Of a DNA stretch of 64,000 nucleotides, positions 1 to 64,000 are shown piece by piece. Under the pieces are notes generated by a model. That model was given only the letters and a program-made list of their open reading frames with translations, was not told the DNA's origin and did no database searches. Position numbers and translations under genes: made by a program. The DNA is from Eubacteriaceae bacterium ES3. Its GTDB lineage: Bacteria > Bacillota > Clostridia > Eubacteriales > Eubacteriaceae. The stretch is from contig CP130741.1 in the NCBI GenBank assembly GCA_030586155.1, positions 1,730,680 to 1,794,679 on the forward strand, in the 5' to 3' direction. Positions within the stretch are counted from its first letter, which is position 1. The number at the start of each line of letters is the position of its first letter.

Positions 1-1410
1 GGCTTTTCTTATTGGCAGATGCTTCCATTATGTCCAGTAGATGAGTTTTATTCGCCATATAAAAGTACGTCGGCATTCGCTGGAAACCCACTTTTCATTG
101 ATCTTGAAATTCTTAAAGATTGGGGGCTTCTGGATGTAGATGATCTTGTTGAAATAAAAGAATTTGCCGACCCTTATCAAGTCAATTATCTTGCAGTTCA
201 AAAGCACCGTCAGTCTCTTTTTGAAAAAGCCTATCGAAGGATTAGTCCTCAAATCGAAAAAGAATTAAACACTTTCATTATGAAAGAATCTTTTTGGCTT
301 GAGGACTATTGCTTATATATAGTCCTTACTGAGTTTTACAATAATCCTGACTGGTCCCAATGGCCAGATCACAAAGTTAAAAGCCGTAACTCTAATATGC
401 TTAAAAATTTAAAAATCAGATTTAGCGAAGAAATTAGTTTTCTTTCGTTTTTGCAATTTTGTTTTTACAAGCAATGGAAAGACTTGAAAGCCTACGCTAA
501 TAATGCAGGCATTGAAATTATTGGTGATTTACCAATTTATGTTTCTTTTGAAAGCGCTGATGTCTGGGCAAATCCAGAATATTTTCAACTTGATAAAAAA
601 TATCAACCACTAAATGTTGCCGGAGTTCCTCCTGATTACTTTTCTGAAACCGGACAGTTATGGGGAAATCCTCTGTATAATTGGGATAAGCTTAAAGTCG
701 ATAATTATTCATGGTGGTTTAATCGTCTCAACAAAGAGTTGGAAATCTATGATCTGGTCAGAATCGATCATTTTCGCGGCTTTTCTGCTTATTGGTCTGT
801 TCCTGCTAATTCTAAATCGGCTATTAGTGGTGAATGGGTTGATGGGCCAGGAAAAGTTTTCTTCGATACCTATAATCAAAAATTTGATACTTCGAGAATA
901 ATTGCAGAAGATTTAGGGGTACAGGATGAAAACCTTACAACATTACTTTCGCAAACTGGATTTCCAGGTATGCGGATAATGACTTTTGCCTTTTTGGATC
1001 AAGAAAACAATATTCATCTACCCCACAATTATGAAAAAAATATGATTGCATACACAGGAACTCACGATAATAATACTATACTCGGTAGTTTATTTGAATA
1101 CAATGAAGTCCAAAGGGAATATGGTCTCTCCTATTGTCAGTACCAAGATGAAACTCAAGATTCCTGGAAAAATGGAGGATTTAAAAGTCGTTCATGTCGT
1201 TCATTTATCGAAACACTTTGGAAAAGTGCGGCTAATGTTGCTATTTTACCAATTCAGGATATGTGCGGCTTTGGTAAGGATACAGTCTTTAATCAACCAG
1301 GAACTACGACTACCAACTGGCGATTTAGAATAACTGCAGAAGCATTATCGAACATTGACCATCAATGGTTTTATTATTTAAATAAACTTTATCACCGTCT
1401 TAGGCTTTAA
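1..1410 (+). CDS. malQ: 4-alpha-glucanotransferase (amylomaltase), 5'-truncated by window edge
   Basis: GH77 disproportionating enzyme that transfers 1,4-glucan segments between maltodextrins in the cytoplasm. The frame is open from base 1 (residues before the first Met read GFSYWQ), so the true start lies outside the window; about 469 C-terminal residues are present. Visible signatures are SAFAGNP near the N-terminus, RIDHFRGF (about residue 253, holding the Asp nucleophile), AEDLG (about 302, the acid/base Glu) and THDNNT (about 355). The catalytic core is intact. No clear terminator follows, and the next gene has its own promoter, so this is probably the end of a separate maltodextrin unit. 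Confidence is high from the three catalytic motifs. Confidence 0.95.
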   Translation, partial: GFSYWQMLPLCPVDEFYSPYKSTSAFAGNPLFIDLEILKDWGLLDVDDLVEIKEFADPYQVNYLAVQKHRQSLFEKAYRRISPQIEKELNTFIMKESFWLEDYCLYIVLTEFYNNPDWSQWPDHKVKSRNSNMLKNLKIRFSEEISFLSFLQFCFYKQWKDLKAYANNAGIEIIGDLPIYVSFESADVWANPEYFQLDKKYQPLNVAGVPPDYFSETGQLWGNPLYNWDKLKVDNYSWWFNRLNKELEIYDLVRIDHFRGFSAYWSVPANSKSAISGEWVDGPGKVFFDTYNQKFDTSRIIAEDLGVQDENLTTLLSQTGFPGMRIMTFAFLDQENNIHLPHNYEKNMIAYTGTHDNNTILGSLFEYNEVQREYGLSYCQYQDETQDSWKNGGFKSRSCRSFIETLWKSAANVAILPIQDMCGFGKDTVFNQPGTTTTNWRFRITAEALSNIDHQWFYYLNKLYHRLRL

Positions 1411-1471
1411 TACTACTATTTTCTTCTGAATCACTATATTCGCTTATAGCTAGATTGTGAATAACTTAATC

Positions 1472-1500
1472 TTGCGTATTAGTCTGCATATTGATATAAT
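1472..1500 (+). promoter_or_regulatory. Sigma-A type promoter for the liv operon
   Basis: TTGCGT (1472-1477), 17-base spacer, TATAAT (1495-1500). It sits 41 bases ahead of the substrate-binding-protein start and just before the AAAGGAGG ribosome-binding site. Confidence 0.7.
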
Positions 1501-1541
1501 ATCTGCAGATAAAATTAGGAATAAAAGAAAAAGGAGGATTT

Positions 1542-2708
1542 ATGAAAAAAGTATTTGCTTTATTGCTCTGCCTAACCTTGACAATTACAATGCTCTCAGG
1601 TTGTGGTGGATCAACAACTTCTTCAAGTGAAGATAGTGATGTAATTAAAATCGGTGTTTTTGAACCATTAACTGGTGCTAATGCAGCTGGTGGTGAATTA
1701 GAAGTTGAGGGTATTGAGCTGGCAAACCAGCTTCGACCAGAAGTCCTGGGTAAAAAAGTTGAACTTGTTGTGGCTGATAATAAATCAGATAAAGCTGAAG
1801 CAACAACTGCAGCTGCGAGATTGATTGAAAAAGATAACGTTGTTTCCCTTCTTGGTTCATGGGGATCTTCTTTGTCAATTGCAGCTGGTGATGTTGTGAA
1901 AAGCAATGAAGTTCCTGCTGTAGGTGTTTCTTGTACTAACCCACAGGTAACCCTTGGAAACGATTACTATTTCAGGGTTTGTTTCCTTGATCCTTTCCAG
2001 GGTGTTGTAATGGCTAACTATGCTTATAAAAATCTAGACGCTAAAAAAGTGGCAATCATCCAGGAAGTTTCCAACGATTATTCTGTCGGTTTGGCTAAAT
2101 TCTTCTCTGATTCCTTCATAGAATTGACCGGGGATGAAAATGCCATTGTTGAAACTGGTAACTATAATACAGGGGATCAGGATTTCAATGGTATCTTAAC
2201 AAATATCAAAGCTGCCAATCCAGACGTGATTTTTGCACCTGGTAACTATACTGAATCAGCTTTAATTATTAAACAGGCGCGTGCTCTTGGAATCACAGTT
2301 CCAATTATCGGTGGAGATACCTGGGAAACAAATGAATTTATCACTGTTGGTGGTGCTGATGTTGAAGGTGCAGTTATGTCAACTTTCTTTGATGACACTA
2401 ATCCTTTAACTGAAGAAGGTGTAACATTTGTTCAAGAGTATAAGAATGCTTATCCTGAACGAGAAAATGTTGCAGCTGTTTCTGCATTAGGATATGATGC
2501 GTACAATCTGCTTCTGGAAGCAATTGAACGTGCAGGATCTGCAGATCCACAAGCTATCCGCGATGCTTTAGCCGAAACAGTTGATTTCCAGGGTGCTACT
2601 GGAGCGATTACCATTGATGAAAATGGAGATGCAACAAAGACTGAAGCTATTATCAAAATTGTTAAAGACGGAAAGTTCACTTATCTGGATTCCGTTTCTG
2701 TCGAATAA
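1542..2708 (+). CDS. livK: Branched-chain amino acid-type ABC transporter substrate-binding lipoprotein
   Basis: Periplasmic-binding-fold lipoprotein that captures the ligand outside the membrane for the LivHMGF importer. Residues 1-20 form a lipoprotein signal peptide ending in the lipobox LSGC, with lipidated Cys at about residue 21, followed by a Ser/Thr-rich linker and a type I binding fold (opening IKIGVFEPLTGANAA). Length of 388 aa is normal for the LivJ/LivK family. It is the first gene of a five-gene transporter operon, and a strong hairpin separates it from livH, which would allow the binding protein to be made in excess. The ligand cannot be read from sequence; members of this family also bind amides and aromatic compounds. 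Confidence 0.9.
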   Translation: MKKVFALLLCLTLTITMLSGCGGSTTSSSEDSDVIKIGVFEPLTGANAAGGELEVEGIELANQLRPEVLGKKVELVVADNKSDKAEATTAAARLIEKDNVVSLLGSWGSSLSIAAGDVVKSNEVPAVGVSCTNPQVTLGNDYYFRVCFLDPFQGVVMANYAYKNLDAKKVAIIQEVSNDYSVGLAKFFSDSFIELTGDENAIVETGNYNTGDQDFNGILTNIKAANPDVIFAPGNYTESALIIKQARALGITVPIIGGDTWETNEFITVGGADVEGAVMSTFFDDTNPLTEEGVTFVQEYKNAYPERENVAAVSALGYDAYNLLLEAIERAGSADPQAIRDALAETVDFQGATGAITIDENGDATKTEAIIKIVKDGKFTYLDSVSVE

Positions 2709-2744
2709 GAAAATATTTTATTGCTTTAGCTTAATTTTATCGAT

Positions 2745-2770
2745 GAGGGTATTTGTTTTCAAATACCCTC
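2745..2770 (+). promoter_or_regulatory. Intercistronic hairpin between livK and livH
   Basis: A 10-base-pair perfect stem (2745-2754 with 2761-2770) and a 6-base loop lie between the livK stop and the livH ribosome-binding site. There is no T-run after the stem, so it looks like an mRNA 3'-end stabiliser or processing site rather than a complete terminator. Confidence 0.6.
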
Positions 2771-2801
2771 AATTCAATTCAAAAGATAATGAGGTTAAAT
2801 T

Positions 2802-3707
2802 ATGGTTGTCGGAATGACACTAGACACTTTTTTACAACAGCTCATTAATGGGCTATCCTTAGGAAGTCTATATGCCCTAATCGCCATTGGATATACTATG
2901 GTCTATGGGATTTTAAGACTAATCAATTTTGCACATGGAGATATCTTCATGATGGCTGCCTATTTTGCATATTTTGGTATTGCTGTATTTCTATTACCCT
3001 GGTATGTCACATTCATTGTTACAATTGCACTAACAATGCTACTTGGTATTTTAATTGAACGAGTTGCCTATCGGCCTTTGCGTGAGGCTCCAAAAACATC
3101 TTTACTGATCTCTGCGATCGGTGTTTCATTTTTTCTGGAAAATCTGGCAACATATCTTTTTTCTGGCAAACCGCAAGCTTTTCCAGAGTTTCCAGCGATG
3201 ACAACACCTATCTATATAGGTGCCTTAAGTATCCAACCAGTATCAATTCTTATTCCGATCATTGCATTTGTATTAATGATAGTTCTTATGTTTGTTATCA
3301 ATAAAACTAAAGTAGGTATGGCTATGCGAGCCGTCGCCAAAGATTATGATACCGCAAAGCTGATGGGAATAAAAATTAATAATGTAATTTCCTCCACTTT
3401 TGGAATCGGTTCTGGACTGGCTGCGGTTGGTGCAATATTATGGTGTATGAAATATCCATCTGTACTTCCTCTAATGGGTGTTGTTCCAGGACTTAAATGT
3501 TTTATTGCTGCGGTTATTGGTGGAATAGGAAATGTTAAAGGCGCCCTCTTAGGCGGTCTGATTCTTGGTTTTTCAGAAGTCTTAATGGTTGCTTTCTTCC
3601 CTGCTCTGACAGGTTATCGAGATGCCATCGCTTTTGTTATTTTAATTGTAATCCTCTTGTTTTTACCAAACGGTTTGTTGGGACAAAAACAAGTTGAAAA
3701 AGTATAG
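2802..3707 (+). CDS. livH: Branched-chain amino acid-type ABC transporter permease LivH
   Basis: Integral membrane permease of the LivHMGF importer, 301 aa with about eight hydrophobic segments. The N-terminal stretch GLSLGSLYALIAIGYTMVYG and the following RLINFAHGD motif are hallmarks of LivH. GLKCFIAAVIGGIGNVKGA near the C-terminus is the cytoplasmic coupling loop that contacts the ATPases. The ATG at 2802 follows a GAGG ribosome-binding site. livM starts 8 bases after its stop, consistent with co-translation. Confidence 0.93.
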   Translation: MVVGMTLDTFLQQLINGLSLGSLYALIAIGYTMVYGILRLINFAHGDIFMMAAYFAYFGIAVFLLPWYVTFIVTIALTMLLGILIERVAYRPLREAPKTSLLISAIGVSFFLENLATYLFSGKPQAFPEFPAMTTPIYIGALSIQPVSILIPIIAFVLMIVLMFVINKTKVGMAMRAVAKDYDTAKLMGIKINNVISSTFGIGSGLAAVGAILWCMKYPSVLPLMGVVPGLKCFIAAVIGGIGNVKGALLGGLILGFSEVLMVAFFPALTGYRDAIAFVILIVILLFLPNGLLGQKQVEKV

Positions 3708-3715
3708 GAGGACAT

Positions 3716-4819
3716 ATGACTACAAAAAAAACAACTTTCACCTCCTTTATTAAGCAAAACTGGAAAACTATTGTATTTCTCGGTGTTTTGTTGGTTGCGA
3801 TTACGCTGGCTAATGAATTTGTTGATTCTTACCTGCGACGTATTCTCAATCTTTGTGCTATTTATACCATTGTTAGTTTGGGAATGAATTTGGTTAACGG
3901 TTTTACTGGCCAGTTTTCGCTGGGACAAGCTGGATTTATGGCGATTGGTGCCTATACGGTGGCAATTTTTACCGTCCCTGTTGAAATGCGAGCCAGTGTA
4001 TTTTATTTAGAACCGATGGCTCCATTTCTGGCTAATATCGAACTTCCCTTTATCGGAGCTTTGATTTTAGGTGGCATTTTCTCTGCTATAGCAGCCTTTT
4101 TTATTGGTTATCCATGTTTAAGATTACGCGGGGATTATCTAGCTATTGCAACACTTGGTTTTTCAGAAATAATTCGAATTATATTTACCAACACACAGAC
4201 TATTACCAATGGTGCTTTGGGAATTAAGGGAATTCCGACAATCAGCAATTTATGGTGGACTTACGGAATTGCATTGGCTATTATTATTGCAACCATTCTC
4301 TTAGTGAATTCTTCCTATGGTCGAGCTTTTAAATCAATCCGCGAAGATGAAATAGCGGCAGAAGCAATGGGGATTGGACTTTTCAAAACAAAAATGACCT
4401 CATTTATGGTTGGTGCATTTTTTACTGGTATTGGTGGGGGTCTTTTTGCAGCACTTCTTGGAACTGTTGATCCAAAACAGTTTTATTTCACTTTAACCTA
4501 TAACTTTTTATTAATTATTGTTTTAGGTGGAATGGGAAGTATTTCAGGAACAATTATTTCCAGTTTTATCGTTACGATTGGACTGGAGTGGCTGCGATTC
4601 CTTGATGAACCTATGGCCTTTGGTCTTGATCTTCCTATTTTCAGACCAGGATTTAGAATGGTTGTGTTTTCACTTCTGCTTATGATCATTGTTCTTTTCT
4701 ACAGAAAAGGTTTAATGGGAACAAACGAATTGACCTGGAATTTCATCAGGCAAAAAATTCAATCCATAAAATCCCGTTTCCGAAGCAAGACTTCTATTGA
4801 AGGGGGTGGTAAGAAGTGA
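3716..4819 (+). CDS. livM: Branched-chain amino acid-type ABC transporter permease LivM
   Basis: Second membrane permease of the importer, 367 aa. LNLCAIYTIVSLGMNLVNG and GQFSLGQAGFMAIGAYT are typical LivM signatures, and YPCLRLRGDYLAIATLGFSE marks the conserved cytoplasmic loop. It begins after an AGGAGG site and overlaps livG by four bases (GTGA). A basic tail of about 30 residues extends past the last membrane segment. Confidence 0.93.
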   Translation: MTTKKTTFTSFIKQNWKTIVFLGVLLVAITLANEFVDSYLRRILNLCAIYTIVSLGMNLVNGFTGQFSLGQAGFMAIGAYTVAIFTVPVEMRASVFYLEPMAPFLANIELPFIGALILGGIFSAIAAFFIGYPCLRLRGDYLAIATLGFSEIIRIIFTNTQTITNGALGIKGIPTISNLWWTYGIALAIIIATILLVNSSYGRAFKSIREDEIAAEAMGIGLFKTKMTSFMVGAFFTGIGGGLFAALLGTVDPKQFYFTLTYNFLLIIVLGGMGSISGTIISSFIVTIGLEWLRFLDEPMAFGLDLPIFRPGFRMVVFSLLLMIIVLFYRKGLMGTNELTWNFIRQKIQSIKSRFRSKTSIEGGGKK

Positions 4820-5604
4820 GTCTTTTAAAAACCGATAATGTAATTATGCAATTTGGCGGCGTTGTTGCGGTCAATGAGCTAAATATTGAAATTAAAAAAG
4901 GTGAACTTGCGGCGCTCATTGGCCCGAACGGAGCTGGTAAAACGACAGCTTTTAATGTTATTACCGGGGTTTATACGCCTACTTCAGGTTCTGTATTACT
5001 TTCACCATCTAACGAAAAGAACGCAGTTGATATTACTGGTAAACGACCTGATCTTATAACTGGATTGGGAATCTCCAGGACTTTTCAAAATATTCGATTA
5101 TTTAAAGAATTATCTGTCATGGAAAATGTTCTCATTGCTACTCACCATCATATTGATTACAATTTCCTGTCTGCCATTTTTCGAACTCCCAAAGCAAGAA
5201 AAGGTGAAAAAGAAGCCATCGAAAAATGTGAATTTTTACTGGAAAAACTGGGACTCATTGATCTGAAAAATGAAAAATCCTCTGCTCTCCCCTATGGCCA
5301 ACAAAGGCATCTGGAAATTGCCAGAGCTTTAGCTACCTCACCTGAACTTCTTCTACTGGATGAACCGGCAGCTGGAATGAATCCTCAGGAAACCGATGAA
5401 TTAACAGACTTAATTTATCAAATCAGAACCGACTTCGATTTGACTATTTTTATGATCGAACATCATATGGACCTGGTCATGCAAATCTCTGATCATATTT
5501 ACGTTTTGGATTTTGGCTGTACCATTGCTAAAGGAACACCAGAGCAAATACAAAACGATCCAAAAGTTATTGAAGCTTACCTGGGGGTGGATACTGATGC
5601 TTAA
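4816..5604 (+). CDS. livG: Branched-chain amino acid-type ABC transporter ATPase LivG
   Basis: Nucleotide-binding subunit that powers transport, 262 aa. Walker A GPNGAGKT is near residue 36. The LivG-specific ISRTFQNIRLF motif follows, then a signature-like YGQQRHLEIARAL and Walker B LLLLDEPAAGMNP. The usual LSGGQ signature reads LPYGQQ here, which is normal for LivG. The start is GTG at 4816, overlapping the livM stop. It overlaps livF by 8 bases. Confidence 0.94.
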   Translation: MSLLKTDNVIMQFGGVVAVNELNIEIKKGELAALIGPNGAGKTTAFNVITGVYTPTSGSVLLSPSNEKNAVDITGKRPDLITGLGISRTFQNIRLFKELSVMENVLIATHHHIDYNFLSAIFRTPKARKGEKEAIEKCEFLLEKLGLIDLKNEKSSALPYGQQRHLEIARALATSPELLLLDEPAAGMNPQETDELTDLIYQIRTDFDLTIFMIEHHMDLVMQISDHIYVLDFGCTIAKGTPEQIQNDPKVIEAYLGVDTDA

Positions 5605-6307
5605 AATCAACAATCTTGAAGTCGCCTATGGCGGTATTGAAGCAGTAAAAGGCATTGATTTGGAAGTCCCTGATGGCAAAATTGTTACGCTTATTGGTGC
5701 CAATGGTGCTGGAAAAAGCACAACACTACGAAGTATCGTCAATCTTGTAAAGGCCAAATCCGGAAGCATTACTTACAACGGTGATGAACTACTGGGCCTT
5801 GATACTACTCAAATTGTCGATAAGGGTATAACTTTAGTACCGGAAGGCCGTCATGTTTTTCCTGATTTAACGGTTCTTGAAAACTTAAAAATTGGTGCCT
5901 ATATGAGAAAAGACAATCTGGATGAGGATATAAAGCACATTTATTCTTTATTTCCCCGACTGGAGGAACGTTCTTGGCAGGCTGCTGGTACGCTTTCTGG
6001 TGGAGAGCAGCAGATGTTGGCTGTTGGACGCGCAATGATGAGTAAACCCAAATTATTAATGATGGACGAACCGTCTTTAGGTCTGGCTCCATTAATTGTG
6101 CAGGGTATCTTTGATATTATTAAAACCTTGAATAGCGAAGGGATGACCATTCTCCTAATTGAGCAAAATGCGAATATGGCACTGAAAATTGCCGATTATG
6201 CTTATGTTCTGGAAACTGGCAATATCACCCGACAAGGGACTGGCGCAGAGCTCCTAGCTGATGAATCCATTAAGGAAGCCTATCTAGGGAAAAGTCAGAA
6301 GAATTAA
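5597..6307 (+). CDS. livF: Branched-chain amino acid-type ABC transporter ATPase LivF
   Basis: Second ATPase of the heterodimeric pair, 236 aa. It shows Walker A GANGAGKST, LVPEGRHVFPDLTV (a LivF hallmark), signature LSGGEQQML and Walker B LLMMDEPSLGLAP. The frame is open upstream, but MLKINNLEVAYGG at 5597 is the family start and is preceded by GGGGGTGG inside the end of livG. A strong hairpin terminator 3 bases after the stop closes the operon. Confidence 0.94.
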   Translation: MLKINNLEVAYGGIEAVKGIDLEVPDGKIVTLIGANGAGKSTTLRSIVNLVKAKSGSITYNGDELLGLDTTQIVDKGITLVPEGRHVFPDLTVLENLKIGAYMRKDNLDEDIKHIYSLFPRLEERSWQAAGTLSGGEQQMLAVGRAMMSKPKLLMMDEPSLGLAPLIVQGIFDIIKTLNSEGMTILLIEQNANMALKIADYAYVLETGNITRQGTGAELLADESIKEAYLGKSQKN

Positions 6308-6310
6308 TAA

Positions 6311-6348
6311 AACCGCTGTAAAAACAATCTGTTTTTACAGCGGTTTTT
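6311..6348 (+). terminator. Rho-independent terminator after livF
   Basis: Perfect stem of about 15 base pairs (6311-6325 with 6331-6345), 5-base loop and a T-run. The short A-run on the left could let it also act for the convergent ppx operon. Confidence 0.9.
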
Positions 6349-6407
6349 AAATCAAAAAGCACTAATTTCGGAGAGTAAAGCAGTTTGAAAAAAGGCACCT
6401 TTAATGT

Positions 6408-7943
6408 CTAACGTTCAGAAAGAATTACCTTGTTTTTTACAATTAATTCCTTATCAAAAACGCGTTTGAATTTTTTACCGCATTCTGACACAATCATATC
6501 ATCAAATACTGAATGTGCAGTTGTTAATACATTTAGTTCGACCGTCTTGTCACCAATTACACAGTGCAGATCTTTGACTACACCATCCATACTTCGATCA
6601 AGATATTCAGCAATCTGAAGAAATAGACTCATCTTATCAATAAATTTCTTTTCATCTCCCTGCAGTAACCCAACATATTCTTCTGAGATACGAATTTTTT
6701 TATTGGTCCGGTGATTAAGTGCGATAAAGGCACTTAATAATAAGTCCTTCTGATTGATTCCTCGAAGTCCTGCGTTTAAAATGATGTAAAAGCTATGTTC
6801 GTGATGATTTGAAAATTGGATTTTTATGCCTGAATCATGCAGCATAGCACTGGCCTTTAGGATTTTACTAACATCATCAACAATACCATGTAGTGGTTTT
6901 AATTGTTCGAAAATAGTTTGTGTCAGTTTTAAGACATGATATGCATGAGGAATATTTACATTATAGTTTAGTAAGATGTCAACAAGGGACATCTCAAAAA
7001 TATCATACACCAAATTATTTTCATTATATCCAAAATACTCAAAAATAATCCCGTCACGGATTCCGGCATCACTGATTACCAGTTCTGGCGAATTAATATA
7101 ATCCATCACTAGTTCCAGAGCATAGCTAGAACCAACAAAAATATCGCTGCGGCCCTTTGATAGCCCTTTTATATCCATACGCTCTTCATAATTCATACTA
7201 GAAGCAAGCGTACACACACGATTGACATCTTTTTGACTCATCCGGTAATTATGAGCGATCTCAAGTGGATAGTCAATAATATTTCGATGAATTCGACCAA
7301 CATTTCTGATTGTTCCACCGACACCAATCAAAGGTAGTCCTTTTGCCTCTTCAAAAATCGAATCTGATCTCAATATATCTTCTACAAAAGCAGCGACTTC
7401 TTTTAATTTTTTACTGGAAACCTGATCTGATAAATCAAATTTATCAGTTAAATCAAAAGAACCAACTGGCATACTTACTACTTTAATTTTTTTTCGATCT
7501 CTAATTAAAACAAATTCCATACTACCGCCACCAATATCCATTAGTAACGCATCCTGTATATCCAAAGTATTAATGGCTCCCAAATAATCCAGTGCAGCTT
7601 CACGTTCTCCGGAAATAATTTCCACACTAATTCCGGTTTTCTCTTTTATCATTTTGACAAAATCCTTACCATTATCGGCTTTTCTAACTGCAGCAGTCGC
7701 GACTGCAATTATTTTTTCAATCGAGTAGGCTTCACACATACTTTTAAACATCATCAGTGTTTCAAGACCATATTCCATTCTATCTTCTTGCAGACAGCCG
7801 GTTTCCGAAAGTCCTTCGCTTAGTCTTACATTAACTTTGACATCATCTATAATCTGAAAATACTCATTATTGTAGTATTCCCCAATGACTAGATGCACAC
7901 TATTTGATCCAATGTCGATGACTCCAATATTTCGTCGTTCCAT
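6408..7943 (-). CDS. ppx: Exopolyphosphatase / Ppx-GppA family phosphatase with HD domain
   Basis: Hydrolyses terminal phosphate from polyphosphate or from pppGpp. The protein has 511 aa. An actin-like ATPase-fold phosphatase pair occupies about residues 1-300: phosphate-binding motifs GVIDIGSNSVHLVIG at 6-20 and DIGGGSMEF near 139, with GVGGTIR near 207. A C-terminal HD-type domain follows, with MLHDSGIK near 360 and NHHEHS close after. All catalytic motifs are present. It is third in the order degenerate ppx, ppk1, ppx; the gap to ppk1 is 19 bases and contains the GGAGGT ribosome-binding site. Exopolyphosphatase versus guanosine pentaphosphatase activity cannot be separated by sequence. Confidence 0.88.
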   Translation of the reverse strand: MERRNIGVIDIGSNSVHLVIGEYYNNEYFQIIDDVKVNVRLSEGLSETGCLQEDRMEYGLETLMMFKSMCEAYSIEKIIAVATAAVRKADNGKDFVKMIKEKTGISVEIISGEREAALDYLGAINTLDIQDALLMDIGGGSMEFVLIRDRKKIKVVSMPVGSFDLTDKFDLSDQVSSKKLKEVAAFVEDILRSDSIFEEAKGLPLIGVGGTIRNVGRIHRNIIDYPLEIAHNYRMSQKDVNRVCTLASSMNYEERMDIKGLSKGRSDIFVGSSYALELVMDYINSPELVISDAGIRDGIIFEYFGYNENNLVYDIFEMSLVDILLNYNVNIPHAYHVLKLTQTIFEQLKPLHGIVDDVSKILKASAMLHDSGIKIQFSNHHEHSFYIILNAGLRGINQKDLLLSAFIALNHRTNKKIRISEEYVGLLQGDEKKFIDKMSLFLQIAEYLDRSMDGVVKDLHCVIGDKTVELNVLTTAHSVFDDMIVSECGKKFKRVFDKELIVKNKVILSER

Positions 7944-7962
7944 TAAAATTACCTCCGTATTC

Positions 7963-10050
7963 TCAATTCATTGGTCTATTTTTAGCCTGCGCAAATTCCT
8001 TTTCAGCTTCTTGACAAAAATATTGCTGACAAGAAAGTAGTTCTTTTCCTCTTTTATCAACCCTTATATAATGGCCGTCTTTAAGCATAATCCTGGTTTT
8101 AATCGTGTCTCGAAGTGTAATATCAAGAATTTTTTCAAGTTTTAATTTTAAGTCCAGTTCCTCAACGGGGAATAAAGTTTCAATACGACGATTTAAATTA
8201 CGTTCCATCCAATCTGCACTTGAGAGATAATATTCTTCCAGTCCCTGATTATAAAAATAATAGATTCGACTATGTTCCAAAAATGTTCCGACAATACTAT
8301 GAACTGTTATATTCTCGCTCAAATCTGGTATACCGGGGATCAAGGAACACATTCCTCTTACAATCAGAATTATTTCTACCCCTGCCTGAGATGCTTCATA
8401 CAGTTTTTCGATAATATCGCCATCGATTAGAGAATTCATTTTAGCGATAATTTTTCCACGATCTCCCATTCTTACATTTTCAATTTCTCTTGCAATTTTT
8501 TTAGAAAAAGCATCCCGCATTGTTTTCGGGGCTACATCAATTTTTTTCCATAAAGTATAGTGACTATAACCAGAAAGGACGTTAAACAATGTTGTTACAT
8601 CAGAAGCAATCCCTTCATTAACAGTAAACATACCGATATCAGTATATAGAGCGGCGGTAACATCGTTATAGTTTCCTGTTCCAAGATGTACATAACGTCT
8701 TATTCCATCAGATTCTTTTCGAACAATTAAAATCATTTTACAGTGAATTTTTAAGCCAACTAATCCATAGATGACATGACAACCGGCCTTTTCAAGTTTT
8801 TTCGCCCAAATAATGTTGTTTTCCTCATCAAATCGAGCTTTTAATTCAACTAAAACTGTGACCTGTTTTCCATTTTGAGCTGCATTTATCAAAGCATCGA
8901 TAATTGGAGAATCTCCGCTCACCCGATATAAAGTCTGTTTAATTGCTAAAACATCTGGGTCATCTGCGGCCTGTCTGACAAAATCGATAACTGTATCAAA
9001 AGAGTGATAAGGATGATGAAGCAGCCGATCTTTTTCACGAATTACTTTAAATATGTCATCTTTTTCATAAAAATCTGCTGAAAGAACTGGTCTGTACTTT
9101 TCTTCACGCAAATCACTAAATTCCGTTCGTCCCTGGAATTTCATAAAAGTGGTTAGATCAAGTTTTCCGTTAAGCTCATAGACTTCATCTTCATTTATTT
9201 TGAGCTCTTTCATCAGCCATTTTTTCATTTTTTTACTGGTATCACGGGTCACTTCAAGTTTAATACAAGCACCCCATTTACGTTGTTGAATTGATTTTTC
9301 AATCTCTATCAACAGGTCTTCAGCCTCATCTTCATCAATTGCGAGGTCCCCATTTCTGGTTATTCTGAATTCACTGGCATGTTTCACGTCATAACCTGTA
9401 AACAACTCATGCACAAAGGGAATGATGATATCCTCGATAAACATATAATGATCTTCTTGCAAAGAATCGGATTTTGGAAGGTGGATGATGCGACCTAAAA
9501 CCTTGGGAATTTCCAGAATAGCCATAAATTCTTTCTGTTCACGATTCTTTGCTTCTTTATCGTGAAGCATCATTAAAATGTAAACCTGATTATTTTTAAC
9601 TAGTGGAAACGGTCGGCTGTTATCAATTGCCTGAGGTGTCAGAACAGGATAGCATTCCTGTAGAAAATACTGTTTAACAAATTCTTTTTCAGCTTCAGAA
9701 AGCTCTTTATAATTTTTAAAATAGATGCCATGCTGATTCAATTCTGGAATAATTGACTTAGATAAACAAGTATACTGTCGAGACATAAATTCATGTGTCA
9801 TGCCATTAATTATCTCTAATTGCTCGATGGGTGTTAATCCATCAGCACTGCGTTTTTCATAACCTACATTAATCTGATCCATTATCCCGGCAACGCGAAC
9901 CATAAAAAACTCATCAAGATTCGAAGCCGTAATTGCCAGGAATTTCAACCGGTCCATTACCAGATTGCTTTTATCGTAAGCTTCTTCTAATACTCGATAA
10001 TTGAAATCCAACCAACTGACTTCTCTGTTGATTAAATGTTTCTCACTCAT
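7963..10050 (-). CDS. ppk1: Polyphosphate kinase 1
   Basis: Membrane-associated kinase that reversibly polymerises the gamma-phosphate of ATP into polyphosphate. The length of 695 aa is normal. The N-terminal helical domain starts NREVSWLDFNYRVLEEA. The paired phospholipase-D-like catalytic domains contain the histidine motif GLKIHCKMILIV (about residue 430, the autophosphorylated His family motif), HLGTGNYND and, in the second domain, LEHSRIYYF. It lies between two Ppx/GppA genes and overlaps the upstream one by four bases, so synthesis and breakdown of polyphosphate appear to be co-transcribed. Confidence 0.95.
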   Translation of the reverse strand: MSEKHLINREVSWLDFNYRVLEEAYDKSNLVMDRLKFLAITASNLDEFFMVRVAGIMDQINVGYEKRSADGLTPIEQLEIINGMTHEFMSRQYTCLSKSIIPELNQHGIYFKNYKELSEAEKEFVKQYFLQECYPVLTPQAIDNSRPFPLVKNNQVYILMMLHDKEAKNREQKEFMAILEIPKVLGRIIHLPKSDSLQEDHYMFIEDIIIPFVHELFTGYDVKHASEFRITRNGDLAIDEDEAEDLLIEIEKSIQQRKWGACIKLEVTRDTSKKMKKWLMKELKINEDEVYELNGKLDLTTFMKFQGRTEFSDLREEKYRPVLSADFYEKDDIFKVIREKDRLLHHPYHSFDTVIDFVRQAADDPDVLAIKQTLYRVSGDSPIIDALINAAQNGKQVTVLVELKARFDEENNIIWAKKLEKAGCHVIYGLVGLKIHCKMILIVRKESDGIRRYVHLGTGNYNDVTAALYTDIGMFTVNEGIASDVTTLFNVLSGYSHYTLWKKIDVAPKTMRDAFSKKIAREIENVRMGDRGKIIAKMNSLIDGDIIEKLYEASQAGVEIILIVRGMCSLIPGIPDLSENITVHSIVGTFLEHSRIYYFYNQGLEEYYLSSADWMERNLNRRIETLFPVEELDLKLKLEKILDITLRDTIKTRIMLKDGHYIRVDKRGKELLSCQQYFCQEAEKEFAQAKNRPMN

Positions 10051-11597
10051 AACTCCACTCTCTTTATCTTTAATACTGGCTTTATACCATAAATTTTTTC
10101 CATCGTATATGAACTATATTTAAAAAAATATTCTTCCAATTGAAAATTTATTCCTGTAGACACTTCAATCTGCAACTGTTCTTCCTTTACCCGGCAAGCA
10201 ATTTTTTTAACTTTTTGTTGGTCGCTTTGATCGAGTGCAAGAGCTAATTTTAGAATTGCGGTTAGTTTAGCAACTTTTAGAAACGCTATCGTATCGACAT
10301 TTTTCATGTACATTTCAGGCTCCACAACCTGTGATTTAACTAATTCACAAATAAGACCCATTAATTGTCTTTCATAAGTTGTTATTCCAATCATATCAGT
10401 ATTTTCAATGATATGACGGCTTTGAATCCAATAGTCTTTTGAATTGATCATCATGCCTACCCCTTGAAGATAGGCAAGCATCGATAAAAGCATTCTTTCT
10501 CGTCTTCCCATCTCATGGTGTTTTTTTAATGCATCGAAGATTTTTAAGCTTAGCATTTCGATCTGTTTAGCGTGTTTTATCGAAATATGATATTTTTCAC
10601 CTATTTTAATTGCTGACTGATACGACCCTTCTTCAATCCATTCCATAAGACGTTGCGTTTTCATTACCTGAAAATGATTATCCATGATAGCATCGCCTAT
10701 ACTCATAGGAATTAATGTCAGCTTTTTAACGCCTGTTTCTTTGATCAGTTTTAAATAAAGGATCAATGTATGATTTAAAGTTTCAGCCTCATTTGCTGTC
10801 AAAAATTCGTATTTTCTCATCAGTTGATTCATTGTCAAATTAATACACTCATTATAAAGTGCTTCAAAACCTTCCACCTCCAGATCGTAAAATTGTTTTT
10901 GATCATTACAACCATACAATCTGGCTATCATTTCTACTTCGTGAGAAGAAACAAATAATTTCTGAATATTGCGTTGGTCAATATTTTCAGTTATTTCCCT
11001 GGTATTAATCCCAATAAACTCATTTAACAATGTTTCAAAACGTTCTGTGTTTTCTTCGATTGAACGGAGAAAATGTTTCATTTTCAGATAACCCAACTCA
11101 GCCGTCTGATGATAGTCGATAACACCCTTTTTCAATAATGCCACTGATAAGTTTCCACTAGAGATCGCTGCTATCATCTGATCACCATTTTTCTGCTCAA
11201 TTATATTATAGCTGCTTTCACATTTTAAAATCATATGACGATATATTAAATGAATTTCTTCTTCCTGATCGAGAATTTCGACCTCGTAACCGCCAGTGTT
11301 AATCCGAATTTGTTCGAGTATATAGATCTGATTTTTAGCTTCACGGAGCGCTGTTGTACCAAGAATTTTAATACTATCTACATCAAAAGCTTTTGACATC
11401 CCAATATAATCGTTAATCGTTTGACAGAGGGCATAAACTAATTTAAAATCGATAAATCCCTGTGAGAAGCTTTGACTTCCAAAGCGAATGGGATAACTGG
11501 CTCGATCCAGGATATTAATACATCCTTTTCCCCGTTGACCTATAATTAGCTCGCACTTGTTTGAACCAATATAAATAACTGAAAATCGTTTTATCAT
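10047..11597 (-). CDS. Ppx/GppA-like protein with eroded catalytic motifs
   Basis: A 516-aa paralogue of the ppx product, first gene of the polyphosphate operon. The fold-defining order is retained (VIYIGSNKCELIIG at the N-terminus and TTALREAKN near 100). The expected DIGGGS phosphate loop reads AAISSGNLSVAL, the aspartate of the first loop is replaced in IYIGSN, and in the C-terminal half the HD pair (MLHDSG in the paralogue) reads AYLQGVG. The gene is nevertheless intact and full length, with no frameshift, so it looks selected for a non-catalytic role such as polyphosphate or ppGpp sensing or regulation of its neighbours. That role is inference. The low catalytic conservation could also hide a different substrate. 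Confidence 0.75.
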   Translation of the reverse strand: MIKRFSVIYIGSNKCELIIGQRGKGCINILDRASYPIRFGSQSFSQGFIDFKLVYALCQTINDYIGMSKAFDVDSIKILGTTALREAKNQIYILEQIRINTGGYEVEILDQEEEIHLIYRHMILKCESSYNIIEQKNGDQMIAAISSGNLSVALLKKGVIDYHQTAELGYLKMKHFLRSIEENTERFETLLNEFIGINTREITENIDQRNIQKLFVSSHEVEMIARLYGCNDQKQFYDLEVEGFEALYNECINLTMNQLMRKYEFLTANEAETLNHTLILYLKLIKETGVKKLTLIPMSIGDAIMDNHFQVMKTQRLMEWIEEGSYQSAIKIGEKYHISIKHAKQIEMLSLKIFDALKKHHEMGRRERMLLSMLAYLQGVGMMINSKDYWIQSRHIIENTDMIGITTYERQLMGLICELVKSQVVEPEMYMKNVDTIAFLKVAKLTAILKLALALDQSDQQKVKKIACRVKEEQLQIEVSTGINFQLEEYFFKYSSYTMEKIYGIKPVLKIKRVEL

Positions 11598-11684
11598 ACA
11601 TACACCTCGACTCTTAGAACATATCTTTTATTCTAACACATTTTAAAATGAAAACTGTTAAAAATTCATTAAACTTTGTATAAC

Positions 11685-11743
11685 AAAAAAAGACACCCTT
11701 ATTAATTACAGATAAGTCTGCATTAATATTGGATGCCTTTTTT
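11685..11743 (-). terminator. Terminator downstream of rubredoxin (minus strand)
   Basis: Imperfect long stem between 11685-11704 and 11721-11743, with A-run and T-run on opposite sides, so it can end transcription of rub on the minus strand before the polyphosphate operon begins. Confidence 0.65.
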
Positions 11744-11764
11744 ATAAGGTTTTATTAGTAAGGA

Positions 11765-11923
11765 CTATAAACTACTGAACGAGTCTTTATCCACTCCACA
11801 AGTCGGACATTCCCAACTGTCTGGAATATCAGCAAATGCCGTACCTGGTGCAATCCCGTTATCTGGATCTCCTAATTCAGGATCATACACATATCCACAT
11901 ACATCACATTCAAATTTTTCCAT
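11765..11923 (-). CDS. rub: Rubredoxin
   Basis: Small one-iron electron carrier, 52 aa, normal length. It shows both CxxC pairs: CDVCGY near residue 6 and CPTCGVD near 39, together binding Fe(Cys)4, and the family core DIPDSWECP. The frame extends further upstream, but the ATG at 11923 follows a GAGGAGG site and matches the family start; the extension crosses the promoter. In anaerobes rubredoxin usually feeds oxygen and peroxide reductases. No partner reductase is adjacent. Confidence 0.96.
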
Positions 11924-11954
11924 AGTATACCTCCTCAAAATATATTCACTATTA

Positions 11955-11982
11955 ATTATAACTGGTCTAAATAAAAAATCAA
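11955..11982 (-). promoter_or_regulatory. Promoter for rubredoxin
   Basis: On the minus strand TTGATT (11982-11977), a 16-base spacer and TATAAT (11960-11955), about 30 bases ahead of the rubredoxin start. It suggests that rub can be expressed independently of the upstream sugar kinase. Confidence 0.65.
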
Positions 11983-11990
11983 CGACTATT

Positions 11991-12896
11991 TTATAAACTG
12001 GCGGCTCCAATTAGACCTGCATCGTTTCCTAGCGATGCCAGTACTATTTCAGGCCTGACTAATTCCTTATAAGTTAAAAATTTATAAGTCGCTTCACGGA
12101 TTCCTTTTAAAAGAAAGTCACCTGCAGCAGAAAGTCCTCCACCAATAATAAAAATTTCCGGATCTATAATATCAATCAAATTTGAAATGACTAACCCTAG
12201 ATAATAAAACATTCTTTCAGTTGCCTCACAGGCAAGGATATCATTTTTCTTAGCTGCATCAAAAATAACTTCGGCATCAAGTTCTTGACATTCTTTAAGT
12301 TCTGAAGTTGCACCTTCTTTAATACGCATATTTACATATTTAGTCAGTGCGGTTGCTGAAGAAAATGTTTCCAGACAACCGTTTTTACCACAACCGCATT
12401 GATAAAAATTTTCACCTACAATAATGTGTCCTATTTCACTGCCTACCCCATGACTACCAGCGATTAACCCATTATTAATAATCAGGCCACCGCCAATACC
12501 AGTACCAAGTGTTAACAAAATTGATGATGTTTTTCCTTTGCCACTACCATATAAGGATTCTCCCATTGCTGCAGCGTTTGCATCATTGACTAAATTTACT
12601 TTTAAATCCAACCGAGTTTCCAGATCCTTTTTTAGTGCTTTATTTTTCCATCCGAGGTTAGGGCAAGATAAAACCATTTCTCCATTAGCCGATACAATTC
12701 CGGGAACACCAATCCCAACTGAGGATTCCGCGCTATTTTTACATAATTGGACAATAATCTCTTCGAGGTTTGATAAAATCTGTTCATAATCGCTTTCTAA
12801 ATTTGTCGCGATATGCATTCTGTGTTTTACGTATCCTCTTTCATCAACTACACCTGCTTTGATAGCCGTTCCTCCTACATCAATGCCAATCCCCAT
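11991..12896 (-). CDS. glk: ROK-family sugar kinase (glucokinase-like)
   Basis: ATP-dependent hexose kinase of the ROK family, 301 aa. The N-terminal phosphate loop [14 protein letters not shown], the sugar-binding [10 protein letters not shown] and the ROK zinc motif [10 protein letters not shown] with a preceding GHI are all present. The second ATP loop reads [13 protein letters not shown] glucokinase assignment fits the length and the DVGGT/GTGIGGG motifs, but fructokinase or N-acetyl-sugar kinase specificity is possible. It is followed by rubredoxin with its own promoter. Confidence 0.85.
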
Positions 12897-12954
12897 AAAA
12901 GCCTCCTCATTTTAAATGCATTTTGATAAGCAAATCATATCACAGGTGCTCAAG

Positions 12955-13779
12955 CTATTCGAGATTTAATTTATTTTTGATAATATATTGAGTAGCAAAA
13001 TAAAAAATCGCTGATAGAATAATATTTACTGCTGTTGTTCCATTTAAAACCCATTGAACTAATTCTGTCGGGTCAATTAGACTCATAAATGTATAATCTA
13101 GATTAAAAATTGGTATTAGAAGTATTACTAGGGAAAAGATGATCTGTAAAACTACTGAAATTACAATATAGGCACCAAAGGCAGCAATCACCCGATGCTG
13201 ATTGAATAATTGACCTATTGTAATTGAAACATATATCATTAAAATGGAGGATACTATTTCAGCAATGACAAGTAATACTGCCTCAAAGATTACTAATCCA
13301 ATACTTAGGTGCAGTTGTGTCTCTATCTCTGTTGATAGTAATGAGAAAGATTGTGTAACATCTAACCAGCTGAATGATCCCCAGGAAAGAATCAGAATTG
13401 TAATGATAATAGCAATTGTTGAGATGAATGTCCATAACAATGCAATAAGTAACTTTGACAGGATATGCTCGTTTACTTTAACAGGAAGTGTAAACATCAG
13501 ATAGCCTTCATCAGAAAAAAGATTTTTATAAAATCTTTGAACAATGACCACCAGTGTCATTACACTTAGAGCCACTACGATTGAGACATATAAAAACATA
13601 GTAATTACAAAAATCATTTCTAAAAACGGATTACTAACCGTTGTTTCTTCATAAAAATTTGGTATACCTAAAGTTATAACCAGCTTATTTAATATCGTTA
13701 ATATAATTAATGCAGCATAGATAGGCAAAAATGTTCGTCCTGTTGCTTTAAGTTCATGTTTTAGTAATTTACCTAGCAT
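12955..13779 (-). CDS. ABC transporter permease (ABC-2 type) of a GntR-controlled exporter
   Basis: A 274-aa polytopic membrane protein with about six hydrophobic segments and the N-terminal signature MLGKLLKHELKATGR, typical of permeases in YtrA/GntR-linked ABC transporters. The loop SDEGYLMFTLPVK is also typical of these proteins. Its ATG overlaps the stop region of the ATPase gene. It probably forms the membrane half of an exporter for a peptide antibiotic or cell-envelope compound; the substrate is unknown. Confidence 0.8.
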   Translation of the reverse strand: MLGKLLKHELKATGRTFLPIYAALIILTILNKLVITLGIPNFYEETTVSNPFLEMIFVITMFLYVSIVVALSVMTLVVIVQRFYKNLFSDEGYLMFTLPVKVNEHILSKLLIALLWTFISTIAIIITILILSWGSFSWLDVTQSFSLLSTEIETQLHLSIGLVIFEAVLLVIAEIVSSILMIYVSITIGQLFNQHRVIAAFGAYIVISVVLQIIFSLVILLIPIFNLDYTFMSLIDPTELVQWVLNGTTAVNIILSAIFYFATQYIIKNKLNLE

Positions 13780-14471
13780 TTAAACACCTCTCTAAATAAT
13801 TCATCAACCGATTGATGATGTTCTTCACGGATTTCATCAACCGTCGCCGACAAGGCTAATTCACCATTAGATATGAATATGATCTCATCAAGCACTCTCT
13901 CAATGTCGGCAATCAGATGAGTAGAAATAATCACGGAAGCATTTTCCTGGTAATTTGTAATAATGGTATTAAGAATATAATCTCTGGCAGCAGGATCTAC
14001 TCCACCTATTGGTTCGTCAAGTAGATAAAGTTCAGCGTCTCGACTCATAACAAGAATCAGTTGAACTTTTTCTTTATTACCTTTGGATAATGTTTTTAAG
14101 CGCTCATTGCTATTTATTCCAAGATCCATCATCATATTTTGCGCTTTTATTCGATTGAAATCCGAATAGAAGTCTTCGAAAAAATTTAAAATATCGCTGA
14201 TTTTCATCCAGCTGTTTAAATAGGTTCTTTCTGGAAGGTAGGACACTTTTTTCTTGGTTTCAACGCCTGGAAGTTCTCCATCAACTGTTAATTCACCTGA
14301 ATTTGGTACCAGCAGCCCGGTTGCCAGTTTAATGAAGGTTGTTTTACCGCTCCCATTTGGACCGAGTAGCCCGACGATTTTACCCATTGGGATTTCCAGA
14401 TTGATGCTTTTAAGCGCTTCTTTTTTACCGAAATTTTTAGAGAGTTCTGTTGCTTTGAGTATGGTCTTCAT
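13773..14471 (-). CDS. ABC transporter ATPase of the GntR-controlled exporter
   Basis: Nucleotide-binding protein of 232 aa. Walker A GPNGSGKTT is near residue 38. The signature reads LSKGNKEKVQ, a variant typical of YtrB/BcrA-like ATPases, and Walker B is LYLLDEPIGGVDP. An ATG seven codons upstream is in frame, but the ATG at 14471 has the better placed AAAGAGG site. The start lies inside the end of the GntR gene (35-base overlap), implying translational coupling. Confidence 0.88.
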   Translation of the reverse strand: MKTILKATELSKNFGKKEALKSINLEIPMGKIVGLLGPNGSGKTTFIKLATGLLVPNSGELTVDGELPGVETKKKVSYLPERTYLNSWMKISDILNFFEDFYSDFNRIKAQNMMMDLGINSNERLKTLSKGNKEKVQLILVMSRDAELYLLDEPIGGVDPAARDYILNTIITNYQENASVIISTHLIADIERVLDEIIFISNGELALSATVDEIREEHHQSVDELFREVFKC

Positions 14472-14841
14472 TCTGTCTGCCTCTTTCTTCATCCGAATCG
14501 ATCAGAGAAATAATCTCTTCTTTGGCGTAGCCAAGTAACTTCATTTTAGAAAAAAATCTTTCAATTTCTTCTTTCGCCATTGATATCTTGATTTCTTCAA
14601 TCACTTCTACTTCCTCCGTAATAAATCGTCCACTTGTTCGCTTGCTGTATACAAGTCCAGCTCTCTCAAGCTCTGCCAATGCTTTTTGCATGGTATTAGG
14701 ATTTACTCCCGCTTCCATTGCCAATTCCCGAACAGACAGTAATTTATCTCCGGGCTTGTAAAGGCCTGACACAATCCTAAATTCGATTTGTTCAATCAAT
14801 TGTTTGTAAATTGGACGATCAGAATCGATGTTCCATTTCAT
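14437..14841 (-). CDS. GntR-family repressor, YtrA subfamily
   Basis: A 134-aa regulator with the N-terminal winged helix WNIDSDRPIYKQLIEQIEFR, and the recognition region ELAMEAGVNPNTMQKALAEL. It has only a short C-terminal tail rather than a ligand-binding domain, as in the YtrA subfamily that represses adjacent ABC transporters. The longer frame begins at 14853, but GGAGGCAAAG directly precedes the ATG at 14841. A perfect 14-base inverted repeat lies immediately upstream and is the likely autoregulatory operator. Confidence 0.9.
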   Translation of the reverse strand: MKWNIDSDRPIYKQLIEQIEFRIVSGLYKPGDKLLSVRELAMEAGVNPNTMQKALAELERAGLVYSKRTSGRFITEEVEVIEEIKISMAKEEIERFFSKMKLLGYAKEEIISLIDSDEERGRQNEDHTQSNRTL

Positions 14842-14857
14842 CTTTGCCTCCATAGTT

Positions 14858-14891
14858 GTATTATTGTATTACATATCTAATACAATAATAC
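14858..14891. promoter_or_regulatory. Perfect palindromic operator for the GntR regulator
   Basis: Two perfect 14-base arms (14858-14871 and 14878-14891) are separated by CATATC, 17 bases before the GntR start. Position and symmetry fit a dimeric YtrA-type repressor covering the promoter. It is not followed by a T-run in the operon direction. Confidence 0.8.
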
Positions 14892-14934
14892 TTTTTATTG
14901 TCTCTGTCAAGTACATCTTAAAAAAATTCTTCTC

Positions 14935-14973
14935 AAAAAAAAAAGACCCATCCATTTTATCGGATACGTCTTT
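14935..14973 (-). terminator. Terminator after the UbiB-like kinase gene
   Basis: On the minus strand a stem (GTCTTT/AAAGAC plus GGAT/ATCC) is followed by ten T residues, 25 bases past the stop at 14998. Confidence 0.8.
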
Positions 14974-14997
14974 AAACATAAAAAATTTGTCGGACTT

Positions 14998-16614
14998 CTA
15001 ACGATGCCGCCACTTCCTTAGTATCGAAATCATTAACCAGCTACTTAATAGAATTGCACTTAAATATCCAATAGTACCCAACACTGGAATTCCCAAAAAT
15101 TTTGGATTCATATCTGTTGTGGCAATAAAACTTGAACCGATTAAGAGCGCAGCACTAATTATGCAGATAACAATCTTATTAACCATTCGGTCAATTTCGT
15201 GAAGTGGTTCTTCAGATCCCATTAATTCCAAATTAATTTTTACCTGACCCTTATTGAATAATTTTAGCAGATCAGAAATCTGTCCAGGAACGTTAATGGC
15301 CTTTCCACCAGAAGTTAATATTTTTTTACCGTTTCTCATTAGAAACTGTTGCAAATCAAACTCAGCCATTGTCAGTCCGGCCATATGTCCACTCATGATA
15401 CTGACAATATTTTTCTGGGGTGACAAATCAGCAATAAGTCCTTCAAGTGTCATAATTCCACGACTGAGCATACTAATACCGCGTGGCATCCCGATATGGT
15501 TTTCACCGGCAATTTTTAGAATCTCTTCAAGAAATTTACCCATATTGATATTACTAATGTCATCAGTTCCATAATCTTCCAGCATTCGGTCAATTCCTTC
15601 ATACAGCCGAGAGTGATTAATCTGTCGTCCTTTATGGATACCTAATGATAAAATTACATTTTCCAGGGCTTCCACATCACCAGAGGCAACTGACTTCACA
15701 CTTCTTTTAAATAAATTCATCTCACGTTTAGTGAGTCGACCCATCATCCCCAAATCGATCCATACAATTTGTCCATTTCGAATAAAAATATTTCCAGGAT
15801 GAGGATCGGCGTGAAAAAAGCCATCATCAATGACCTGTTTGATGTAATTATCAGCTAACTTCAGACCAATTTCTTCTAAATCATAACCCGCCTCAATTAA
15901 GGCCAGGTGGTCATCAATTTCGATTCCTTCAATTGATTCCATTACCAAAACCTTTGATGTTGTGTACTGGTCATAAACTATAGGGCAATCAATATACTTA
16001 ATTTCTTCCTGTAAATCCCTAAATTCATGGGCGTTTTTAGCTTCAATCAGAAAATCCATTTCCTGTTGGGCTGTATTCCACATTTCGTCGACAATTACTT
16101 TAAAATCTACCACATTACTAATGCTCGCAAAGTTTAATATTTTTGTTGCACGATGCAGCAGGGCAACATCCTGTTCCATCATCCTGTAGATTCCAGGACG
16201 TTGAACCTTTACAACTACCTTTGAGCCATCAAGCAGTTCAGCTTCGTGAACCTGAGCTATTGAAGCTGACCCCAAAGGTTCAGGATTAATTTTTCTAAAA
16301 ACGGTTTCAATTAGTGCCTTATACTCTTCTTCAATGGTGGCGATGACCACTTCATATTCCATTGGTTTTACTTGCGAACGAAGTTTCTGGAGTTCTTCGC
16401 AGTAGTCATTAGAAAGAATATCCCTGCGCATGGACATCATCTGGCCAACTTTAATAAAGGTTGGCCCCAGATCCTCGATAATAGCTCTAAGTTTTTCTGG
16501 GGTCAACCCTTGTGTGATTTCATGATTGACAAGAATAGAAATAATCTTTCTTAGTCTTTTCGAATTAGTATTTGATTTTTCTGTTGATAGATCAGAATAG
16601 TTTGCAGTACTCAT
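14998..16614 (-). CDS. AarF/UbiB/ABC1-family protein kinase-like ATPase
   Basis: A 538-aa atypical kinase-fold protein. It has the UbiB hallmark KVGQMMSMR (KxGQ motif) near residue 57, the alanine-rich loop PLGSASIAQVHEA near 118, the lysine motif VVVKVQRPG, FFHADPHPGNIFI near 275 and metal-binding WIDLGMMGR. Two C-terminal hydrophobic segments (about 480-530) anchor it in the membrane. Family members support isoprenoid-quinone or lipid metabolism, but an acetogen may have no ubiquinone, so the client is open. ATG at 16614 follows AAAAGGTGAT and is preferred over the TTG one codon earlier. The phasin-like gene sits 14 bases upstream. Confidence 0.88.
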   Translation of the reverse strand: MSTANYSDLSTEKSNTNSKRLRKIISILVNHEITQGLTPEKLRAIIEDLGPTFIKVGQMMSMRRDILSNDYCEELQKLRSQVKPMEYEVVIATIEEEYKALIETVFRKINPEPLGSASIAQVHEAELLDGSKVVVKVQRPGIYRMMEQDVALLHRATKILNFASISNVVDFKVIVDEMWNTAQQEMDFLIEAKNAHEFRDLQEEIKYIDCPIVYDQYTTSKVLVMESIEGIEIDDHLALIEAGYDLEEIGLKLADNYIKQVIDDGFFHADPHPGNIFIRNGQIVWIDLGMMGRLTKREMNLFKRSVKSVASGDVEALENVILSLGIHKGRQINHSRLYEGIDRMLEDYGTDDISNINMGKFLEEILKIAGENHIGMPRGISMLSRGIMTLEGLIADLSPQKNIVSIMSGHMAGLTMAEFDLQQFLMRNGKKILTSGGKAINVPGQISDLLKLFNKGQVKINLELMGSEEPLHEIDRMVNKIVICIISAALLIGSSFIATTDMNPKFLGIPVLGTIGYLSAILLSSWLMISILRKWRHR

Positions 16615-16628
16615 CAATCACCTTTTCT

Positions 16629-16970
16629 TTATTCGTCTGTGTTTTCTTCTTCTGCTTTCATTTTTACTGTTTCAATTTTTTCTTTAATCGCCTCTAAATC
16701 TTCAGGACTCATGTTTTCTATGTCATCCATAATATCCTGGGCTGAAAGGGGTTCACCATCTTTTTCCACTTTGACAGTTACATTTTTCTTAATTGTTTCT
16801 TTGATATTATGCTTTAATTCTTCATTTAAAACTTTGCCCTGCTCCACCGTTAACTCGCCCTTTTCCACTAGCTCATCAATGAGTTCTTGTGATTTTTCCG
16901 CCGTAGCTGCAACTGCTCCTACACCTGCCAAAAATATTTTTTTTAAATCTTCGCCAATACTAGTTAACAT
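16629..16970 (-). CDS. Phasin-like / PhaF-type small helical protein
   Basis: A 113-aa, highly charged, almost wholly helical protein. The N-terminal half (GEDLKKIFLAGVGAVAATAE, then SQELIDELVEKGELT) matches the pattern of small phasin-like proteins often encoded next to AarF/UbiB kinases; the C-terminal half is acidic. It probably shares a promoter with the downstream kinase gene and may bind lipid surfaces or assist the kinase. The function is not established. Confidence 0.7.
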   Translation of the reverse strand: MLTSIGEDLKKIFLAGVGAVAATAEKSQELIDELVEKGELTVEQGKVLNEELKHNIKETIKKNVTVKVEKDGEPLSAQDIMDDIENMSPEDLEAIKEKIETVKMKAEEENTDE

Positions 16971-17031
16971 AATCTTCCTCCTTGTTTTTATTTATTATAA
17001 AGCAGAGTCCTTTAATTTTTTCTTTCTGAAA

Positions 17032-18687
17032 TTAACTGGCTTTAGCCAGATTAGCAGGATACCATTTCACAAACCAGAGTGAAAATAAAACTGCCGGAAT
17101 CCAGAGAACTAATGGTATCATTGTTGCAAAATTAGATAAAAACATATTTGACATTAATGCAGCTGCTATTCCCTGAACCAAACACACAATTGCCCAGACA
17201 AAACTAATCAATCGATTAGTTCGAATGAAAAGTACGTCTTTAAGTGCATTTCTACCAACTAGAAAATGTGTGTAGTCAGCTGTGAGAGGAACAGTTTTAA
17301 ATATTGATACCAGAAAAATTACCATCAGCACAAAATAAGTTAAAGCTCCAATAATCGATTGATTGATCATTAACTGTTCAGGAATTGTTACTATTGCCAG
17401 CAACGAGAAATATAGAAGCGTGATTTTATCAAAGAACACTAGTTCCTGGCCTTTTTTTATTGCGCATAAAAAACCGCTCATCATCAAAGCAAGAACGACT
17501 GCTACAATTGGATTTGTATCTACAATCATTTGACAGAAAAGCCAGGGAATCAGGGTTAGAATAAACCAGTATGGCGTATTCTTAAAAGAGATTGGAATCA
17601 TTTTTTTACTTTTTTCAACGTGAAAGACAAGATTCCCAAATAACCCATCCATCATAGCATTAATAATTGAAAAATTTCCATTAACTAGAAATCGCTTATC
17701 AATGATTGCCTGTCCTAAATCAAAACTTCCGTCTACTATACGTTCAAGTGTTGTTAGTTGCGTTTTTACCATTGTCGTTGCCTTTTGTAAATCATTAACA
17801 ACTAAGCTGCAATGGTTGTTCTTTATTATAAGCTGATAACACTCTTTCACATCAGTCAATTCAATTTCCAAAACTGCTTTTAAGCCTGGTCGAACCCTGG
17901 GATTAAAAGCGCCTTCGATTCGCTTAAAAACTTCCCATCCTAATAATCCACCATCTGATTCCTTGAAACGGGTGTCATCTATTCCCCACTTTAAATTCGC
18001 AGTTTTTAGATAAGTAGGTATTTCAACAAATGGTTTTTCAAGTCCTTTTTTCAGTTCATCTGGAATTGTATTCAATTCACGATATTTTTCACCAGCTAAC
18101 CTGACCAGCTCAAGATAAGGTGCCGTGTGAACATCGAGCTGTGAAACTCCAAACAATTCACCTTCAACACAGATAATTTTTTCCCATTTATCTTTACCGA
18201 AAAGATTATCAAATTGGGCAAAAACACCTTCATAATTATTATTTTGCGTTGGTAAGCCACAAGTGCTGATAAGCATATGTCTTTTTGACTTCATTTTCTC
18301 CTGATCGCGATAAGGATGCCCATAAACATCCCCCCCCTCAGGGTCAATAAATGGCAGCAGCAGTGGTAAAGTTCGTTCTAAAAAGTTTTTCATGATACTT
18401 GAAATACCATAATGATAAAGTGGAGTTGACCAAATAATCAGATCCGCTTCCAGATATTTTTCAAGCAACTCTTTCATATCATCTTCTTGAACACATTCAC
18501 CAGGTGTGTTAGTCCAACAATGAAAACAGCTGATACAGGGTAAGATCTTATGCTCACGCAAATTGATAATGTCCGTTTCAAATTCTTCATTGTTATGTGT
18601 CAGCCCTGAAATGAACGCCTCAGTTACTTTCATTGTGTAACTTTTATATTGCTTGTGGCTTCCATTTAAAACTAAAACCTTTTGCAT
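17032..18687 (-). CDS. Flavodoxin-like NAD(P)H-FMN reductase fused to SCP2-like and membrane domains
   Basis: A 551-aa protein with three visible parts. Residues 1-190 are an NADPH-dependent FMN-reductase/flavodoxin fold: VLVLNGSHKQYKSYTMKV phosphate loop, the cysteine motif CISCFHCWTNTPGEC near 51-65, and WSTPLYHYGISS. Residues about 245-350 look like an SCP2/sterol-carrier-type domain (opening NPRVRPGLKAVLEIELTD). Residues about 370-545 contain five or six hydrophobic helices. A membrane-tethered flavin reductase with a lipid-binding domain is unusual. It is transcribed divergently from the sigma-54 locus. Domain calls for the middle part are from pattern only. Confidence 0.7.
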   Translation of the reverse strand: MQKVLVLNGSHKQYKSYTMKVTEAFISGLTHNNEEFETDIINLREHKILPCISCFHCWTNTPGECVQEDDMKELLEKYLEADLIIWSTPLYHYGISSIMKNFLERTLPLLLPFIDPEGGDVYGHPYRDQEKMKSKRHMLISTCGLPTQNNNYEGVFAQFDNLFGKDKWEKIICVEGELFGVSQLDVHTAPYLELVRLAGEKYRELNTIPDELKKGLEKPFVEIPTYLKTANLKWGIDDTRFKESDGGLLGWEVFKRIEGAFNPRVRPGLKAVLEIELTDVKECYQLIIKNNHCSLVVNDLQKATTMVKTQLTTLERIVDGSFDLGQAIIDKRFLVNGNFSIINAMMDGLFGNLVFHVEKSKKMIPISFKNTPYWFILTLIPWLFCQMIVDTNPIVAVVLALMMSGFLCAIKKGQELVFFDKITLLYFSLLAIVTIPEQLMINQSIIGALTYFVLMVIFLVSIFKTVPLTADYTHFLVGRNALKDVLFIRTNRLISFVWAIVCLVQGIAAALMSNMFLSNFATMIPLVLWIPAVLFSLWFVKWYPANLAKAS

Positions 18688-18809
18688 AGTATTCTCCCTT
18701 CCAAGTCTTTATGCCCAGATTATATCAAACATTAATTTTATTTAACAGATAGAAAAAATAAATTAATAGGATAAATCTGGGTATGAATATAAATGATATG
18801 TTTCACATC

Positions 18810-18850
18810 TGTCTCATTTAGACACACTTATAGTGTCTCTAAATGAGACA
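18810..18850. promoter_or_regulatory. Large palindromic activator-binding site upstream of the sigma-54 promoter
   Basis: Two 18-base arms (18810-18827 and 18833-18850) with one mismatch and a TTATA centre lie 59-99 bases before the -24 element. The symmetry extends outwards (ATCTGTC and GACAGAT at 18808 and 18854). Placement is that of an upstream activating sequence for an enhancer-binding protein, most simply the AcoR-like regulator encoded in the same locus. Confidence 0.8.
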
Positions 18851-18908
18851 TGGGACAGATTTCATAAACATAATACCACCTTTTTTCCACTTTAAACAAA
18901 TAAATTAC

Positions 18909-18925
18909 TTGGCATCATTCTTGCG
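18909..18925 (+). promoter_or_regulatory. Sigma-54 (-24/-12) promoter
   Basis: TTGGCAT, five bases, TTGCG matches the TGGCAc-N5-TTGCa consensus, with GG at 18911-18912 and GC at 18923-18924 at the invariant spacing. It is about 57 bases before the DUF362 start. An AcoR-type sigma-54 activator is the second gene of the operon. Confidence 0.85.
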
Positions 18926-18981
18926 ATAAATATTTTTATGTTCAGCATTTGAACAAATTAAATGTTTAGAAGGAGAATATC

Positions 18982-20283
18982 ATGAGTAAACCAAAAGTTG
19001 CGATTGCAAAAGTGGAACAGCCGGAAGGCAATGCCTCATTTATGGGAGGAAAGTTTGTTCGTATTGAAGAAGATGTAAAGAAAATCAAAGCTGCTGTTGC
19101 TCAAGCCGTCGAATTATCCATTGGCTCTCTCGACACAATTATTAAAGAAGGTCAGACGGTTCTTATTAAACCTAATCTTGCTTTTCAAGCCCCTGCAGAA
19201 AGCCATGCAGTAGTAGATCCAAGAACCATTGAAGCTGTTGTTTCTTATGTCAAAGAAAATTCTAAAGCAGCAAAAGTATTAGTCGGTGATAACCCTTCCC
19301 TTGGAATGCATGTTGGGCGTGCAAAACCTGCTTTTAAAGAATCAAAAATGGAAGAAGCTGCTTATCTTGGCGGTGCTGATGAAGTAGTATACTTCGACGA
19401 ACATGATGTTGTTCCTGTAGATATTGAAGGTGCGAAGCTCTTTAAACACGCAACTGTTTTTAAACCATTTATGGATGCAGATGTTGTTATTAACCTTCCA
19501 AAAATGAAAGTGCATTTAGCCGGTACGGTTACATTAGGACTTAAAAACTGGAATGGTATTATTCCTAACTGTCATCCTAATGATCAACAACAGGGAGCTC
19601 ATCGAATCGATCTTGGACAAAAAATGGCTGACCTTTACCGCATTCGAAAAGCGGACTTAACCATAGTAGATTCCGTAATCGGTATGGAAGGTCAGGGACC
19701 TCATGCGGGAACTCCAATCGAAATGAACTTGATTGTTGCCGGAACTGACACCGTTGCTGTCGACTCGGTTGCTTGTTCAATTATGGGCTTTGAACCTATG
19801 GAAATACCAGCTGTGCGCTGTGCCGGAACTGAAGGTCAGGGCGAACTTGATCTGGATAAAATTGAAGTAGTTGGTAATTCTATTGAATCTGTTATGAAAC
19901 ATTTCAAACGACCAGGTGGTGATCCGATTGGAATGTACGCCGGGTTAACCTGTGTGATGCAACAGACTTGTCCAGGTTGTTTTGTCAATGTCCGTGGAGC
20001 CTTGGATTCGTTCGCTATCAGCGGAATCGATATGAAAACATTCCTTGATAAGAATGGTGAAATCGTTGTTATCGCTGGCGGTGTGCCTGATTTAGATCCT
20101 TCTATCTGTCAGGATAAACATATTTTTATTTGTGGCGACTGCTGGGAACTTTTCCCGTCAGCAGATAAGGTGCGTGAAGGCGCTGCCATGGCAAAATCAG
20201 TAACATATTATCCAGGTTGTGCGCCAGTTTATATCTTTGCTCAGCTTAATGGGGATCTTCAAAAACTGGCTGCCAGTAAATAA
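18982..20283 (+). CDS. DUF362 family protein, lead gene of the sigma-54 locus
   Basis: A 433-aa cytoplasmic protein with the DUF362 core: VLIKPNLAF near residue 56, DNPSLG, VINLPKMKVH near 172 and VDSVACSIMG near 255. Unlike the paralogue at 51498-52661 it lacks a C-terminal ferredoxin. It instead carries a cysteine-rich tail (TCPGCFV about 330, ICGDCW about 383, YPGCAPVY about 412) that could bind a metal or cluster. The family has no settled biochemical function. It is the gene nearest the sigma-54 promoter and is therefore probably the most strongly induced. With larB and larC in the same locus, it is a candidate for the nickel-pincer-dependent enzyme; this is inference only. Confidence 0.8.
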   Translation: MSKPKVAIAKVEQPEGNASFMGGKFVRIEEDVKKIKAAVAQAVELSIGSLDTIIKEGQTVLIKPNLAFQAPAESHAVVDPRTIEAVVSYVKENSKAAKVLVGDNPSLGMHVGRAKPAFKESKMEEAAYLGGADEVVYFDEHDVVPVDIEGAKLFKHATVFKPFMDADVVINLPKMKVHLAGTVTLGLKNWNGIIPNCHPNDQQQGAHRIDLGQKMADLYRIRKADLTIVDSVIGMEGQGPHAGTPIEMNLIVAGTDTVAVDSVACSIMGFEPMEIPAVRCAGTEGQGELDLDKIEVVGNSIESVMKHFKRPGGDPIGMYAGLTCVMQQTCPGCFVNVRGALDSFAISGIDMKTFLDKNGEIVVIAGGVPDLDPSICQDKHIFICGDCWELFPSADKVREGAAMAKSVTYYPGCAPVYIFAQLNGDLQKLAASK

Positions 20284-20301
20284 TCCTAAAACCCAATATA
20301 T

Positions 20302-20338
20302 ATTTGATACGTGTCGTAATATTCGGCACGTATCAAAT
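20302..20338 (+). promoter_or_regulatory. Intercistronic hairpin between DUF362 gene and regulator gene
   Basis: A 12-base-pair perfect stem (20302-20313 with 20327-20338) with a 13-base loop, followed by a mixed ATTATTTTGT rather than a clean T-run. It could be a partial terminator or a 3' stabiliser that raises the lead-gene level above the regulator and downstream genes. Confidence 0.6.
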
Positions 20339-20391
20339 ACTAGCGATTATTTTGTCTGGATGAACACTACAATAAAAGGAGCGTGAACGCT

Positions 20392-22359
20392 TTGAAAATT
20401 CATTCAGACTTTGACGAAATTGAAAAAGATTGGTTGAACTTTGTTGAAAATGGAGTGATTGGTTCAAACTTGCGAAAACCTATTCTTGATTCCTGGATTA
20501 GATGTCATAATAAAAGATTGAATCCCCGAACACTCAATCGTACACCCTCTGTCAGTGAGGAGAATTTTAAAAAAAGACTGAAAAAAAATCAAACGCTTTT
20601 ACAGACCAGCACACCTTTTATGGTCGAGTTACAGGAATTTGTAAACAAATCGGGCTTTTCAACAACCCTGACGGATCCAGAAGGAGTCATTTTGGAAATG
20701 ATTTGTGACGAAAGCATACTTGATGAAGCCTTTAACAAGAATTTGGTTCGTGGCAGTATCTGGAATGAAGACCAGGCTGGGACAAACGCTACAGGGTTAG
20801 CCATCGATTTAAAACAACCGATTCAGGTCATCGGTGCTGAACATTATTACCAGTGTTATCATGATTTAACTTGCTCTGCATCGCCAATTTTTGACGAAAA
20901 TGATATACTTATTGGTGTTTTGGACATGACTGGTCCAAAGGAATTAACTTATCCCCATACCTTAGGCATGGTCGTTGCTGTTACAAAAGCAATTAGCAGA
21001 GAACTCTGCATCGCTGCTTCCAATCGTCAAATTGAGCTGACAAATCATTATTTAAGCACCCTCATTGATTCAATTTCTGACGGAGTTGTTGCTGTCGATG
21101 TAAATGGAAAAATCATCGGTATCAATTCTAATGGTGCAAAAATACTTAAAACTACAACCTTTGACTCTTTTGGTAAGAACATACTTGACATTATGGAAGG
21201 TGAAACGATTCTTGATGGCAAAGGCAAACCCTTACCCATGGAGAGTGAAAAGCATATTATTACCAAAAGTAATAAGATTAATTGTTTAGTCAATCGAAAA
21301 TTGATTCTTCATGAAAATGGTCAGGTGGCAGGTGCCGTTGCTACTTTAAAAGATCTGCATCATTCAAAAAAGGAAAAACATTGCCGAAAAGGTACGCGTT
21401 TTACTTTTAACGATATTATTGGTGTCAGCTCGGAGTTAATGCGTTCTGTTCATTTAGCACAGATCGCAGCTAAAGGTAATACAACAGTTTTGCTGCAAGG
21501 TGAAAGTGGAACTGGCAAGGAAATGTTTGCACAGGCTATCCATAATGCCCATCAATCTGATAAACCATTTATCGCAGTTAATTGTGCAGGTACTCCTGAG
21601 AGTCTTATCGAAAGTGTTTTATTTGGCTATGAAGAAGGTGCTTTTACCGGTGCCAGCAAGCACGGAAAAATCGGTAAATTTGAATTAGCCAAGGGTGGTA
21701 CTATTTTTCTTGATGAAATCGGTGAGATGCCCCTCCATGTCCAAACTGTACTGCTACGCGTTTTGCAGGAACGAATAATCCAAAGAATTGGAGGGTCTAA
21801 AGACATTCCAATCGATGTTAGAGTCATTGCAGCGACGAATAAAAACCTGGCTTATGAAGCTCAAAACGGGCGTTTTAGACAAGATTTGTATTATCGTCTG
21901 AATGTCCTGCAGATTAATATTCCTCCACTGCGCAATCGAAAAAATGACATACAAGTTTTGGCAAATTACATTTTGAATGAAATTAATGACGAATATCAAA
22001 AGCAAATTGTTCCCCTCCACCCTTCAACTTTGACATTACTTGAAAACTATGACTGGCCAGGAAATGTTCGACAATTTAAAAATGCAATTGAAAGAGCAGT
22101 CAATTTTACTGAAAACAACCGGATAGATGAATTCTTCATCACAGATTTTTTTACAGACCCCAATCATAGTTCGCCAGCAAAAGAAATTAAAAGCAATCTT
22201 TCAGAGTCATCTATTGACCTAAGGGATCTGGAATTAAAAACTATAAAGAAAGCCCTTGAATTACATCCGCAAAAAACTAAAGCTGCCGAATATCTTGGCA
22301 TTTCAAGGAGTACTCTATATCGAAAAATGAAATTTTATCATCTGGAGGAAAACTCTTGA
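20392..22359 (+). CDS. AcoR-like sigma-54-dependent transcriptional activator
   Basis: Enhancer-binding protein of 655 aa. Sensor region: GAF-type segment about 60-205 (the AcoR-like NEDQAGTNATGLAI) and a PAS-type segment about 220-330 (LIDSISDGVVAVDVNGKIIG). AAA+ domain: Walker A GESGTGKE near 370, the sigma-54-contacting GAFTGA near 417 and FLDEIGEMP. A Fis-type HTH follows at about 618-650 (KAAEYLGISRSTLYRKMK). TTG at 20392 is chosen because AAAGGAG (20375-20381) is ten bases ahead, whereas the GTG at 20383 has one base of spacing. It overlaps lipB by four bases. The inducer is unknown; AcoR relatives sense acetoin or small metabolites. Confidence 0.92.
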   Translation: MKIHSDFDEIEKDWLNFVENGVIGSNLRKPILDSWIRCHNKRLNPRTLNRTPSVSEENFKKRLKKNQTLLQTSTPFMVELQEFVNKSGFSTTLTDPEGVILEMICDESILDEAFNKNLVRGSIWNEDQAGTNATGLAIDLKQPIQVIGAEHYYQCYHDLTCSASPIFDENDILIGVLDMTGPKELTYPHTLGMVVAVTKAISRELCIAASNRQIELTNHYLSTLIDSISDGVVAVDVNGKIIGINSNGAKILKTTTFDSFGKNILDIMEGETILDGKGKPLPMESEKHIITKSNKINCLVNRKLILHENGQVAGAVATLKDLHHSKKEKHCRKGTRFTFNDIIGVSSELMRSVHLAQIAAKGNTTVLLQGESGTGKEMFAQAIHNAHQSDKPFIAVNCAGTPESLIESVLFGYEEGAFTGASKHGKIGKFELAKGGTIFLDEIGEMPLHVQTVLLRVLQERIIQRIGGSKDIPIDVRVIAATNKNLAYEAQNGRFRQDLYYRLNVLQINIPPLRNRKNDIQVLANYILNEINDEYQKQIVPLHPSTLTLLENYDWPGNVRQFKNAIERAVNFTENNRIDEFFITDFFTDPNHSSPAKEIKSNLSESSIDLRDLELKTIKKALELHPQKTKAAEYLGISRSTLYRKMKFYHLEENS

Positions 22360-23051
22360 AAAATACACTTAACTGTTTGGATTTGGGACTTATTGACTAT
22401 CATGAAGCATTTGCAATTCAGGAAACTATTTTTAAAAAAGTCAAAGAAAACAAAATGGAAGATACTCTGTTATTTCAGGAAAATTTTCCAATTATTACAC
22501 TCGGTAGAGGAACACACCCAGAAAACCTTTTAAAAACTCAGAACGAACTAAAACAAATGGGTATTAAAATAACTGAGGTCAGTCGTGGAGGAGATATCTC
22601 TTATCATGGCCCTGGACAATTAGTTGTTTCACCGATTATTCATCTTGAAAAATACATAAATGGGGCCCACCAATTTGTCAGGCTTCTTGAGCAGGTTGTC
22701 ATTAATGTTTTATCAAGTTATCAACTAGAAGGGTTTCGTATTAAAGGGAAAAGCGGAGTATGGATCAATGAATCTATCAGCAATTCAGAAAGGAAAATAG
22801 CAGCCCTGGGAATAGCAATATCTCACGGAATTACCTTTCATGGTGTGTCAATTAATCTTTGCCCTAATCTCGAACACTTTAGAACCATAATACCCTGTGG
22901 CATAACCGACAAGGATGTTACTTCTTTTGAAGCAGCAGGTGTTTATGTTCCTACACTCGAAACACTTAAAATTGCTTTCATTGAAGAATTTAATATGATG
23001 TTTGCAACTGAATCAGTAGAAATTAATTTAAAAAAATTATATAATTTTTAA
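22356..23051 (+). CDS. lipB: Octanoyl-[ACP]:protein N-octanoyltransferase LipB
   Basis: Moves an octanoyl group from ACP to a lysine of a lipoyl domain. Length of 231 aa is usual. Conserved features are TLGRGTHPENLL, the RGGDISYHGPGQLV signature (about residues 77-90), the catalytic Lys in RKIAALGIAI (about 147) and the Cys in IIPCGI (about 179) followed by DVTSFEAAG. TTG start with a GGAGGAA site, overlapping the regulator stop. The neighbouring free lipoyl domain is the obvious acceptor. No lipA is present in the window, so completion to lipoate would need a gene elsewhere. Confidence 0.93.
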   Translation: MKNTLNCLDLGLIDYHEAFAIQETIFKKVKENKMEDTLLFQENFPIITLGRGTHPENLLKTQNELKQMGIKITEVSRGGDISYHGPGQLVVSPIIHLEKYINGAHQFVRLLEQVVINVLSSYQLEGFRIKGKSGVWINESISNSERKIAALGIAISHGITFHGVSINLCPNLEHFRTIIPCGITDKDVTSFEAAGVYVPTLETLKIAFIEEFNMMFATESVEINLKKLYNF

Positions 23052-23061
23052 GGAGACTGAA

Positions 23062-23298
23062 ATGAAATATGAGATTGTTGTACCAGAATTTGCCGAAGGC
23101 GCTGAAGAAATCAATTTAAGACAATGGCTTGTAGAAAAAGGAGCAACTGTCACAAAAGGCGATAATATTGCTGAAGCAGCGACCGATAAAATTTCTATTT
23201 ATATTGAAGCACCCGCAGATGGAACATTAACAAATCTCCTGTCACAAGAAGGTGATCGTGTTTTAGTTGGTCAGATTATTGGCGAGATTGAGGACTGA
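23062..23298 (+). CDS. Free-standing lipoyl (biotinyl/lipoyl-attachment) domain protein
   Basis: A 78-aa single-domain protein with the E2-type lipoyl fold. The acceptor lysine is K43 in the motif ATDKIS, and the C-terminal half shows the mirror repeat GDRVLVGQIIGEIE. Two features separate it from biotin carriers: DKI/DKA in place of MKM, and the adjacent lipB. No E1, E2 catalytic or E3 gene of a 2-oxoacid dehydrogenase is nearby, so it serves either a remote complex or a new reaction within this locus. It starts 11 bases after lipB. Confidence 0.9.
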   Translation: MKYEIVVPEFAEGAEEINLRQWLVEKGATVTKGDNIAEAATDKISIYIEAPADGTLTNLLSQEGDRVLVGQIIGEIED

Positions 23299-23299
23299 C

Positions 23300-24043
23300 A
23301 TGGAAAAAATCCACGATAATAAAGTTATCATCATCACCGGATCTTCACGCGGTATTGGTTTTTCAATTGGTAAATATCTAGCCGAAGAAGGCGCTAATAT
23401 CGTTATTATTGGTCGTAATATTGAGACTGCTCAAGCGGCTGCTGATGCTCTTCCCACAGATTCTATTGCTGTTCAATGCGATATTTCTTCTGAAGAAGCT
23501 GTTGCAAATATGGTATCTGTTGTTATGGAAAAATATGGGAAAATCGATGTGTTGATTAATAATGCCGGTGTATTTCCAGTAAAAACATTTTCAGCCATGA
23601 CCTATGATGACTGGAAATCTGTTATCGATATTGATTTAAATGGGACCTTTTTAGCTACTCATGAGGTCTATAAAGTTATGGAAAAACAAAAACAGGGTAA
23701 AATTATTAATGTGGCCTCAATTGCCGGTCGAGTTGGTGGACTTGGTTTTACCCATTATTCCGCTGCAAAAGGCGGTGTAATTGCTTTTACCAAAGCACTT
23801 GCAAGAGAAGCTGCACGTCTCAATATTCAGGTCAATGCTATTGCTCCAGGCGTGATTGAAACAGATATGGCCAAATCAAATTTTCCTAAATATGCTCTGA
23901 CTGAACATATTAAAAATACTCCTGCTGGTCGATTGGGGCATGAAGAAGACCTTTTTGGGGTCATTTCTTTCCTGTCTTCTGCAAGCAGTGACTTTATAAT
24001 TGGTCAGACCATTGCAGTTGATGGCGGATACACTATGATTTAA
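23300..24043 (+). CDS. Short-chain dehydrogenase/reductase (FabG-like)
   Basis: NAD(P)-dependent oxidoreductase, 247 aa. TGSSRGIG near residue 10 binds the cofactor, NNAG near 86 is structural, and the catalytic Ser (NVASIAGR) and YSAAK (about 151-155) are intact. The C-terminal GQTIAVDGGYTM is classical. The longer frame starts inside the lipoyl gene; the ATG at 23300 directly after its stop gives the family N-terminus. In an operon with an ACP-fused ligase it could act on a 3-oxo- or hydroxyacyl thioester, but substrate cannot be read from sequence. Confidence 0.9.
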   Translation: MEKIHDNKVIIITGSSRGIGFSIGKYLAEEGANIVIIGRNIETAQAAADALPTDSIAVQCDISSEEAVANMVSVVMEKYGKIDVLINNAGVFPVKTFSAMTYDDWKSVIDIDLNGTFLATHEVYKVMEKQKQGKIINVASIAGRVGGLGFTHYSAAKGGVIAFTKALAREAARLNIQVNAIAPGVIETDMAKSNFPKYALTEHIKNTPAGRLGHEEDLFGVISFLSSASSDFIIGQTIAVDGGYTMI

Positions 24044-24060
24044 AGAGATCAGGAGACTTC

Positions 24061-25911
24061 ATGACTATAAATGATTCTATAATTGCGCTCAAAGACAGCC
24101 AAACGACGATTACATTTTGTGAATACGATGGAGTTGAAACGCAACTTACCTACGCAGAGCTTTTTGAAGATGCCCTGAAATTGCTGGGTGGCCTGCAATT
24201 TCAGGGTTTAAAAAAAGGCAATCTCATTGTTTTTCAGCTTAGAAGTGTCAGATCACAAATCACTGCAACTTGGGCCTCATTGCTGGGGGGAATTGTTTTT
24301 TCTATCCTTCCCATTGCCCAGGATGAAAAATCCCGTTCAACCTTACAATCTGTTTTAAATACTCTCGACTGTCCTACTATTCTAACTGATTTAGACGGTC
24401 TGAGTACGCTTATAAACTTTAGTGCCTTGATGTATCCAGTGCTTTTTAATTCTGAACCTGGTTTAATTGAGACAGTTTTAAAAAGTGATCCAGCTATGAT
24501 TCAGTTCACATCTGGTACCACTAGTAATCCTAAAGGAGCTGTACTTACTCAGAATAATCTTTACGAGGGTGGAATCGCCAGCAGTATCGTTGTCCGCAAA
24601 AATATGACTGAACGCTATTTGTGCTGGCTTCCACTTTCTCATTGTTTTGCTTTTGTTGGTTATCATCTTGTACCTTTAGTTAACGATTTTCCACAATATT
24701 TAATGCACCCCCTTCTTTTTATAAAGAATCCGATTATATGGCTAGAGAAACTTTCTGAGTTTAGCGCTACTATGACCGGTTCTGCCCTCTTTGGACTGGA
24801 ATTACTTTTGCATACTGGTATTAATCCAAAGGTTTCAATTGATCTTTCTTCAGTATTCATTTGTTTCTGTGGCGGTGAAGATGTAAATCCTAATTCATTA
24901 GTTGATTTTGAAAAAGAAGCAGCTAGGTATGGTTGGAAAAAAGACACCTTAAAACCTGCTTACGGCTTAAGTGAAACGACTATGGGCGTCAGTTATACTC
25001 CAATTGGAAAACCCTTCCGGGTAGAACATTTCCTGAATGACTATCAGAAAATTGGTCAGAAGCTGTTTTTTTGCGCTCCTGATGAAGATACTATCAGCCG
25101 TGTTTCTGTCGGTATTTTAGATGAGTGTAATGAAGTAATAATCCGAGATCTTGAAGGAAATGATCTTCCACCTGAACATCTGGGAATTATCCACATCAAG
25201 GGGACGAATGTCATGAAAGGCTATTATCACGAAGAAAAAATTTCTTCAATTGATGCTAACGGCTTTTTCAATACCGGCGACCTTGGCTTTTTTCACCAGG
25301 GCTGGCTAACTGTTTTCGGGCGATATAAAGATATTATTATCGTCAATGGTGAAAACTATTTGATCAATGATCTTGAACGAACAGCTAAAGATAACCATGA
25401 AACAAGTAAACTGGTTATTGTTCAGGTAAAAGATAAAATCAATTCGCGAAATAGTCTCGTCATGTTTTCAGACACGAATAATCCTGAAGTTCTGCACGAT
25501 GCGGCACAACGAATCAGAAAGGTTTGGCATTTACTAATTGATTTTGGTGTCCTAAATTCAGAGATTCCAAAGAATGCCTCGGGAAAAACAGATAGACTCT
25601 CTCTCTCAGTTAATTGGGAAAAAGGATTTTATAAAAATAATGTGATCTCACTGATCTCAGAAACTGAAAGTCAATTAGATCCTTCCTACCTTGAACTTGC
25701 ACAGATTTGGAGTCAAGTATTAAAAATTCCAGTTTCACAAATAAGTGAAAGTAGTCATTTTATAAATGATTTGGGTGGAGATTCTTTGTATTTTTCAGAT
25801 TTAATTCAACAGTTGGAAAAAAAATATCAAACAGAATATCAATTTGAATCTTTCAGAAATTCACTGACTTTGCAGGAAATGAGCGACTTTATCAGTCAAA
25901 AAAGACGATAA
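24061..25911 (+). CDS. Acyl-AMP ligase (FAAL/ANL family) fused to an acyl carrier domain
   Basis: A 616-aa adenylate-forming enzyme. The ANL core has A3 FTSGTTSNPKGAV (about residue 149), A5 YGLSET (about 301), the A7-type NTGDLGFF and A8 GRYKDIIIVNGENY (about 425). The C-terminal 75 residues are an acyl/peptidyl carrier domain with the phosphopantetheine motif LGGDSL (Ser near 573). The enzyme probably activates a carboxylic acid as an adenylate and loads it on its own carrier arm. Beside LipB and a lipoyl protein, a route from free acid through ACP to the lipoyl lysine is attractive but unproven. Confidence 0.87.
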   Translation: MTINDSIIALKDSQTTITFCEYDGVETQLTYAELFEDALKLLGGLQFQGLKKGNLIVFQLRSVRSQITATWASLLGGIVFSILPIAQDEKSRSTLQSVLNTLDCPTILTDLDGLSTLINFSALMYPVLFNSEPGLIETVLKSDPAMIQFTSGTTSNPKGAVLTQNNLYEGGIASSIVVRKNMTERYLCWLPLSHCFAFVGYHLVPLVNDFPQYLMHPLLFIKNPIIWLEKLSEFSATMTGSALFGLELLLHTGINPKVSIDLSSVFICFCGGEDVNPNSLVDFEKEAARYGWKKDTLKPAYGLSETTMGVSYTPIGKPFRVEHFLNDYQKIGQKLFFCAPDEDTISRVSVGILDECNEVIIRDLEGNDLPPEHLGIIHIKGTNVMKGYYHEEKISSIDANGFFNTGDLGFFHQGWLTVFGRYKDIIIVNGENYLINDLERTAKDNHETSKLVIVQVKDKINSRNSLVMFSDTNNPEVLHDAAQRIRKVWHLLIDFGVLNSEIPKNASGKTDRLSLSVNWEKGFYKNNVISLISETESQLDPSYLELAQIWSQVLKIPVSQISESSHFINDLGGDSLYFSDLIQQLEKKYQTEYQFESFRNSLTLQEMSDFISQKRR

Positions 25912-25930
25912 AGTAGAATTGGAGTGACTT

Positions 25931-26680
25931 ATGAATATTGAACAACTCAAAAAGCTACTATTAGAAGTGAAAAATGATCAATGTGATATTGAATCGGCAT
26001 TGGATCAGTTGAAAATCCTTCCCTATGAAGACCTGGAATACGCTAAGGTCGATCATCATCGTGAACTACGAAATGGGTACCCTGAAGTAATCTACAGTCC
26101 AGGCAAATCACTTGAGCAGATTAAAGGTATCGTTGAGAATATGTTAAAGCGTTCAAGCGGAAATATTCTTGCATCACGAGCTGATTTTTCTGTTTATGAA
26201 GCGATTAAATCTGTAACCAGTGATGCCATTTACTATGAGGAAGCGCGTTCGGTTGTTGTTAAACGGCAGGAATATAAAACCACAGAGTCCTATATTCTGG
26301 TTGTTTCAGCCGGTACTTCAGATATTCCTATTGCTGAAGAAGCCGCAATCACTGCTACAGTCATGGGTAATCAGGTTAAACGTCTATATGACGTAGGTGT
26401 TGCAGGAATTCACCGGCTTCTTAATAACGTTTCTATAATAAATGAAGCTAAAACTGTTATTGTCGTTGCCGGTATGGAAGGAGCTCTAGCCTCGGTTGTA
26501 GGAGGACTTACTGATAAACCGATCATTGCCGTACCGACTAGCATTGGCTATGGTGCTAATTTTGGTGGTGTTTCAGCTTTACTGGGAATGCTTACTTCCT
26601 GCGCTAGTGGAATAGGAGTTGTTAATATTGATAATGGTTTTGGTGCTGCTTGTATGGCTTCTAAGATCAACAAACTTTAG
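25931..26680 (+). CDS. larB: Nickel-pincer nucleotide biosynthesis carboxylase LarB
   Basis: LarB carboxylates and hydrolyses nicotinic acid adenine dinucleotide as the first step of nickel-pincer nucleotide synthesis. The 249-aa protein has an N-terminal helical part and a PurE-like C-terminal domain with LVVSAGTSDIPIAEEAA (about residues 120-136), YDVGVAGIHRL and MEGALASVVGGL. GGAGTGACTT precedes the ATG. It is paired with larC 29 bases downstream. Neither larE (the sulfur transferase) nor a larA-type racemase is in the window, which is unusual for a committed cofactor cluster. Confidence 0.92.
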   Translation: MNIEQLKKLLLEVKNDQCDIESALDQLKILPYEDLEYAKVDHHRELRNGYPEVIYSPGKSLEQIKGIVENMLKRSSGNILASRADFSVYEAIKSVTSDAIYYEEARSVVVKRQEYKTTESYILVVSAGTSDIPIAEEAAITATVMGNQVKRLYDVGVAGIHRLLNNVSIINEAKTVIVVAGMEGALASVVGGLTDKPIIAVPTSIGYGANFGGVSALLGMLTSCASGIGVVNIDNGFGAACMASKINKL

Positions 26681-26709
26681 TTTTATGAGTACATCAAAGG
26701 AGTATGACA

Positions 26710-27861
26710 ATGAAATTATTATATTTTGACTGCTTTTCGGGTATTAGTGGTGATATGGTTTTGGGGGCATTTATCGATTTAGGTATTGATCCACAATTAC
26801 TTATCGATGAATTGGCAAAGTTGAATCTTTCGGGTTATGAAATTTTAGCAGAAAAAACGATGAAAAAAGGAATTAGCGGCACCCATTGTCATGTTCATAT
26901 TCTCAATGATACACACCATCACCGTCATTATTCAGATATTGAACGCATTATACTAAACTCTACACTTACTGATTCTGTTAAGAATACAGCTCTGGCAATT
27001 TTTAAAAGAGTAGCTATTGCTGAAGGAAAAGTTCACAATGTTCCAATGGAAAGAGTACACTTTCATGAGGTTGGAGCTCTTGATTCGATTATCGATATAG
27101 TTGGTGCTTCAATTTGTTTTCACCATTTAAATCCAGATATTGTATACGGATCAAAAATAAATGTCGGAAGTGGTTGGGTTCGCTGTGCCCATGGTTTACT
27201 TCCTGTTCCAGCTCCCGCTACTGCTGAAATATTGTGTGACTCGGGTTTTGAAATCTATTCTAAGGCAATAGACGGTGAATCTGCTACACCTACTGGTGTG
27301 GCTATCATATCCGAGCTTGGTACGTATTCTCCTGTTACACCAACTTTTGCTCCGGTTAAAACAGGATATGGCTTTGGTACAAAGGATTTCGGGATATTAA
27401 ATGCCTTACGAATCATTCAGGGAGAAAAGGCCGATACGATGGAAACGATGGTTATTGAAACCAATATGGACGATATGACCGGTGAAATGGCCGGCTATGT
27501 TTTAGAAAAATTAATGCAGGCAGGTGCTTTGGATGCATTTTATACTCCTATTTACATGAAAAAAAATAGACCGGGTATTCATCTAACAGTATTGTGTCAG
27601 GAAAAAAAGCTATCTACCTTGGAAGAATTGATACTAAAGGAAACCTCTACGATTGGAATTAGAAAATATCCAGTTACCAGAACCTGTATGGACAGATCTT
27701 TTAGAACTATAAATACACCTTATGGGGATGTTAATTTAAAAGTAGTAGATCACGGAAATATTCATCGTGAAAGTCCTGAGTATGAAGATTTAAAAAAAGT
27801 TGCAATTAATTCTGGTAAATCACTTTATGAAGTCATTGACCTTGTTAACGCACTTAAATAA
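26710..27861 (+). CDS. larC: Nickel-pincer cofactor nickel-insertion protein LarC
   Basis: LarC inserts nickel into the pincer nucleotide using CTP. The protein has 383 aa in one uninterrupted frame, whereas Lactiplantibacillus larC is made by ribosomal frameshifting. The N-terminus LLYFDCFSGISGDM, the His-rich segment near 67-75 (HHHRH), RVHFHEVGALDSI and ESATPTGVAI are typical. The first in-frame ATG (26704) lies one base after AAAGGAG, so ATG at 26710 is preferred. It is the last gene of the sigma-54 locus; no hairpin separates it from the tRNA promoter. Confidence 0.92.
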   Translation: MKLLYFDCFSGISGDMVLGAFIDLGIDPQLLIDELAKLNLSGYEILAEKTMKKGISGTHCHVHILNDTHHHRHYSDIERIILNSTLTDSVKNTALAIFKRVAIAEGKVHNVPMERVHFHEVGALDSIIDIVGASICFHHLNPDIVYGSKINVGSGWVRCAHGLLPVPAPATAEILCDSGFEIYSKAIDGESATPTGVAIISELGTYSPVTPTFAPVKTGYGFGTKDFGILNALRIIQGEKADTMETMVIETNMDDMTGEMAGYVLEKLMQAGALDAFYTPIYMKKNRPGIHLTVLCQEKKLSTLEELILKETSTIGIRKYPVTRTCMDRSFRTINTPYGDVNLKVVDHGNIHRESPEYEDLKKVAINSGKSLYEVIDLVNALK

Positions 27862-27876
27862 AATTAAAAAAAACAT

Positions 27877-27904
27877 TTGCATTATGTTAAAATTGTGTTA
27901 TAAT
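27877..27904 (+). promoter_or_regulatory. tRNA-Arg promoter
   Basis: TTGCAT (27877-27882), 16-base spacer, TATAAT (27899-27904), 40 bases ahead of the mature tRNA 5' end. Confidence 0.75.
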
Positions 27905-27944
27905 ATTTTTTGTGGCCGACAGAAAGTTTCTTAGGTCACGTCGC

Positions 27945-28022
<78 letters not shown>

Positions 28023-28027
28023 TTATT

Positions 28028-28042
28028 TCAATTTATATGATT
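28028..28042 (+). repeat. Island left-end copy of a 15-base direct repeat
   Basis: Exact match to 35703-35717. It begins 18 bases after the start of the attL-like core; possible arm-type recombinase site. Confidence 0.55.
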
Positions 28043-28054
28043 ATTAATAAACTT

Positions 28055-28080
28055 AAGAACTTCTTATGAAGTTCTTTTTT
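28055..28080 (+). terminator. Terminator now serving tRNA-Arg
   Basis: A 9-base-pair perfect stem (28055-28063 with 28068-28076), TTAT loop and a T-run, 34 bases after the tRNA. Confidence 0.85.
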
Positions 28081-28347
28081 TATAACCAACTGATAACTAT
28101 TAATATACGTTCTAGTCAAACAAATTGATAGTACTGCAAGCTAGCAGCTTATTTTGAATAAGTTTTATTCTTTGATTTGATTTATATCAACGTGTGACAG
28201 AATATAAAAAACAACTGATTATTACTAATCAGCTGTTAAAGAAAATGCATTTAATTCAATATCGCTGCGGTAATCCTAACAAATTCAATGTAACAATTTT
28301 GTGATCAAAATTATCGATATACTTAGAAACTTGATAATCATTTTCTA
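28081..28347. other. Gene-free stretch at the island left end
   Basis: No supportable reading frame. It contains the minus-strand terminator at 28210-28237 and an isolated FNR-like palindrome, TTGAT-N4-ATCAA, at 28177-28190 with no gene start in a useful position. Confidence 0.6.
28210..28237 (-). terminator. Terminator for the cupin gene (minus strand)
   Basis: A 12-base stem with one mismatch (28210-28221 with 28226-28237). On the minus strand it is followed by TTTTTT; it lies about 110 bases past the cupin stop. Confidence 0.7.
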
Positions 28348-28671
28348 TTATTCTTTATAGTGTTTCGGTGCCGGCGCCTTAACCACAACGAGTTCCAGCG
28401 TCTCTTGGTGACTGTTGCCGACATTCATTTTTATATTGTAGGGGATTTCCAACAGTGACCCTTTCGGATAATCATGTGCCTCCTGCTCATCAAGCCTGAT
28501 GGTCAGATCCCCTCTGATTACATTCATATATACGTTGGAATTGGAATAATGTTCCGGCAGGCCCTCGCCTTGGCCAAAAACCATATGAATGTAATTAATA
28601 TTTTCATCCATAATCAGTTTTTCAACCTTTTTGTCATCGGTGGTACTGTACTGATGTACTTTTTCAATCAT
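28348..28671 (-). CDS. Small cupin-domain protein
   Basis: A 107-aa single-domain cupin. The first motif region is FGQGEGLPEHYSNSNVYMNVIRG, of which the core is GEGLPEHYSNSNVYM (about residues 35-49). The second region is DYPKGSLLEIPYNIKMNV (about 67-84). Compared with catalytic cupins, histidines are sparse: H40 is kept, while the second-motif His is absent, so metal catalysis is uncertain. It is divergent from the Crp/Fnr gene; in anaerobes such small cupins often accompany redox-stress operons. Function unknown. Confidence 0.7.
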   Translation of the reverse strand: MIEKVHQYSTTDDKKVEKLIMDENINYIHMVFGQGEGLPEHYSNSNVYMNVIRGDLTIRLDEQEAHDYPKGSLLEIPYNIKMNVGNSHQETLELVVVKAPAPKHYKE

Positions 28672-28757
28672 TGTTTGTTCCTCACTTTCAATTTTTAAAT
28701 TTTTTATTTTTTATTTTTATTTTTTAAACTATTTTATTCAAACCTTCTCAATCGTCG

Positions 28758-28787
28758 TTGTTTCTTTTAACCCCTATCCGCTATAAT
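28758..28787 (+). promoter_or_regulatory. Promoter for the Crp/Fnr regulator
   Basis: TTGTTT (28758-28763), 18-base spacer, TATAAT (28782-28787), 22 bases ahead of the start codon and its GGAGGT site. Confidence 0.55.
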
Positions 28788-28809
28788 TTCACTATCGGAG
28801 GTAAATCCC

Positions 28810-29475
28810 ATGTCAGCAAACACCCATCCCTATCAGTCTACTATTCTAGACAAGCTGCCAGCCCAGCTCATCGCCAATTGTCTTTCAAACGGCTCATTTG
28901 TGCTAAAATCTTTTCATAAAAATGAAGTTGTCCATTTTGAAGGCGAAGCCTGTGAGCAGATCGAAATCATTTTAAGTGGTGAAATCGTCATCGAACGCAT
29001 CGGCATCTCCGGCGATCTGATGACCGTCAGTTATTTTCATAAAGGCCAAATTATTGGTGCCAATCTTATTTTTTCGAGTACTGAACACTACCCCATGACC
29101 ATCACTTCCCGAAAACCAACAAAGGTGCTCAGCATTGGAAAAAGTCTTCTGCTTAAACTCTGCCAAGACTATCCCGATTTTATGATGGCTTATATCAAAA
29201 TCATTTCCGATTTATCGGTCCTCATTGGACTAAAAATGAAGAACCGGGTCAGTCGAACAATCCGCCAAAGCATTATCACTTACCTTGCCCGTCAGTCTAA
29301 GCTGCAGGACACCACCACCATCCGCTTGACCTTATCTAAAAAAGCCCTGGCGGAAATGTTTGGTGTCAGCCGCACCTCGCTTTCTCGGGAATTACAGAAA
29401 ATGCGACTCGAAGGACTCATTGATTTTGATTCAAAATCGATCACGCTGCTTGCTAAAGAGCTAATTCAGGATTAA
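28810..29475 (+). CDS. Crp/Fnr-family regulator, HcpR-like by context
   Basis: A 221-aa regulator. The N-terminal cyclic-nucleotide-binding fold spans about 15-130, a long dimer helix 130-155, and the C-terminal winged HTH has recognition helix VSRTSLSRELQKM (about 193-205). The clustered cysteines of FNR are missing, so it is not an FNR-type iron-sulfur sensor; haem or redox sensing as in HcpR proteins is possible. Adjacent hcp and the two GTTRC-N4-GYAAC palindromes upstream of hcp and of the permease pair make it the likely activator of both. It ends three bases before the convergent ferredoxin-permease gene. Confidence 0.85.
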   Translation: MSANTHPYQSTILDKLPAQLIANCLSNGSFVLKSFHKNEVVHFEGEACEQIEIILSGEIVIERIGISGDLMTVSYFHKGQIIGANLIFSSTEHYPMTITSRKPTKVLSIGKSLLLKLCQDYPDFMMAYIKIISDLSVLIGLKMKNRVSRTIRQSIITYLARQSKLQDTTTIRLTLSKKALAEMFGVSRTSLSRELQKMRLEGLIDFDSKSITLLAKELIQD

Positions 29476-29477
29476 TC

Positions 29478-30200
29478 TTACTCTTTGAGGATAATCGCTT
29501 TTGACGGACATTTTTGGGCGGTTGTCACCAGCTCTTCCCGCTTTGTAACAAGGGTTTCGACACCCTGCTTATCTGAGCAGATAACCGTCGCTTTCCCGTC
29601 TTTCATCTCAAATACATCAGGCATTGACCGCACACAAGCAGTGCAACCAATACAATAGTCCTTTTGTATTGCAATTGCCTGCTCATTAGGACTATCTTCC
29701 CCCTGAATTTTAATCCCGACGTTTTTTATCATGATACCCATCCCAAGGATAAAGATAACCGTTAAAATCCAGCGCACCAGCATAAATTCCGGGCCCAGAA
29801 ATTTAGCCTCATTTGCCAGCATGGGCACTTTAATGACTGCCCAGGCACTTAAAATGACAACCACATTGCCAACACTGGCCCCTTTCTGATGCAGGGTTTT
29901 AGCAATCGGAAAAGCCGCATAGATAGGGCCTGCCGATAGACTGCCAAAAGCCAGAGCCAGAATCATACCGGTGATACCGGACTGGTTTCCCATTCGTTTA
30001 ACAATCCACTCTTTTGGTACCAATACCTCAATTGCTACGGTGAGTAAAAAAATCACCGGCAGAATCTGAGCCATTTCAATCAAATAATAAGTGGTGTTTT
30101 CCCACGCTAATTTAGCAATATCCCTGTTAAAGACAAGCAAGAACAAATAAATACCTGCCACAATCAAAAGCAATTTGTTTTTTCTTAGAACTGAAATCAT
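29478..30200 (-). CDS. Permease half fused to a C-terminal [4Fe-4S] ferredoxin domain
   Basis: A 240-aa membrane protein with about four or five hydrophobic segments (residues 8-160) and a soluble ferredoxin tail (about 175-240). The permease part has FGSLSAGPIYAAFPIA, the glycine/proline loop of the DUF318/YraQ-like permease group. The tail has CIGCTAC near 183 and the distal CPSKAI near 231, supplying four cysteines for a single cluster. It overlaps the other half by four bases (ATGA). The pair probably forms one transporter; the ferredoxin suggests redox coupling or sensing. Substrate unknown. Confidence 0.75.
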   Translation of the reverse strand: MISVLRKNKLLLIVAGIYLFLLVFNRDIAKLAWENTTYYLIEMAQILPVIFLLTVAIEVLVPKEWIVKRMGNQSGITGMILALAFGSLSAGPIYAAFPIAKTLHQKGASVGNVVVILSAWAVIKVPMLANEAKFLGPEFMLVRWILTVIFILGMGIMIKNVGIKIQGEDSPNEQAIAIQKDYCIGCTACVRSMPDVFEMKDGKATVICSDKQGVETLVTKREELVTTAQKCPSKAIILKE

Positions 30201-30682
30201 GCTAAAATCACCCCCATCAATATCGCAATTAAAACAGCACCAATAAAGCTGAGCAGATTCCGTAAAAGAGCAAAACGGGTTCCAAATTCTTTTTTCTCCA
30301 GTGGAAAAGTCACAACGCCAACCATGGTAAGGGTTGTCAAAAAAGCGACCCCCGGTACGATACTCGCACCGGAATCAACGAGTGATCCCACCAGCGGAAA
30401 AGCGACAAATGCCGGAATTAAAGTAAGGCTTCCGACAATCGCCGCCGCCACCGTTGTTAAAAGAATATTGCCAGAACCCAATACATTTTTAATGGTATCC
30501 GGCGGAATAAGGGTTAAAATCAGACCAATCATAAAGATAATTCCCACAATATCACCCAGCATGTTTTTCATCATCCCGCGTGTTTTCTTCATGGCTTCTT
30601 TTGTTTCTGCTCTCTTGCGGACAAAAGCTAATATAAAAACGATCAGTCCGACAATCCAGAAGCCAATGGTAAAGATATCCAT
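30197..30682 (-). CDS. Permease half, partner of the ferredoxin-permease
   Basis: A 161-aa protein with four hydrophobic segments and the loop TLIPAFVAFPLVGSLVDSG, analogous to the glycine/proline loop of its partner. The frame is open to 30730, but AAAGGAGAAGAA directly precedes the ATG at 30682, and the inferred transcription start (about 30704) lies inside the longer frame. First gene of a two-gene operon divergent from hcp. Confidence 0.75.
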   Translation of the reverse strand: MDIFTIGFWIVGLIVFILAFVRKRAETKEAMKKTRGMMKNMLGDIVGIIFMIGLILTLIPPDTIKNVLGSGNILLTTVAAAIVGSLTLIPAFVAFPLVGSLVDSGASIVPGVAFLTTLTMVGVVTFPLEKKEFGTRFALLRNLLSFIGAVLIAILMGVILA

Positions 30683-30710
30683 TTCTTCTCCTTTCCGATT
30701 CTTTTTCTCA

Positions 30711-30754
30711 ATCATACCGGAAAGTTTCAAAAAAAGGTGTTACTCATGTAACAC
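30711..30754 (-). promoter_or_regulatory. Permease promoter with Crp/Fnr-type operator
   Basis: Operator GTGTTAC-TCAT-GTAACAC (30737-30754), a perfect 7-base inverted repeat. On the minus strand TATGAT (30716-30711) is a -10 element. A start seven bases on (30704) places the operator centre at -41.5, the class II activator position. Confidence 0.7.
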
Positions 30755-30816
30755 TTTATAATAATCGCTATTCTTACCATCCTAATTTTCAAATAAAAAT
30801 TAATTTTTTTATTTTT

Positions 30817-30858
30817 GTTGCAAATGCAACCGCAAAAATAATAATAAAGTTGTATTAT
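30817..30858 (+). promoter_or_regulatory. hcp promoter with Crp/Fnr-type operator
   Basis: Operator GTTGC-AAAT-GCAAC (30817-30830), a perfect palindrome of the same GTTRC-N4-GYAAC form as the permease site. TATTAT (30853-30858) as -10 gives a start at 30865 and the operator centre at -41.5. TATAAA at 30859-30864 is an alternative -10. Confidence 0.65.
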
Positions 30859-30985
30859 TATAAACAGAAACCCGATTGATTTTATTTTTCCTTACATTAA
30901 CGGTTTAATAAAAACGTTTCGGGTAAATAAACTTATGTATTCGCCTTAAATAAACCATTACAATTTAGAGAAAAGAGGTACTAGA

Positions 30986-32542
30986 ATGAAAGATATGTTT
31001 TGTTTTCAATGTGAGCAGACAGCCAAAGGAACCGGCTGTGAGGTTAAAGGGGTTTGTGGAAAGACTGCTCCTGTAGCTGGTCTTCAGGATAAATTAGTCG
31101 GAGCCTGTATTGGCCTGGCCAAAGCTGTTCAGAAAAAAGGCGCCAGCCAAGCCACTGATGCCTGCATCAAGAAAGCTTTGTTCACAACGGTTACCAACGT
31201 CAGTTTTGAGAGCGAAAGCCTTAAAATTATGGTTGACTGCGTCGATCAAATGAAAGCCGATCTGGACCCGACTGCTAAAGACTACACCATGGCGGATCTG
31301 TGGGATGACAATGAAGATATCCGTTCTTTGAAAACGCTTATTCTTTTAGGGATTAAGGGAATGGCCGCTTATGCCCACCATGCAGAAATTCTCGGTTATC
31401 GAGATCCCGAAGTCGATGCCTTCTTCTATGAAGCCCTTGCCGCTGTAGGCTCCGATCTGGGCATGGATACGCTGCTGCCACTGGTTTTAAAAACCGGCGA
31501 GATTAATCTCAAATGCATGGCTCTGCTGGATCAGGCCAATACCGAAACCTACGGAACACCGGTACCGACTGAAGTGCCTCTAACCATTGAAAAAGGACCC
31601 TTTATCATCATTACCGGTCACGATCTGCACGACCTAAAACTGCTTCTGGATCAAACCCAGGGCAAAGGCATTAATATTTATACCCACGGTGAAATGCTTC
31701 CTGCCCATGCTTATCCGGAACTTAAAAAATACAGCCAGCTAAAAGGGAACTTTGGAACCGCCTGGCAGAACCAGCAAAAGGAATTTGCCGATGTTCCCGC
31801 ACCAGTACTTTTCACGACCAACTGTATTATGCCTGTAAAAGACAGTTATTCCGATCGTATTTTTACCACTGATGTGGTTCAATACCCGGATATGATTCAC
31901 GTTGGCAAAGAAAAAGATTTCACCCCAGTCATTGAAAAAGCCCTTGAACTGGGCGGTTATCCGGAAGACCACGAAATGACGGGCATTAACGGCGGTAAAA
32001 AGGTTCTGACCGGTTTTGGACACGGAACCGTTTTAGGGGTTGCCGATAAGGTTATCGATGCGGTTAAGGATGGTGCGATTAAACACTTCTTCCTGGTTGG
32101 CGGCTGTGACGGCGCTAAAACCGGACGTAACTACTATACCGAGTTTGTTGAAAAAACGCCGGATGACACGGTCGTTTTAACCCTTGCCTGCGGAAAATTC
32201 CGTTTCAACGACCTCGATCTGGGCACCATTGGTGGCCTGCCCCGTCTGATGGATATGGGCCAGTGTAATGACGCCTATTCGGCTATCAAGGTGGCTGTCG
32301 CCCTGGCCGAAGCCTTTGACTGCGGGGTTAATGATCTGCCTCTGAGCATGGTCTTATCCTGGTACGAACAAAAAGCGGTCTGTATCCTCTTAACCCTCCT
32401 GCACTTAGGCATTAAAAATATTCTTTTAGGACCATCACTGCCGGCCTTTGTCTCACCAAATGTCTTAAATGTCCTGGTTGAAAATTATAACATTGGACCA
32501 ATCACCACTGTTGAAGCTGACATGGCAAAATGCCTGGCCTAA
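30986..32542 (+). CDS. hcp: Hybrid cluster protein (hydroxylamine reductase / NO reductase)
   Basis: Cytoplasmic iron-sulfur-oxo protein that reduces hydroxylamine in vitro and handles nitric oxide in vivo. The 518-aa length and the N-terminal Cys pattern C6-x2-C9-x8-C18-x5-C24 fit class I Hcp with one [4Fe-4S] cluster. Hybrid-cluster ligand regions include GHDLHD near 211, GGCDGAKTGR near 373 and LACGKFRF near 403. The codon choice is richer in G+C than neighbours outside the island. A matching Crp/Fnr operator sits in its promoter. No hcr reductase gene is adjacent, so electrons may come from AsrA/B-type or ferredoxin partners. Confidence 0.96.
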   Translation: MKDMFCFQCEQTAKGTGCEVKGVCGKTAPVAGLQDKLVGACIGLAKAVQKKGASQATDACIKKALFTTVTNVSFESESLKIMVDCVDQMKADLDPTAKDYTMADLWDDNEDIRSLKTLILLGIKGMAAYAHHAEILGYRDPEVDAFFYEALAAVGSDLGMDTLLPLVLKTGEINLKCMALLDQANTETYGTPVPTEVPLTIEKGPFIIITGHDLHDLKLLLDQTQGKGINIYTHGEMLPAHAYPELKKYSQLKGNFGTAWQNQQKEFADVPAPVLFTTNCIMPVKDSYSDRIFTTDVVQYPDMIHVGKEKDFTPVIEKALELGGYPEDHEMTGINGGKKVLTGFGHGTVLGVADKVIDAVKDGAIKHFFLVGGCDGAKTGRNYYTEFVEKTPDDTVVLTLACGKFRFNDLDLGTIGGLPRLMDMGQCNDAYSAIKVAVALAEAFDCGVNDLPLSMVLSWYEQKAVCILLTLLHLGIKNILLGPSLPAFVSPNVLNVLVENYNIGPITTVEADMAKCLA

Positions 32543-32572
32543 TTAAAACTTTTTTTAATTAACTTTTTAAAG

Positions 32573-32615
32573 AAGTCTGTCAGCTATTACTCATTCGGTA
32601 ATGGCTAACAGACTT
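32573..32615 (+). terminator. Long hairpin between hcp and asrA
   Basis: Stem AAGTCTGT/ACAGACTT extended by AGC/GCT and ATTAC/GTAAT with single mismatches. The following sequence is only moderately T-rich, so it may be a weak terminator that lets some transcription into asrABC. Confidence 0.55.
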
Positions 32616-32650
32616 CATTCTTCATGCAAAAAATCAAGGAGGACTTGTTA

Positions 32651-33661
32651 ATGGGTTATCAAACCAGTCTTAAAATAATGAATACTATTTTTGATTCGCT
32701 TGCAAAAGACTATACCATCTACGCACCCAAGCGCTTTAAAGGTGACGGAACTTTTGTTGATATAGACACCATCCGCTACGGCGAAATTACTGATCTTTCA
32801 GAAATAGAATTTTCTCAGAAATCGGATTATTCGTTTAAAGAAATCCTACTTCCCATCTCTGAAACGCTCTTTTATTTTACCGAAAATGAAATCAAGGAAT
32901 CTGATCCACCTAAAAAAAGCGCCCTTGTTTTTCTACGCAGCTGTGATCTTCACGGTCTCAAGCGACTGGATACAATCTACCTGAAAAACGGTCCGGTGGA
33001 TTCTTTTTACCAGCGACTGCGTGATAATGTCAAGTTTATCTTAATGGGATGTGAGACATCTTTTGAAAACTGCTTCTGTGTTTCTATGGGTACGCAAGAA
33101 TCAGTCGACTATGACGCTTATCTTAAAATTATCGATCAAACTGTTTTTGTCGACAGCCATTGGGACAGACTCAACACCGTTCTAGCTAATGAAAGTCAAA
33201 CAGAAGTAGTACCTGATTTTGTTTCTGAAAACCAGACAGTCGTTGAAATTCCCGAAGTTATTTCGCCAGCGCTTTTCGACTCCCCGCTTTGGGATGATTA
33301 CCAGAACCGCTGCATAGCCTGTGGCCGCTGCAATTTTGTTTGTCCAACCTGTACCTGTTTTACCATGCAGGATCTTTTCTACACCGATAACGGCAAAGCT
33401 GGTGAACGTCGCCGTGTTTGGGCCTCCTGTCACGTTGATGGCTATACCGACATGGCTGGTGGACACGCTTTTAGAAAAGACAAAAGCCAACGGATGCGTT
33501 TTAAGGTACTCCACAAAATTAATGATTACAAACGCCGCTTTGGGGAACATATGTGTATCGGCTGCGGCCGCTGTGACGACGTCTGTCCGGAATACATTTC
33601 TTTTTCTAACTGCATTAACAAACTTAACGCTTTAGTAAAGGAGGATCAATCACATGACTAA
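32651..33661 (+). CDS. asrA: Anaerobic sulfite reductase subunit A
   Basis: Ferredoxin-like electron-transfer subunit of the assimilatory-type, NADH-linked AsrABC sulfite reductase. 336 aa. The C-terminal half carries two [4Fe-4S] motifs, CIACGRCNFVCPTC (about residue 221) and CIGCGRCDDVCPEY (about 301). The N-terminal half contains RSCDLHGLKRLD, typical of AsrA and related hydrogenase beta-type subunits. ATG at 32651 follows AAGGAGGA; the in-frame ATG nine codons upstream overlaps that site. It overlaps asrB by eight bases. Confidence 0.93.
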   Translation: MGYQTSLKIMNTIFDSLAKDYTIYAPKRFKGDGTFVDIDTIRYGEITDLSEIEFSQKSDYSFKEILLPISETLFYFTENEIKESDPPKKSALVFLRSCDLHGLKRLDTIYLKNGPVDSFYQRLRDNVKFILMGCETSFENCFCVSMGTQESVDYDAYLKIIDQTVFVDSHWDRLNTVLANESQTEVVPDFVSENQTVVEIPEVISPALFDSPLWDDYQNRCIACGRCNFVCPTCTCFTMQDLFYTDNGKAGERRRVWASCHVDGYTDMAGGHAFRKDKSQRMRFKVLHKINDYKRRFGEHMCIGCGRCDDVCPEYISFSNCINKLNALVKEDQSHD

Positions 33662-34445
33662 TCCCTATGTTCCCTTTCTTTCTACTATCAACGAAGTCAT
33701 TAAACATACTGAAATTGAATACACGTTTCGGATGAGCTATGAAGGCAGCGTCAAACCCGGCCAGTTTTTTGAGGTATCTCTTCCCAAATTTGGCGAGGCT
33801 CCAATCTCTGTCAGTGGTATTGGCGATAAAACTATCGATTTGACCATCCGCAAAGTCGGTCGTGTTACTGATGAAATTTTTGAAAATTATGTTGGCGATA
33901 CGCTTTTTTTACGTGGACCCTATGGTAACGGCTTTGATATTGAAAATTATAAAGGCAAAGAAATTCTTCTGATTGCAGGTGGGACTGGACTTTCTCCGGT
34001 TAAAGGAATCATCGATTATTTTTCCAAAAATCCTCAGGATTGCCAAAGTTTTACACTTCTGGCCGGTTTTAAATCACCTAAAGATGTCCTATTTAAACAA
34101 GACTTTAAGAACTGGGAAAAAAATATTAATGTTGTTTTAACTGTTGATTATCCGGATGAATCCTACGACGGTCATTGCGGTCTTGTCACCCAGTTCATTC
34201 CCGAATTACCCGTAAAAAATCTTAATGAGGCCGTTGGGATTGTGGTGGGACCACCCTTTATGATGCAGTGTACCATTAATGATCTTTTATCTAAAGGATT
34301 TAAAGAAGAAAATCTTTGGCTTTCCCAGGAAAGAAAAATGTGCTGTGGTATTGGTAAGTGTGGTCATTGCAAAATTGATGATACTTATATTTGCCTCGAT
34401 GGACCGGTATTTAATTATACTAAGGGAAAATATTTGAAAGATTAG
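33654..34445 (+). CDS. asrB: Anaerobic sulfite reductase subunit B
   Basis: Flavin subunit that takes electrons from NAD(P)H, 263 aa, in the PyrK/ferredoxin-NADP reductase group. An FAD-binding barrel (GQFFEVSLPKFGEAPISVSG, about 38-57) is followed by the NAD(P)-binding part (LLIAGGTGLSPVKG near 105). The C-terminal [2Fe-2S] motif reads CCGIGKCGHCKID followed by C in ICLDGPVF. It is between asrA and asrC with tight spacing. Confidence 0.93.
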   Translation: MTNPYVPFLSTINEVIKHTEIEYTFRMSYEGSVKPGQFFEVSLPKFGEAPISVSGIGDKTIDLTIRKVGRVTDEIFENYVGDTLFLRGPYGNGFDIENYKGKEILLIAGGTGLSPVKGIIDYFSKNPQDCQSFTLLAGFKSPKDVLFKQDFKNWEKNINVVLTVDYPDESYDGHCGLVTQFIPELPVKNLNEAVGIVVGPPFMMQCTINDLLSKGFKEENLWLSQERKMCCGIGKCGHCKIDDTYICLDGPVFNYTKGKYLKD

Positions 34446-34454
34446 GAGGCTTTT

Positions 34455-35423
34455 ATGTTGGATTTAAATACTAAAAAAATCAAGAAAAATGCTTATCGGG
34501 TGACTAAAGTACGCGGCGAAACCGCTTCACGCATAAGAGTTCCCGGTGGTATGTTAACTGCGGATTTATTGCCGTTAATCCAAAATATTGCGCAGACTTA
34601 CGGTAATGGCAAACTTCACCTGACCACGCGCCAGGGTTTTGAAATCCCTGGAATTCGCTACGAAGACATTACTGCTGTCAACGAACTTCTCCAGCCAATT
34701 ATTGAAAAACTGGAAATTAATCAGGAAATCCCGGGACAGGGATATACCGCTGCCGGAACAAGAAATATCTCGGCTTGTATTGGCAGTAATGTCTGTCCCT
34801 TTGCTACCTATAATACAACTGAATTCGCCAGAAAAATGGAGAAGGAAATTTTCCCTAACGACCTGCATTTTAAAGTGGCCTTTACCGGCTGCGCCAACGA
34901 TTGTATTAAGACTCGAATGCACGATTTTGGAATTATCGGAATGACCGAACCTCAATACGAAAAGGAACGCTGTGTTAATTGTCAGGCCTGTGTTAAAGCC
35001 TGCAAGAAAAAATCGGTTGATGCCTTATCTGTTGAGAACTATCGGATTGTCCGAAATACTGAGAAGTGCGTCGGCTGTGGCGAATGTGTCATTAACTGTC
35101 CAACCAGAGCATGGACCAGAAGCCTTGAAACTTACTATCGTCTGGTCATTATGGGACGGACGGGAAAACGAAACCCTCGTCTTGCCGAAGATTTCCTAGT
35201 CTGGGCAAGCGCAGCTACGATTATTAAAGTCATTAAAAACACCTATGCCTTTGTAAATAATTATATTGACCGGGAAGCACCCGGCGGAAAAGAACACATC
35301 GGCTACATAATCGATCGAACCGGTTTTGCCGAGTTTAAAAAATGGGCACTCGATGGGGTTGAACTAGATGAGCACACCATTATTAAAAATACCGTATATT
35401 GGAACGGTATTCACTACGATTAA
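34455..35423 (+). CDS. asrC: Anaerobic sulfite reductase subunit C (sirohaem catalytic subunit)
   Basis: Catalytic subunit reducing sulfite to sulfide, 322 aa. Substrate-anion residues are in TTRQGFEIP (about 56). The sirohaem-[4Fe-4S] ligands are C-x5-C in ACIGSNVCPF (about 109) and C-x3-C in GCANDCIKT (about 145). Two ferredoxin motifs follow, CVNCQACVKACKK and CVGCGECVINCP. All ligands are present. It closes the island operon and is followed by a strong terminator. Confidence 0.95.
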   Translation: MLDLNTKKIKKNAYRVTKVRGETASRIRVPGGMLTADLLPLIQNIAQTYGNGKLHLTTRQGFEIPGIRYEDITAVNELLQPIIEKLEINQEIPGQGYTAAGTRNISACIGSNVCPFATYNTTEFARKMEKEIFPNDLHFKVAFTGCANDCIKTRMHDFGIIGMTEPQYEKERCVNCQACVKACKKKSVDALSVENYRIVRNTEKCVGCGECVINCPTRAWTRSLETYYRLVIMGRTGKRNPRLAEDFLVWASAATIIKVIKNTYAFVNNYIDREAPGGKEHIGYIIDRTGFAEFKKWALDGVELDEHTIIKNTVYWNGIHYD

Positions 35424-35445
35424 AAAAATGATTAGTTAATATTTT

Positions 35446-35479
35446 AAAAAGCCCTCTAATTATTTTAGTGGGGCTTTTT
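35446..35479 (+). terminator. Terminator after asrC
   Basis: AAAAAGCCC pairs with GGGCTTTTT, with CTAA/TTAG above it and a small loop; T-run at 35475-35479. Confidence 0.85.
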
Positions 35480-35748
35480 CCAATTCAGAATCAAGCGTAT
35501 TCTAAATCATAAAGAAATTAGGATAGGCTATCGATTCACCACCCAAAATTGGCCTCACTTTGTTAATCTTATTTTATCGATATTTGCTGATCCAGGATAT
35601 TGGTTGTTCTTCATAATATAGAAAACGATGCATTTTTTAAGGTTAAAGTATTTATTAGCTTAGATAACCAATATGTCGACAATCTTTTAACTCTTTACGA
35701 TATCAATTTATATGATTCCTAAGTGTCGTACATACAGTTGGATACACC
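35480..35748. other. Gene-free right end of the island
   Basis: No supportable reading frame and stop codons in all frames. It contains the second 15-base repeat (35703-35717) and leads into the attR-like core. Confidence 0.6.
35703..35717 (+). repeat. Island right-end copy of the 15-base direct repeat
   Basis: Exact match to 28028-28042, ending 31 bases before the attR-like core. Confidence 0.55.
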
Positions 35749-35761
35749 CAGGGCACGCCAT
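35749..35761 (+). repeat. attR-like copy of the tRNA-Arg 3' end
   Basis: CAGGGCACGCCAT as at 28010-28022. The sequence before it (AGTTGGATACACC) is not tRNA, so only the 3' terminal part is duplicated. Confidence 0.75.
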
Positions 35762-35774
35762 AAATGCGATTAGG

Positions 35775-35797
35775 CAGTCGATTACGGCTGTTTTTTT
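35775..35797 (+). terminator. Terminator just outside the island, probably the ancestral tRNA terminator
   Basis: CAGTCG-ATTA-CGGCTG stem-loop followed by seven T residues, 14 bases after the tRNA 3' end remnant. Confidence 0.7.
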
Positions 35798-35810
35798 ATT
35801 TTTAAAATAT

Positions 35811-35826
35811 TTGGAACCGTTTCCAA
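35811..35826. promoter_or_regulatory. LacI-type palindrome
   Basis: TTGGAAC-CG-TTTCCAA shape with central CG, symmetric except for one base pair, like LacI/GalR-family operators. No gene follows closely (next start 36160), so its role is unknown. Confidence 0.35.
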
Positions 35827-35947
35827 CATCAATTATTAAATATTTTTAACTTTACTTTTGTTGTATTTAAGCTTTCAAGGCTATTATTACATTAGGAGAT
35901 GACCCCCTTAAAATCATTTCTTATAAAGCTGTCAGAAAGCAGCGATA

Positions 35948-35987
35948 AAACAAACCCTTTGGTTCCCCACCAGAGGGTTTGTTTTTT
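35948..35987 (+). terminator. Strong terminator without an obvious gene
   Basis: A stem of about 16 base pairs (35948-35963 with 35969-35984) and T-run. The preceding 150 bases hold only an AGGAG-ATG mini-frame that runs into the hairpin, so it ends either a lost gene or a small RNA. Confidence 0.7.
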
Positions 35988-36159
35988 AATTAACTACTTT
36001 TAGAAATTGCCAATATTCTGATAAACTAGTGTTCAAAATCTTAACATTTCGTTAAAATATAAATATCTTGCAAAAAACTGTTTTAATAGTCTTTTTCGGG
36101 CTATATAACAAGTGCAGAATCAATTTACTACTTGAAATTTTAAATTTTAAAGGAGTGTT

Positions 36160-36564
36160 ATGATGGTTTTACAACCCTGTGTATCGTTTAACAGAAATTG
36201 TCAAGAAGCTGTAAGTTTTTATAGGGATATTTTTGGAACGGATCTTTCTGAGCTCGAATTATTTGGAGATATGGATTTAGAAGCTTTTTCCTCTATTCAA
36301 TCCCAACAAAATTTATCAGTCAATCAAACACCTACAAAGGTCACATACGGACAATTACCGCCAAAAGAGCTCAAACCTAAAAACGAAAATTTGACCTTAG
36401 TGATCATGAGCGATAATATCAATGAACTGCATTGTTTATATACGAAACTCCAGGATCAAGGGTGTATAAAAACATCATTTATGGAAACGGACTGGTCTAA
36501 GGCCTATGCTGTTATTGTAGACCGTTTCGGAGTTGAATGGCAGCTTAATTATCAGGAAGCCTAA
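36160..36564 (+). CDS. VOC (glyoxalase-like, PhnB/3-demethylubiquinone-9 type) protein
   Basis: A 134-aa vicinal-oxygen-chelate fold protein. It opens VLQPCVSFNRNCQEAVSFY, then DIFGTDL, and ends with the family tail AVIVDRFGVEWQLNY. Metal-ligand residues are poorly conserved (the first-strand position is Asn/Cys rather than His), as in many PhnB-like proteins of unknown function. AAAGGAG lies four bases before the double ATG. Monocistronic, bounded by a terminator. Confidence 0.8.
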   Translation: MMVLQPCVSFNRNCQEAVSFYRDIFGTDLSELELFGDMDLEAFSSIQSQQNLSVNQTPTKVTYGQLPPKELKPKNENLTLVIMSDNINELHCLYTKLQDQGCIKTSFMETDWSKAYAVIVDRFGVEWQLNYQEA

Positions 36565-36605
36565 TTGACCAGGCATCTACCTCGTAAAAAGAAATAACAA
36601 ATGCT

Positions 36606-36640
36606 AAAGAGGCTTGTCGATAAAATCGCAAGCCTCTTTT
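36606..36640 (+). terminator. Terminator after the VOC gene
   Basis: Perfect 11-base stem AAAGAGGCTTG/CAAGCCTCTTT and T-run; it may serve both convergent genes. Confidence 0.85.
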
Positions 36641-36681
36641 ATTTGATTATTAATCACATATTTCAATATATCATTTAGAAA

Positions 36682-37686
36682 TCAAACATCATTTTTCTTT
36701 TCATTAACAGTTTCATTCTTCATTTTTCTATTTTTAAAATTTTTCTTTTTCACCATTCGGACAAGAAAAATGACTAACACGATTATAATTACAAAAGGCA
36801 AAATCCATGAGAGCAAAACAATTAAAGCGGAAATAATCCCTAAAAGGAGGTTTATCGAACCAATAAAACCGGATTGGATTTTAATCAGTAGTCCTGAAAA
36901 TGGCGATTCTAATGCTGTTGTTGATAAGGTTTGTTCCTGCAAACTAATAGTAATTCTTGAATAAGCTATTTCTGTATTCCAATTGTTTATCAAAGATTGC
37001 AAAGAATCCATCTCTGTCCGGATTCGATTTAATTCAGTTTCAATAGCTAAAAGATCCGTAAGATTTTCAGCAGTTCCAGAATACTCAAGTAGTCTGCTCT
37101 CAAAAACTTTCAGGTTGTTGATCTGGGCCTCAATATCCTGATACTCTCGGGTTATATTTACACTTGATGTATTCGAATATGCTACAACTCCAAAATCTTC
37201 CAAGTCGATCATAACCTGTTCAAATTTATCTGCTGGCACCCTAATAGTTAAGGAGCCTGAATTGTTTTCAATCCCTTGTTCCTGATCAATATAAGAAGAT
37301 TGTGAAGATTCAAGAAAACCATCAATAGAATTCGTATAATCAATAATCATTTCTTCAGTTTCTTGAAAATTTTCAACATACAAACGCATACTTCCTGCAT
37401 AGATAACGCTGCTAGTATAATCTTCAAACGAAGTAGAACTACTTTCTGTCTCTTTCATGCCAGAAGAATCGGTACTATCATATGCTTCATTACTCTCGTA
37501 AATTAGATCACTTTCATAAGCGACGTCACCTGAACTGTTACCAGTCATTAAAAAAACACCAAAGATAACACTAAACAAAAGAAATACAACTGCTATAATC
37601 GAAGCCAGAACAATTAAGGATATTTTCCAGTATTTCCATGATTTTATTCGTTTAAAAAAATTATTTGGACTTGCTTCATTTGCCAT
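36682..37686 (-). CDS. DUF4349-type membrane protein
   Basis: A 334-aa protein. An N-terminal membrane helix (about 20-50) is followed by a Ser/Asp/Glu-rich linker. The extracellular DUF4349 domain (about 95-270) has SLTIRVPADKFEQVMIDL and a coiled-coil segment around NITREYQDIEAQINNLK, then comes a C-terminal membrane helix (about 280-315) and a lysine-rich tail. The start at 37686 has GAGGT eight bases ahead; the longer frame begins with TTG and no ribosome site. Family function is unknown; many are envelope-stress lipoproteins. Confidence 0.8.
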   Translation of the reverse strand: MANEASPNNFFKRIKSWKYWKISLIVLASIIAVVFLLFSVIFGVFLMTGNSSGDVAYESDLIYESNEAYDSTDSSGMKETESSSTSFEDYTSSVIYAGSMRLYVENFQETEEMIIDYTNSIDGFLESSQSSYIDQEQGIENNSGSLTIRVPADKFEQVMIDLEDFGVVAYSNTSSVNITREYQDIEAQINNLKVFESRLLEYSGTAENLTDLLAIETELNRIRTEMDSLQSLINNWNTEIAYSRITISLQEQTLSTTALESPFSGLLIKIQSGFIGSINLLLGIISALIVLLSWILPFVIIIVLVIFLVRMVKKKNFKNRKMKNETVNEKKNDV

Positions 37687-37954
37687 TGCTTTTGACCTCG
37701 TTATCTTAAAATCCAAAGAGTTTAATTAATTCTACAAAACCCTATTTACCCTGATTTTTAGAAATAAAACAATCTTCCCTTTCTTAGTAAATATTTTTCT
37801 AAAATATATTTATCCTGATAACCATTATTGCTTCAAATTTATTACCTAGCTTCAGGAATTTTATTAAACCATTTAAGATTAAAAAAGAGTTGTTGAATTC
37901 CATGCAATCGACTATAAATACGTAGTAGTAATCATTTAAACAAAAAAAATCAAA

Positions 37955-37982
37955 TTGATATTCATGCAATATATTATATAAA
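37955..37982 (+). promoter_or_regulatory. Promoter for the surface-protein gene
   Basis: TTGATA (37955-37960), 16-base spacer, TATAAA (37977-37982). It implies an untranslated leader of about 160 bases. Confidence 0.5.
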
Positions 37983-38076
37983 TCAACATTGAGCTATATA
38001 ATATCTTTATACGCCTCAATATTACCCTTTATATCTATGGACAATTTTCCGAATATGTGCTACTTTCAAATTAGAT

Positions 38077-38119
38077 CATGGCACGCTCATTTCAAATGCC
38101 GGTTCATTTTAGTGCCGTG
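38077..38119 (+). promoter_or_regulatory. Leader hairpin ahead of the surface-protein gene
   Basis: CATGGCAC pairs with GTGCCGTG (one G-U) across a 27-base loop; it ends 17 bases before the AAAGGAGA ribosome-binding site. It may stabilise the leader; no known riboswitch core was recognised. Confidence 0.4.
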
Positions 38120-38151
38120 CAATCAAATTTTTATGAAAGGAGATATTTAAA

Positions 38152-39453
38152 GTGAGGAAGATGTCCAAATTTGCAGCTATTTTGCTGGTTGTGCTCATGG
38201 TTTTTTCAATGATTCCAATCTCAGCAATGGCTATGGAAAGTGAAGTTGTTGGCGAAAGTGAAATTCAGATTGACGAAAGTCTGGCGGAGGTTGAACCAGT
38301 ACCGGTACTTGAAACACCGGTGGCTGAAGACCCTTATGCAATGGAACCTGTTGTAGAAGAACCGGCTGAACAGGAACCAGAAGCAGTAGTTGAAGAACCA
38401 ATCGCTGAAGAACCGGTAAGTGAGGTACCGGTTGAAGAAGAGCAAGCTGTGGTTGAAACTGCAGATATTGCGGAAGAAGTTGAAGTAGAAGATGATTCTG
38501 TTGTAGAAGTAGCTGCTACTGCCTATCTTGCACTTTTCAAAGGCGGTATCGAAATTAACGTTTTAGCTGATAATGTTGGTGATGGATATACCTTTGATGT
38601 AGCAAACAATGAGTTAACACTCACAGATTTTACTGGTGAGCAATTGATTGCAATGGTCTTTGGTACACCATTGTCTGTTATCCTTGAAGGAACAAATACT
38701 TTAGCAACAGATACTGGAAATGCAATTGATGTCGATGGCGATCTGATGCTTGGTGGTAGCGGAACGTTAAATGCTTTTGGAGATGGTGGTATTGCTGCTA
38801 CTGGTGATATTACGATTGCTGGTGGTGAATACAATATCATCGCAACCGCTGAAGACGGTGATGATACTGCTGGAACTGCTGCCGGAACTATGGATATGGA
38901 CGGTAATGTCCTAACTCCTGGTGAAATTGTCATCAATGGTGGTAAGTTTGATATTATTGCAACAGCTGAAGATGGTGGAGATGCCACTGGTATTTGGTCA
39001 AGCGATGATATTATCGTTAATGGTGGATTTTTCGATATCTACACGTATTCAGTTGATGGATTAAGTACAGGTATGTATGCAAATTCAGATTTGATTTTTA
39101 ACGGAGGATACTCTGATATCTTATCTGAAACTGAAAATGGTACATCTACTTGTCTATGGGCTGGTGACTGGTTAGGATTACGTTACGGCTGCTTCGATCT
39201 GGTAGCACTTGGTGGAGAAAATCCTCGTGCCCTTTACAGCAGTAATGACAGTATTTATACCAATCCTTGTTATGGTGATGTGGATACTACTGCCTCAGAA
39301 TTACACTTATGTTGTACAACAAAAGTAATGTCTGATAATCCAAAAACAGGCGTTGTTGATGATTATACGACGCAGGCTCTGATTGCAAGTCTGGGACTGT
39401 TGATTCTAATTGGATCAGCTATCGTCATTAAAAAAAGTGCTTATCAGAAATAA
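38152..39453 (+). CDS. Secreted surface protein with a sortase-type (NPKTG) C-terminus
   Basis: A 433-aa exported protein. A signal peptide covers residues 1-27 (cleavage after AMA). Next comes a low-complexity Glu/Pro/Val stretch (about 30-110, repeats of EEP and PVxEE type), then a beta-repeat region rich in DGD and NGG turns (about 160-350). The C-terminal sorting signal is NPKTG near 399, followed by a hydrophobic helix and a short basic tail. NPxTG motifs are used by class B type sortases. GTG at 38152 has AAAGGAGA eight bases upstream; ATG three codons later is an alternative. Ligand and function unknown; no sortase is in the window. Confidence 0.8.
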   Translation: MRKMSKFAAILLVVLMVFSMIPISAMAMESEVVGESEIQIDESLAEVEPVPVLETPVAEDPYAMEPVVEEPAEQEPEAVVEEPIAEEPVSEVPVEEEQAVVETADIAEEVEVEDDSVVEVAATAYLALFKGGIEINVLADNVGDGYTFDVANNELTLTDFTGEQLIAMVFGTPLSVILEGTNTLATDTGNAIDVDGDLMLGGSGTLNAFGDGGIAATGDITIAGGEYNIIATAEDGDDTAGTAAGTMDMDGNVLTPGEIVINGGKFDIIATAEDGGDATGIWSSDDIIVNGGFFDIYTYSVDGLSTGMYANSDLIFNGGYSDILSETENGTSTCLWAGDWLGLRYGCFDLVALGGENPRALYSSNDSIYTNPCYGDVDTTASELHLCCTTKVMSDNPKTGVVDDYTTQALIASLGLLILIGSAIVIKKSAYQK

Positions 39454-39475
39454 TAGTGATTTCGATTCACAAACT

Positions 39476-39504
39476 AAGGAACCTGTTTAATACGGGTTCC
39501 TTTT
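39476..39504 (+). terminator. Terminator after the surface-protein gene
   Basis: AAGGAACC pairs with GGTTCCTT across an 11-base loop, followed by TTTT. Confidence 0.8.
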
Positions 39505-39632
39505 ATATTGTTGTCTATTCACGTTTAATAAGCTATTATTTATCCCCCAATTTTTTATTATATAAGCTTTATCAATAAATAACTTATCGAAATCGAAGCT
39601 CTCAATTTTAATTTTCGAATAAACCGATTATC

Positions 39633-39661
39633 TTGTAATTGTATTCATCATGGTTTATACT
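39633..39661 (+). promoter_or_regulatory. Promoter for the NYN/LOTUS gene
   Basis: TTGTAA (39633-39638), 17-base spacer, TATACT (39656-39661). Confidence 0.6.
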
Positions 39662-39694
39662 TAAGTAGAATAGACTGAAACAAAGAGGAGTATT

Positions 39695-40447
39695 ATGAGT
39701 GAGAATAACAGCAACGACATAAAAATTGCCGTCCTGATTGATGCAGATAATGTTTCTGACAAATACATAAAATGTGTTTTGGATGAAATATCAAATATAG
39801 GGATGCCGACATTCAAACGCATCTATGGCGACTGGACAAAACCGCAACTGTCCTCATGGAAAACAGTTCTTTTAAATTATTCGATCACACCAATTCAGCA
39901 GTACAGTTATACAACTGGTAAAAATGCGACAGATGCGGCATTAATTATTGATGCTATGGACATTCTCTACTCTGGTAATATCGATGGATTTTGTATCGTT
40001 TCAAGTGATAGTGATTTTACTCGTCTTGCAACAAGGCTTAGGGAAGCAGGAATGATTGTTATTGGAATGGGCGAAAAGAAGACACCAAAACCTTTCATTT
40101 CTGCCTGTGAAAAGTTTAAATATCTTGAAGTCCTTGCAAATCAGTCTGAGCATCCGGGAAATAGTGATTCAGCAGAAAAAACTGGCAACCATAAGGATGG
40201 TATGGCCAGTAAAAAAGAACTAATTCAATCGATTAAAACGATCATTAATGAAATATCAGACGAAGATGGATGGGCAAATCTGGGAGAAATTGGCTCTCGT
40301 TTAAATAATCGCTATCCAGACTTTGACACCAGAAACTATGGTCACCAAAAACTAAGACCTCTACTGTTATCGCTCAACCATTTTACTGTTGAAGCAAGAA
40401 AAACCAGTAAAGGTCAAAACACCCATTACGTTGCAAAAATAAAATAA
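39695..40447 (+). CDS. NYN-domain (LabA/DUF88-like) protein with OST-HTH/LOTUS domain
   Basis: A 250-aa protein. The N-terminal NYN/PIN-like nuclease fold (about 10-150) has the acidic positions expected of a metal-dependent RNase: VLIDADNV, NATDAALIIDAMDIL and IVSSDSDFTRL. The C-terminal segment (about 172-248) resembles an OST-HTH/LOTUS RNA-binding domain (DEDGWANLGEIGSRLNNR). It is monocistronic with its own promoter. A role in RNA turnover is likely for the family; the target is unknown. Confidence 0.82.
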   Translation: MSENNSNDIKIAVLIDADNVSDKYIKCVLDEISNIGMPTFKRIYGDWTKPQLSSWKTVLLNYSITPIQQYSYTTGKNATDAALIIDAMDILYSGNIDGFCIVSSDSDFTRLATRLREAGMIVIGMGEKKTPKPFISACEKFKYLEVLANQSEHPGNSDSAEKTGNHKDGMASKKELIQSIKTIINEISDEDGWANLGEIGSRLNNRYPDFDTRNYGHQKLRPLLLSLNHFTVEARKTSKGQNTHYVAKIK

Positions 40448-40489
40448 TATGAATTTCTTTAAGATAGACCGTATCAGCTTTAGTTTTTA

Positions 40490-40948
40490 TTAGTCTAGAG
40501 ATAGATGCACAGAAAGAGAAATCCCGTCGATTTCAAAATCAACTTCGAGGATTTCTGCTTTATTCATGCTTAATTCAATATTTTCACCGTTCATCATGGT
40601 TGGGACAGATATATCAACATTTATATTTTCATTGGAAAAATTTATTGTAGCATTGGCGGTTAGCATATTTGATAGTTCAGAAAGAGCACTTTGAGCCATT
40701 TCATCAAATTCTTCCACAGGCATCCCCATCATCATGATAGATGCAATATTTTTAGCACCTTCCAAGTCAATTGAGTAAACCACATTCCCCTTTTTATCGC
40801 CTACAATTCCCAACGTTAAAACTACCCCATTAAAAGACAGTTTACCGTTTTTTTCAGAGATTCCTTTTTTCTCTATATTCTGAAAGCCCAATTGTGGAAG
40901 CACTGAATTAACTGCTTCAATAAATGGATTTAATAAATTTACATCCAT
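40490..40948 (-). CDS. cheX: CheX-like phosphatase-fold protein
   Basis: A 152-aa CheC/CheX-type protein. The CheX signature is ALSELSNMLTANATI (about residues 87-101), where the E-x2-N pair matches the phosphatase active site. It overlaps the upstream receiver-CheX gene by ten bases and is probably translationally coupled. CheX normally dephosphorylates CheY-P; the likely substrate here is the receiver of its neighbour. Confidence 0.85.
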   Translation of the reverse strand: MDVNLLNPFIEAVNSVLPQLGFQNIEKKGISEKNGKLSFNGVVLTLGIVGDKKGNVVYSIDLEGAKNIASIMMMGMPVEEFDEMAQSALSELSNMLTANATINFSNENINVDISVPTMMNGENIELSMNKAEILEVDFEIDGISLSVHLSLD

Positions 40949-41805
40949 ACTCCATCCCCCTTTTGAAAGCCGATATTAATAAATAATTCACCCAAATCTG
41001 TACCAACTTGAAAAGAACTATTCATCATATCTCCAATTGCAAATCTTACATCCTTACCACGAATAATAGTTGGCGGTGAAACGCGTAACCCCAATGAACG
41101 ATTTAAACCATTTAATAGTGAGCAGGAATTTCCTGATATGATATTTGCAAGTTCACTTAAAAACTGAATTGCATCGTCAATCGACGTTTCTTCCGCTTCC
41201 ATAATTTGCTTTGTCATTGAAACTGCAGTTGTTTCACTCATATCAATTATAAAACGTCCATCATGACACCCTATTATCCCAACTGAGACAGAAACACCCA
41301 TAGACTTTCTCATTTTAGAATCATCAACCTGATTAGTATTTATTGAAATTTCGCCACCGATCTGGTGTTTCAAAAAACTGAAAATAGACTCACTAAAAGC
41401 AGCCTGATAATTATTTTCTATCAGTGTAAACAGTTCATCACCCGCAAAAATTCGGCTAATTTCGGCATCCAGCAATTCCTGATCAACTGGTTTTTGCAAA
41501 TAACCAAGAATACCTGCAGCTTTTGATTGTTCAACAATTTCATCATCCATCATCGCGCTTATAGCAATAATTTTTGCATCTTTGTTATCTTTTAAAATTT
41601 CTCTGGAACAGTCAATTCCATTCCCATCAGGAAGGGTCATATCCATTGTAATTAGTTCTGGTTGCAACTGTTTCGCTTTTTCAATAGCCTCTTTTTTGTC
41701 TAAAGCGGTTCCTATAATTTCGTGACCACCTTTTTCAAGCATTTTTTTCAGCATCCCAATTGAAAATGTAGAATCATCAACGATCATTATCTTTACACTT
41801 TTCAT
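40939..41805 (-). CDS. Response regulator: CheY-like receiver fused to a CheX domain
   Basis: A 288-aa protein. Residues 1-120 are a receiver with the acidic pair in IMIVDDS, phospho-acceptor Asp in ITMDMTLPDG (about 55) and the conserved Lys in LQKPVD (about 106). Residues 135-288 are a CheX-like domain whose motif FLSELANIISGNS retains E-x2-N. There is no DNA-binding domain. No histidine kinase or flagellar gene is in the window. The fusion suggests self-limiting phosphorylation or output through the CheX fold. Confidence 0.85.
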   Translation of the reverse strand: MKSVKIMIVDDSTFSIGMLKKMLEKGGHEIIGTALDKKEAIEKAKQLQPELITMDMTLPDGNGIDCSREILKDNKDAKIIAISAMMDDEIVEQSKAAGILGYLQKPVDQELLDAEISRIFAGDELFTLIENNYQAAFSESIFSFLKHQIGGEISINTNQVDDSKMRKSMGVSVSVGIIGCHDGRFIIDMSETTAVSMTKQIMEAEETSIDDAIQFLSELANIISGNSCSLLNGLNRSLGLRVSPPTIIRGKDVRFAIGDMMNSSFQVGTDLGELFINIGFQKGDGVWM

Positions 41806-42130
41806 ATTACACCGCCTTTTTGCTTTGAGTTTTGTAATAAATATTGAATTAATAGACTTATTAAAGTAATCATTTTTGTTTGCTTTTTATTAAATGTGCA
41901 TAAGCTTTTTACCCATAATAGCGTAAATTACACAAAATTCCAACTAATATTTTGTAACTAAACTTTATTTTTAATTAAGCTACCGGCAATTATTCCTCTC
42001 ACTACAATTCTAGTCCATGTTCAAATGATTTTTTTCAATGTTCATGGTTAAAAGCTAAATAATATGGTATACTATTATGTAATTGTAGAAATTTTCAATA
42101 GGAATTTTCTTTATACCAGGAGGATGTTAG
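41806..42130. other. Divergent intergenic region
   Basis: A+T-rich region between the receiver-CheX gene (minus) and the DHH gene (plus). I see the extended -10 promoter for the DHH gene at 42065-42073 and nothing else supportable. Confidence 0.6.
42065..42073 (+). promoter_or_regulatory. Extended -10 promoter for the DHH gene
   Basis: TGG-TATACT; no good -35 hexamer is visible, as is usual for TGn-type promoters. Confidence 0.5.
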
Positions 42131-43039
42131 ATGCGTTTAGTTACACGTTCAGACTTTGATGGATTAATATGTGGTATGCTACTAAAAGAAGTTGATATAA
42201 TTGACAGTTGGATTTTTGTCCATCCAAAAGATTTGCAAGATGGTCTTTTTACACCTACAGAAAATGATGTTTTGGCCAATGTTCCTTATGTTCCCGGATG
42301 CGGTATGTGGTTTGATCACCATACTTCTGAGAAAGAACGTGTTGGCTGGCACCTTGGAGTTAAAGGTAAAAGCCGACAGGCACCTTCTGCCGCTCATATT
42401 ATTTATGAATATTATGGTGGTGCTCAACAGTTTCCCAATTATCAGAAAATGATTGAAGCGGTAGATAAAGTCGATTCTGGAAATCTTACAAAGGATGAGA
42501 TCCTGAATCCTACTGATTGGATTTTACTAGGTTTTATTTCTGATCCACGAACCGGATTAGGTCGATTTAGAAATTTTAGAATCAGTAATTATCAGTTAAT
42601 GGAAGAATTGATTAATCATTTTAGAAATCTTCCAATCGAAGAAATTCTCGCCCTTCCAGATATTAAAGAACGTGTCGATGTGTATCATGAGCAGTCACTT
42701 CAGTTTTCTGACATGGTAAAGAACCACACCCAAGTGTATGATAATGTAATTGTGACTGACTTACGAGATGTAAGTCCTATTTATACAGGAAATCGCTTCA
42801 TGGTCTACAGTCTTTATCCAGAACAAAATGTCTCACTCTGGATAGTAGATGGAAAACAGAAACAGAACGTCTCCATTGCTTGTGGATACAGTATCTTAAA
42901 TCGTTCCTGTTCTGCTGATATTGGTCAACTTATGCTGAAACACGGTGGCGGCGGACATAAAATGGTTGGAACGTGTCAGGTCCCTTATGATGATGCCAAT
43001 ACTATTATTCAGGAAATTGTTGATGTCTTAAAAGGTTAA
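42131..43039 (+). CDS. DHH-family phosphoesterase
   Basis: A 302-aa DHH-superfamily hydrolase. Metal-binding motifs are RSDFDGLICG (residues 6-15) and the DHH signature in WFDHHTSE (about 61-68). The C-terminal DHHA1-type GGGGHKMVGTCQ (about 278-289) binds substrate. DHH proteins cleave oligoribonucleotides, cyclic dinucleotides or short polyphosphates; this member is shorter than GdpP and has no PAS or membrane domains. Monocistronic, with an AGGAGGA site and a strong terminator. Confidence 0.85.
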   Translation: MRLVTRSDFDGLICGMLLKEVDIIDSWIFVHPKDLQDGLFTPTENDVLANVPYVPGCGMWFDHHTSEKERVGWHLGVKGKSRQAPSAAHIIYEYYGGAQQFPNYQKMIEAVDKVDSGNLTKDEILNPTDWILLGFISDPRTGLGRFRNFRISNYQLMEELINHFRNLPIEEILALPDIKERVDVYHEQSLQFSDMVKNHTQVYDNVIVTDLRDVSPIYTGNRFMVYSLYPEQNVSLWIVDGKQKQNVSIACGYSILNRSCSADIGQLMLKHGGGGHKMVGTCQVPYDDANTIIQEIVDVLKG

Positions 43040-43083
43040 ATTATTCAACTGAACTCGTTTTAAGATTTTATAATACAATATTT

Positions 43084-43128
43084 AAACAGCTGAATTATAT
43101 ATCATCAATATAATTCAGCTGTTTTTTT
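43084..43128. terminator. Bidirectional terminator between DHH gene and stnC
   Basis: A perfect 17-base stem (43084-43100 with 43108-43124) and T-run on the plus side; located between convergent genes. Confidence 0.9.
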
Positions 43129-43136
43129 ACTCTATT

Positions 43137-46100
43137 TTAATTGATTTCTTTTTCTAGGCGTTCTTCAATTACTTTCATTAAATAATCTGTATTTTCAGCC
43201 TTGTTAAATAGCAATCCTTCCTGATACGGTTTAAAATCAACTCCGTCAGTAATATTTTTATTTCTTTTAACAGTCTGATTGTAATTTTCTACACCAAACT
43301 GAGCTTTAATCTGCTCAGATATTTCTGTCTGAGCAAATTTCAAGGAAGATCCCATAATTTCTGCCATTGCTTCCACCATTTCAAAATTTGACCACTCTAA
43401 TGTCGAAACAACAGGCTGTACACACTTCATTAGCTGATAATTATAGTTTATATAACTTCCTGAACTTTCCGTAGACGCTGATGCCGGAATGACAACATCT
43501 GCTTTTAATGCAGTTTTTGTCAGATGCGTATCCTGAACCATCAAAAATTCAAGATCGTCACTTATTGCAGTTGTATCTTCACCAAAATTAAGCAAACCTT
43601 TTGCTCCAGCCAGGCAATCTGATGTTTTAGTAACACCAAGCAGATTCAAACCATTCGAATTATTTTTTGTCGGAATACGGATTATCCCACTAGCTGGATT
43701 ACCTAAATCGTTATTTACCAGGGCAAAGAGATTACCAATCATCGCACCTGCTTCGCTGGTATTAATATAGGCATCACCGATGATAAATAGGATATTATTT
43801 CTATCCATTAAAAATTCTGCAAAAACTTCGCTCTGAGCAGTTGGTACGATACCTTTAAGCGTGTCTTTTAGGTTGTCGCAGCCTTGTTTCTCAGTATTAT
43901 TGCAGATATAAACTAACATTTCAGCGATAAACCGTAAATCATCAGCTTCCATCACCAGCTCTTCAGCAAATATGTCAAGACCGGTCTGGTAGGGGTTAAA
44001 GGCGAATATTTCGGCGCCATTCTCCTGAGCTTTCTTAAGCTGATAGTGTAATACCGGATTAGCTGGAACACCAAATACCGCAATGGCATCTGCTTTATTT
44101 AAAGCATCTGCATCGGTCGGAAACATGGAGCTACCTAATACTGCTTCTTCTCCCCGAATAACGTTTGAAAAACTAAACATTTCAGTCTGTAAAATATCTG
44201 ATAATTTAATAAATCCATCTAGCTCTTCATTTGTATATTTAGGTGAAATAGCCATCTTCACTGCATTTTTTCCATAGCGAGCAGTAAGTCCCTGAACTTT
44301 CTTAACAGTGTACACAAAAGCATCATAGAAACTGACTTCTTCCAGGTCCCCCTTCAGGTTTCTTATTAATGGTTGCGTAATTCGCTCTCCCTGCTGTGAA
44401 AGACCTGTACCAAATCGACCACGTCCACACATAATTCCTTTATTATCATTTAAATGGTCATCCTGAGGAACCGTTTTAACAATTGTGTTACCCATAGTTT
44501 CTACTGTCATCTGGCAGCCCATACTGCAATAAGCGCAGGTAGTATCAGTTTTGTCTGTATTATATGGAACTGGTTTGATACCTTGCGGCGCTTCCTGTAA
44601 CGCGCCTGTGGGACAAACCGCAATACACTGGCCGCAACTGATGCATCCTGTCTGATTAAGAGGCTGTTTTAATGCCGGTTCAACCAAAGTATCAAAACCA
44701 CGGTCTACCAATCCAAGCGCTGAAACACCAATAATATCTTCACAAACTCGCACACATAAACCACAAGTAACACATTTATTATTGTCGCGAATAACAAAGG
44801 GGTGATCATCCTGAATTTCCTCTTTAAGGTTTTTGCCTTTAAAACGTTCTGGTTCAACCTGGTACTGATTTGCATAATCAAAAAGCTTGCATTCAAAAAA
44901 GTCCTGACAACCGCATTCCAGACATCTGCTACCTTCTTCTATCGCCTGTTCTTCCGTAAATCCATTGACAATTTCAAGAAAATTATTTTTTCTTTCTATT
45001 GCAGCAAGATGACTCATACCTGGTCGTTTATGTTCTTTAATTTTTTCCAGATCATCCGGATCCAGGCCTTCTTTTGTCACATAGTATGGCTCATGATATT
45101 CGATCTCTTCGCCAGCAAGATAAGCTTCGATCGTAGCAACTGCTTTTTTTGCCTCACCTATTGCTTTTATAGCAATAGAAGCCCCATCATTAATACAATC
45201 TCCACCGGCAAAAACACCTTTTAAGCTGGTTGTATAGCTAGTCTCATCTGCCAGAATCGTATTCCATTTTGTCAATTCTAAGTCAGCAAGGCCTTCAGGA
45301 TTAATTCCCTGTCCAATAGCCAGTACAACTGTATCTACATCCAGGACTTCTTCCTGTCCTTCGATCGCAACCGGTCGTCTCCTGCCGCTGGCATCCGGTT
45401 CTCCCAGTTCCATTTTTTGAAGTCTTATTTTTGAAACAGTGCCACTCTCATCTTTAACTATTTCCAATGGATTAGTTAAATTCTTAAATATGACGCCTTC
45501 TTCTTCGGCCTCAATGATCTCTATTTCCTCTGCTGGCATTTCTGCCTTGGTTCGTCGATAAATATTATATACTTTTTTAGCACCCAGACGCACAGCAGTT
45601 CGACAGGCATCCATTGCTGTATTTCCACCACCAACAATAGCAACTTTTTCTCCAATTTTAAAGGGTTCATTATTTGTTACACTTCTGAGTAAGTCGATTC
45701 CACCAATTACTCCATCTGCGTCAACTCCGTCACAACGCAGTCCACTACTTACCCATGCGCCAATGGCAATATATAGGGCATCGTGACTATTGCGCAAAGC
45801 CCTAAATTCAAGCTCTTTGCCGATTTGAACATTGTTTTTAAAAACAACGCCCATTCTCTCAATGAGATCTGTTTCCTCATCAACGACACCTTTAGGCAAA
45901 CGGTATTCTGGTATTCCATAACGTAGCATTCCACCCATTTTAGGCATTTTGTCATAAACTGTTACCGAATGACCTGACTGAATCAGATAATATGCAGCAC
46001 TAAGCCCAGCCGGTCCGCCACCAACAATCCCTACAGATTTCCCGGTTTGAGCCTTAATTTCTGGCATAAACATTTCATCAACCATATCATAATCAGCGGC

Positions 46101-46616
46101 AAAACGTTTTAAATCCATTATTGAGATGGGTTCATCGACTTCACCACGTCGACAGGCTGTTTCACACGGATGAGGACAAACGCGGCCAATTGCTCCCGGA
46201 AAAGGAAGCTGTTCCTTGAGTAGCTCTAAGGCTGCTTCAAACTCACCATTGGCAATCAAGCCAACATATCCCTGACAGTCAGTAGTCCCTGGACACGCAC
46301 GCTTACATGGCGCAACGCAGTCGCCAATATGCTTTGACATCAATAACTCGAGATTTGTTTTTCTGGATTCGTTAACGCGGTCTGTATTTGTTTTAACAAC
46401 CATCCCTTCAGAAATTTCAGTAGCACAGGACTTGAAAATTTTGGGATTGCCTTCAATTTCAACCACACAAAGACCACATGAACCGTATATGTCCATTCGA
46501 TCGTCATAACATAAGGTCGGTATTTCGATACCATTTTCTCTGGCTACCTGAAGAATGGTCTGCTTAGGTAAACCAGAAACGGATTGACCATCTATTATTA
46601 ATTCGATTTTACTCAT
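43137..46616 (-). CDS. stnC: Electron-bifurcating transhydrogenase large subunit, StnC-like (NuoG/NfnB-type fusion)
   Basis: A 1159-aa iron-sulfur flavoprotein. Domain order: [2Fe-2S] ferredoxin (1-75, CYDDR..CGLC); NuoG-type His/Cys cluster and GltD-type double cluster (about 95-160, CVAPCKRAC, CPHPCETAC); FAD fold with GGGPAGLSAAYYL (about 195); NADPH fold with GGGNTAMDA (about 325) and RRTKAEMP; another Cys cluster (CLECGCQ); two ferredoxin clusters (CVTCGLC about 614, CISCGQC about 660); a [4Fe-4S] motif CAYCSMGC (about 694); then a NuoG/formate-dehydrogenase-like domain shorter than an active molybdoenzyme. This matches the Sporomusa-type Nfn (StnABC), which couples NADH, NADPH and ferredoxin. 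ATG at 46616 has GGAGG at good spacing. The alternative is another NAD-linked FDH or hydrogenase partner. Confidence 0.85.
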   Translation of the reverse strand: MSKIELIIDGQSVSGLPKQTILQVARENGIEIPTLCYDDRMDIYGSCGLCVVEIEGNPKIFKSCATEISEGMVVKTNTDRVNESRKTNLELLMSKHIGDCVAPCKRACPGTTDCQGYVGLIANGEFEAALELLKEQLPFPGAIGRVCPHPCETACRRGEVDEPISIMDLKRFAADYDMVDEMFMPEIKAQTGKSVGIVGGGPAGLSAAYYLIQSGHSVTVYDKMPKMGGMLRYGIPEYRLPKGVVDEETDLIERMGVVFKNNVQIGKELEFRALRNSHDALYIAIGAWVSSGLRCDGVDADGVIGGIDLLRSVTNNEPFKIGEKVAIVGGGNTAMDACRTAVRLGAKKVYNIYRRTKAEMPAEEIEIIEAEEEGVIFKNLTNPLEIVKDESGTVSKIRLQKMELGEPDASGRRRPVAIEGQEEVLDVDTVVLAIGQGINPEGLADLELTKWNTILADETSYTTSLKGVFAGGDCINDGASIAIKAIGEAKKAVATIEAYLAGEEIEYHEPYYVTKEGLDPDDLEKIKEHKRPGMSHLAAIERKNNFLEIVNGFTEEQAIEEGSRCLECGCQDFFECKLFDYANQYQVEPERFKGKNLKEEIQDDHPFVIRDNNKCVTCGLCVRVCEDIIGVSALGLVDRGFDTLVEPALKQPLNQTGCISCGQCIAVCPTGALQEAPQGIKPVPYNTDKTDTTCAYCSMGCQMTVETMGNTIVKTVPQDDHLNDNKGIMCGRGRFGTGLSQQGERITQPLIRNLKGDLEEVSFYDAFVYTVKKVQGLTARYGKNAVKMAISPKYTNEELDGFIKLSDILQTEMFSFSNVIRGEEAVLGSSMFPTDADALNKADAIAVFGVPANPVLHYQLKKAQENGAEIFAFNPYQTGLDIFAEELVMEADDLRFIAEMLVYICNNTEKQGCDNLKDTLKGIVPTAQSEVFAEFLMDRNNILFIIGDAYINTSEAGAMIGNLFALVNNDLGNPASGIIRIPTKNNSNGLNLLGVTKTSDCLAGAKGLLNFGEDTTAISDDLEFLMVQDTHLTKTALKADVVIPASASTESSGSYINYNYQLMKCVQPVVSTLEWSNFEMVEAMAEIMGSSLKFAQTEISEQIKAQFGVENYNQTVKRNKNITDGVDFKPYQEGLLFNKAENTDYLMKVIEERLEKEIN

Positions 46617-46625
46617 CACTTCCTC

Positions 46626-48377
46626 CTACTCAACATTAATAGCATCAAATTTACAGACTGTAAAGCATTTACCGCATTTTATACAGACTTCCTGATTAAC
46701 TTCATGTGGCATTTTTTTCTCACCGGAAATTGCTTCTACTGGACAATTTCGACGACATGCTCCACAGCCAACACAATTATCTGTAATCACAGAATAGGTC
46801 AATAAAGGCTTACAACTTTTAGCAGTACACTTTTTATTGTAAATGTGGTCTTCATATTCATTACGGAAATATTTTAATGTGGTTAAAACCGGGTTAGGAG
46901 CTGTCTGGCCCAGGCCACACAATGAGCCTTCTTTAATTTTATAGCAAAGCTCTTCAAGCAATTCGATGTCGCCATCTTGGCCCCCACCATGGGTAATTCT
47001 TTCGAGAATTTCCAGCATACGAGTTGTGCCAATTCGACAATAGGTGCATTTACCACACGATTCTTTACAAGTGAATTCGAGGAAAAATCTAGCCATATCT
47101 ACCATACAGGTGGTTTCATCCATAACAACCATCCCGCCAGATCCCATGATCGCACCTGTTTTTGTAATTTCTGCATAATCGATTTGCGTATCCAAAAGAC
47201 TTGCTGGAATACAGCCACCTGATGGTCCACCCATCTGAACTGCCTTAAATTCTTTGTCTTCCTTAATCCCACCACCAACTTTGAAGATGACATCTCTCAA
47301 ACTAAGCCCCATGGGAATTTCCACCAATCCACCACGTTTGATTTTTCCAGTTAGTGCAAAAACCTTGGTACCTTTACTGCCTTCAGTTCCTAATTTGTCA
47401 TATTCTGCTCCACCGTTTCTAAAAATCCAGGGAACGTTGGCAAATGTTTCAACATTATTGATATTTGTTGGCTTGGCAAAAAAACCTTTTTGCGCCGGAA
47501 AAGGCGGTTTAAGACGAGGCATTCCTCTCTCACCTTCTAAAGAAGCAATCAAAGCTGTTTCTTCTCCACATACAAAGGCTCCAGCCCCAGCTTTAATACG
47601 CATCTTAAAATCAAATCCGCTACCAAAAATATTAGTCCCCAACATTTCTTTTTCTTCTGCCTGAGCGATTGCATTATTTAGCCGTTTGATAGCCAACGGG
47701 TATTCAGCCCGAACATATATAATCCCTTCATTGGCGCCAATGGCATAGCCTCCAATGATCATCCCTTCTATTAGAGCATGGGGATCACTTTCCAGCACAC
47801 TTCGATCCATAAAAGCTCCCGGATCTCCTTCATCGGCATTACAGACCAGATACTTCGGCGTTTCTTCTGACTTTCTGGCCGCATCCCACTTGAACCAGGT
47901 TGGAAAACCAGCACCGCCTCGGCCTTTTAACCCTGAAATTTTAATTTCTTCAATAACTTCTTCAGGCGTCATGTTTGTCAAAGCTTTCATGGCACCTGCA
48001 TAACCTTCAACAGCAATATAGGCTTCGATACTTTCCGGATTAATTCGCCCACAATTTTTTAATACTATTCTTTTCTGCGAATCGATCATCTCAATATCTT
48101 CATCACTGATCGCTAATGAACTCAATTCATTTCCATTAATAATGTAATCCGCAACGATTGCAGCTACATCATCTTCTGAAACATTAACAAAGGTAAGCTT
48201 TTTTCCCTGATCATCGACTACGTCCACAATAGGTTCCAGGTAACAGGTTCCGATACAACCCGTTTTTTCAATTTCAACTGAAACACCATGCTCATGAATC
48301 AGAGAATCAAATCGTTCTTCAACTTTATGAGCACCAGCTGCAATCCCGCAGGATCCCTCTCCTATGATGATTTTCAT
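46626..48377 (-). CDS. stnB: NuoF/HydB-like NADH:ferredoxin flavin subunit, StnB-like
   Basis: A 583-aa subunit that binds FMN, NADH and clusters. The N-terminal thioredoxin-like [2Fe-2S] domain (about 1-95) has GSCGIAAGA and TGCIGTC. The FMN/NADH fold has GLKGRGGAGFPTWFKW (about 150) and GAGAFVCGEETALI (about 267). The NuoF cluster ESCGKCTYCRIG is near 435, and two C-terminal ferredoxin clusters are CVGCGACRRNCP and CIKCGKCFTVC. The same architecture is found in bifurcating hydrogenases (HydB), but the partner here is StnC and not a hydrogenase. Its ATG overlaps the stnA stop (TAATG). Confidence 0.9.
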   Translation of the reverse strand: MKIIIGEGSCGIAAGAHKVEERFDSLIHEHGVSVEIEKTGCIGTCYLEPIVDVVDDQGKKLTFVNVSEDDVAAIVADYIINGNELSSLAISDEDIEMIDSQKRIVLKNCGRINPESIEAYIAVEGYAGAMKALTNMTPEEVIEEIKISGLKGRGGAGFPTWFKWDAARKSEETPKYLVCNADEGDPGAFMDRSVLESDPHALIEGMIIGGYAIGANEGIIYVRAEYPLAIKRLNNAIAQAEEKEMLGTNIFGSGFDFKMRIKAGAGAFVCGEETALIASLEGERGMPRLKPPFPAQKGFFAKPTNINNVETFANVPWIFRNGGAEYDKLGTEGSKGTKVFALTGKIKRGGLVEIPMGLSLRDVIFKVGGGIKEDKEFKAVQMGGPSGGCIPASLLDTQIDYAEITKTGAIMGSGGMVVMDETTCMVDMARFFLEFTCKESCGKCTYCRIGTTRMLEILERITHGGGQDGDIELLEELCYKIKEGSLCGLGQTAPNPVLTTLKYFRNEYEDHIYNKKCTAKSCKPLLTYSVITDNCVGCGACRRNCPVEAISGEKKMPHEVNQEVCIKCGKCFTVCKFDAINVE

Positions 48378-48910
48378 TATTTTTCCTCCTGTGTAAGATT
48401 ATTTTGCTTAATTTCACTCAGAATATTTTTAACTTTTTCGCTAGTCAGCTGACCATAAGTGTCGTCATTGATCATCATTACAGGTGATAGACTGCAACAT
48501 CCCAGACAGGCAACATTATTAAGCGTAAACAGCCCGTCTTCTGTTGTTTCGCCTTCATTTATGTTAAGAACCTCAGAAATGGTTTCTTCAATCATTTTTG
48601 ATCCGTTGACATGACAGGCCGTTCCCTGGCATAGCATAATCAGGTATTTCCCCACTGGCTCAAAACGAAATTGAGTATAGAAAGTTGCTACCCCGTAAAC
48701 TTTGGCAATACCCGTCTGTGTTTTCGATGCAATATAGCGCATCAGCTCAACAGATAAGTATCCATATAATTCCTGAGCCTTCTGAAGGATTGAAATCAGG
48801 CTTCCAGGGATCTCCTGATATTTTTTCAAAACTGGTTCCAGCGCATCAAACTGAATTTTTTCATTCCCCTGACAACAGGAACAATTAGACTCGTTCGTAT
48901 CGTTATTCAT
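48377..48910 (-). CDS. stnA: NuoE/HydC-like [2Fe-2S] subunit, StnA-like
   Basis: A 177-aa thioredoxin-like protein. [2Fe-2S] ligands are CQGTACHVNG (C-x4-C) near residue 105 and NVACLGCCSLSP (C-x3-C) near 143. The N-terminus has an extra CSCCQ motif. AAAGGAG stands ahead of the ATG at 48910; the longer frame to 48928 overlaps the ribosome site. It is the first gene of stnABC; a TATAAT at 48958-48953 (minus) is a possible -10. Confidence 0.9.
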   Translation of the reverse strand: MNNDTNESNCSCCQGNEKIQFDALEPVLKKYQEIPGSLISILQKAQELYGYLSVELMRYIASKTQTGIAKVYGVATFYTQFRFEPVGKYLIMLCQGTACHVNGSKMIEETISEVLNINEGETTEDGLFTLNNVACLGCCSLSPVMMINDDTYGQLTSEKVKNILSEIKQNNLTQEEK

Positions 48911-49057
48911 TATAGAAACTCCTTTCAAAATACCTAAACTTTTCTGCCTTTAATTATACACCAAATTATTTTTATTAATAGTAAAAAGCAGACAATCTAT
49001 TACAAATTTTGTGTCCTTTAATTTCGGTTTTGGATTATTTGTTTATTTACAGTAATC

Positions 49058-49109
49058 AAAAAGACATTCATCAGCAGCTAAAACAGCAAAATACTGACAA
49101 ATGTCTTTT
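49058..49109 (-). terminator. Terminator after ilvN (minus strand)
   Basis: AAAAAGACATT pairs with AATGTCTTTT over a long, partly structured loop; T-run on the minus strand ends near 49058. Confidence 0.6.
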
Positions 49110-49147
49110 AATTTTTATAACATTTTAAATCAATTTACATCCTCATT

Positions 49148-49645
49148 TTAATACGATAATACGTTAGCTCCCCGTTGCAGTCCTGTATCTCCAGACCGAA
49201 TAAATTCCAGGATGCCATAGGGTTCTATCATATTAAAGAAAGCATCAATTTTATCACGGGTTCCAGTAATCTCAAGAATCAGACTTTCTCTTGCAACATC
49301 AACAACATTTGCTCGGAACATATTGCAGATTTGAACAATCTGTGTACGATTGGTATCATCGGCTTTGACCTTAATAAATACCAGTTCTCTAGTAATCGAG
49401 TCTTCAGGTTTAAGCTCAATTACAGTGATAACATCAATCAATTTATTAAGCTGCTTTTTAATTTGCGTCAGAATTTGCTCATCACCGGTTACAGTAATAG
49501 TTATTCTTGATACTTCGGCATTTTCTGTTGTTCCAACCGTTAAACTGTCAATATTATAACCTCTTCTGGCAAACAGGCCAGAAATCCGGCTGAGCACACC
49601 AAAATTATTTTCTACGAGTAATGATAAACAGGTTTTTTTCTCCAT
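49148..49645 (-). CDS. ilvN: Acetolactate synthase regulatory (small) subunit
   Basis: A 165-aa ACT-domain protein that confers feedback control by branched-chain amino acids on IlvB. The ACT fold VENNFGVLSRISGLFARRGY (of which the core is GVLSRISGLFARRGYNI) is at about 11-30, and LEITGTRDKIDAF is in the C-terminal domain. It starts nine bases after ilvB with a GGGGGAAG site. Also named ilvH in some genomes. Confidence 0.95.
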   Translation of the reverse strand: MEKKTCLSLLVENNFGVLSRISGLFARRGYNIDSLTVGTTENAEVSRITITVTGDEQILTQIKKQLNKLIDVITVIELKPEDSITRELVFIKVKADDTNRTQIVQICNMFRANVVDVARESLILEITGTRDKIDAFFNMIEPYGILEFIRSGDTGLQRGANVLSY

Positions 49646-49654
49646 TTCTTCCCC

Positions 49655-51301
49655 CTAAATTCTAATGAAATCCGGATGTACCTGGCATACTATCAGGGTC
49701 GGTCCCTTATGGGCAAGAGCTTCCGGAATAATTTGGTTGAACTCATCATTCGTTGACGCCGCAAACGATTTAATATTATAGGCTTTCGCCAAAGTAATAA
49801 AATCAATATCAAATGCAATATCGGTTCCACTATAATGACCTTTACCATAAGTATCGCACTGTAACTGACGAACCATCCCCAGCTTGTGGTTAACAATCAG
49901 GATTATATTAACATCTAGCTGATGTTCAGCGATTACACCAAGCTCACCCATACTCATCTGAAAGCTTCCATCGCCGCAAACAATAAAAGTCTGACGGTCC
50001 TGGTTGATTGAAGCAAATCTTGCTCCAGCACCAGCAGGAATGCTGTACCCCATGGTTCCCAGCCCACCTGAAGTAAAATACTTGCGATTTTTATTGACCC
50101 GATAATAAAGTGCAGACCATATCTGATTCAATCCAACGTCAGCAACCAAAGTTGTATCATCTGAGGTCATTTCTGATAAGGACTTGAATAAGATTTTAGG
50201 ATTAATAAGTTCACTACAAGGTGGATCTGCATCATAAACCAATGGGTTCTCTGTTTTTATTTCTGATATTTTTTCAATCCATTCATCATGATTCATGGCC
50301 ATGTCCTGCTCCAACAAATCTGACAAGATATTTTTAGCATCACCGACGATCGGAACATTAGTATCAATATTTTTACCAATTTCTGCCGGATCGATATCTA
50401 TATGAATAAAATCTATCTCTTCACCAAAATCTTTCAATTTAAAAGTCGCTCGATTTGACATCCGTGCGCCAATATTGATAATTAAATCTGCCTGATTCAT
50501 CACAATATTGGAATACTCATAGCCGTGACTTCCAACGATTCCGGAATATAAGGGATTATCTTCAGGAAAAGCACCAATTCCCATCAACGAAGTAATAACA
50601 GGTATACTGAATTTCTCAGCAAATTCAATTAATTCTGAACGAGCATTTCCAAGCAGTACACCACCACCAGCGTAAATCACAGGACGGGAAGCACTTTTAA
50701 TCTTTCTGACAGCCCGTTTTATTTGCCCTGCATGTCCTTGTGTCGTTGGATTGTAGCCTAAAATATTAATGTCTTCATAATCTGAACCATTTTTTACATT
50801 TTCAAGCTGAACATCTTTCGGAATATCAATCAAAACTGGTCCCGGTCTCCCGGTCGACGCAATATGAAAGGCTTCCTTGATGATTTTAGGAAGATCTTTT
50901 GCATCTTTAACAAGATAACTGTGCTTGGTAAAAGGCGCTGTGGCTCCTGTAATGTCTGCTTCCTGAAACGCATCTGTACCAATTAAATTTCTATCTACTT
51001 GCCCAGTAATGGCGACAATCGGTATTGAATCTAAATAGGCAGTGGCAATTCCGGTAACAAGATTAGTAGCTCCCGGTCCCGATGTAGCCAGACATACTCC
51101 AACCTTTCCAGATTCTCGTGCATATCCACTGGCATAATGGGGCGCCGTCTGTTCGTTTCTAACCAGAATATGTTTCAGGTTTGAAGATCTGAACGCCTCA
51201 TAAATCGGCAGCAAAGCACCACCCGGATAACCGAACACATACTCAACATTTTCATTTTCTAAACATTTTAAAATCAACTTTGATGCTAACAGTGGAATCA
51301 C
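49655..51301 (-). CDS. ilvB: Acetolactate synthase catalytic (large) subunit
   Basis: Thiamine-diphosphate enzyme making acetolactate for valine/leucine/isoleucine. 548 aa. Key parts are VFGYPGGALLPIYEA, the catalytic Glu in LVRNEQTAPHYASGYAR (about 47), SGPGATNLVTG, and the TPP motif GDGSFQMSMGEL (about 441). The GTG at 51301 directly abuts the AAGGGAG site, which is too close; the CTG four codons on (51292) has an 8-base spacing and gives the family N-terminus (LASKLILKCLE), so the true initiator is unsettled. Confidence 0.93.
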   Translation of the reverse strand: MIPLLASKLILKCLENENVEYVFGYPGGALLPIYEAFRSSNLKHILVRNEQTAPHYASGYARESGKVGVCLATSGPGATNLVTGIATAYLDSIPIVAITGQVDRNLIGTDAFQEADITGATAPFTKHSYLVKDAKDLPKIIKEAFHIASTGRPGPVLIDIPKDVQLENVKNGSDYEDINILGYNPTTQGHAGQIKRAVRKIKSASRPVIYAGGGVLLGNARSELIEFAEKFSIPVITSLMGIGAFPEDNPLYSGIVGSHGYEYSNIVMNQADLIINIGARMSNRATFKLKDFGEEIDFIHIDIDPAEIGKNIDTNVPIVGDAKNILSDLLEQDMAMNHDEWIEKISEIKTENPLVYDADPPCSELINPKILFKSLSEMTSDDTTLVADVGLNQIWSALYYRVNKNRKYFTSGGLGTMGYSIPAGAGARFASINQDRQTFIVCGDGSFQMSMGELGVIAEHQLDVNIILIVNHKLGMVRQLQCDTYGKGHYSGTDIAFDIDFITLAKAYNIKSFAASTNDEFNQIIPEALAHKGPTLIVCQVHPDFIRI

Positions 51302-51324
51302 TCCCTTTTTAAATATTTCCTTAT

Positions 51325-51353
51325 ATCATATAAAAATCGCAAAGGTCTGTCAA
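51325..51353 (-). promoter_or_regulatory. Promoter for ilvBN
   Basis: On the minus strand TTGACA (51353-51348), a 17-base spacer and TATGAT (51330-51325). Transcription from about 51318 leaves a leader too short for a T-box or attenuator. Confidence 0.8.
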
Positions 51354-51497
51354 TGTTTTTCTTCTAAACACAGTAAATATTACAACGTTTAGACTATATA
51401 TTGTGATGTTTAAAGTATTTTTTCTTATTTTTAAAATTTTTTTCAGGTTTATCCCGTTGAATTTGATAACTAATTAACGATCTTGAATAAACTTGCT

Positions 51498-52661
51498 TCA
51501 CACTAACAATTTTCCCAATAAAGGTGTTTTTACTGATATGGCTCCCTCCGGACACATCTCCTGACAACAGTAACAACGAATACAATTATGGTATAAATAA
51601 AGGGGATAAGTTCTTCTAGATCTTTTAACCATTTTTATTGCTTTCTTTTCAAGCGGACAGGCCTCCATACAAACGCCACAGCCTATACACTTATCCTTAT
51701 CAACTACAGGTTTTTGCAGCAATAAGCCATTTAATTTACTGAATCCAGCCAATATTGAACGTTCCTCGGAATCAACAGGTTTTCTGGTCACATCAAAATC
51801 TGGATCATAAAACAGATCAAACTCATCACCTAGTAAAAGAATTTCCTCTGTATCTTTAGAACCCAACCCCATTTCGTGACCATATTTTATTGTTGGCACA
51901 TAATCAGGAGCCAAATCAATCATTCGGGCAAAGGTAGCATCCAGGGCGACCGGATCATCTGAAATCATTAAAACTTCCATAATTCTGGGATTTCCTGATG
52001 CCGGTCCGTTCCCCTCCATCATCAAAATCCCGTCCATGATTGATAATCGCATTTTCCCGCTTAAGTAGCGATTCAGATCAATCAGCATTTTAGAAAAACT
52101 GCCAGCATCCTGGTAACGACCATGTGACAGGCCCTTGTTTAGACCATATACACAGCCAAATGAGTTTTTTACGGCACCAGTAATACGTGTAAGACCATGT
52201 GTTTTCATTTTAGGCAGGTTTATAATGGCATCCGTTTCCAGAACACCATTTGCAATTTGGAATTTTTTTGTGACCTTCCCCGAAAAAAAATCAACTGTTT
52301 CGCCATCTTTAAAGTCAGCTAATGGAATAGAAAAATCATTAGCAACTTCCATTAAACGGCTCGTCTTAGCCGCTCCTGCTGGTGTACCGACGCCTGGCGA
52401 GTCACCAAAAGAAATATCATCAATTCCGGCATCTTGTAAAATTCTTATTACTGCTTCAAACACAGATGGATGGGTTGTGAGCGCTGCATCGGGGTCTTTT
52501 CCTCTGAGTAAATTAGGTTTTAACAACACTTTCTCATCAGCAGCAACAAATTGCTCAATCCCTCCAAGAAGATCAATCCCTGTTTTTAAACGTTGATAGA
52601 CCAAATCCCGATCATATGATTCGCAACCAATGATGACAACTCTTGATTTTTTACTTTCCAT
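51498..52661 (-). CDS. DUF362 protein with C-terminal double [4Fe-4S] ferredoxin
   Basis: A 387-aa protein. The DUF362 core has KVLLKPNLLRG (about 44), FGDSPGVGTP (about 84) and AIINLPKMKTHG (about 145). Two clusters, CIGCGVCMEACP (about 325) and CIRCYCCQEMCP (about 357), end the protein. This is the commoner, ferredoxin-linked form of the family, and contrasts with the cluster-free paralogue at 18982-20283. It overlaps the cvfB-like gene by eleven bases. Function not established. Confidence 0.85.
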   Translation of the reverse strand: MESKKSRVVIIGCESYDRDLVYQRLKTGIDLLGGIEQFVAADEKVLLKPNLLRGKDPDAALTTHPSVFEAVIRILQDAGIDDISFGDSPGVGTPAGAAKTSRLMEVANDFSIPLADFKDGETVDFFSGKVTKKFQIANGVLETDAIINLPKMKTHGLTRITGAVKNSFGCVYGLNKGLSHGRYQDAGSFSKMLIDLNRYLSGKMRLSIMDGILMMEGNGPASGNPRIMEVLMISDDPVALDATFARMIDLAPDYVPTIKYGHEMGLGSKDTEEILLLGDEFDLFYDPDFDVTRKPVDSEERSILAGFSKLNGLLLQKPVVDKDKCIGCGVCMEACPLEKKAIKMVKRSRRTYPLYLYHNCIRCYCCQEMCPEGAISVKTPLLGKLLV

Positions 52662-53490
52662 TTCGCTCTATTCCTTTTTCAGATAAACGCACTTTTTTGG
52701 TTTTTAACAAAAGTCCAACAGCTCTTTTAAATGAAGCCTTGCTCATATTAAACTCTTTTTTTATAAGTTTTGGATCACTTTTATCACTATATGGAAGAAC
52801 GCCGTTTTTTTCATTCAATTTATCCATAATTTTTTTTGCATCGGCTGGAATTTCTTTATATGCTTTACGATTTGGACTAAGAACAAGTTTACCGTCACTT
52901 CTGATTTCTGTCACGCGAGCATTAATTTTTTCCCCACACCGCGTATCTTCATTCATTGAAGAAATTGGTATTAAACCATGATATAGATTTTCTATAGCTA
53001 CAAAAGCACCTATCTCCGGATTAATCTGATAAACGTAACCTTCTACCCAATCGCCTGGCTTATGCTGCGAATTTGTTTTAAGTAGCGAATAAATCTTCAT
53101 CGTAGCACAAAGTCGATCACTTTTGTCTATATATAAATTAACGAGATATTCACGTCCTTTGTGGACTTTGATGATCTGTTCATTATATGGTAATAAAAGA
53201 TCTTTTTCTAAACCCCAATCAAGAAAGGCCCCTACTTTAGTGATATCGACAACTTTTAAAGGTGCAAAACCACCTAAAGTTATTTTAGGAGTTTGTTTAG
53301 TTGCAATTAATCGATCTTTTGAATCCCGATAGACAAAGACTGACAATCGATCATTTTTCTGATCATTTTCCGATAATTCTTTTCCAGGCAGCAGTATAGC
53401 ATCTTTGTCATCATTAGCTTCTGTTAAATATGCACCGTGTGGTGTTAACCGATTAATTGTCAAGTCCTGAATTTTACCTAATTCAATCAT
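52651..53490 (-). CDS. CvfB/YitL-like S1-domain RNA-binding protein
   Basis: A 279-aa protein with several S1-like beta-barrels (opening RLTPHGAYLTEAN; VTKVGAFLDWGLEKDLLLP near 82; a third near 150 with INPEIGAFVAIENLYHGLIP). The winged-helix-like C-terminus (IMDKLNEKNGVLPYSDKSD) is characteristic of CvfB. CvfB binds RNA and affects virulence gene expression in staphylococci; the role here is unknown. Upstream it is separated from the coaD operon by a terminator. Confidence 0.85.
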   Translation of the reverse strand: MIELGKIQDLTINRLTPHGAYLTEANDDKDAILLPGKELSENDQKNDRLSVFVYRDSKDRLIATKQTPKITLGGFAPLKVVDITKVGAFLDWGLEKDLLLPYNEQIIKVHKGREYLVNLYIDKSDRLCATMKIYSLLKTNSQHKPGDWVEGYVYQINPEIGAFVAIENLYHGLIPISSMNEDTRCGEKINARVTEIRSDGKLVLSPNRKAYKEIPADAKKIMDKLNEKNGVLPYSDKSDPKLIKKEFNMSKASFKRAVGLLLKTKKVRLSEKGIERNGK

Positions 53491-53511
53491 TTTTTCACCT
53501 TTTTCTTAATA

Positions 53512-53539
53512 AAAAAGGGTATGCCATAATACATACCCC
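53512..53539 (-). terminator. Terminator of the Asp23-to-coaD gene block
   Basis: GGGTATG/CATACCC stem with an 8-base loop followed on the minus strand by TTTTTT, eight bases after the coiled-coil gene stop. Confidence 0.85.
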
Positions 53540-53546
53540 CATTCAG

Positions 53547-53990
53547 TTATTTCATATTCTTAATTTCTTTTCGGTTCTGTTCAATTTCTTCATTTATTTC
53601 TCTTAATTGAAGCTGGATATTATACAAAAGTTTATCCGCATAGTTTTGCGTTCCAACTTTTAATGCTCTCGCACTATTATTGGCATTACGCATAATTTCA
53701 TTGGCGTAACCTGTTGCTGATTTTGTCATAGCATTATTATCCAATAATTCACGATATCTTTTCTCTGCCTCTTTTTTAATACGATCAGCTTCATTTTGTG
53801 CAGCCAGTAAAATCCGTTTCCGTTCAGAAACTATTTTTTTAGCCTCAGATAGTTCATCTGGCAACCTTTCCCTAATTTCTTCAATTAAATCAATGGCTTC
53901 TTCCGGATCAATCAAAGATTTAGAAGAAAAAGGGAGCGTATTCCCACTTTCTATTAAAGTTTCCAGATCCGCCAGTAATTCTTGTATCAT
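53547..53990 (-). CDS. Coiled-coil protein (DivIVA / F-ATPase b-subunit-like)
   Basis: A 147-aa acidic and basic heptad-rich protein with a long helix (about 55-90, including SEAKKIVSERKRILLAAQNE) and a second helical end (about 120-145). Such proteins are often labelled ATP-synthase-b-like in Clostridia, but there is no membrane segment. The start is uncertain: 54002 (ATG overlapping coaD), 53996 (TTG) or 53990 (ATG); the ribosome-like GGAAGGA best fits the last two. Function unknown; position next to coaD is common in Firmicutes. Confidence 0.65.
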   Translation of the reverse strand: MIQELLADLETLIESGNTLPFSSKSLIDPEEAIDLIEEIRERLPDELSEAKKIVSERKRILLAAQNEADRIKKEAEKRYRELLDNNAMTKSATGYANEIMRNANNSARALKVGTQNYADKLLYNIQLQLREINEEIEQNRKEIKNMK

Positions 53991-53992
53991 GC

Positions 53993-54487
53993 TCAAATAC
54001 ATCCTTCCTCAAACTTTTTTTGCATTGCGTTTTTCACATTTTCAGGTATAAAACCCTCCACATCCCCATTCAGTTTCACCAACTCTTTCACAAGACTTGA
54101 ACTGATGTATGAATGTTTATTATTTGTTACCATAAAAAAAGTTTCAATATCATTATCAAGATGCTTATTGGTCAAAGCCATCTGAAACTCATATTCAAAA
54201 TCAATAAAAGCGCGAAGCCCCTTGACAATGATATTGGTATCTTTTTGTCGGGCATACTCAACCAGCAAACCATCAAAACAGTCAACTTCAACATTTTCCA
54301 GAGAATTGACGCATTCACGAATTAAATTTGCCCGTTCTTCAAGTGAGAACAGATATTTTTTTGTGTTATTATACATAACACAGACAATAACTTTATCAAA
54401 TATTTTTGATGCTCTTTCAATAATATCAAGATGTCCATGAGTAATGGGATCAAAACTTCCCGGATAAATGGCTATTTTAGAATTCAT
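53993..54487 (-). CDS. coaD: Phosphopantetheine adenylyltransferase
   Basis: Converts 4'-phosphopantetheine and ATP to dephospho-CoA. 164 aa, normal length. IAYPGSF-type motif IYPGSFDPITHGHLDII near the N-terminus includes the T/HxGH nucleotide motif; RGLRAFIDFEYE and YISSSLVKEL are also conserved. ATG at 54487 has AAGGAGAC; it overlaps rsmD by 11 bases. Confidence 0.96.
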   Translation of the reverse strand: MNSKIAIYPGSFDPITHGHLDIIERASKIFDKVIVCVMYNNTKKYLFSLEERANLIRECVNSLENVEVDCFDGLLVEYARQKDTNIIVKGLRAFIDFEYEFQMALTNKHLDNDIETFFMVTNNKHSYISSSLVKELVKLNGDVEGFIPENVKNAMQKKFEEGCI

Positions 54488-55046
54488 TTGTCTCCTTAAC
54501 ATAAAAATATACTAAAGTATTTCCATATGTCTTTTTTTTGTAACAAAATAGTGTATTTTTTTCTAATGGCATTATAACAGATTTCTCTGTTTCTATCACT
54601 ATTTTTCCACCTTTACTCAAAATTTCTTTAGATTCTATTAAATCAAGAAGCTTGTCGATCGAATCGCCTTGAACATATGGCGGATCAAGAAACATTAAAT
54701 CAACTTCTATCTGACTATCTTTCAGTAAGTTAATCCCGTCTTCTGCGGAAATATGAACAAGCTCACTTCGTTCATTATATCCAACTTTATCAACATTCTT
54801 TTTAACGATTTGCAAACTTTTTTCGGATATGTCAAAAAAGTAGGCCTTTTTAACACCTCTGCTTAATGCTTCTATCCCCATTGCACCTGTTCCGGCAAAT
54901 AAATCAACGAATATTTCCAGCTCGTGAATTTCGAACTGCAGACTGTTAAAGATGGCTCCCCTGATTTTGTCAGAGGTTGGCCTAATGCCTTGGCTTGATA
55001 CAGGCACCAGTTTTGTTCCACGTTTATCGCCACCAATTATTCTCAT
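54477..55046 (-). CDS. rsmD: 16S rRNA (guanine966-N2)-methyltransferase RsmD
   Basis: Methylates G966 of 16S rRNA, 189 aa. MRIIGGDKRGTKL and TSDKIRGAIFNSL are the family N-terminus; SAM-binding DLFAGTGAMGIEALSRG (about 45) and the catalytic FLDPPY (about 118) are present. It lies between recG and coaD, a usual order. Confidence 0.95.
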   Translation of the reverse strand: MRIIGGDKRGTKLVPVSSQGIRPTSDKIRGAIFNSLQFEIHELEIFVDLFAGTGAMGIEALSRGVKKAYFFDISEKSLQIVKKNVDKVGYNERSELVHISAEDGINLLKDSQIEVDLMFLDPPYVQGDSIDKLLDLIESKEILSKGGKIVIETEKSVIMPLEKNTLFCYKKKTYGNTLVYFYVKETNEF

Positions 55047-55055
55047 AGAATTCTC

Positions 55056-57095
55056 CTAATTTAACGCAATTTCATTTACCGATTCATAGAATGAATGCAG
55101 CACAGAATCTGCACATATCATCATCTCTTTTTCATTAGAATCTATCATTTGTTTTGCAATTTCTCTCGTGCTTTCAATGATTGAAAGATCTCCAAGTGGA
55201 TCTAAGAAACGCATCTCCGGTAAGCCATGCTGTTTGTAACCAAAGTAATCTCCAGGACCTCTTAGCTTTAAGTCTGCTTCAGCAATATCTATGCCCTCAT
55301 GATTGTTAACAATAATTCTCATCCGTTCGATCGTTTCTGAGTTTGTAATATTTGTCACCAGAAAACACCATGCTTGATTTGACCCACGGCCCACGCGACC
55401 ACGTAACTGGTGTAACTGTGCTAATCCAAAACGTTCGGCATTGAGAATAACAATCGTATTTGCATTCATTACATCAATCCCAACTTCAATAATGCTCGTT
55501 GCGACTAATACATTTATCGAACCATTACTGAATTGTGTTATTGTATCATTCTTTTCATCTGCTGTCATTTTTCCATGCAAGTATGCACAAATTATTTCAG
55601 GCTCAAATTCAACCTTCAATTCATCAAAAACACTGCCAATATCTCTAACATTTTCCATATTTTCTGAAAATTCAACAAATGGGCATATAATATAAGCCTG
55701 ATTGCCCTTTTTAACTTCATTTTTAACAAATTCATAAATATCAGGCAATTTCTTTTCATTGTAACAGTGGGTTTTTACAGGTTTTCTACCTTTTGGACGC
55801 TCGCTAACCACTGAAACCATTAAATCCCCATACAATATCAGCGAAAGTGTTCTGGGAATCGGTGTTGCACTCATAACAAGCGTGTGAGGATTCTTTCCTT
55901 TCAAAAAAAGCTGTCCTTTTTGTCGAACGCCAAAACGATGTTGTTCATCAGTTATTATAAGCCCCAAGTTATAGTATTCAACCTCATTCTGGATCAGAGC
56001 ATGAGTCCCTATAATAATCGAGATTTCTCCATTTTTAAGACCTTCATAGATCGTTTTTTTCTGCTTATCTTTTAGACTCCCCGTTAGAATGTCAATCGTA
56101 ATGTCAAAATTTTTTAACAACTTTGAAAAGGTCTCATAATGCTGCCGTGCTAAAATTTCTGTCGGCGCCATATAAGCGATCTGATAGCCATTTTGGGCCA
56201 GAAGACATGAAATCGCAACGGCAATGACTGTTTTACCTGAACCCACATCACCTTGAATCAGGCGATTAACTGATGTTCTTTTGACAATTTCATCGGTTAT
56301 TTCCTGAATAATGACTTTCTGGCTATGCGTCAATTCAAAGGGTAAAGACTCAACGAAAATCTCTAATCCTTTAAAATATGACAACTCCACATCAGAAACA
56401 CTATCCTGATTTCTGGACTGCAAAATTCCCATATTAATTTTTAATGCTTCATCAAATTTAAATCGCCGAATACCAATTTCAACATCTTCCATTTTTTCAG
56501 GAATATGCAGTTTTCTAAACGCTTCCGCCTTATTACATAACTGATACTCAGACCGTATTGATTTGGGTATATCAGCCGGGATCCAGATTTCATGACTAAA
56601 TATTTCTTTCATCATTTTTCTAATATTTTTTGATGATATCCCGTTTATTGTTGGATAAACGGGTTCAAACTCAAAAAACGAACCAGGATTATTAACGCGA
56701 ACAAATTGAGGATTAATCATTTGATACTGATTATTCTCCCTCTTTAAGTGTCCAAAAAAATAATACGTTGCACCCAAAATAAATGAATTTCTTAAATAGG
56801 GCTGATTAAAAATGCGAATATTAACCGTCTTCTCTTCCCATAAAACTTTTAAAGTAAAAAAGCTACGGTGGTTTTTCATAAACTGGTTAGCAGAAATTTT
56901 TTCAATCGCTGCTTTAATCGTCCCTTTGTCATTTTCAGCTAAGCCTTCTGCAGTCAGAAAAAAATTTCGATTAATATATTTCAGTGGAACGAGATTGAGC
57001 AAATCTTTAACTATATAAATGCCATTCTCATTCAGAATCTTTTCACGTTTTCCGCCAACACCTTTTATGGTCTTAACAGACTGATTATAATCCAT
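55056..57095 (-). CDS. recG: ATP-dependent DNA helicase RecG
   Basis: Branch-migration helicase that remodels stalled forks, 679 aa. The wedge/OB domain (about 60-160) precedes helicase motifs: Walker A QGDVGSGKTVIA (about 280), TDEQHRFG (DExH, about 375), SATPIPRT and the TRG-like region HQLRGRVGRG (about 575). Length and motif set are complete. Its start codon has only a weak CAGGTG site, consistent with coupling to the upstream DAK2 gene. Confidence 0.96.
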   Translation of the reverse strand: MDYNQSVKTIKGVGGKREKILNENGIYIVKDLLNLVPLKYINRNFFLTAEGLAENDKGTIKAAIEKISANQFMKNHRSFFTLKVLWEEKTVNIRIFNQPYLRNSFILGATYYFFGHLKRENNQYQMINPQFVRVNNPGSFFEFEPVYPTINGISSKNIRKMMKEIFSHEIWIPADIPKSIRSEYQLCNKAEAFRKLHIPEKMEDVEIGIRRFKFDEALKINMGILQSRNQDSVSDVELSYFKGLEIFVESLPFELTHSQKVIIQEITDEIVKRTSVNRLIQGDVGSGKTVIAVAISCLLAQNGYQIAYMAPTEILARQHYETFSKLLKNFDITIDILTGSLKDKQKKTIYEGLKNGEISIIIGTHALIQNEVEYYNLGLIITDEQHRFGVRQKGQLFLKGKNPHTLVMSATPIPRTLSLILYGDLMVSVVSERPKGRKPVKTHCYNEKKLPDIYEFVKNEVKKGNQAYIICPFVEFSENMENVRDIGSVFDELKVEFEPEIICAYLHGKMTADEKNDTITQFSNGSINVLVATSIIEVGIDVMNANTIVILNAERFGLAQLHQLRGRVGRGSNQAWCFLVTNITNSETIERMRIIVNNHEGIDIAEADLKLRGPGDYFGYKQHGLPEMRFLDPLGDLSIIESTREIAKQMIDSNEKEMMICADSVLHSFYESVNEIALN

Positions 57096-57106
57096 TTTAC
57101 ACCTGT

Positions 57107-58738
57107 TTACTCGACAGAAAGAATATAAAAGTAAAGCGGTTGTCCACCATATTGAACCTCAATATCGCATTCTTCAAAGCGTTCCTCGAGCAGTTCAGCA
57201 AGATTTTCAGCCTGCTCTTCCGAAACATCCTTACCATAATAAACCGTTATAAGTTCAGCGTCCTCTGAAACCATTGCATCAAGCAGTTTTTGTGTGACCT
57301 CCTCAATATCCTTCCCGGCTTCTTTTATTTCCCCGTCAAAAATTCCAATTACATTGTCTTTTTTAATCTTCAGACCGTTAATCTTGGTATCTCGAACGGC
57401 AAAAGTCACTTCTCCGGTTAAAACGTGTTCCAGCGCTTCATTCATTGCCTCAAAATTATCATCAGGCCCTTCTTCAGGCGAATATGCGATCATTGCTGAA
57501 ACACATTGAGGAATCGTTTTACTGTTTATCACAAATACATTTTTATCGGATATTTCTGCCGCCTGTTTGGCAGCCATCATTATATTGCTGTTATTGGGAA
57601 ACAGAAAAATCGTCTCTGCATTCATCTGATCAATTTCATTTAGGAAATCCTGCGTACTGGGATTCATCGTCTGTCCGCCGGAAATAACTCTTTTAATTCC
57701 CAGATCACTAAATAAATCAGTTAGACCATCACCTGGAGAAACTGCAATGAATCCATAATTTTCCATTTTTTCATCCGATTTAGTTCCCTTTCCGGCAAAC
57801 TGTTCACGCATATTATCAATTTTCATCCGCGTCAGACTTCCCAGTGAACCGCCACGTTCAAGCGCCAAACCGGGATGATCCGTGTGTAAATGAACTTTTA
57901 CAATTTCATCATCTTTTACTACAACCACACTGTCACCAAGAGTATTTAGATACTCTCTTAATGCCAGCTCATCAACATTATGTGCATCCCGAATGATAAA
58001 CTCTGTACAATAACCAAAAGTGATATCTTCTGGTCTCATATGAGAATCATCGACAAATTTATCAAGCGATGAACTTTTACTGTTAACAGGATTTTCCGGC
58101 AAGGACTCCAATTCAAGTTCTTCATTATTGTAAGCTTTATATGCCCCTTCCAGAATAAACAAGAGGCCCTGACCACCTGCATCGACAACACCTGCTTCTT
58201 TAAGCACCGGAAGTAGTTCCGGGGTTCGCTTAAGTGTTTCTTTTCCATGGTCAAGGACGGCTTCCATAAACAGCTTGAGGTTAGTAAACTGATTCTTGTT
58301 TTCGAGGGCAAATTCTGCCATCTCCCTGGCGACAGTTAGAATAGTACCCTCTGTTGGTTTCATAACAGCTTTATATGCTACGTCAGATGCCAATTTAAGA
58401 GCATTTGAGAGTTTATCAATGTCAAGGTCCTCAATTCCTTTACAGCCCTCAGAAAAGCCTCTGAGCAACTGAGAAAGGATAACTCCGGAATTACCTCTAG
58501 CTCCAATCAGAGCCCCAGCAGAAGCAGTTTTAGATACATTGTAGATATTAAGGTTTTCAATCTTTTCAAATTCTGAAACTGAATGACTAAACGTAAGTGA
58601 CATATTCGTTCCTGTATCACCATCCGGTACCGGAAAAACATTTAATTCATCAACTATTTTTTTATTAAGCTCGAGATTCCGGGCGCCATACTCAAACATA
58701 GTTTTTAATACGGTACCATCTATTTTCTGATTATTCAT
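57107..58738 (-). CDS. fakA: DAK2-domain fatty acid kinase subunit (FakA/YloV-like)
   Basis: A 543-aa protein. The N-terminal DAK2 kinase domain (about 1-200) has NVFPVPDGDTGTNMSLT (about 30-46, metal and ATP contacts) and GARGNSGVILSQLLRG. The C-terminal half holds the FakA-type middle and DegV-like regions with VVVKDDEIVKVHLHTDHPG. FakA works with FakB to phosphorylate exogenous fatty acids. GGAGGACAGC precedes the ATG at 58738; the longer frame overlaps the Asp23 stop region. Gene order Asp23-DAK2-recG is conserved in Firmicutes. Confidence 0.9.
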   Translation of the reverse strand: MNNQKIDGTVLKTMFEYGARNLELNKKIVDELNVFPVPDGDTGTNMSLTFSHSVSEFEKIENLNIYNVSKTASAGALIGARGNSGVILSQLLRGFSEGCKGIEDLDIDKLSNALKLASDVAYKAVMKPTEGTILTVAREMAEFALENKNQFTNLKLFMEAVLDHGKETLKRTPELLPVLKEAGVVDAGGQGLLFILEGAYKAYNNEELELESLPENPVNSKSSSLDKFVDDSHMRPEDITFGYCTEFIIRDAHNVDELALREYLNTLGDSVVVVKDDEIVKVHLHTDHPGLALERGGSLGSLTRMKIDNMREQFAGKGTKSDEKMENYGFIAVSPGDGLTDLFSDLGIKRVISGGQTMNPSTQDFLNEIDQMNAETIFLFPNNSNIMMAAKQAAEISDKNVFVINSKTIPQCVSAMIAYSPEEGPDDNFEAMNEALEHVLTGEVTFAVRDTKINGLKIKKDNVIGIFDGEIKEAGKDIEEVTQKLLDAMVSEDAELITVYYGKDVSEEQAENLAELLEERFEECDIEVQYGGQPLYFYILSVE

Positions 58739-58751
58739 GCTGTCCTCCGAT

Positions 58752-59096
58752 TTAAACACGTACACTTACCACATTTACATTTATCCGCTTTACTTTTAAA
58801 GATGTCTGTTTTTCAACATTGTACTTAACATTGGATATAATATTTTCTGCAACAACTGAAATTTTTATAGCCTGTTCTACAATCACATATAAATCAATGA
58901 TCAGCTGTTCATCTTCAATAAAAATCCCAACGCCTTTATTGGCCTGGTCACCGCCAAGTATTTCGATCAAACCGTCTTTCCCACGTTTATGGGCCATTCC
59001 AACCAAGCCATAGCACTCCATCGCCGCATTTCCGGCAATATCAGCAATTGCTTTTTTAGTAATGTCTATGTATCCTGATTCAGTATTTATCTTCAC
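58752..59096 (-). CDS. Asp23/Gls24 family protein
   Basis: A 114-aa Asp23-fold protein: ITKKAIADIAGNAAMECYG near the N-terminus and IIDLYVIVEQAIKI in the middle. GTG at 59096 has AAGGAG seven bases upstream; the longer TTG frame overlaps that site. Family members are alkaline-shock or envelope-associated proteins; it is usually coupled with the DAK2 gene as here (13-base gap). Confidence 0.9.
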   Translation of the reverse strand: MKINTESGYIDITKKAIADIAGNAAMECYGLVGMAHKRGKDGLIEILGGDQANKGVGIFIEDEQLIIDLYVIVEQAIKISVVAENIISNVKYNVEKQTSLKVKRINVNVVSVRV

Positions 59097-59162
59097 TGTT
59101 TTGCTCCTTATCAATTATTCATCTTATTTTACATAATATTTTCTTGGAAGTCAAAATTTCTA

Positions 59163-59192
59163 TTGCATTATTTTGTTTTTTCATGATATAAT
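59163..59192 (+). promoter_or_regulatory. rpmB promoter
   Basis: TTGCAT (59163-59168), 18-base spacer, TATAAT (59187-59192), divergent from the Asp23 gene. Confidence 0.75.
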
Positions 59193-59234
59193 ACACCTTG
59201 TTTTATAAAAGGTAAGCGTAAGGGAGGGAATGTC

Positions 59235-59423
59235 ATGGCTAAAGAATGTTTTGTATGTAAAAAGACCGTTGTATCCGGAAACTCGGTTAGTCATTCAAAT
59301 AAACACAATAAACGAATTTGGAAACCAAATTTACAGAGAGTTAAAGTTGTTGTTGATGGAACACCACAACGAGTAAATGTTTGCACACGTTGTTTAAGAT
59401 CCGGAAAAGTCGAACGCGCATAA
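59235..59423 (+). CDS. rpmB: 50S ribosomal protein L28
   Basis: A 62-aa ribosomal protein. KECFVCKK, SGNSVSHSNKHNKRIWKPN and the zinc-type second pair CTRCLRSGKV identify L28. The four cysteines (two CxxC pairs) indicate the zinc-binding, C+ form. Monocistronic, with promoter and terminator. Confidence 0.97.
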   Translation: MAKECFVCKKTVVSGNSVSHSNKHNKRIWKPNLQRVKVVVDGTPQRVNVCTRCLRSGKVERA

Positions 59424-59435
59424 TCATTCAAGCGA

Positions 59436-59458
59436 AGAGCCTTAGGGCTCTTTTTTTT
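59436..59458 (+). terminator. Terminator after rpmB
   Basis: AGAGCC/GGCTCT stem with a TTAG loop and eight T residues; the T-run reaches the 3' end of the convergent thiN gene. Confidence 0.88.
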
Positions 59459-60095
59459 ATTCCCGGTTTGCTATAATCAGCAGTTTTCCTTGTCCTACCC
59501 GAATCTTCTGACTAGCCTCATTTGTAACATTACTGATGCCATATGGCTCGGTTATAGTCATATCTCCATTTTCGACGGGATATAAAAATCCCTCAATCCA
59601 GATAGAACTGGCGGCTCCATCGATAGGGAGAATTGAAACAACCGTTTTTACTGGATATGAAAGCGTAATCTCGTCATCGATTAAAATAATTTCCTGTTTT
59701 TCATTTTTTATTTGCCCCCTAATTCCCTTTTTTAATAAACGTGAAAGCAAATAAATATTTCCCAAACTATGATCAATACGGTCACCCATTCCTCCAAAAA
59801 TCACAACTTCTGTAGCTTTTAATTCAATTGCTTTTTGAATTGCAATTTCAGTATCAGTCTGATCTTTCATTGCCGGATATTTTTCGACTATAGTCTTTTC
59901 TTTGAAATAGTTATATGTGGCTGTTGAAATTGAATCCATATCTCCCACCAGAAAGTCAGGACAAATCCCAATCTCCATTAAAAAATTTGCACCTCCATCA
60001 GCACCAATAATAAAAGATCCAGCGGAATTTCTAAGGTAATTTTGGTAAAATCCTTTATCTCTATAGTCACCATTTGAAAATATAATCGCTTTCAC
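59457..60095 (-). CDS. thiN: Thiamine pyrophosphokinase
   Basis: Makes thiamine diphosphate from thiamine and ATP. 212 aa. FIIGADGGANFLMEIG (about 29), FLVGDMDSIS (about 50), the DQTDTEIAI motif (about 77) and FGGMGDRIDHSLGNI (about 99) are the family signatures. GTG start overlaps the rsgA stop by four bases. The product is the cofactor of acetolactate synthase encoded elsewhere in this window. Confidence 0.94.
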   Translation of the reverse strand: MKAIIFSNGDYRDKGFYQNYLRNSAGSFIIGADGGANFLMEIGICPDFLVGDMDSISTATYNYFKEKTIVEKYPAMKDQTDTEIAIQKAIELKATEVVIFGGMGDRIDHSLGNIYLLSRLLKKGIRGQIKNEKQEIILIDDEITLSYPVKTVVSILPIDGAASSIWIEGFLYPVENGDMTITEPYGISNVTNEASQKIRVGQGKLLIIANRE

Positions 60096-60982
60096 ATAAA
60101 CAACCCCTTTTTCAGTTCATTTAAGAAAAATAGATAATGCTCATATCGACTCTTACTGATTTCGTTATTTTCCACTGCTGCTTTCACAGAGCAATCTGGT
60201 TCTTTATCATGAACACAGCTGGAAAAACGACATTCTCCTTTTACAAAATCAGGAAAATATTCCTGCAAATCGATGGGATCGATCCCTTCCGGAACCTTAA
60301 ATGACGAAAATCCTGGCGTGTCTACCAAATAAGTGTCTAAATCTAAACTTAACAGTTCCACATGACGTGTTGTGTGCTTACCTCTTTTTAACTTGTCACT
60401 TAACCCGCCGGTTTCCATCACTGTTTCTTGAAAGAAAAAATTCGCCAGCGTTGATTTACCTACACCCGATGGGCCGGCTAAAAAGGCGGTTTTGCCTTTA
60501 ATAATCTCATATACAGGTTTCATTGAGGACTCGTTTTTCTGATCTAAAAATAAGATCTGATAGGGTGTCTTCCTGTAAATATCACTAATTTCTTCTAGTT
60601 TTTTAGGATTTACTAGGTCTGTTTTAGTAAAGCAAAGAATGGGTTCTACCTGGCTGATTTCTGACTGTAATAAGAGTTTATCAATCAGCAGCAAATCCGG
60701 ACGAGGGTTTTTTAAAGCAAATACAATCAAACCAATGTCAACATTGGCTACTGGTGGTCTTATTAACAAATTTCTTCTTGGCAAAACAGTATCTATTACC
60801 CAACTGTTCTCAACTTCAGAAAGTTCGATTGTTACCCAATCACCGACTGTCGGAGTAATTTTCTGATGCCTGAATAAACCTTTTGCCCGACATTCTATCG
60901 CATTATGTGAATCGGAGGTTTTTACATAGTAAAAACCTCCGATTCCTTTAATAATTCTTCCTTTAATTGTTTTGACCTCCAT
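60092..60982 (-). CDS. rsgA: Ribosome small subunit GTPase RsgA
   Basis: Circularly permuted GTPase in 30S maturation, 296 aa. OB domain about 1-70; the permuted motifs appear as TKTDL (G4), GPSGVGKST (G1, about 167) and DTPGFSSF (G3). The C-terminal zinc finger has CRFSSCVHDKEPDC (about 253-266). It follows prkC by five bases. Confidence 0.95.
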   Translation of the reverse strand: MEVKTIKGRIIKGIGGFYYVKTSDSHNAIECRAKGLFRHQKITPTVGDWVTIELSEVENSWVIDTVLPRRNLLIRPPVANVDIGLIVFALKNPRPDLLLIDKLLLQSEISQVEPILCFTKTDLVNPKKLEEISDIYRKTPYQILFLDQKNESSMKPVYEIIKGKTAFLAGPSGVGKSTLANFFFQETVMETGGLSDKLKRGKHTTRHVELLSLDLDTYLVDTPGFSSFKVPEGIDPIDLQEYFPDFVKGECRFSSCVHDKEPDCSVKAAVENNEISKSRYEHYLFFLNELKKGLFM

Positions 60983-60987
60983 CTCGG

Positions 60988-62886
60988 TTAAAAGTCAATA
61001 TATCCAGTTCCTGCACTTACATTGTCAATAAACACTTCATAAACTTGTCGACCATAGCCTTCAACTTTTACTGTGAAACTATCATCTGACATATTCGTAC
61101 CTTCATATACTACAGTTTCTGTTTTGTCTGCTGCATAAAGGATAACTTTAACATCAACTGATTCAGCTGGTGATAAAGAAGAATAATCGGTTAAATCAAT
61201 AGTTAGTTTCTGAGTAGAAATCAGTCCGCTGCTCACGACCAAATTTACAATAGTATTTCTATCCACAGATTGTTCCGCAGTCAAACTTTGCTCTATGACC
61301 AGGCCTTCTGCCAAAGAATCACTGGGTTCATAGGTAATTGTACCCACCGTTAAACCTGCATTAGTTAAACTGTTGCGAGCATCCGCCTCAGCTGTTCCAA
61401 CCACATCCGGAACGGTCGCCAAATCTTGACCTTTACTGACATAAATCGTTACTTTTGTTCCTTCGTTTGCTGAAGTATTGCCAGCCGGATTCATTTGAAA
61501 AACAATATCGGCGGCGTAACTGGCATTAAATTCCCGCTTAATCTCGCCAACTAGAAAGCCCGCTGATTCAATAGCTTTTACCGCATCAGTTTCACTGCTT
61601 CCAACAACATTTGGTATTTCTGCAGATTTTATACCCTGACTGACTGTAACACTAACAGTTTTTCCCGATTCAATTTCCTGCTTACTTTCAGGTGATTGTG
61701 ATATTATTCTCCCAGCTTCAACTTCTGAGTTATAGACTTCTTTTTCAACCTGGATATTTAGATCAACTTGCTGCAAAGCTGTCGTTGCTTCAGAAACAGT
61801 CATTCCTGTAATATCAGGTACGGTAACAGTTTTACCACGCATAAAAGCAAAGGCGATTAATCCTATAACGGCTACAGCAATTAGAGCCAAAGCAATAAAA
61901 AGTGGTTTTTTTGATTTTGCTTTATTTTTCTGAATACGGGTTTCGTTTTCCTGTTCTTCTAGTTCATCAACAGAGAAATCACCAGTATTTTCTACATGAA
62001 ACACCCCTTCCCGATAGACATGGGTATCATTGCGATTACTTCCATATCCGTCATTTCCCGAAGACACAACTCCTTCAAGAATTTGATCCAGATCATCTAA
62101 CAGTTCATCAACATTCTGATAACGATCATCAGGTTTTTTTTCTGTTAATTTCATTACGATCCGGTTTACTTTTTCTGGGATTTTGGGTTCTATTTTTTTT
62201 GGTGGTATCAGATCTTCCTGTATATGCTTTATTGCGATTGTCACAGTATTTTCCTCGTCAAAAGGAAGTTTACCAGTAAGTAATTCATAATACAGAATTC
62301 CCAAAGAATATAAGTCAGAACGCTCATCTACAAAGCCTCCTCTAGCTTGTTCAGGAGATATATAGTGAACAGAACCCATCGTCTGATTTGTCATCGTTAC
62401 AGTAGAACTTGTTATTGCTCTAGCTATTCCAAAATCTGCTACTTTAGGAACCAGATCTCTAGTCAACAAAATATTGTGTGGTTTAATATCACGATGAATG
62501 ATTTTATTTTCATGGGCACACCTCAGAGCATTGGAAATATCAACTAAGAATCGCGTCGCTTCAACATAGTCAATTTTACCCTTTCGCAGTAAATATTGTT
62601 TTAATGTTATCCCATCAACATACTCCATAATAATATAATATATATTATCCTGAACGCCAACATCATAAACACCAACGATATTGGGGTGAGAAAGACAAGC
62701 TACTGCCTGTGATTCTCGATCAAACTTTTTTATAAATTGTTCACTCTCTGTATATTCTTCGCGCAGCACTTTAACCGCTACATATCGATTGAGTTTTAAA
62801 TCTCTGGCTTTATAAACGTAAGCCATCCCACCTCGCCCTATCAGTTCGACGATTTCGTACCGCTTCCCCAATGTTCTACTGAGCAT
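60988..62886 (-). CDS. prkC: PASTA-domain serine/threonine protein kinase PrkC
   Basis: Membrane kinase that senses muropeptides, 632 aa. The kinase domain (about 10-270) has GRGGMAYVYKA, VAVKVL, the catalytic HRDIKPHNILL (about 134) and DFGIA. A linker and one membrane helix (about 328-350) precede three PASTA repeats (about 353-418, 419-486, 487-554). A further 75-residue beta-rich tail of unknown type ends the protein. It overlaps the cognate phosphatase gene by 11 bases. Confidence 0.95.
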   Translation of the reverse strand: MLSRTLGKRYEIVELIGRGGMAYVYKARDLKLNRYVAVKVLREEYTESEQFIKKFDRESQAVACLSHPNIVGVYDVGVQDNIYYIIMEYVDGITLKQYLLRKGKIDYVEATRFLVDISNALRCAHENKIIHRDIKPHNILLTRDLVPKVADFGIARAITSSTVTMTNQTMGSVHYISPEQARGGFVDERSDLYSLGILYYELLTGKLPFDEENTVTIAIKHIQEDLIPPKKIEPKIPEKVNRIVMKLTEKKPDDRYQNVDELLDDLDQILEGVVSSGNDGYGSNRNDTHVYREGVFHVENTGDFSVDELEEQENETRIQKNKAKSKKPLFIALALIAVAVIGLIAFAFMRGKTVTVPDITGMTVSEATTALQQVDLNIQVEKEVYNSEVEAGRIISQSPESKQEIESGKTVSVTVSQGIKSAEIPNVVGSSETDAVKAIESAGFLVGEIKREFNASYAADIVFQMNPAGNTSANEGTKVTIYVSKGQDLATVPDVVGTAEADARNSLTNAGLTVGTITYEPSDSLAEGLVIEQSLTAEQSVDRNTIVNLVVSSGLISTQKLTIDLTDYSSLSPAESVDVKVILYAADKTETVVYEGTNMSDDSFTVKVEGYGRQVYEVFIDNVSAGTGYIDF

Positions 62887-63622
62887 CTGTCACTCCTTCC
62901 AGGGGTTTGAACAACACCACAGTGATGTTATCCTTGCCTCCATTTATATTTGCTGTGTCTATTAATAATTTTGCGCCATCTTCTAAACTGTTCTGATTTA
63001 CTATATCCTTAATTGCTTCATCTGAAACCATATTAAAAAGACCGTCTGAACAAACAAGATATTTTACACCGGCCTTAACAGGATACCTGTAAATATCAAC
63101 GTTAACGGAAGTATCGGTCCCCAAAGCTCTAGTAATAACATTCTTCTGTGGATGAATATCCGCTTCTTCCTGAGTAATCTTTCCTTCATCAACTAAAATT
63201 TGCACTAGTGAATGATCTTTCGTTAAACGAATAATTTCCTGGTCTGAAATTAGATAAGTACGGCTGTCACCAACATGACAGATACACATTTCATTTCCGT
63301 CAACAATACACATAGTCAATGTTGTTGCCATACCTAAGCGCGCTGGCTCATCATCACTGACTTTTTTCAACTCCTGATTAATATCGTTAACAAAGGTCAT
63401 CATTTCTTCAGAATCAAAATAATTTCTGATTCGCGATAAATTATTTTTTATGAAATCCACTGCCGTTTGACTGGCAACTTCTCCACTGCGATGACCTCCT
63501 AAACCATCTGCTACTGCAAATACATAGGATACTCGATCAATATTTTTGATCGTTGCCGCTAAATAGGCATCCTGATTGACTTTTCTTTGTGTTCCTACAT
63601 TGGAACCGTAGGCACATTTCAT
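62876..63622 (-). CDS. prpC: PP2C-type Ser/Thr phosphatase PrpC/Stp1
   Basis: Metal-dependent phosphatase reversing PrkC, 248 aa. Motifs: RKVNQDAYL, VADGLGGHRSGEVAS (about 38), CHVGDSRTYLI (about 122), LVCSDGLFN (about 190) and GGKDNITVVL (about 228). Overlaps rlmN (ATGA) and prkC. Confidence 0.95.
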   Translation of the reverse strand: MKCAYGSNVGTQRKVNQDAYLAATIKNIDRVSYVFAVADGLGGHRSGEVASQTAVDFIKNNLSRIRNYFDSEEMMTFVNDINQELKKVSDDEPARLGMATTLTMCIVDGNEMCICHVGDSRTYLISDQEIIRLTKDHSLVQILVDEGKITQEEADIHPQKNVITRALGTDTSVNVDIYRYPVKAGVKYLVCSDGLFNMVSDEAIKDIVNQNSLEDGAKLLIDTANINGGKDNITVVLFKPLEGVTDAQ

Positions 63623-64000
63623 ATAATCACCTTATCCCTATTTTTTTTTCGTAGTTGACCGCATGCTGCATCGATCTCACTTCCTAATTTTCGTCGCATA
63701 GTCACGTTTATACCACTTGATTGGAGACGCTTAAAAAACTGTTTACCAGAGAGGCTATTTTTGTAAGGCAATCCTTCCACCTCATTTAGGCCGATTAAAT
63801 TCAGATGATGCGGTCTTCCTTTGAAAATGCGAATAATTTCTTCCAGATCACTTTCCTGATCGTTAAAACCTTCAATTAGAGCGTATTCATAGGTAATACG
63901 TCTTCCCGTCAGATTAAAATAATCATCACAGCTTTTGAGCAGATCTGGCAGGATGTATTTCTTAGCGATTGGCATAATTTGTTCCCGTTTCTTCTGAAAG
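63619..64000 (-). CDS. rlmN: 23S rRNA (adenine2503-C2)-methyltransferase RlmN, C-terminal part
   Basis: Radical-SAM methyltransferase; only the C-terminal 126 residues lie in the window, open to base 64000 (reading FQKKREQIMPIAKKY). YEYALIEGFNDQ, NLIGLNEVEG and the C-terminal LRKKLGSEIDAACGQLR-type block, seen as LGSEIDAACGQLR with its conserved mechanistic Cys (about 17 residues from the end), identify RlmN. The start and the CxxxCxxC cluster lie outside the window. Confidence 0.93.
   Translation of the reverse strand, partial: FQKKREQIMPIAKKYILPDLLKSCDDYFNLTGRRITYEYALIEGFNDQESDLEEIIRIFKGRPHHLNLIGLNEVEGLPYKNSLSGKQFFKRLQSSGINVTMRRKLGSEIDAACGQLRKKNRDKVII

Follow-up and report, generated by a model that had tools for sequence, protein, structure and literature searches.

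Between the divergent genes for a half-length permease (permA) and a hybrid cluster protein (hcp) lie two palindromes of related sequence. The original prediction placed both promoters in a single HcpR regulon under the Crp/Fnr gene at 28810, and the question raised by this locus is which regulator reads which palindrome. The features are listed below in the coordinates of the window, by which we mean the whole 64-kb stretch of DNA that was analysed.

28348-28671, minus strand: small cupin (PF07883 match below its cut-off)
28810-29475, plus strand: Crp1, Crp/Fnr regulator with recognition helix RTSLSR (PF00027 and PF13545, tree, co-occurrence)
29478-30200, minus strand: permfdx, ArsP_1-family half permease fused to a single-cluster ferredoxin domain (PF03773 and PF13459)
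30197-30682, minus strand: permA, half-length ArsP_1-family permease (PF03773)
30716-30711, minus strand: -10-like hexamer TATGAT of the permease-pair promoter, predicted start 30704, position kept in relatives
30737-30754, minus strand: palindrome GTGTTACTCATGTAACAC (GTGTTAC-N4-GTAACAC), centre 30745.5, predicted Crp1 site of the permease-pair promoter
30817-30830, plus strand: palindrome GTTGCAAATGCAAC (GTTGC-N4-GCAAC), centre 30823.5, predicted Crp2 site of the hcp-asrABC promoter
30853-30858, plus strand: -10-like hexamer TATTAT of the hcp promoter, predicted start 30865
30986-32542, plus strand: hcp, hybrid cluster protein (NF003658 and TIGR01703, above cut-off)
32651-33661, plus strand: asrA, anaerobic sulfite reductase subunit A, in a predicted operon with hcp (TIGR02910)
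33654-34445, plus strand: asrB (TIGR02911)
34455-35423, plus strand: asrC, nitrite/sulfite reductase-type subunit (TIGR02912, PF01077)

Palindromes and promoters of the intergenic region

The intergenic region (30683-30985, 303 nt) extends from the ATG of permA (30682, minus strand) to the ATG of hcp (30986, plus strand). Its two palindromes share the form GTTRC-N4-GYAAC, and on both sides a gap of 22 nt separates the palindrome from the -10-like hexamer, each in the direction of its own gene. Taking the starts as 7 nt past the hexamers (30704 and 30865, both assumed), both palindrome centres fall at -41.5. The palindrome-to-hexamer distance fits a class II dyad and is conserved; the value of -41.5 itself depends on the assumed starts.

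The form GTTRC-N4-GYAAC occurs twice in the window against a mean of 0.12 over 100 shuffles, two of which reached two occurrences. When the intergenic region was dinucleotide-shuffled 5000 times, at least two such palindromes arose in 12 shuffles, at least one palindrome with a -10 hexamer of at least 5/6 at gap 22 arose in 10, and two palindromes each with a good hexamer at gap 22 arose in none. The 14-mer alone was uninformative genome-wide, with 24 places against 18 for a reversed control pattern. The weight of the observation lies in the pairing of palindrome with -10 hexamer and in its conservation, not in the 14-mer by itself. The original description of two related palindromes at the distance expected of an activator position, with TATGAT and TATTAT as their hexamers, is thus upheld. 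The two centres are 78 bp apart, or 7.43 turns at 10.5 bp per turn, which puts the sites on different faces of the helix and does not favour joint action.

The predicted hcp leader (30865-30985) measures 121 nt, and a scan of the window at the Rfam gathering cut-offs matched only a tRNA and no known RNA in this leader. This predicted leader is long and variable in length, being longer in the 11 other genus loci that have the site (L083-L092, L096), five of which carry a CCCGTT-type palindrome near the hcp start codon. For the small cupin, no site of its own was recognised in the window when the sequence was read by eye; its relatives sit directly before permA in several permA loci.

Conservation of the 22-nt spacing

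A GTGTTACTCATGTAACAC-type site at gap 22 recurs upstream of permA in relatives. The permA survey covered 40 of 45 fetched loci, leaving out those of lower identity (L157-L161, 38-40%), and a site at gap 22 was found before permA in 38 of the 40. In 22 loci, 22 nt separated a palindrome with at most one mismatch from a hexamer matching at 4/6 or better, and 16 further loci were positive once the operon start or an AAACA word was considered; the two misses were L175, where the contig is cut, and L181, which has no good -10. A Crp1-type gene was present in the same locus in 37 of the 40, which agrees with the earlier proposal that the regulator at 28810 is the natural reader of the permease-pair site. 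Within 300 nt before permA, L035, L036 and L039 showed no site; of the genomes concerned, G010 and G007 have the permA site further upstream than this, and G009 has the AAACA dialect.

The GTTGCAAATGCAAC-type site recurs with the same gap upstream of hcp across the genus. GTTGC-N4-GCAAC was found 169-300 nt before the ATG in 12 of 17 genus hcp loci (in L083 with one mismatch), and all 12 sites stand 22 nt before a -10-like hexamer. The remaining five loci showed no site within 300 nt. Four of them contain crp2, the gene of a second Crp/Fnr regulator described below, so that hcp there probably lies behind an Fe-S gene; the fifth, L098 (G009), lies 1.4 kb from crp2. Of 13 hcp loci outside the genus, L100 and L101 (GTTGT-type) and L111 (imperfect GTAAC-type) had a palindrome in the 300 nt upstream that was followed at gap 22 by a good -10; the other 10 had none.

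A less circular test selected sites by six words with the -10 ignored and excluded 30 loci that had been found by the 22-nt pattern. From 158 partly overlapping upstream regions, 38 non-redundant sites were obtained. Of these, 35 had a TANNNT hexamer matching at 4/6 or more with a gap of 22, against a background of 5%; they include the GTTAC site of the window read in the wrong direction (TACCAT). No such hexamer was found for L110, for L111 or for the GTTGC site of the window, likewise read in the wrong direction. After 22, the gaps with the most sites were 17 (18 sites) and then 19 (15 sites), in regions that are AT-rich and with hexamers that overlap. Counted by eye, the hexamer at gap 22 in cupin-first operons is surpassed by a TATAAT at gap 20. 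As the genus genomes and sequences are related, these counts are not independent, and the nominal P value is given no weight. The comparison with relatives supports the prediction of Crp/Fnr-type sites with class II spacing at both promoters.

The leftward palindrome could also be read as an intrinsic terminator or attenuator, since its 7-bp stem is followed by CTTTTTTT on the minus strand. A terminator-like match lies at 30754-30737 (0.2 expected), and the RNA hairpin reaches -7.8 kcal/mol (z -2.5), with -7.7 (z -1.6) at L020 and a stronger -13.5 (z -5.3) at L021. This reading was rejected and is very improbable because the distance to the downstream -10 is constant at 22 nt and the stems are broken in relatives, where GTGAC/GTAAC versions in seven genus loci leave one stem position unpaired. 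In relatives such as L021 and L026, moreover, the genes flanking the site are divergent, and neither of them runs into it.

Two site dialects and two regulators

The host genome holds a second Crp/Fnr gene outside the window, crp2 (G000:C1:2766451-2767104), whose product is 25-26% identical to Crp1. Crp1 has the two-domain Crp/Fnr architecture (PF00027 and PF13545); Crp2 matches PF13545 above its cut-off and aligns with PDB Crp/Fnr chains over nearly its full length. The crp2 gene is divergent from an Fe-S protein gene followed by hcp2, and GTTGCATATGCAAC, a GTTGC site, lies between them, 22 nt from a TATGAT. PF13545 gave eight matches in the host genome, six of them over the cut-off, and the helix R-(T/S)-(S/A)-L-S-R was found only in Crp1 and Crp2 (the helices of L013 and L015 were read by eye). 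The other Crp/Fnr proteins of the host genome were rejected as readers of the two sites, as their helices differ. One of these loci, L015 (G000:C1:2948653-2948808), is a short open reading frame whose tail is a Crp-type helix-turn-helix and whose front part looks unrelated; it may be the scar of a fusion or a deletion.

The exact pattern of site, 22 nt and TANNNT was searched in 19 genus genomes and gave 66 matches against 19 for a control pattern. Each match was classified by the hcp, crp1, crp2 or permA genes within 200-600 nt. Pure GTTAC sites stood at crp1 or permA in 11 cases, at hcp or crp2 in none and at neither in three, while pure GTTGC sites stood at hcp or crp2 in 40 cases, at crp1 or permA in one and at neither in six. 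The 11 GTTAC cases include the site of the window read both ways, and the 40 GTTGC cases include one G010 site read both ways. The lone GTTGC site at permA is the hcp site of the window, counted because permA is its divergent neighbour. Mixed sites stood at crp1 once and at neither four times.

The distribution of the genes follows the same division. A permA of at least 50% identity was found in 12 genus genomes, all 12 of which have a Crp1-type gene; in G008 a Crp1-type gene is present but no such permA. Six of the 19 genomes (G005, G011, G014, G016, G017, G018) have no Crp1-type gene (best match at most 24% identity) and still carry GTTGC sites at hcp or crp2. The best Crp2 match in G004, an 87% complete genome, is a distant one at 38%, and one base of the hcp site there is mismatched. 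As far as the flanks reach (up to 1500 nt; in L088 about 560 nt on the upstream side), only one of the 12 genus hcp-asr loci (L082-L092, L096), that of the window, has permA beside hcp, which makes the divergent arrangement a local one.

From these sequence comparisons, we consider it highly likely that two class II promoters stand back to back in this region under separate HcpR-type Crp/Fnr regulators, one for each, and that the region is a junction of two circuits. The earlier view was that Crp1 reads both palindromes and that both promoters form one HcpR regulon. It is supported by the shared GTTRC-N4-GYAAC form and spacing, by Crp1 being the sole match over the PF13545 cut-off inside the window, and by mixed sites at two Crp1-type loci. 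Crp1, not Crp2, is also nearer to the solved HcpR-type chains (5e-20 against 6e-11 for 1o5l; 6e-20 against 2.5e-10 for 9day), which counts for the single regulon and against the two-regulator reading. Yet the dialects segregate with different regulators in the genus, genomes that lack Crp1 carry GTTGC sites, Crp2 has the same GTTGC half-site at its own Fe-S/hcp2 operon, and the adjacency of hcp and permA is confined to this locus. A single regulon is accordingly improbable, and the assignment of the hcp site to the regulator at 28810 is not sustained.

Partial cross-talk overlaps with the two-regulator reading: Crp2 would be the main activator of hcp, Crp1 would bind the hcp site weakly (and the reverse), and some joint control would result. 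The half-sites differ by one base only, and mixed GTTGC/GTTAC sites occur beside Crp1-type genes. The mixed sites at two Crp1-type loci, together with the GTTGC site of a cupin at L184 (G364), a locus whose Crp1 is of the RPSLFR type, suggest that Crp1-type proteins may tolerate a GTTGC half and that cross-regulation may occur. Set against this are the different helix faces of the two sites and the separation of the pure dialects in the genus, and we regard appreciable cross-talk as possible but less likely than separate control. At L184 (G364) and at G006:C31:22214-22255, where the small cupin gene does not immediately precede permA, it carries a GTTGC site or a mixed one, and it may be switched between the two regulons.

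Association of asrABC with GTTGC sites

In the 12 genus hcp-asr loci, hcp is followed by asrA in 11, while L089 has asrC instead. Two of the six GTTGC sites found at neither gene class stand before asrA (L114, G016:C11:209911-209952; L123, G006:C31:1474-1515). At both loci, where no hcp stands in front, asrABC is preceded by a GTTGC site of its own and a -10 at gap 22, which suggests that asrABC belongs directly to the Crp2 regulon. A further locus, L116 (G017:C11:57239-57280), has a mixed site and a leader like that of asrA in L114 with no asr match, and looks like the remains of an operon since lost.

In Acididesulfobacillus acetoxydans, asrABC and hcp transcripts were reported to rise on average 29- and 30-fold, respectively, under nitrate reduction (PMC10949509). 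According to the same source, Salmonella asrABC mutants still reduced nitrite, Salmonella also having NrfA, and AsrABC has not yet been purified and its physiological role is called enigmatic. A putative nitrite-handling role of AsrABC thus draws its support from regulation.

Recognition helices and half-site letters

Recognition helices were compared with the sites before 81 regulator genes, many of them near-copies from one genus. The search covered 280 nt upstream and required at least 4/5 arm pairs, three or more G/C among the arm bases and, at gap 22, a -10 hexamer matching at no fewer than 4/6 positions. Sites were found for 70 of the 81 loci. The window's own Crp1 is among the 11 without a site because crp1 is not divergent from its target. 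The pairs were as follows:

RTSLSR: 21 GTTAC, 2 GTTGC/GTTAC (L020 in G006, L176 in G326); 3 loci without a site
RSSLSR: 7 GTGAC/GTTAC, 1 GTTAC
RSSLGR: 1 GTTAC
RTSFSR: 1 GTGAC/GTTAC
RSALSR: 19 GTTGC; 1 locus without a site
RSAMSR: 1 GTTGC; 3 loci without a site
RSAMSS: 2 GTTGT
RSAMSN: 1 GTTGT
RSAMSA: GTTGG and GTTGG/GTTGT
RSALSA: GTTGT/GTTGG
RSAMCR: GTTGC/GTTGT
RPSLSR: GTAAC and GTAAC/GTACC; 1 locus without a site
RPSLHR: GTATC
RPSLFR: 6 AAACA/AGACA; 1 locus without a site
RPSMSR and REVLSR: 1 locus each without a site
Helix not read: 1 GTTGC

At L170, a Pro181 regulator was accompanied by a clean pair of GTAAC halves and a -10 at a gap of 22 (residue numbers follow E. coli CRP as in PMC1274295 and were placed by eye). 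Crp1-type proteins with the RPSLFR helix (L156, L182-L186) were accompanied by a third word, AAACA-N4-TGTCT, at gap 22 before a cupin/permease operon.

In the regulator tree (55 rows), the permease-linked Crp1 clade had support of 98/95, and Crp2 grouped with L044/L045 at 99/99; the two reference chains sat on long branches, and their placement is unsure. L170 (Pro181, GTAAC) grouped with a Thr181 protein (98/92), and L073 (Asn185, GTTGT) grouped with L077 (Arg185, GTTGC) (96/74). These groupings imply that matching changes of helix and site probably arose more than once.

Comparison with known HcpR systems

HcpR2 regulons were predicted in Clostridia, Thermotogales and others by Rodionov et al. 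(2005; PMC1274295), and the present regulators resemble HcpR2 in that they are Crp/Fnr proteins near hcp with 5-N4-5 palindromes. The same paper correlated helix residues 180 and 181 with motif letters, noted deviating motifs for Ser181 and Gln181 proteins, and named residue 185 as a DNA-contact residue of CRP. It also predicted a permease/ferredoxin HcpR target in C. tetani (CTC0896-0898), a gene set that resembles that of the window. The common HcpR2 motif is GTAAC-N4-GTTAC with Pro181, whereas Crp1 has Thr181 and Crp2 has Ser181; the sites here are GTTAC (Thr/Ser181) and GTTGC (Ser181, Ala182). In the available part of that paper, we found no correlation at 182 or 185, no promoter spacing, no cupin and no asrABC.

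The C. difficile HcpR gene lies beside frdX-hcp with a shared predicted site (PMC12915319), much as crp2 lies beside the Fe-S gene and hcp2. Among the genes changed in the C. difficile mutant, a putative site was described at frdX-hcp only, whereas here further hcp paralogues and asrABC have sites. The linkage of crp2 to hcp2, with a Crp/Fnr-type site between them, is that expected of an HcpR. Crp1 lacks such a linkage to hcp through its own kind of site, since it is linked to permA in relatives and the hcp site belongs to the other dialect.

The 9day chain, which we take to be P. gingivalis HcpR, a label supported by its Met68 stretch, aligns with Crp1 over 191 residues. P. gingivalis HcpR is a Crp/Fnr activator of hcp and has Met68 as its haem ligand (PMC12750200). 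Read by eye, the Met68 column held no Met in the 44 Crp1-type proteins compared, its residues being Lys, Asn, Arg, Ser, His or Thr. In the 30 Crp2-type proteins Gln or Lys predominated, and Met was not among the residues listed. A Bacteroides HcpR with an RNA partner has also been described (PMC13370916).

HcpR regulons, the helix/motif correlation at 180/181 and the C. tetani permease/ferredoxin target were thus already predicted in 2005, as far as the available text of PMC1274295 goes. Our literature search returned nothing on HcpR in Acetobacterium and no combination of an ArsP/DUF318/UPF0718 permease, a ferredoxin and a Crp/Fnr regulator. In the literature searched, to the extent that its text was available, we did not find a co-resident two-dialect system, the 182/185 correspondence or the asrABC sites.

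Proposed model and implications

Under the two-regulator reading, Crp1 would bind GTTAC-N4-GTAAC at -41.5 and activate permA-permfdx leftward, while Crp2 would bind GTTGC-N4-GCAAC at -41.5 and activate hcp-asrABC rightward, and likewise its own divergent Fe-S/hcp2 operon. Activation, rather than repression, is suggested by the class II position. The recognition helices would keep the two proteins apart, RTSLSR and RSALSR corresponding to A and G, respectively, at the fourth half-site base. Comparison across genomes supports the sites, the spacing, the segregation of the dialects and the covariation of helix and site. The signal is probably nitrosative or nitrite, by analogy with HcpR and Hcp elsewhere (P. 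gingivalis, PMC12750200; C. difficile, PMC12915319, in the parts available).

A broader helix code in HcpR-type regulators is moderately likely. Residue 181 would specify the third half-site base (Pro: A; Thr/Ser: T) and residue 182 the fourth (Ser: A; Ala: G). The fifth base would be set by residue 185, with Arg for C, Ser or Asn for T and Ala for G or a mixed base, while the combination of Pro181 and Phe184 would give a different word, AAACA/AGACA. One base per half-site would then insulate two co-resident regulons whose promoters lie 78 bp apart in the host genome, and asrABC, within the Crp2 regulon, would probably encode a nitrite-handling enzyme. Rows that fit the code poorly are RSAMCR with GTTGC/GTTGT, RSSLSR with GTGAC halves and the two mixed RTSLSR rows.

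The analysis corrects which regulator most likely controls hcp at this locus, and it links AsrABC to an Hcp-type regulon in the genus. The natural pairs of helix and site, in which small changes of the helix go with matching changes of the site, would furthermore make Crp/Fnr specificity and the insulation of paralogues directly testable.
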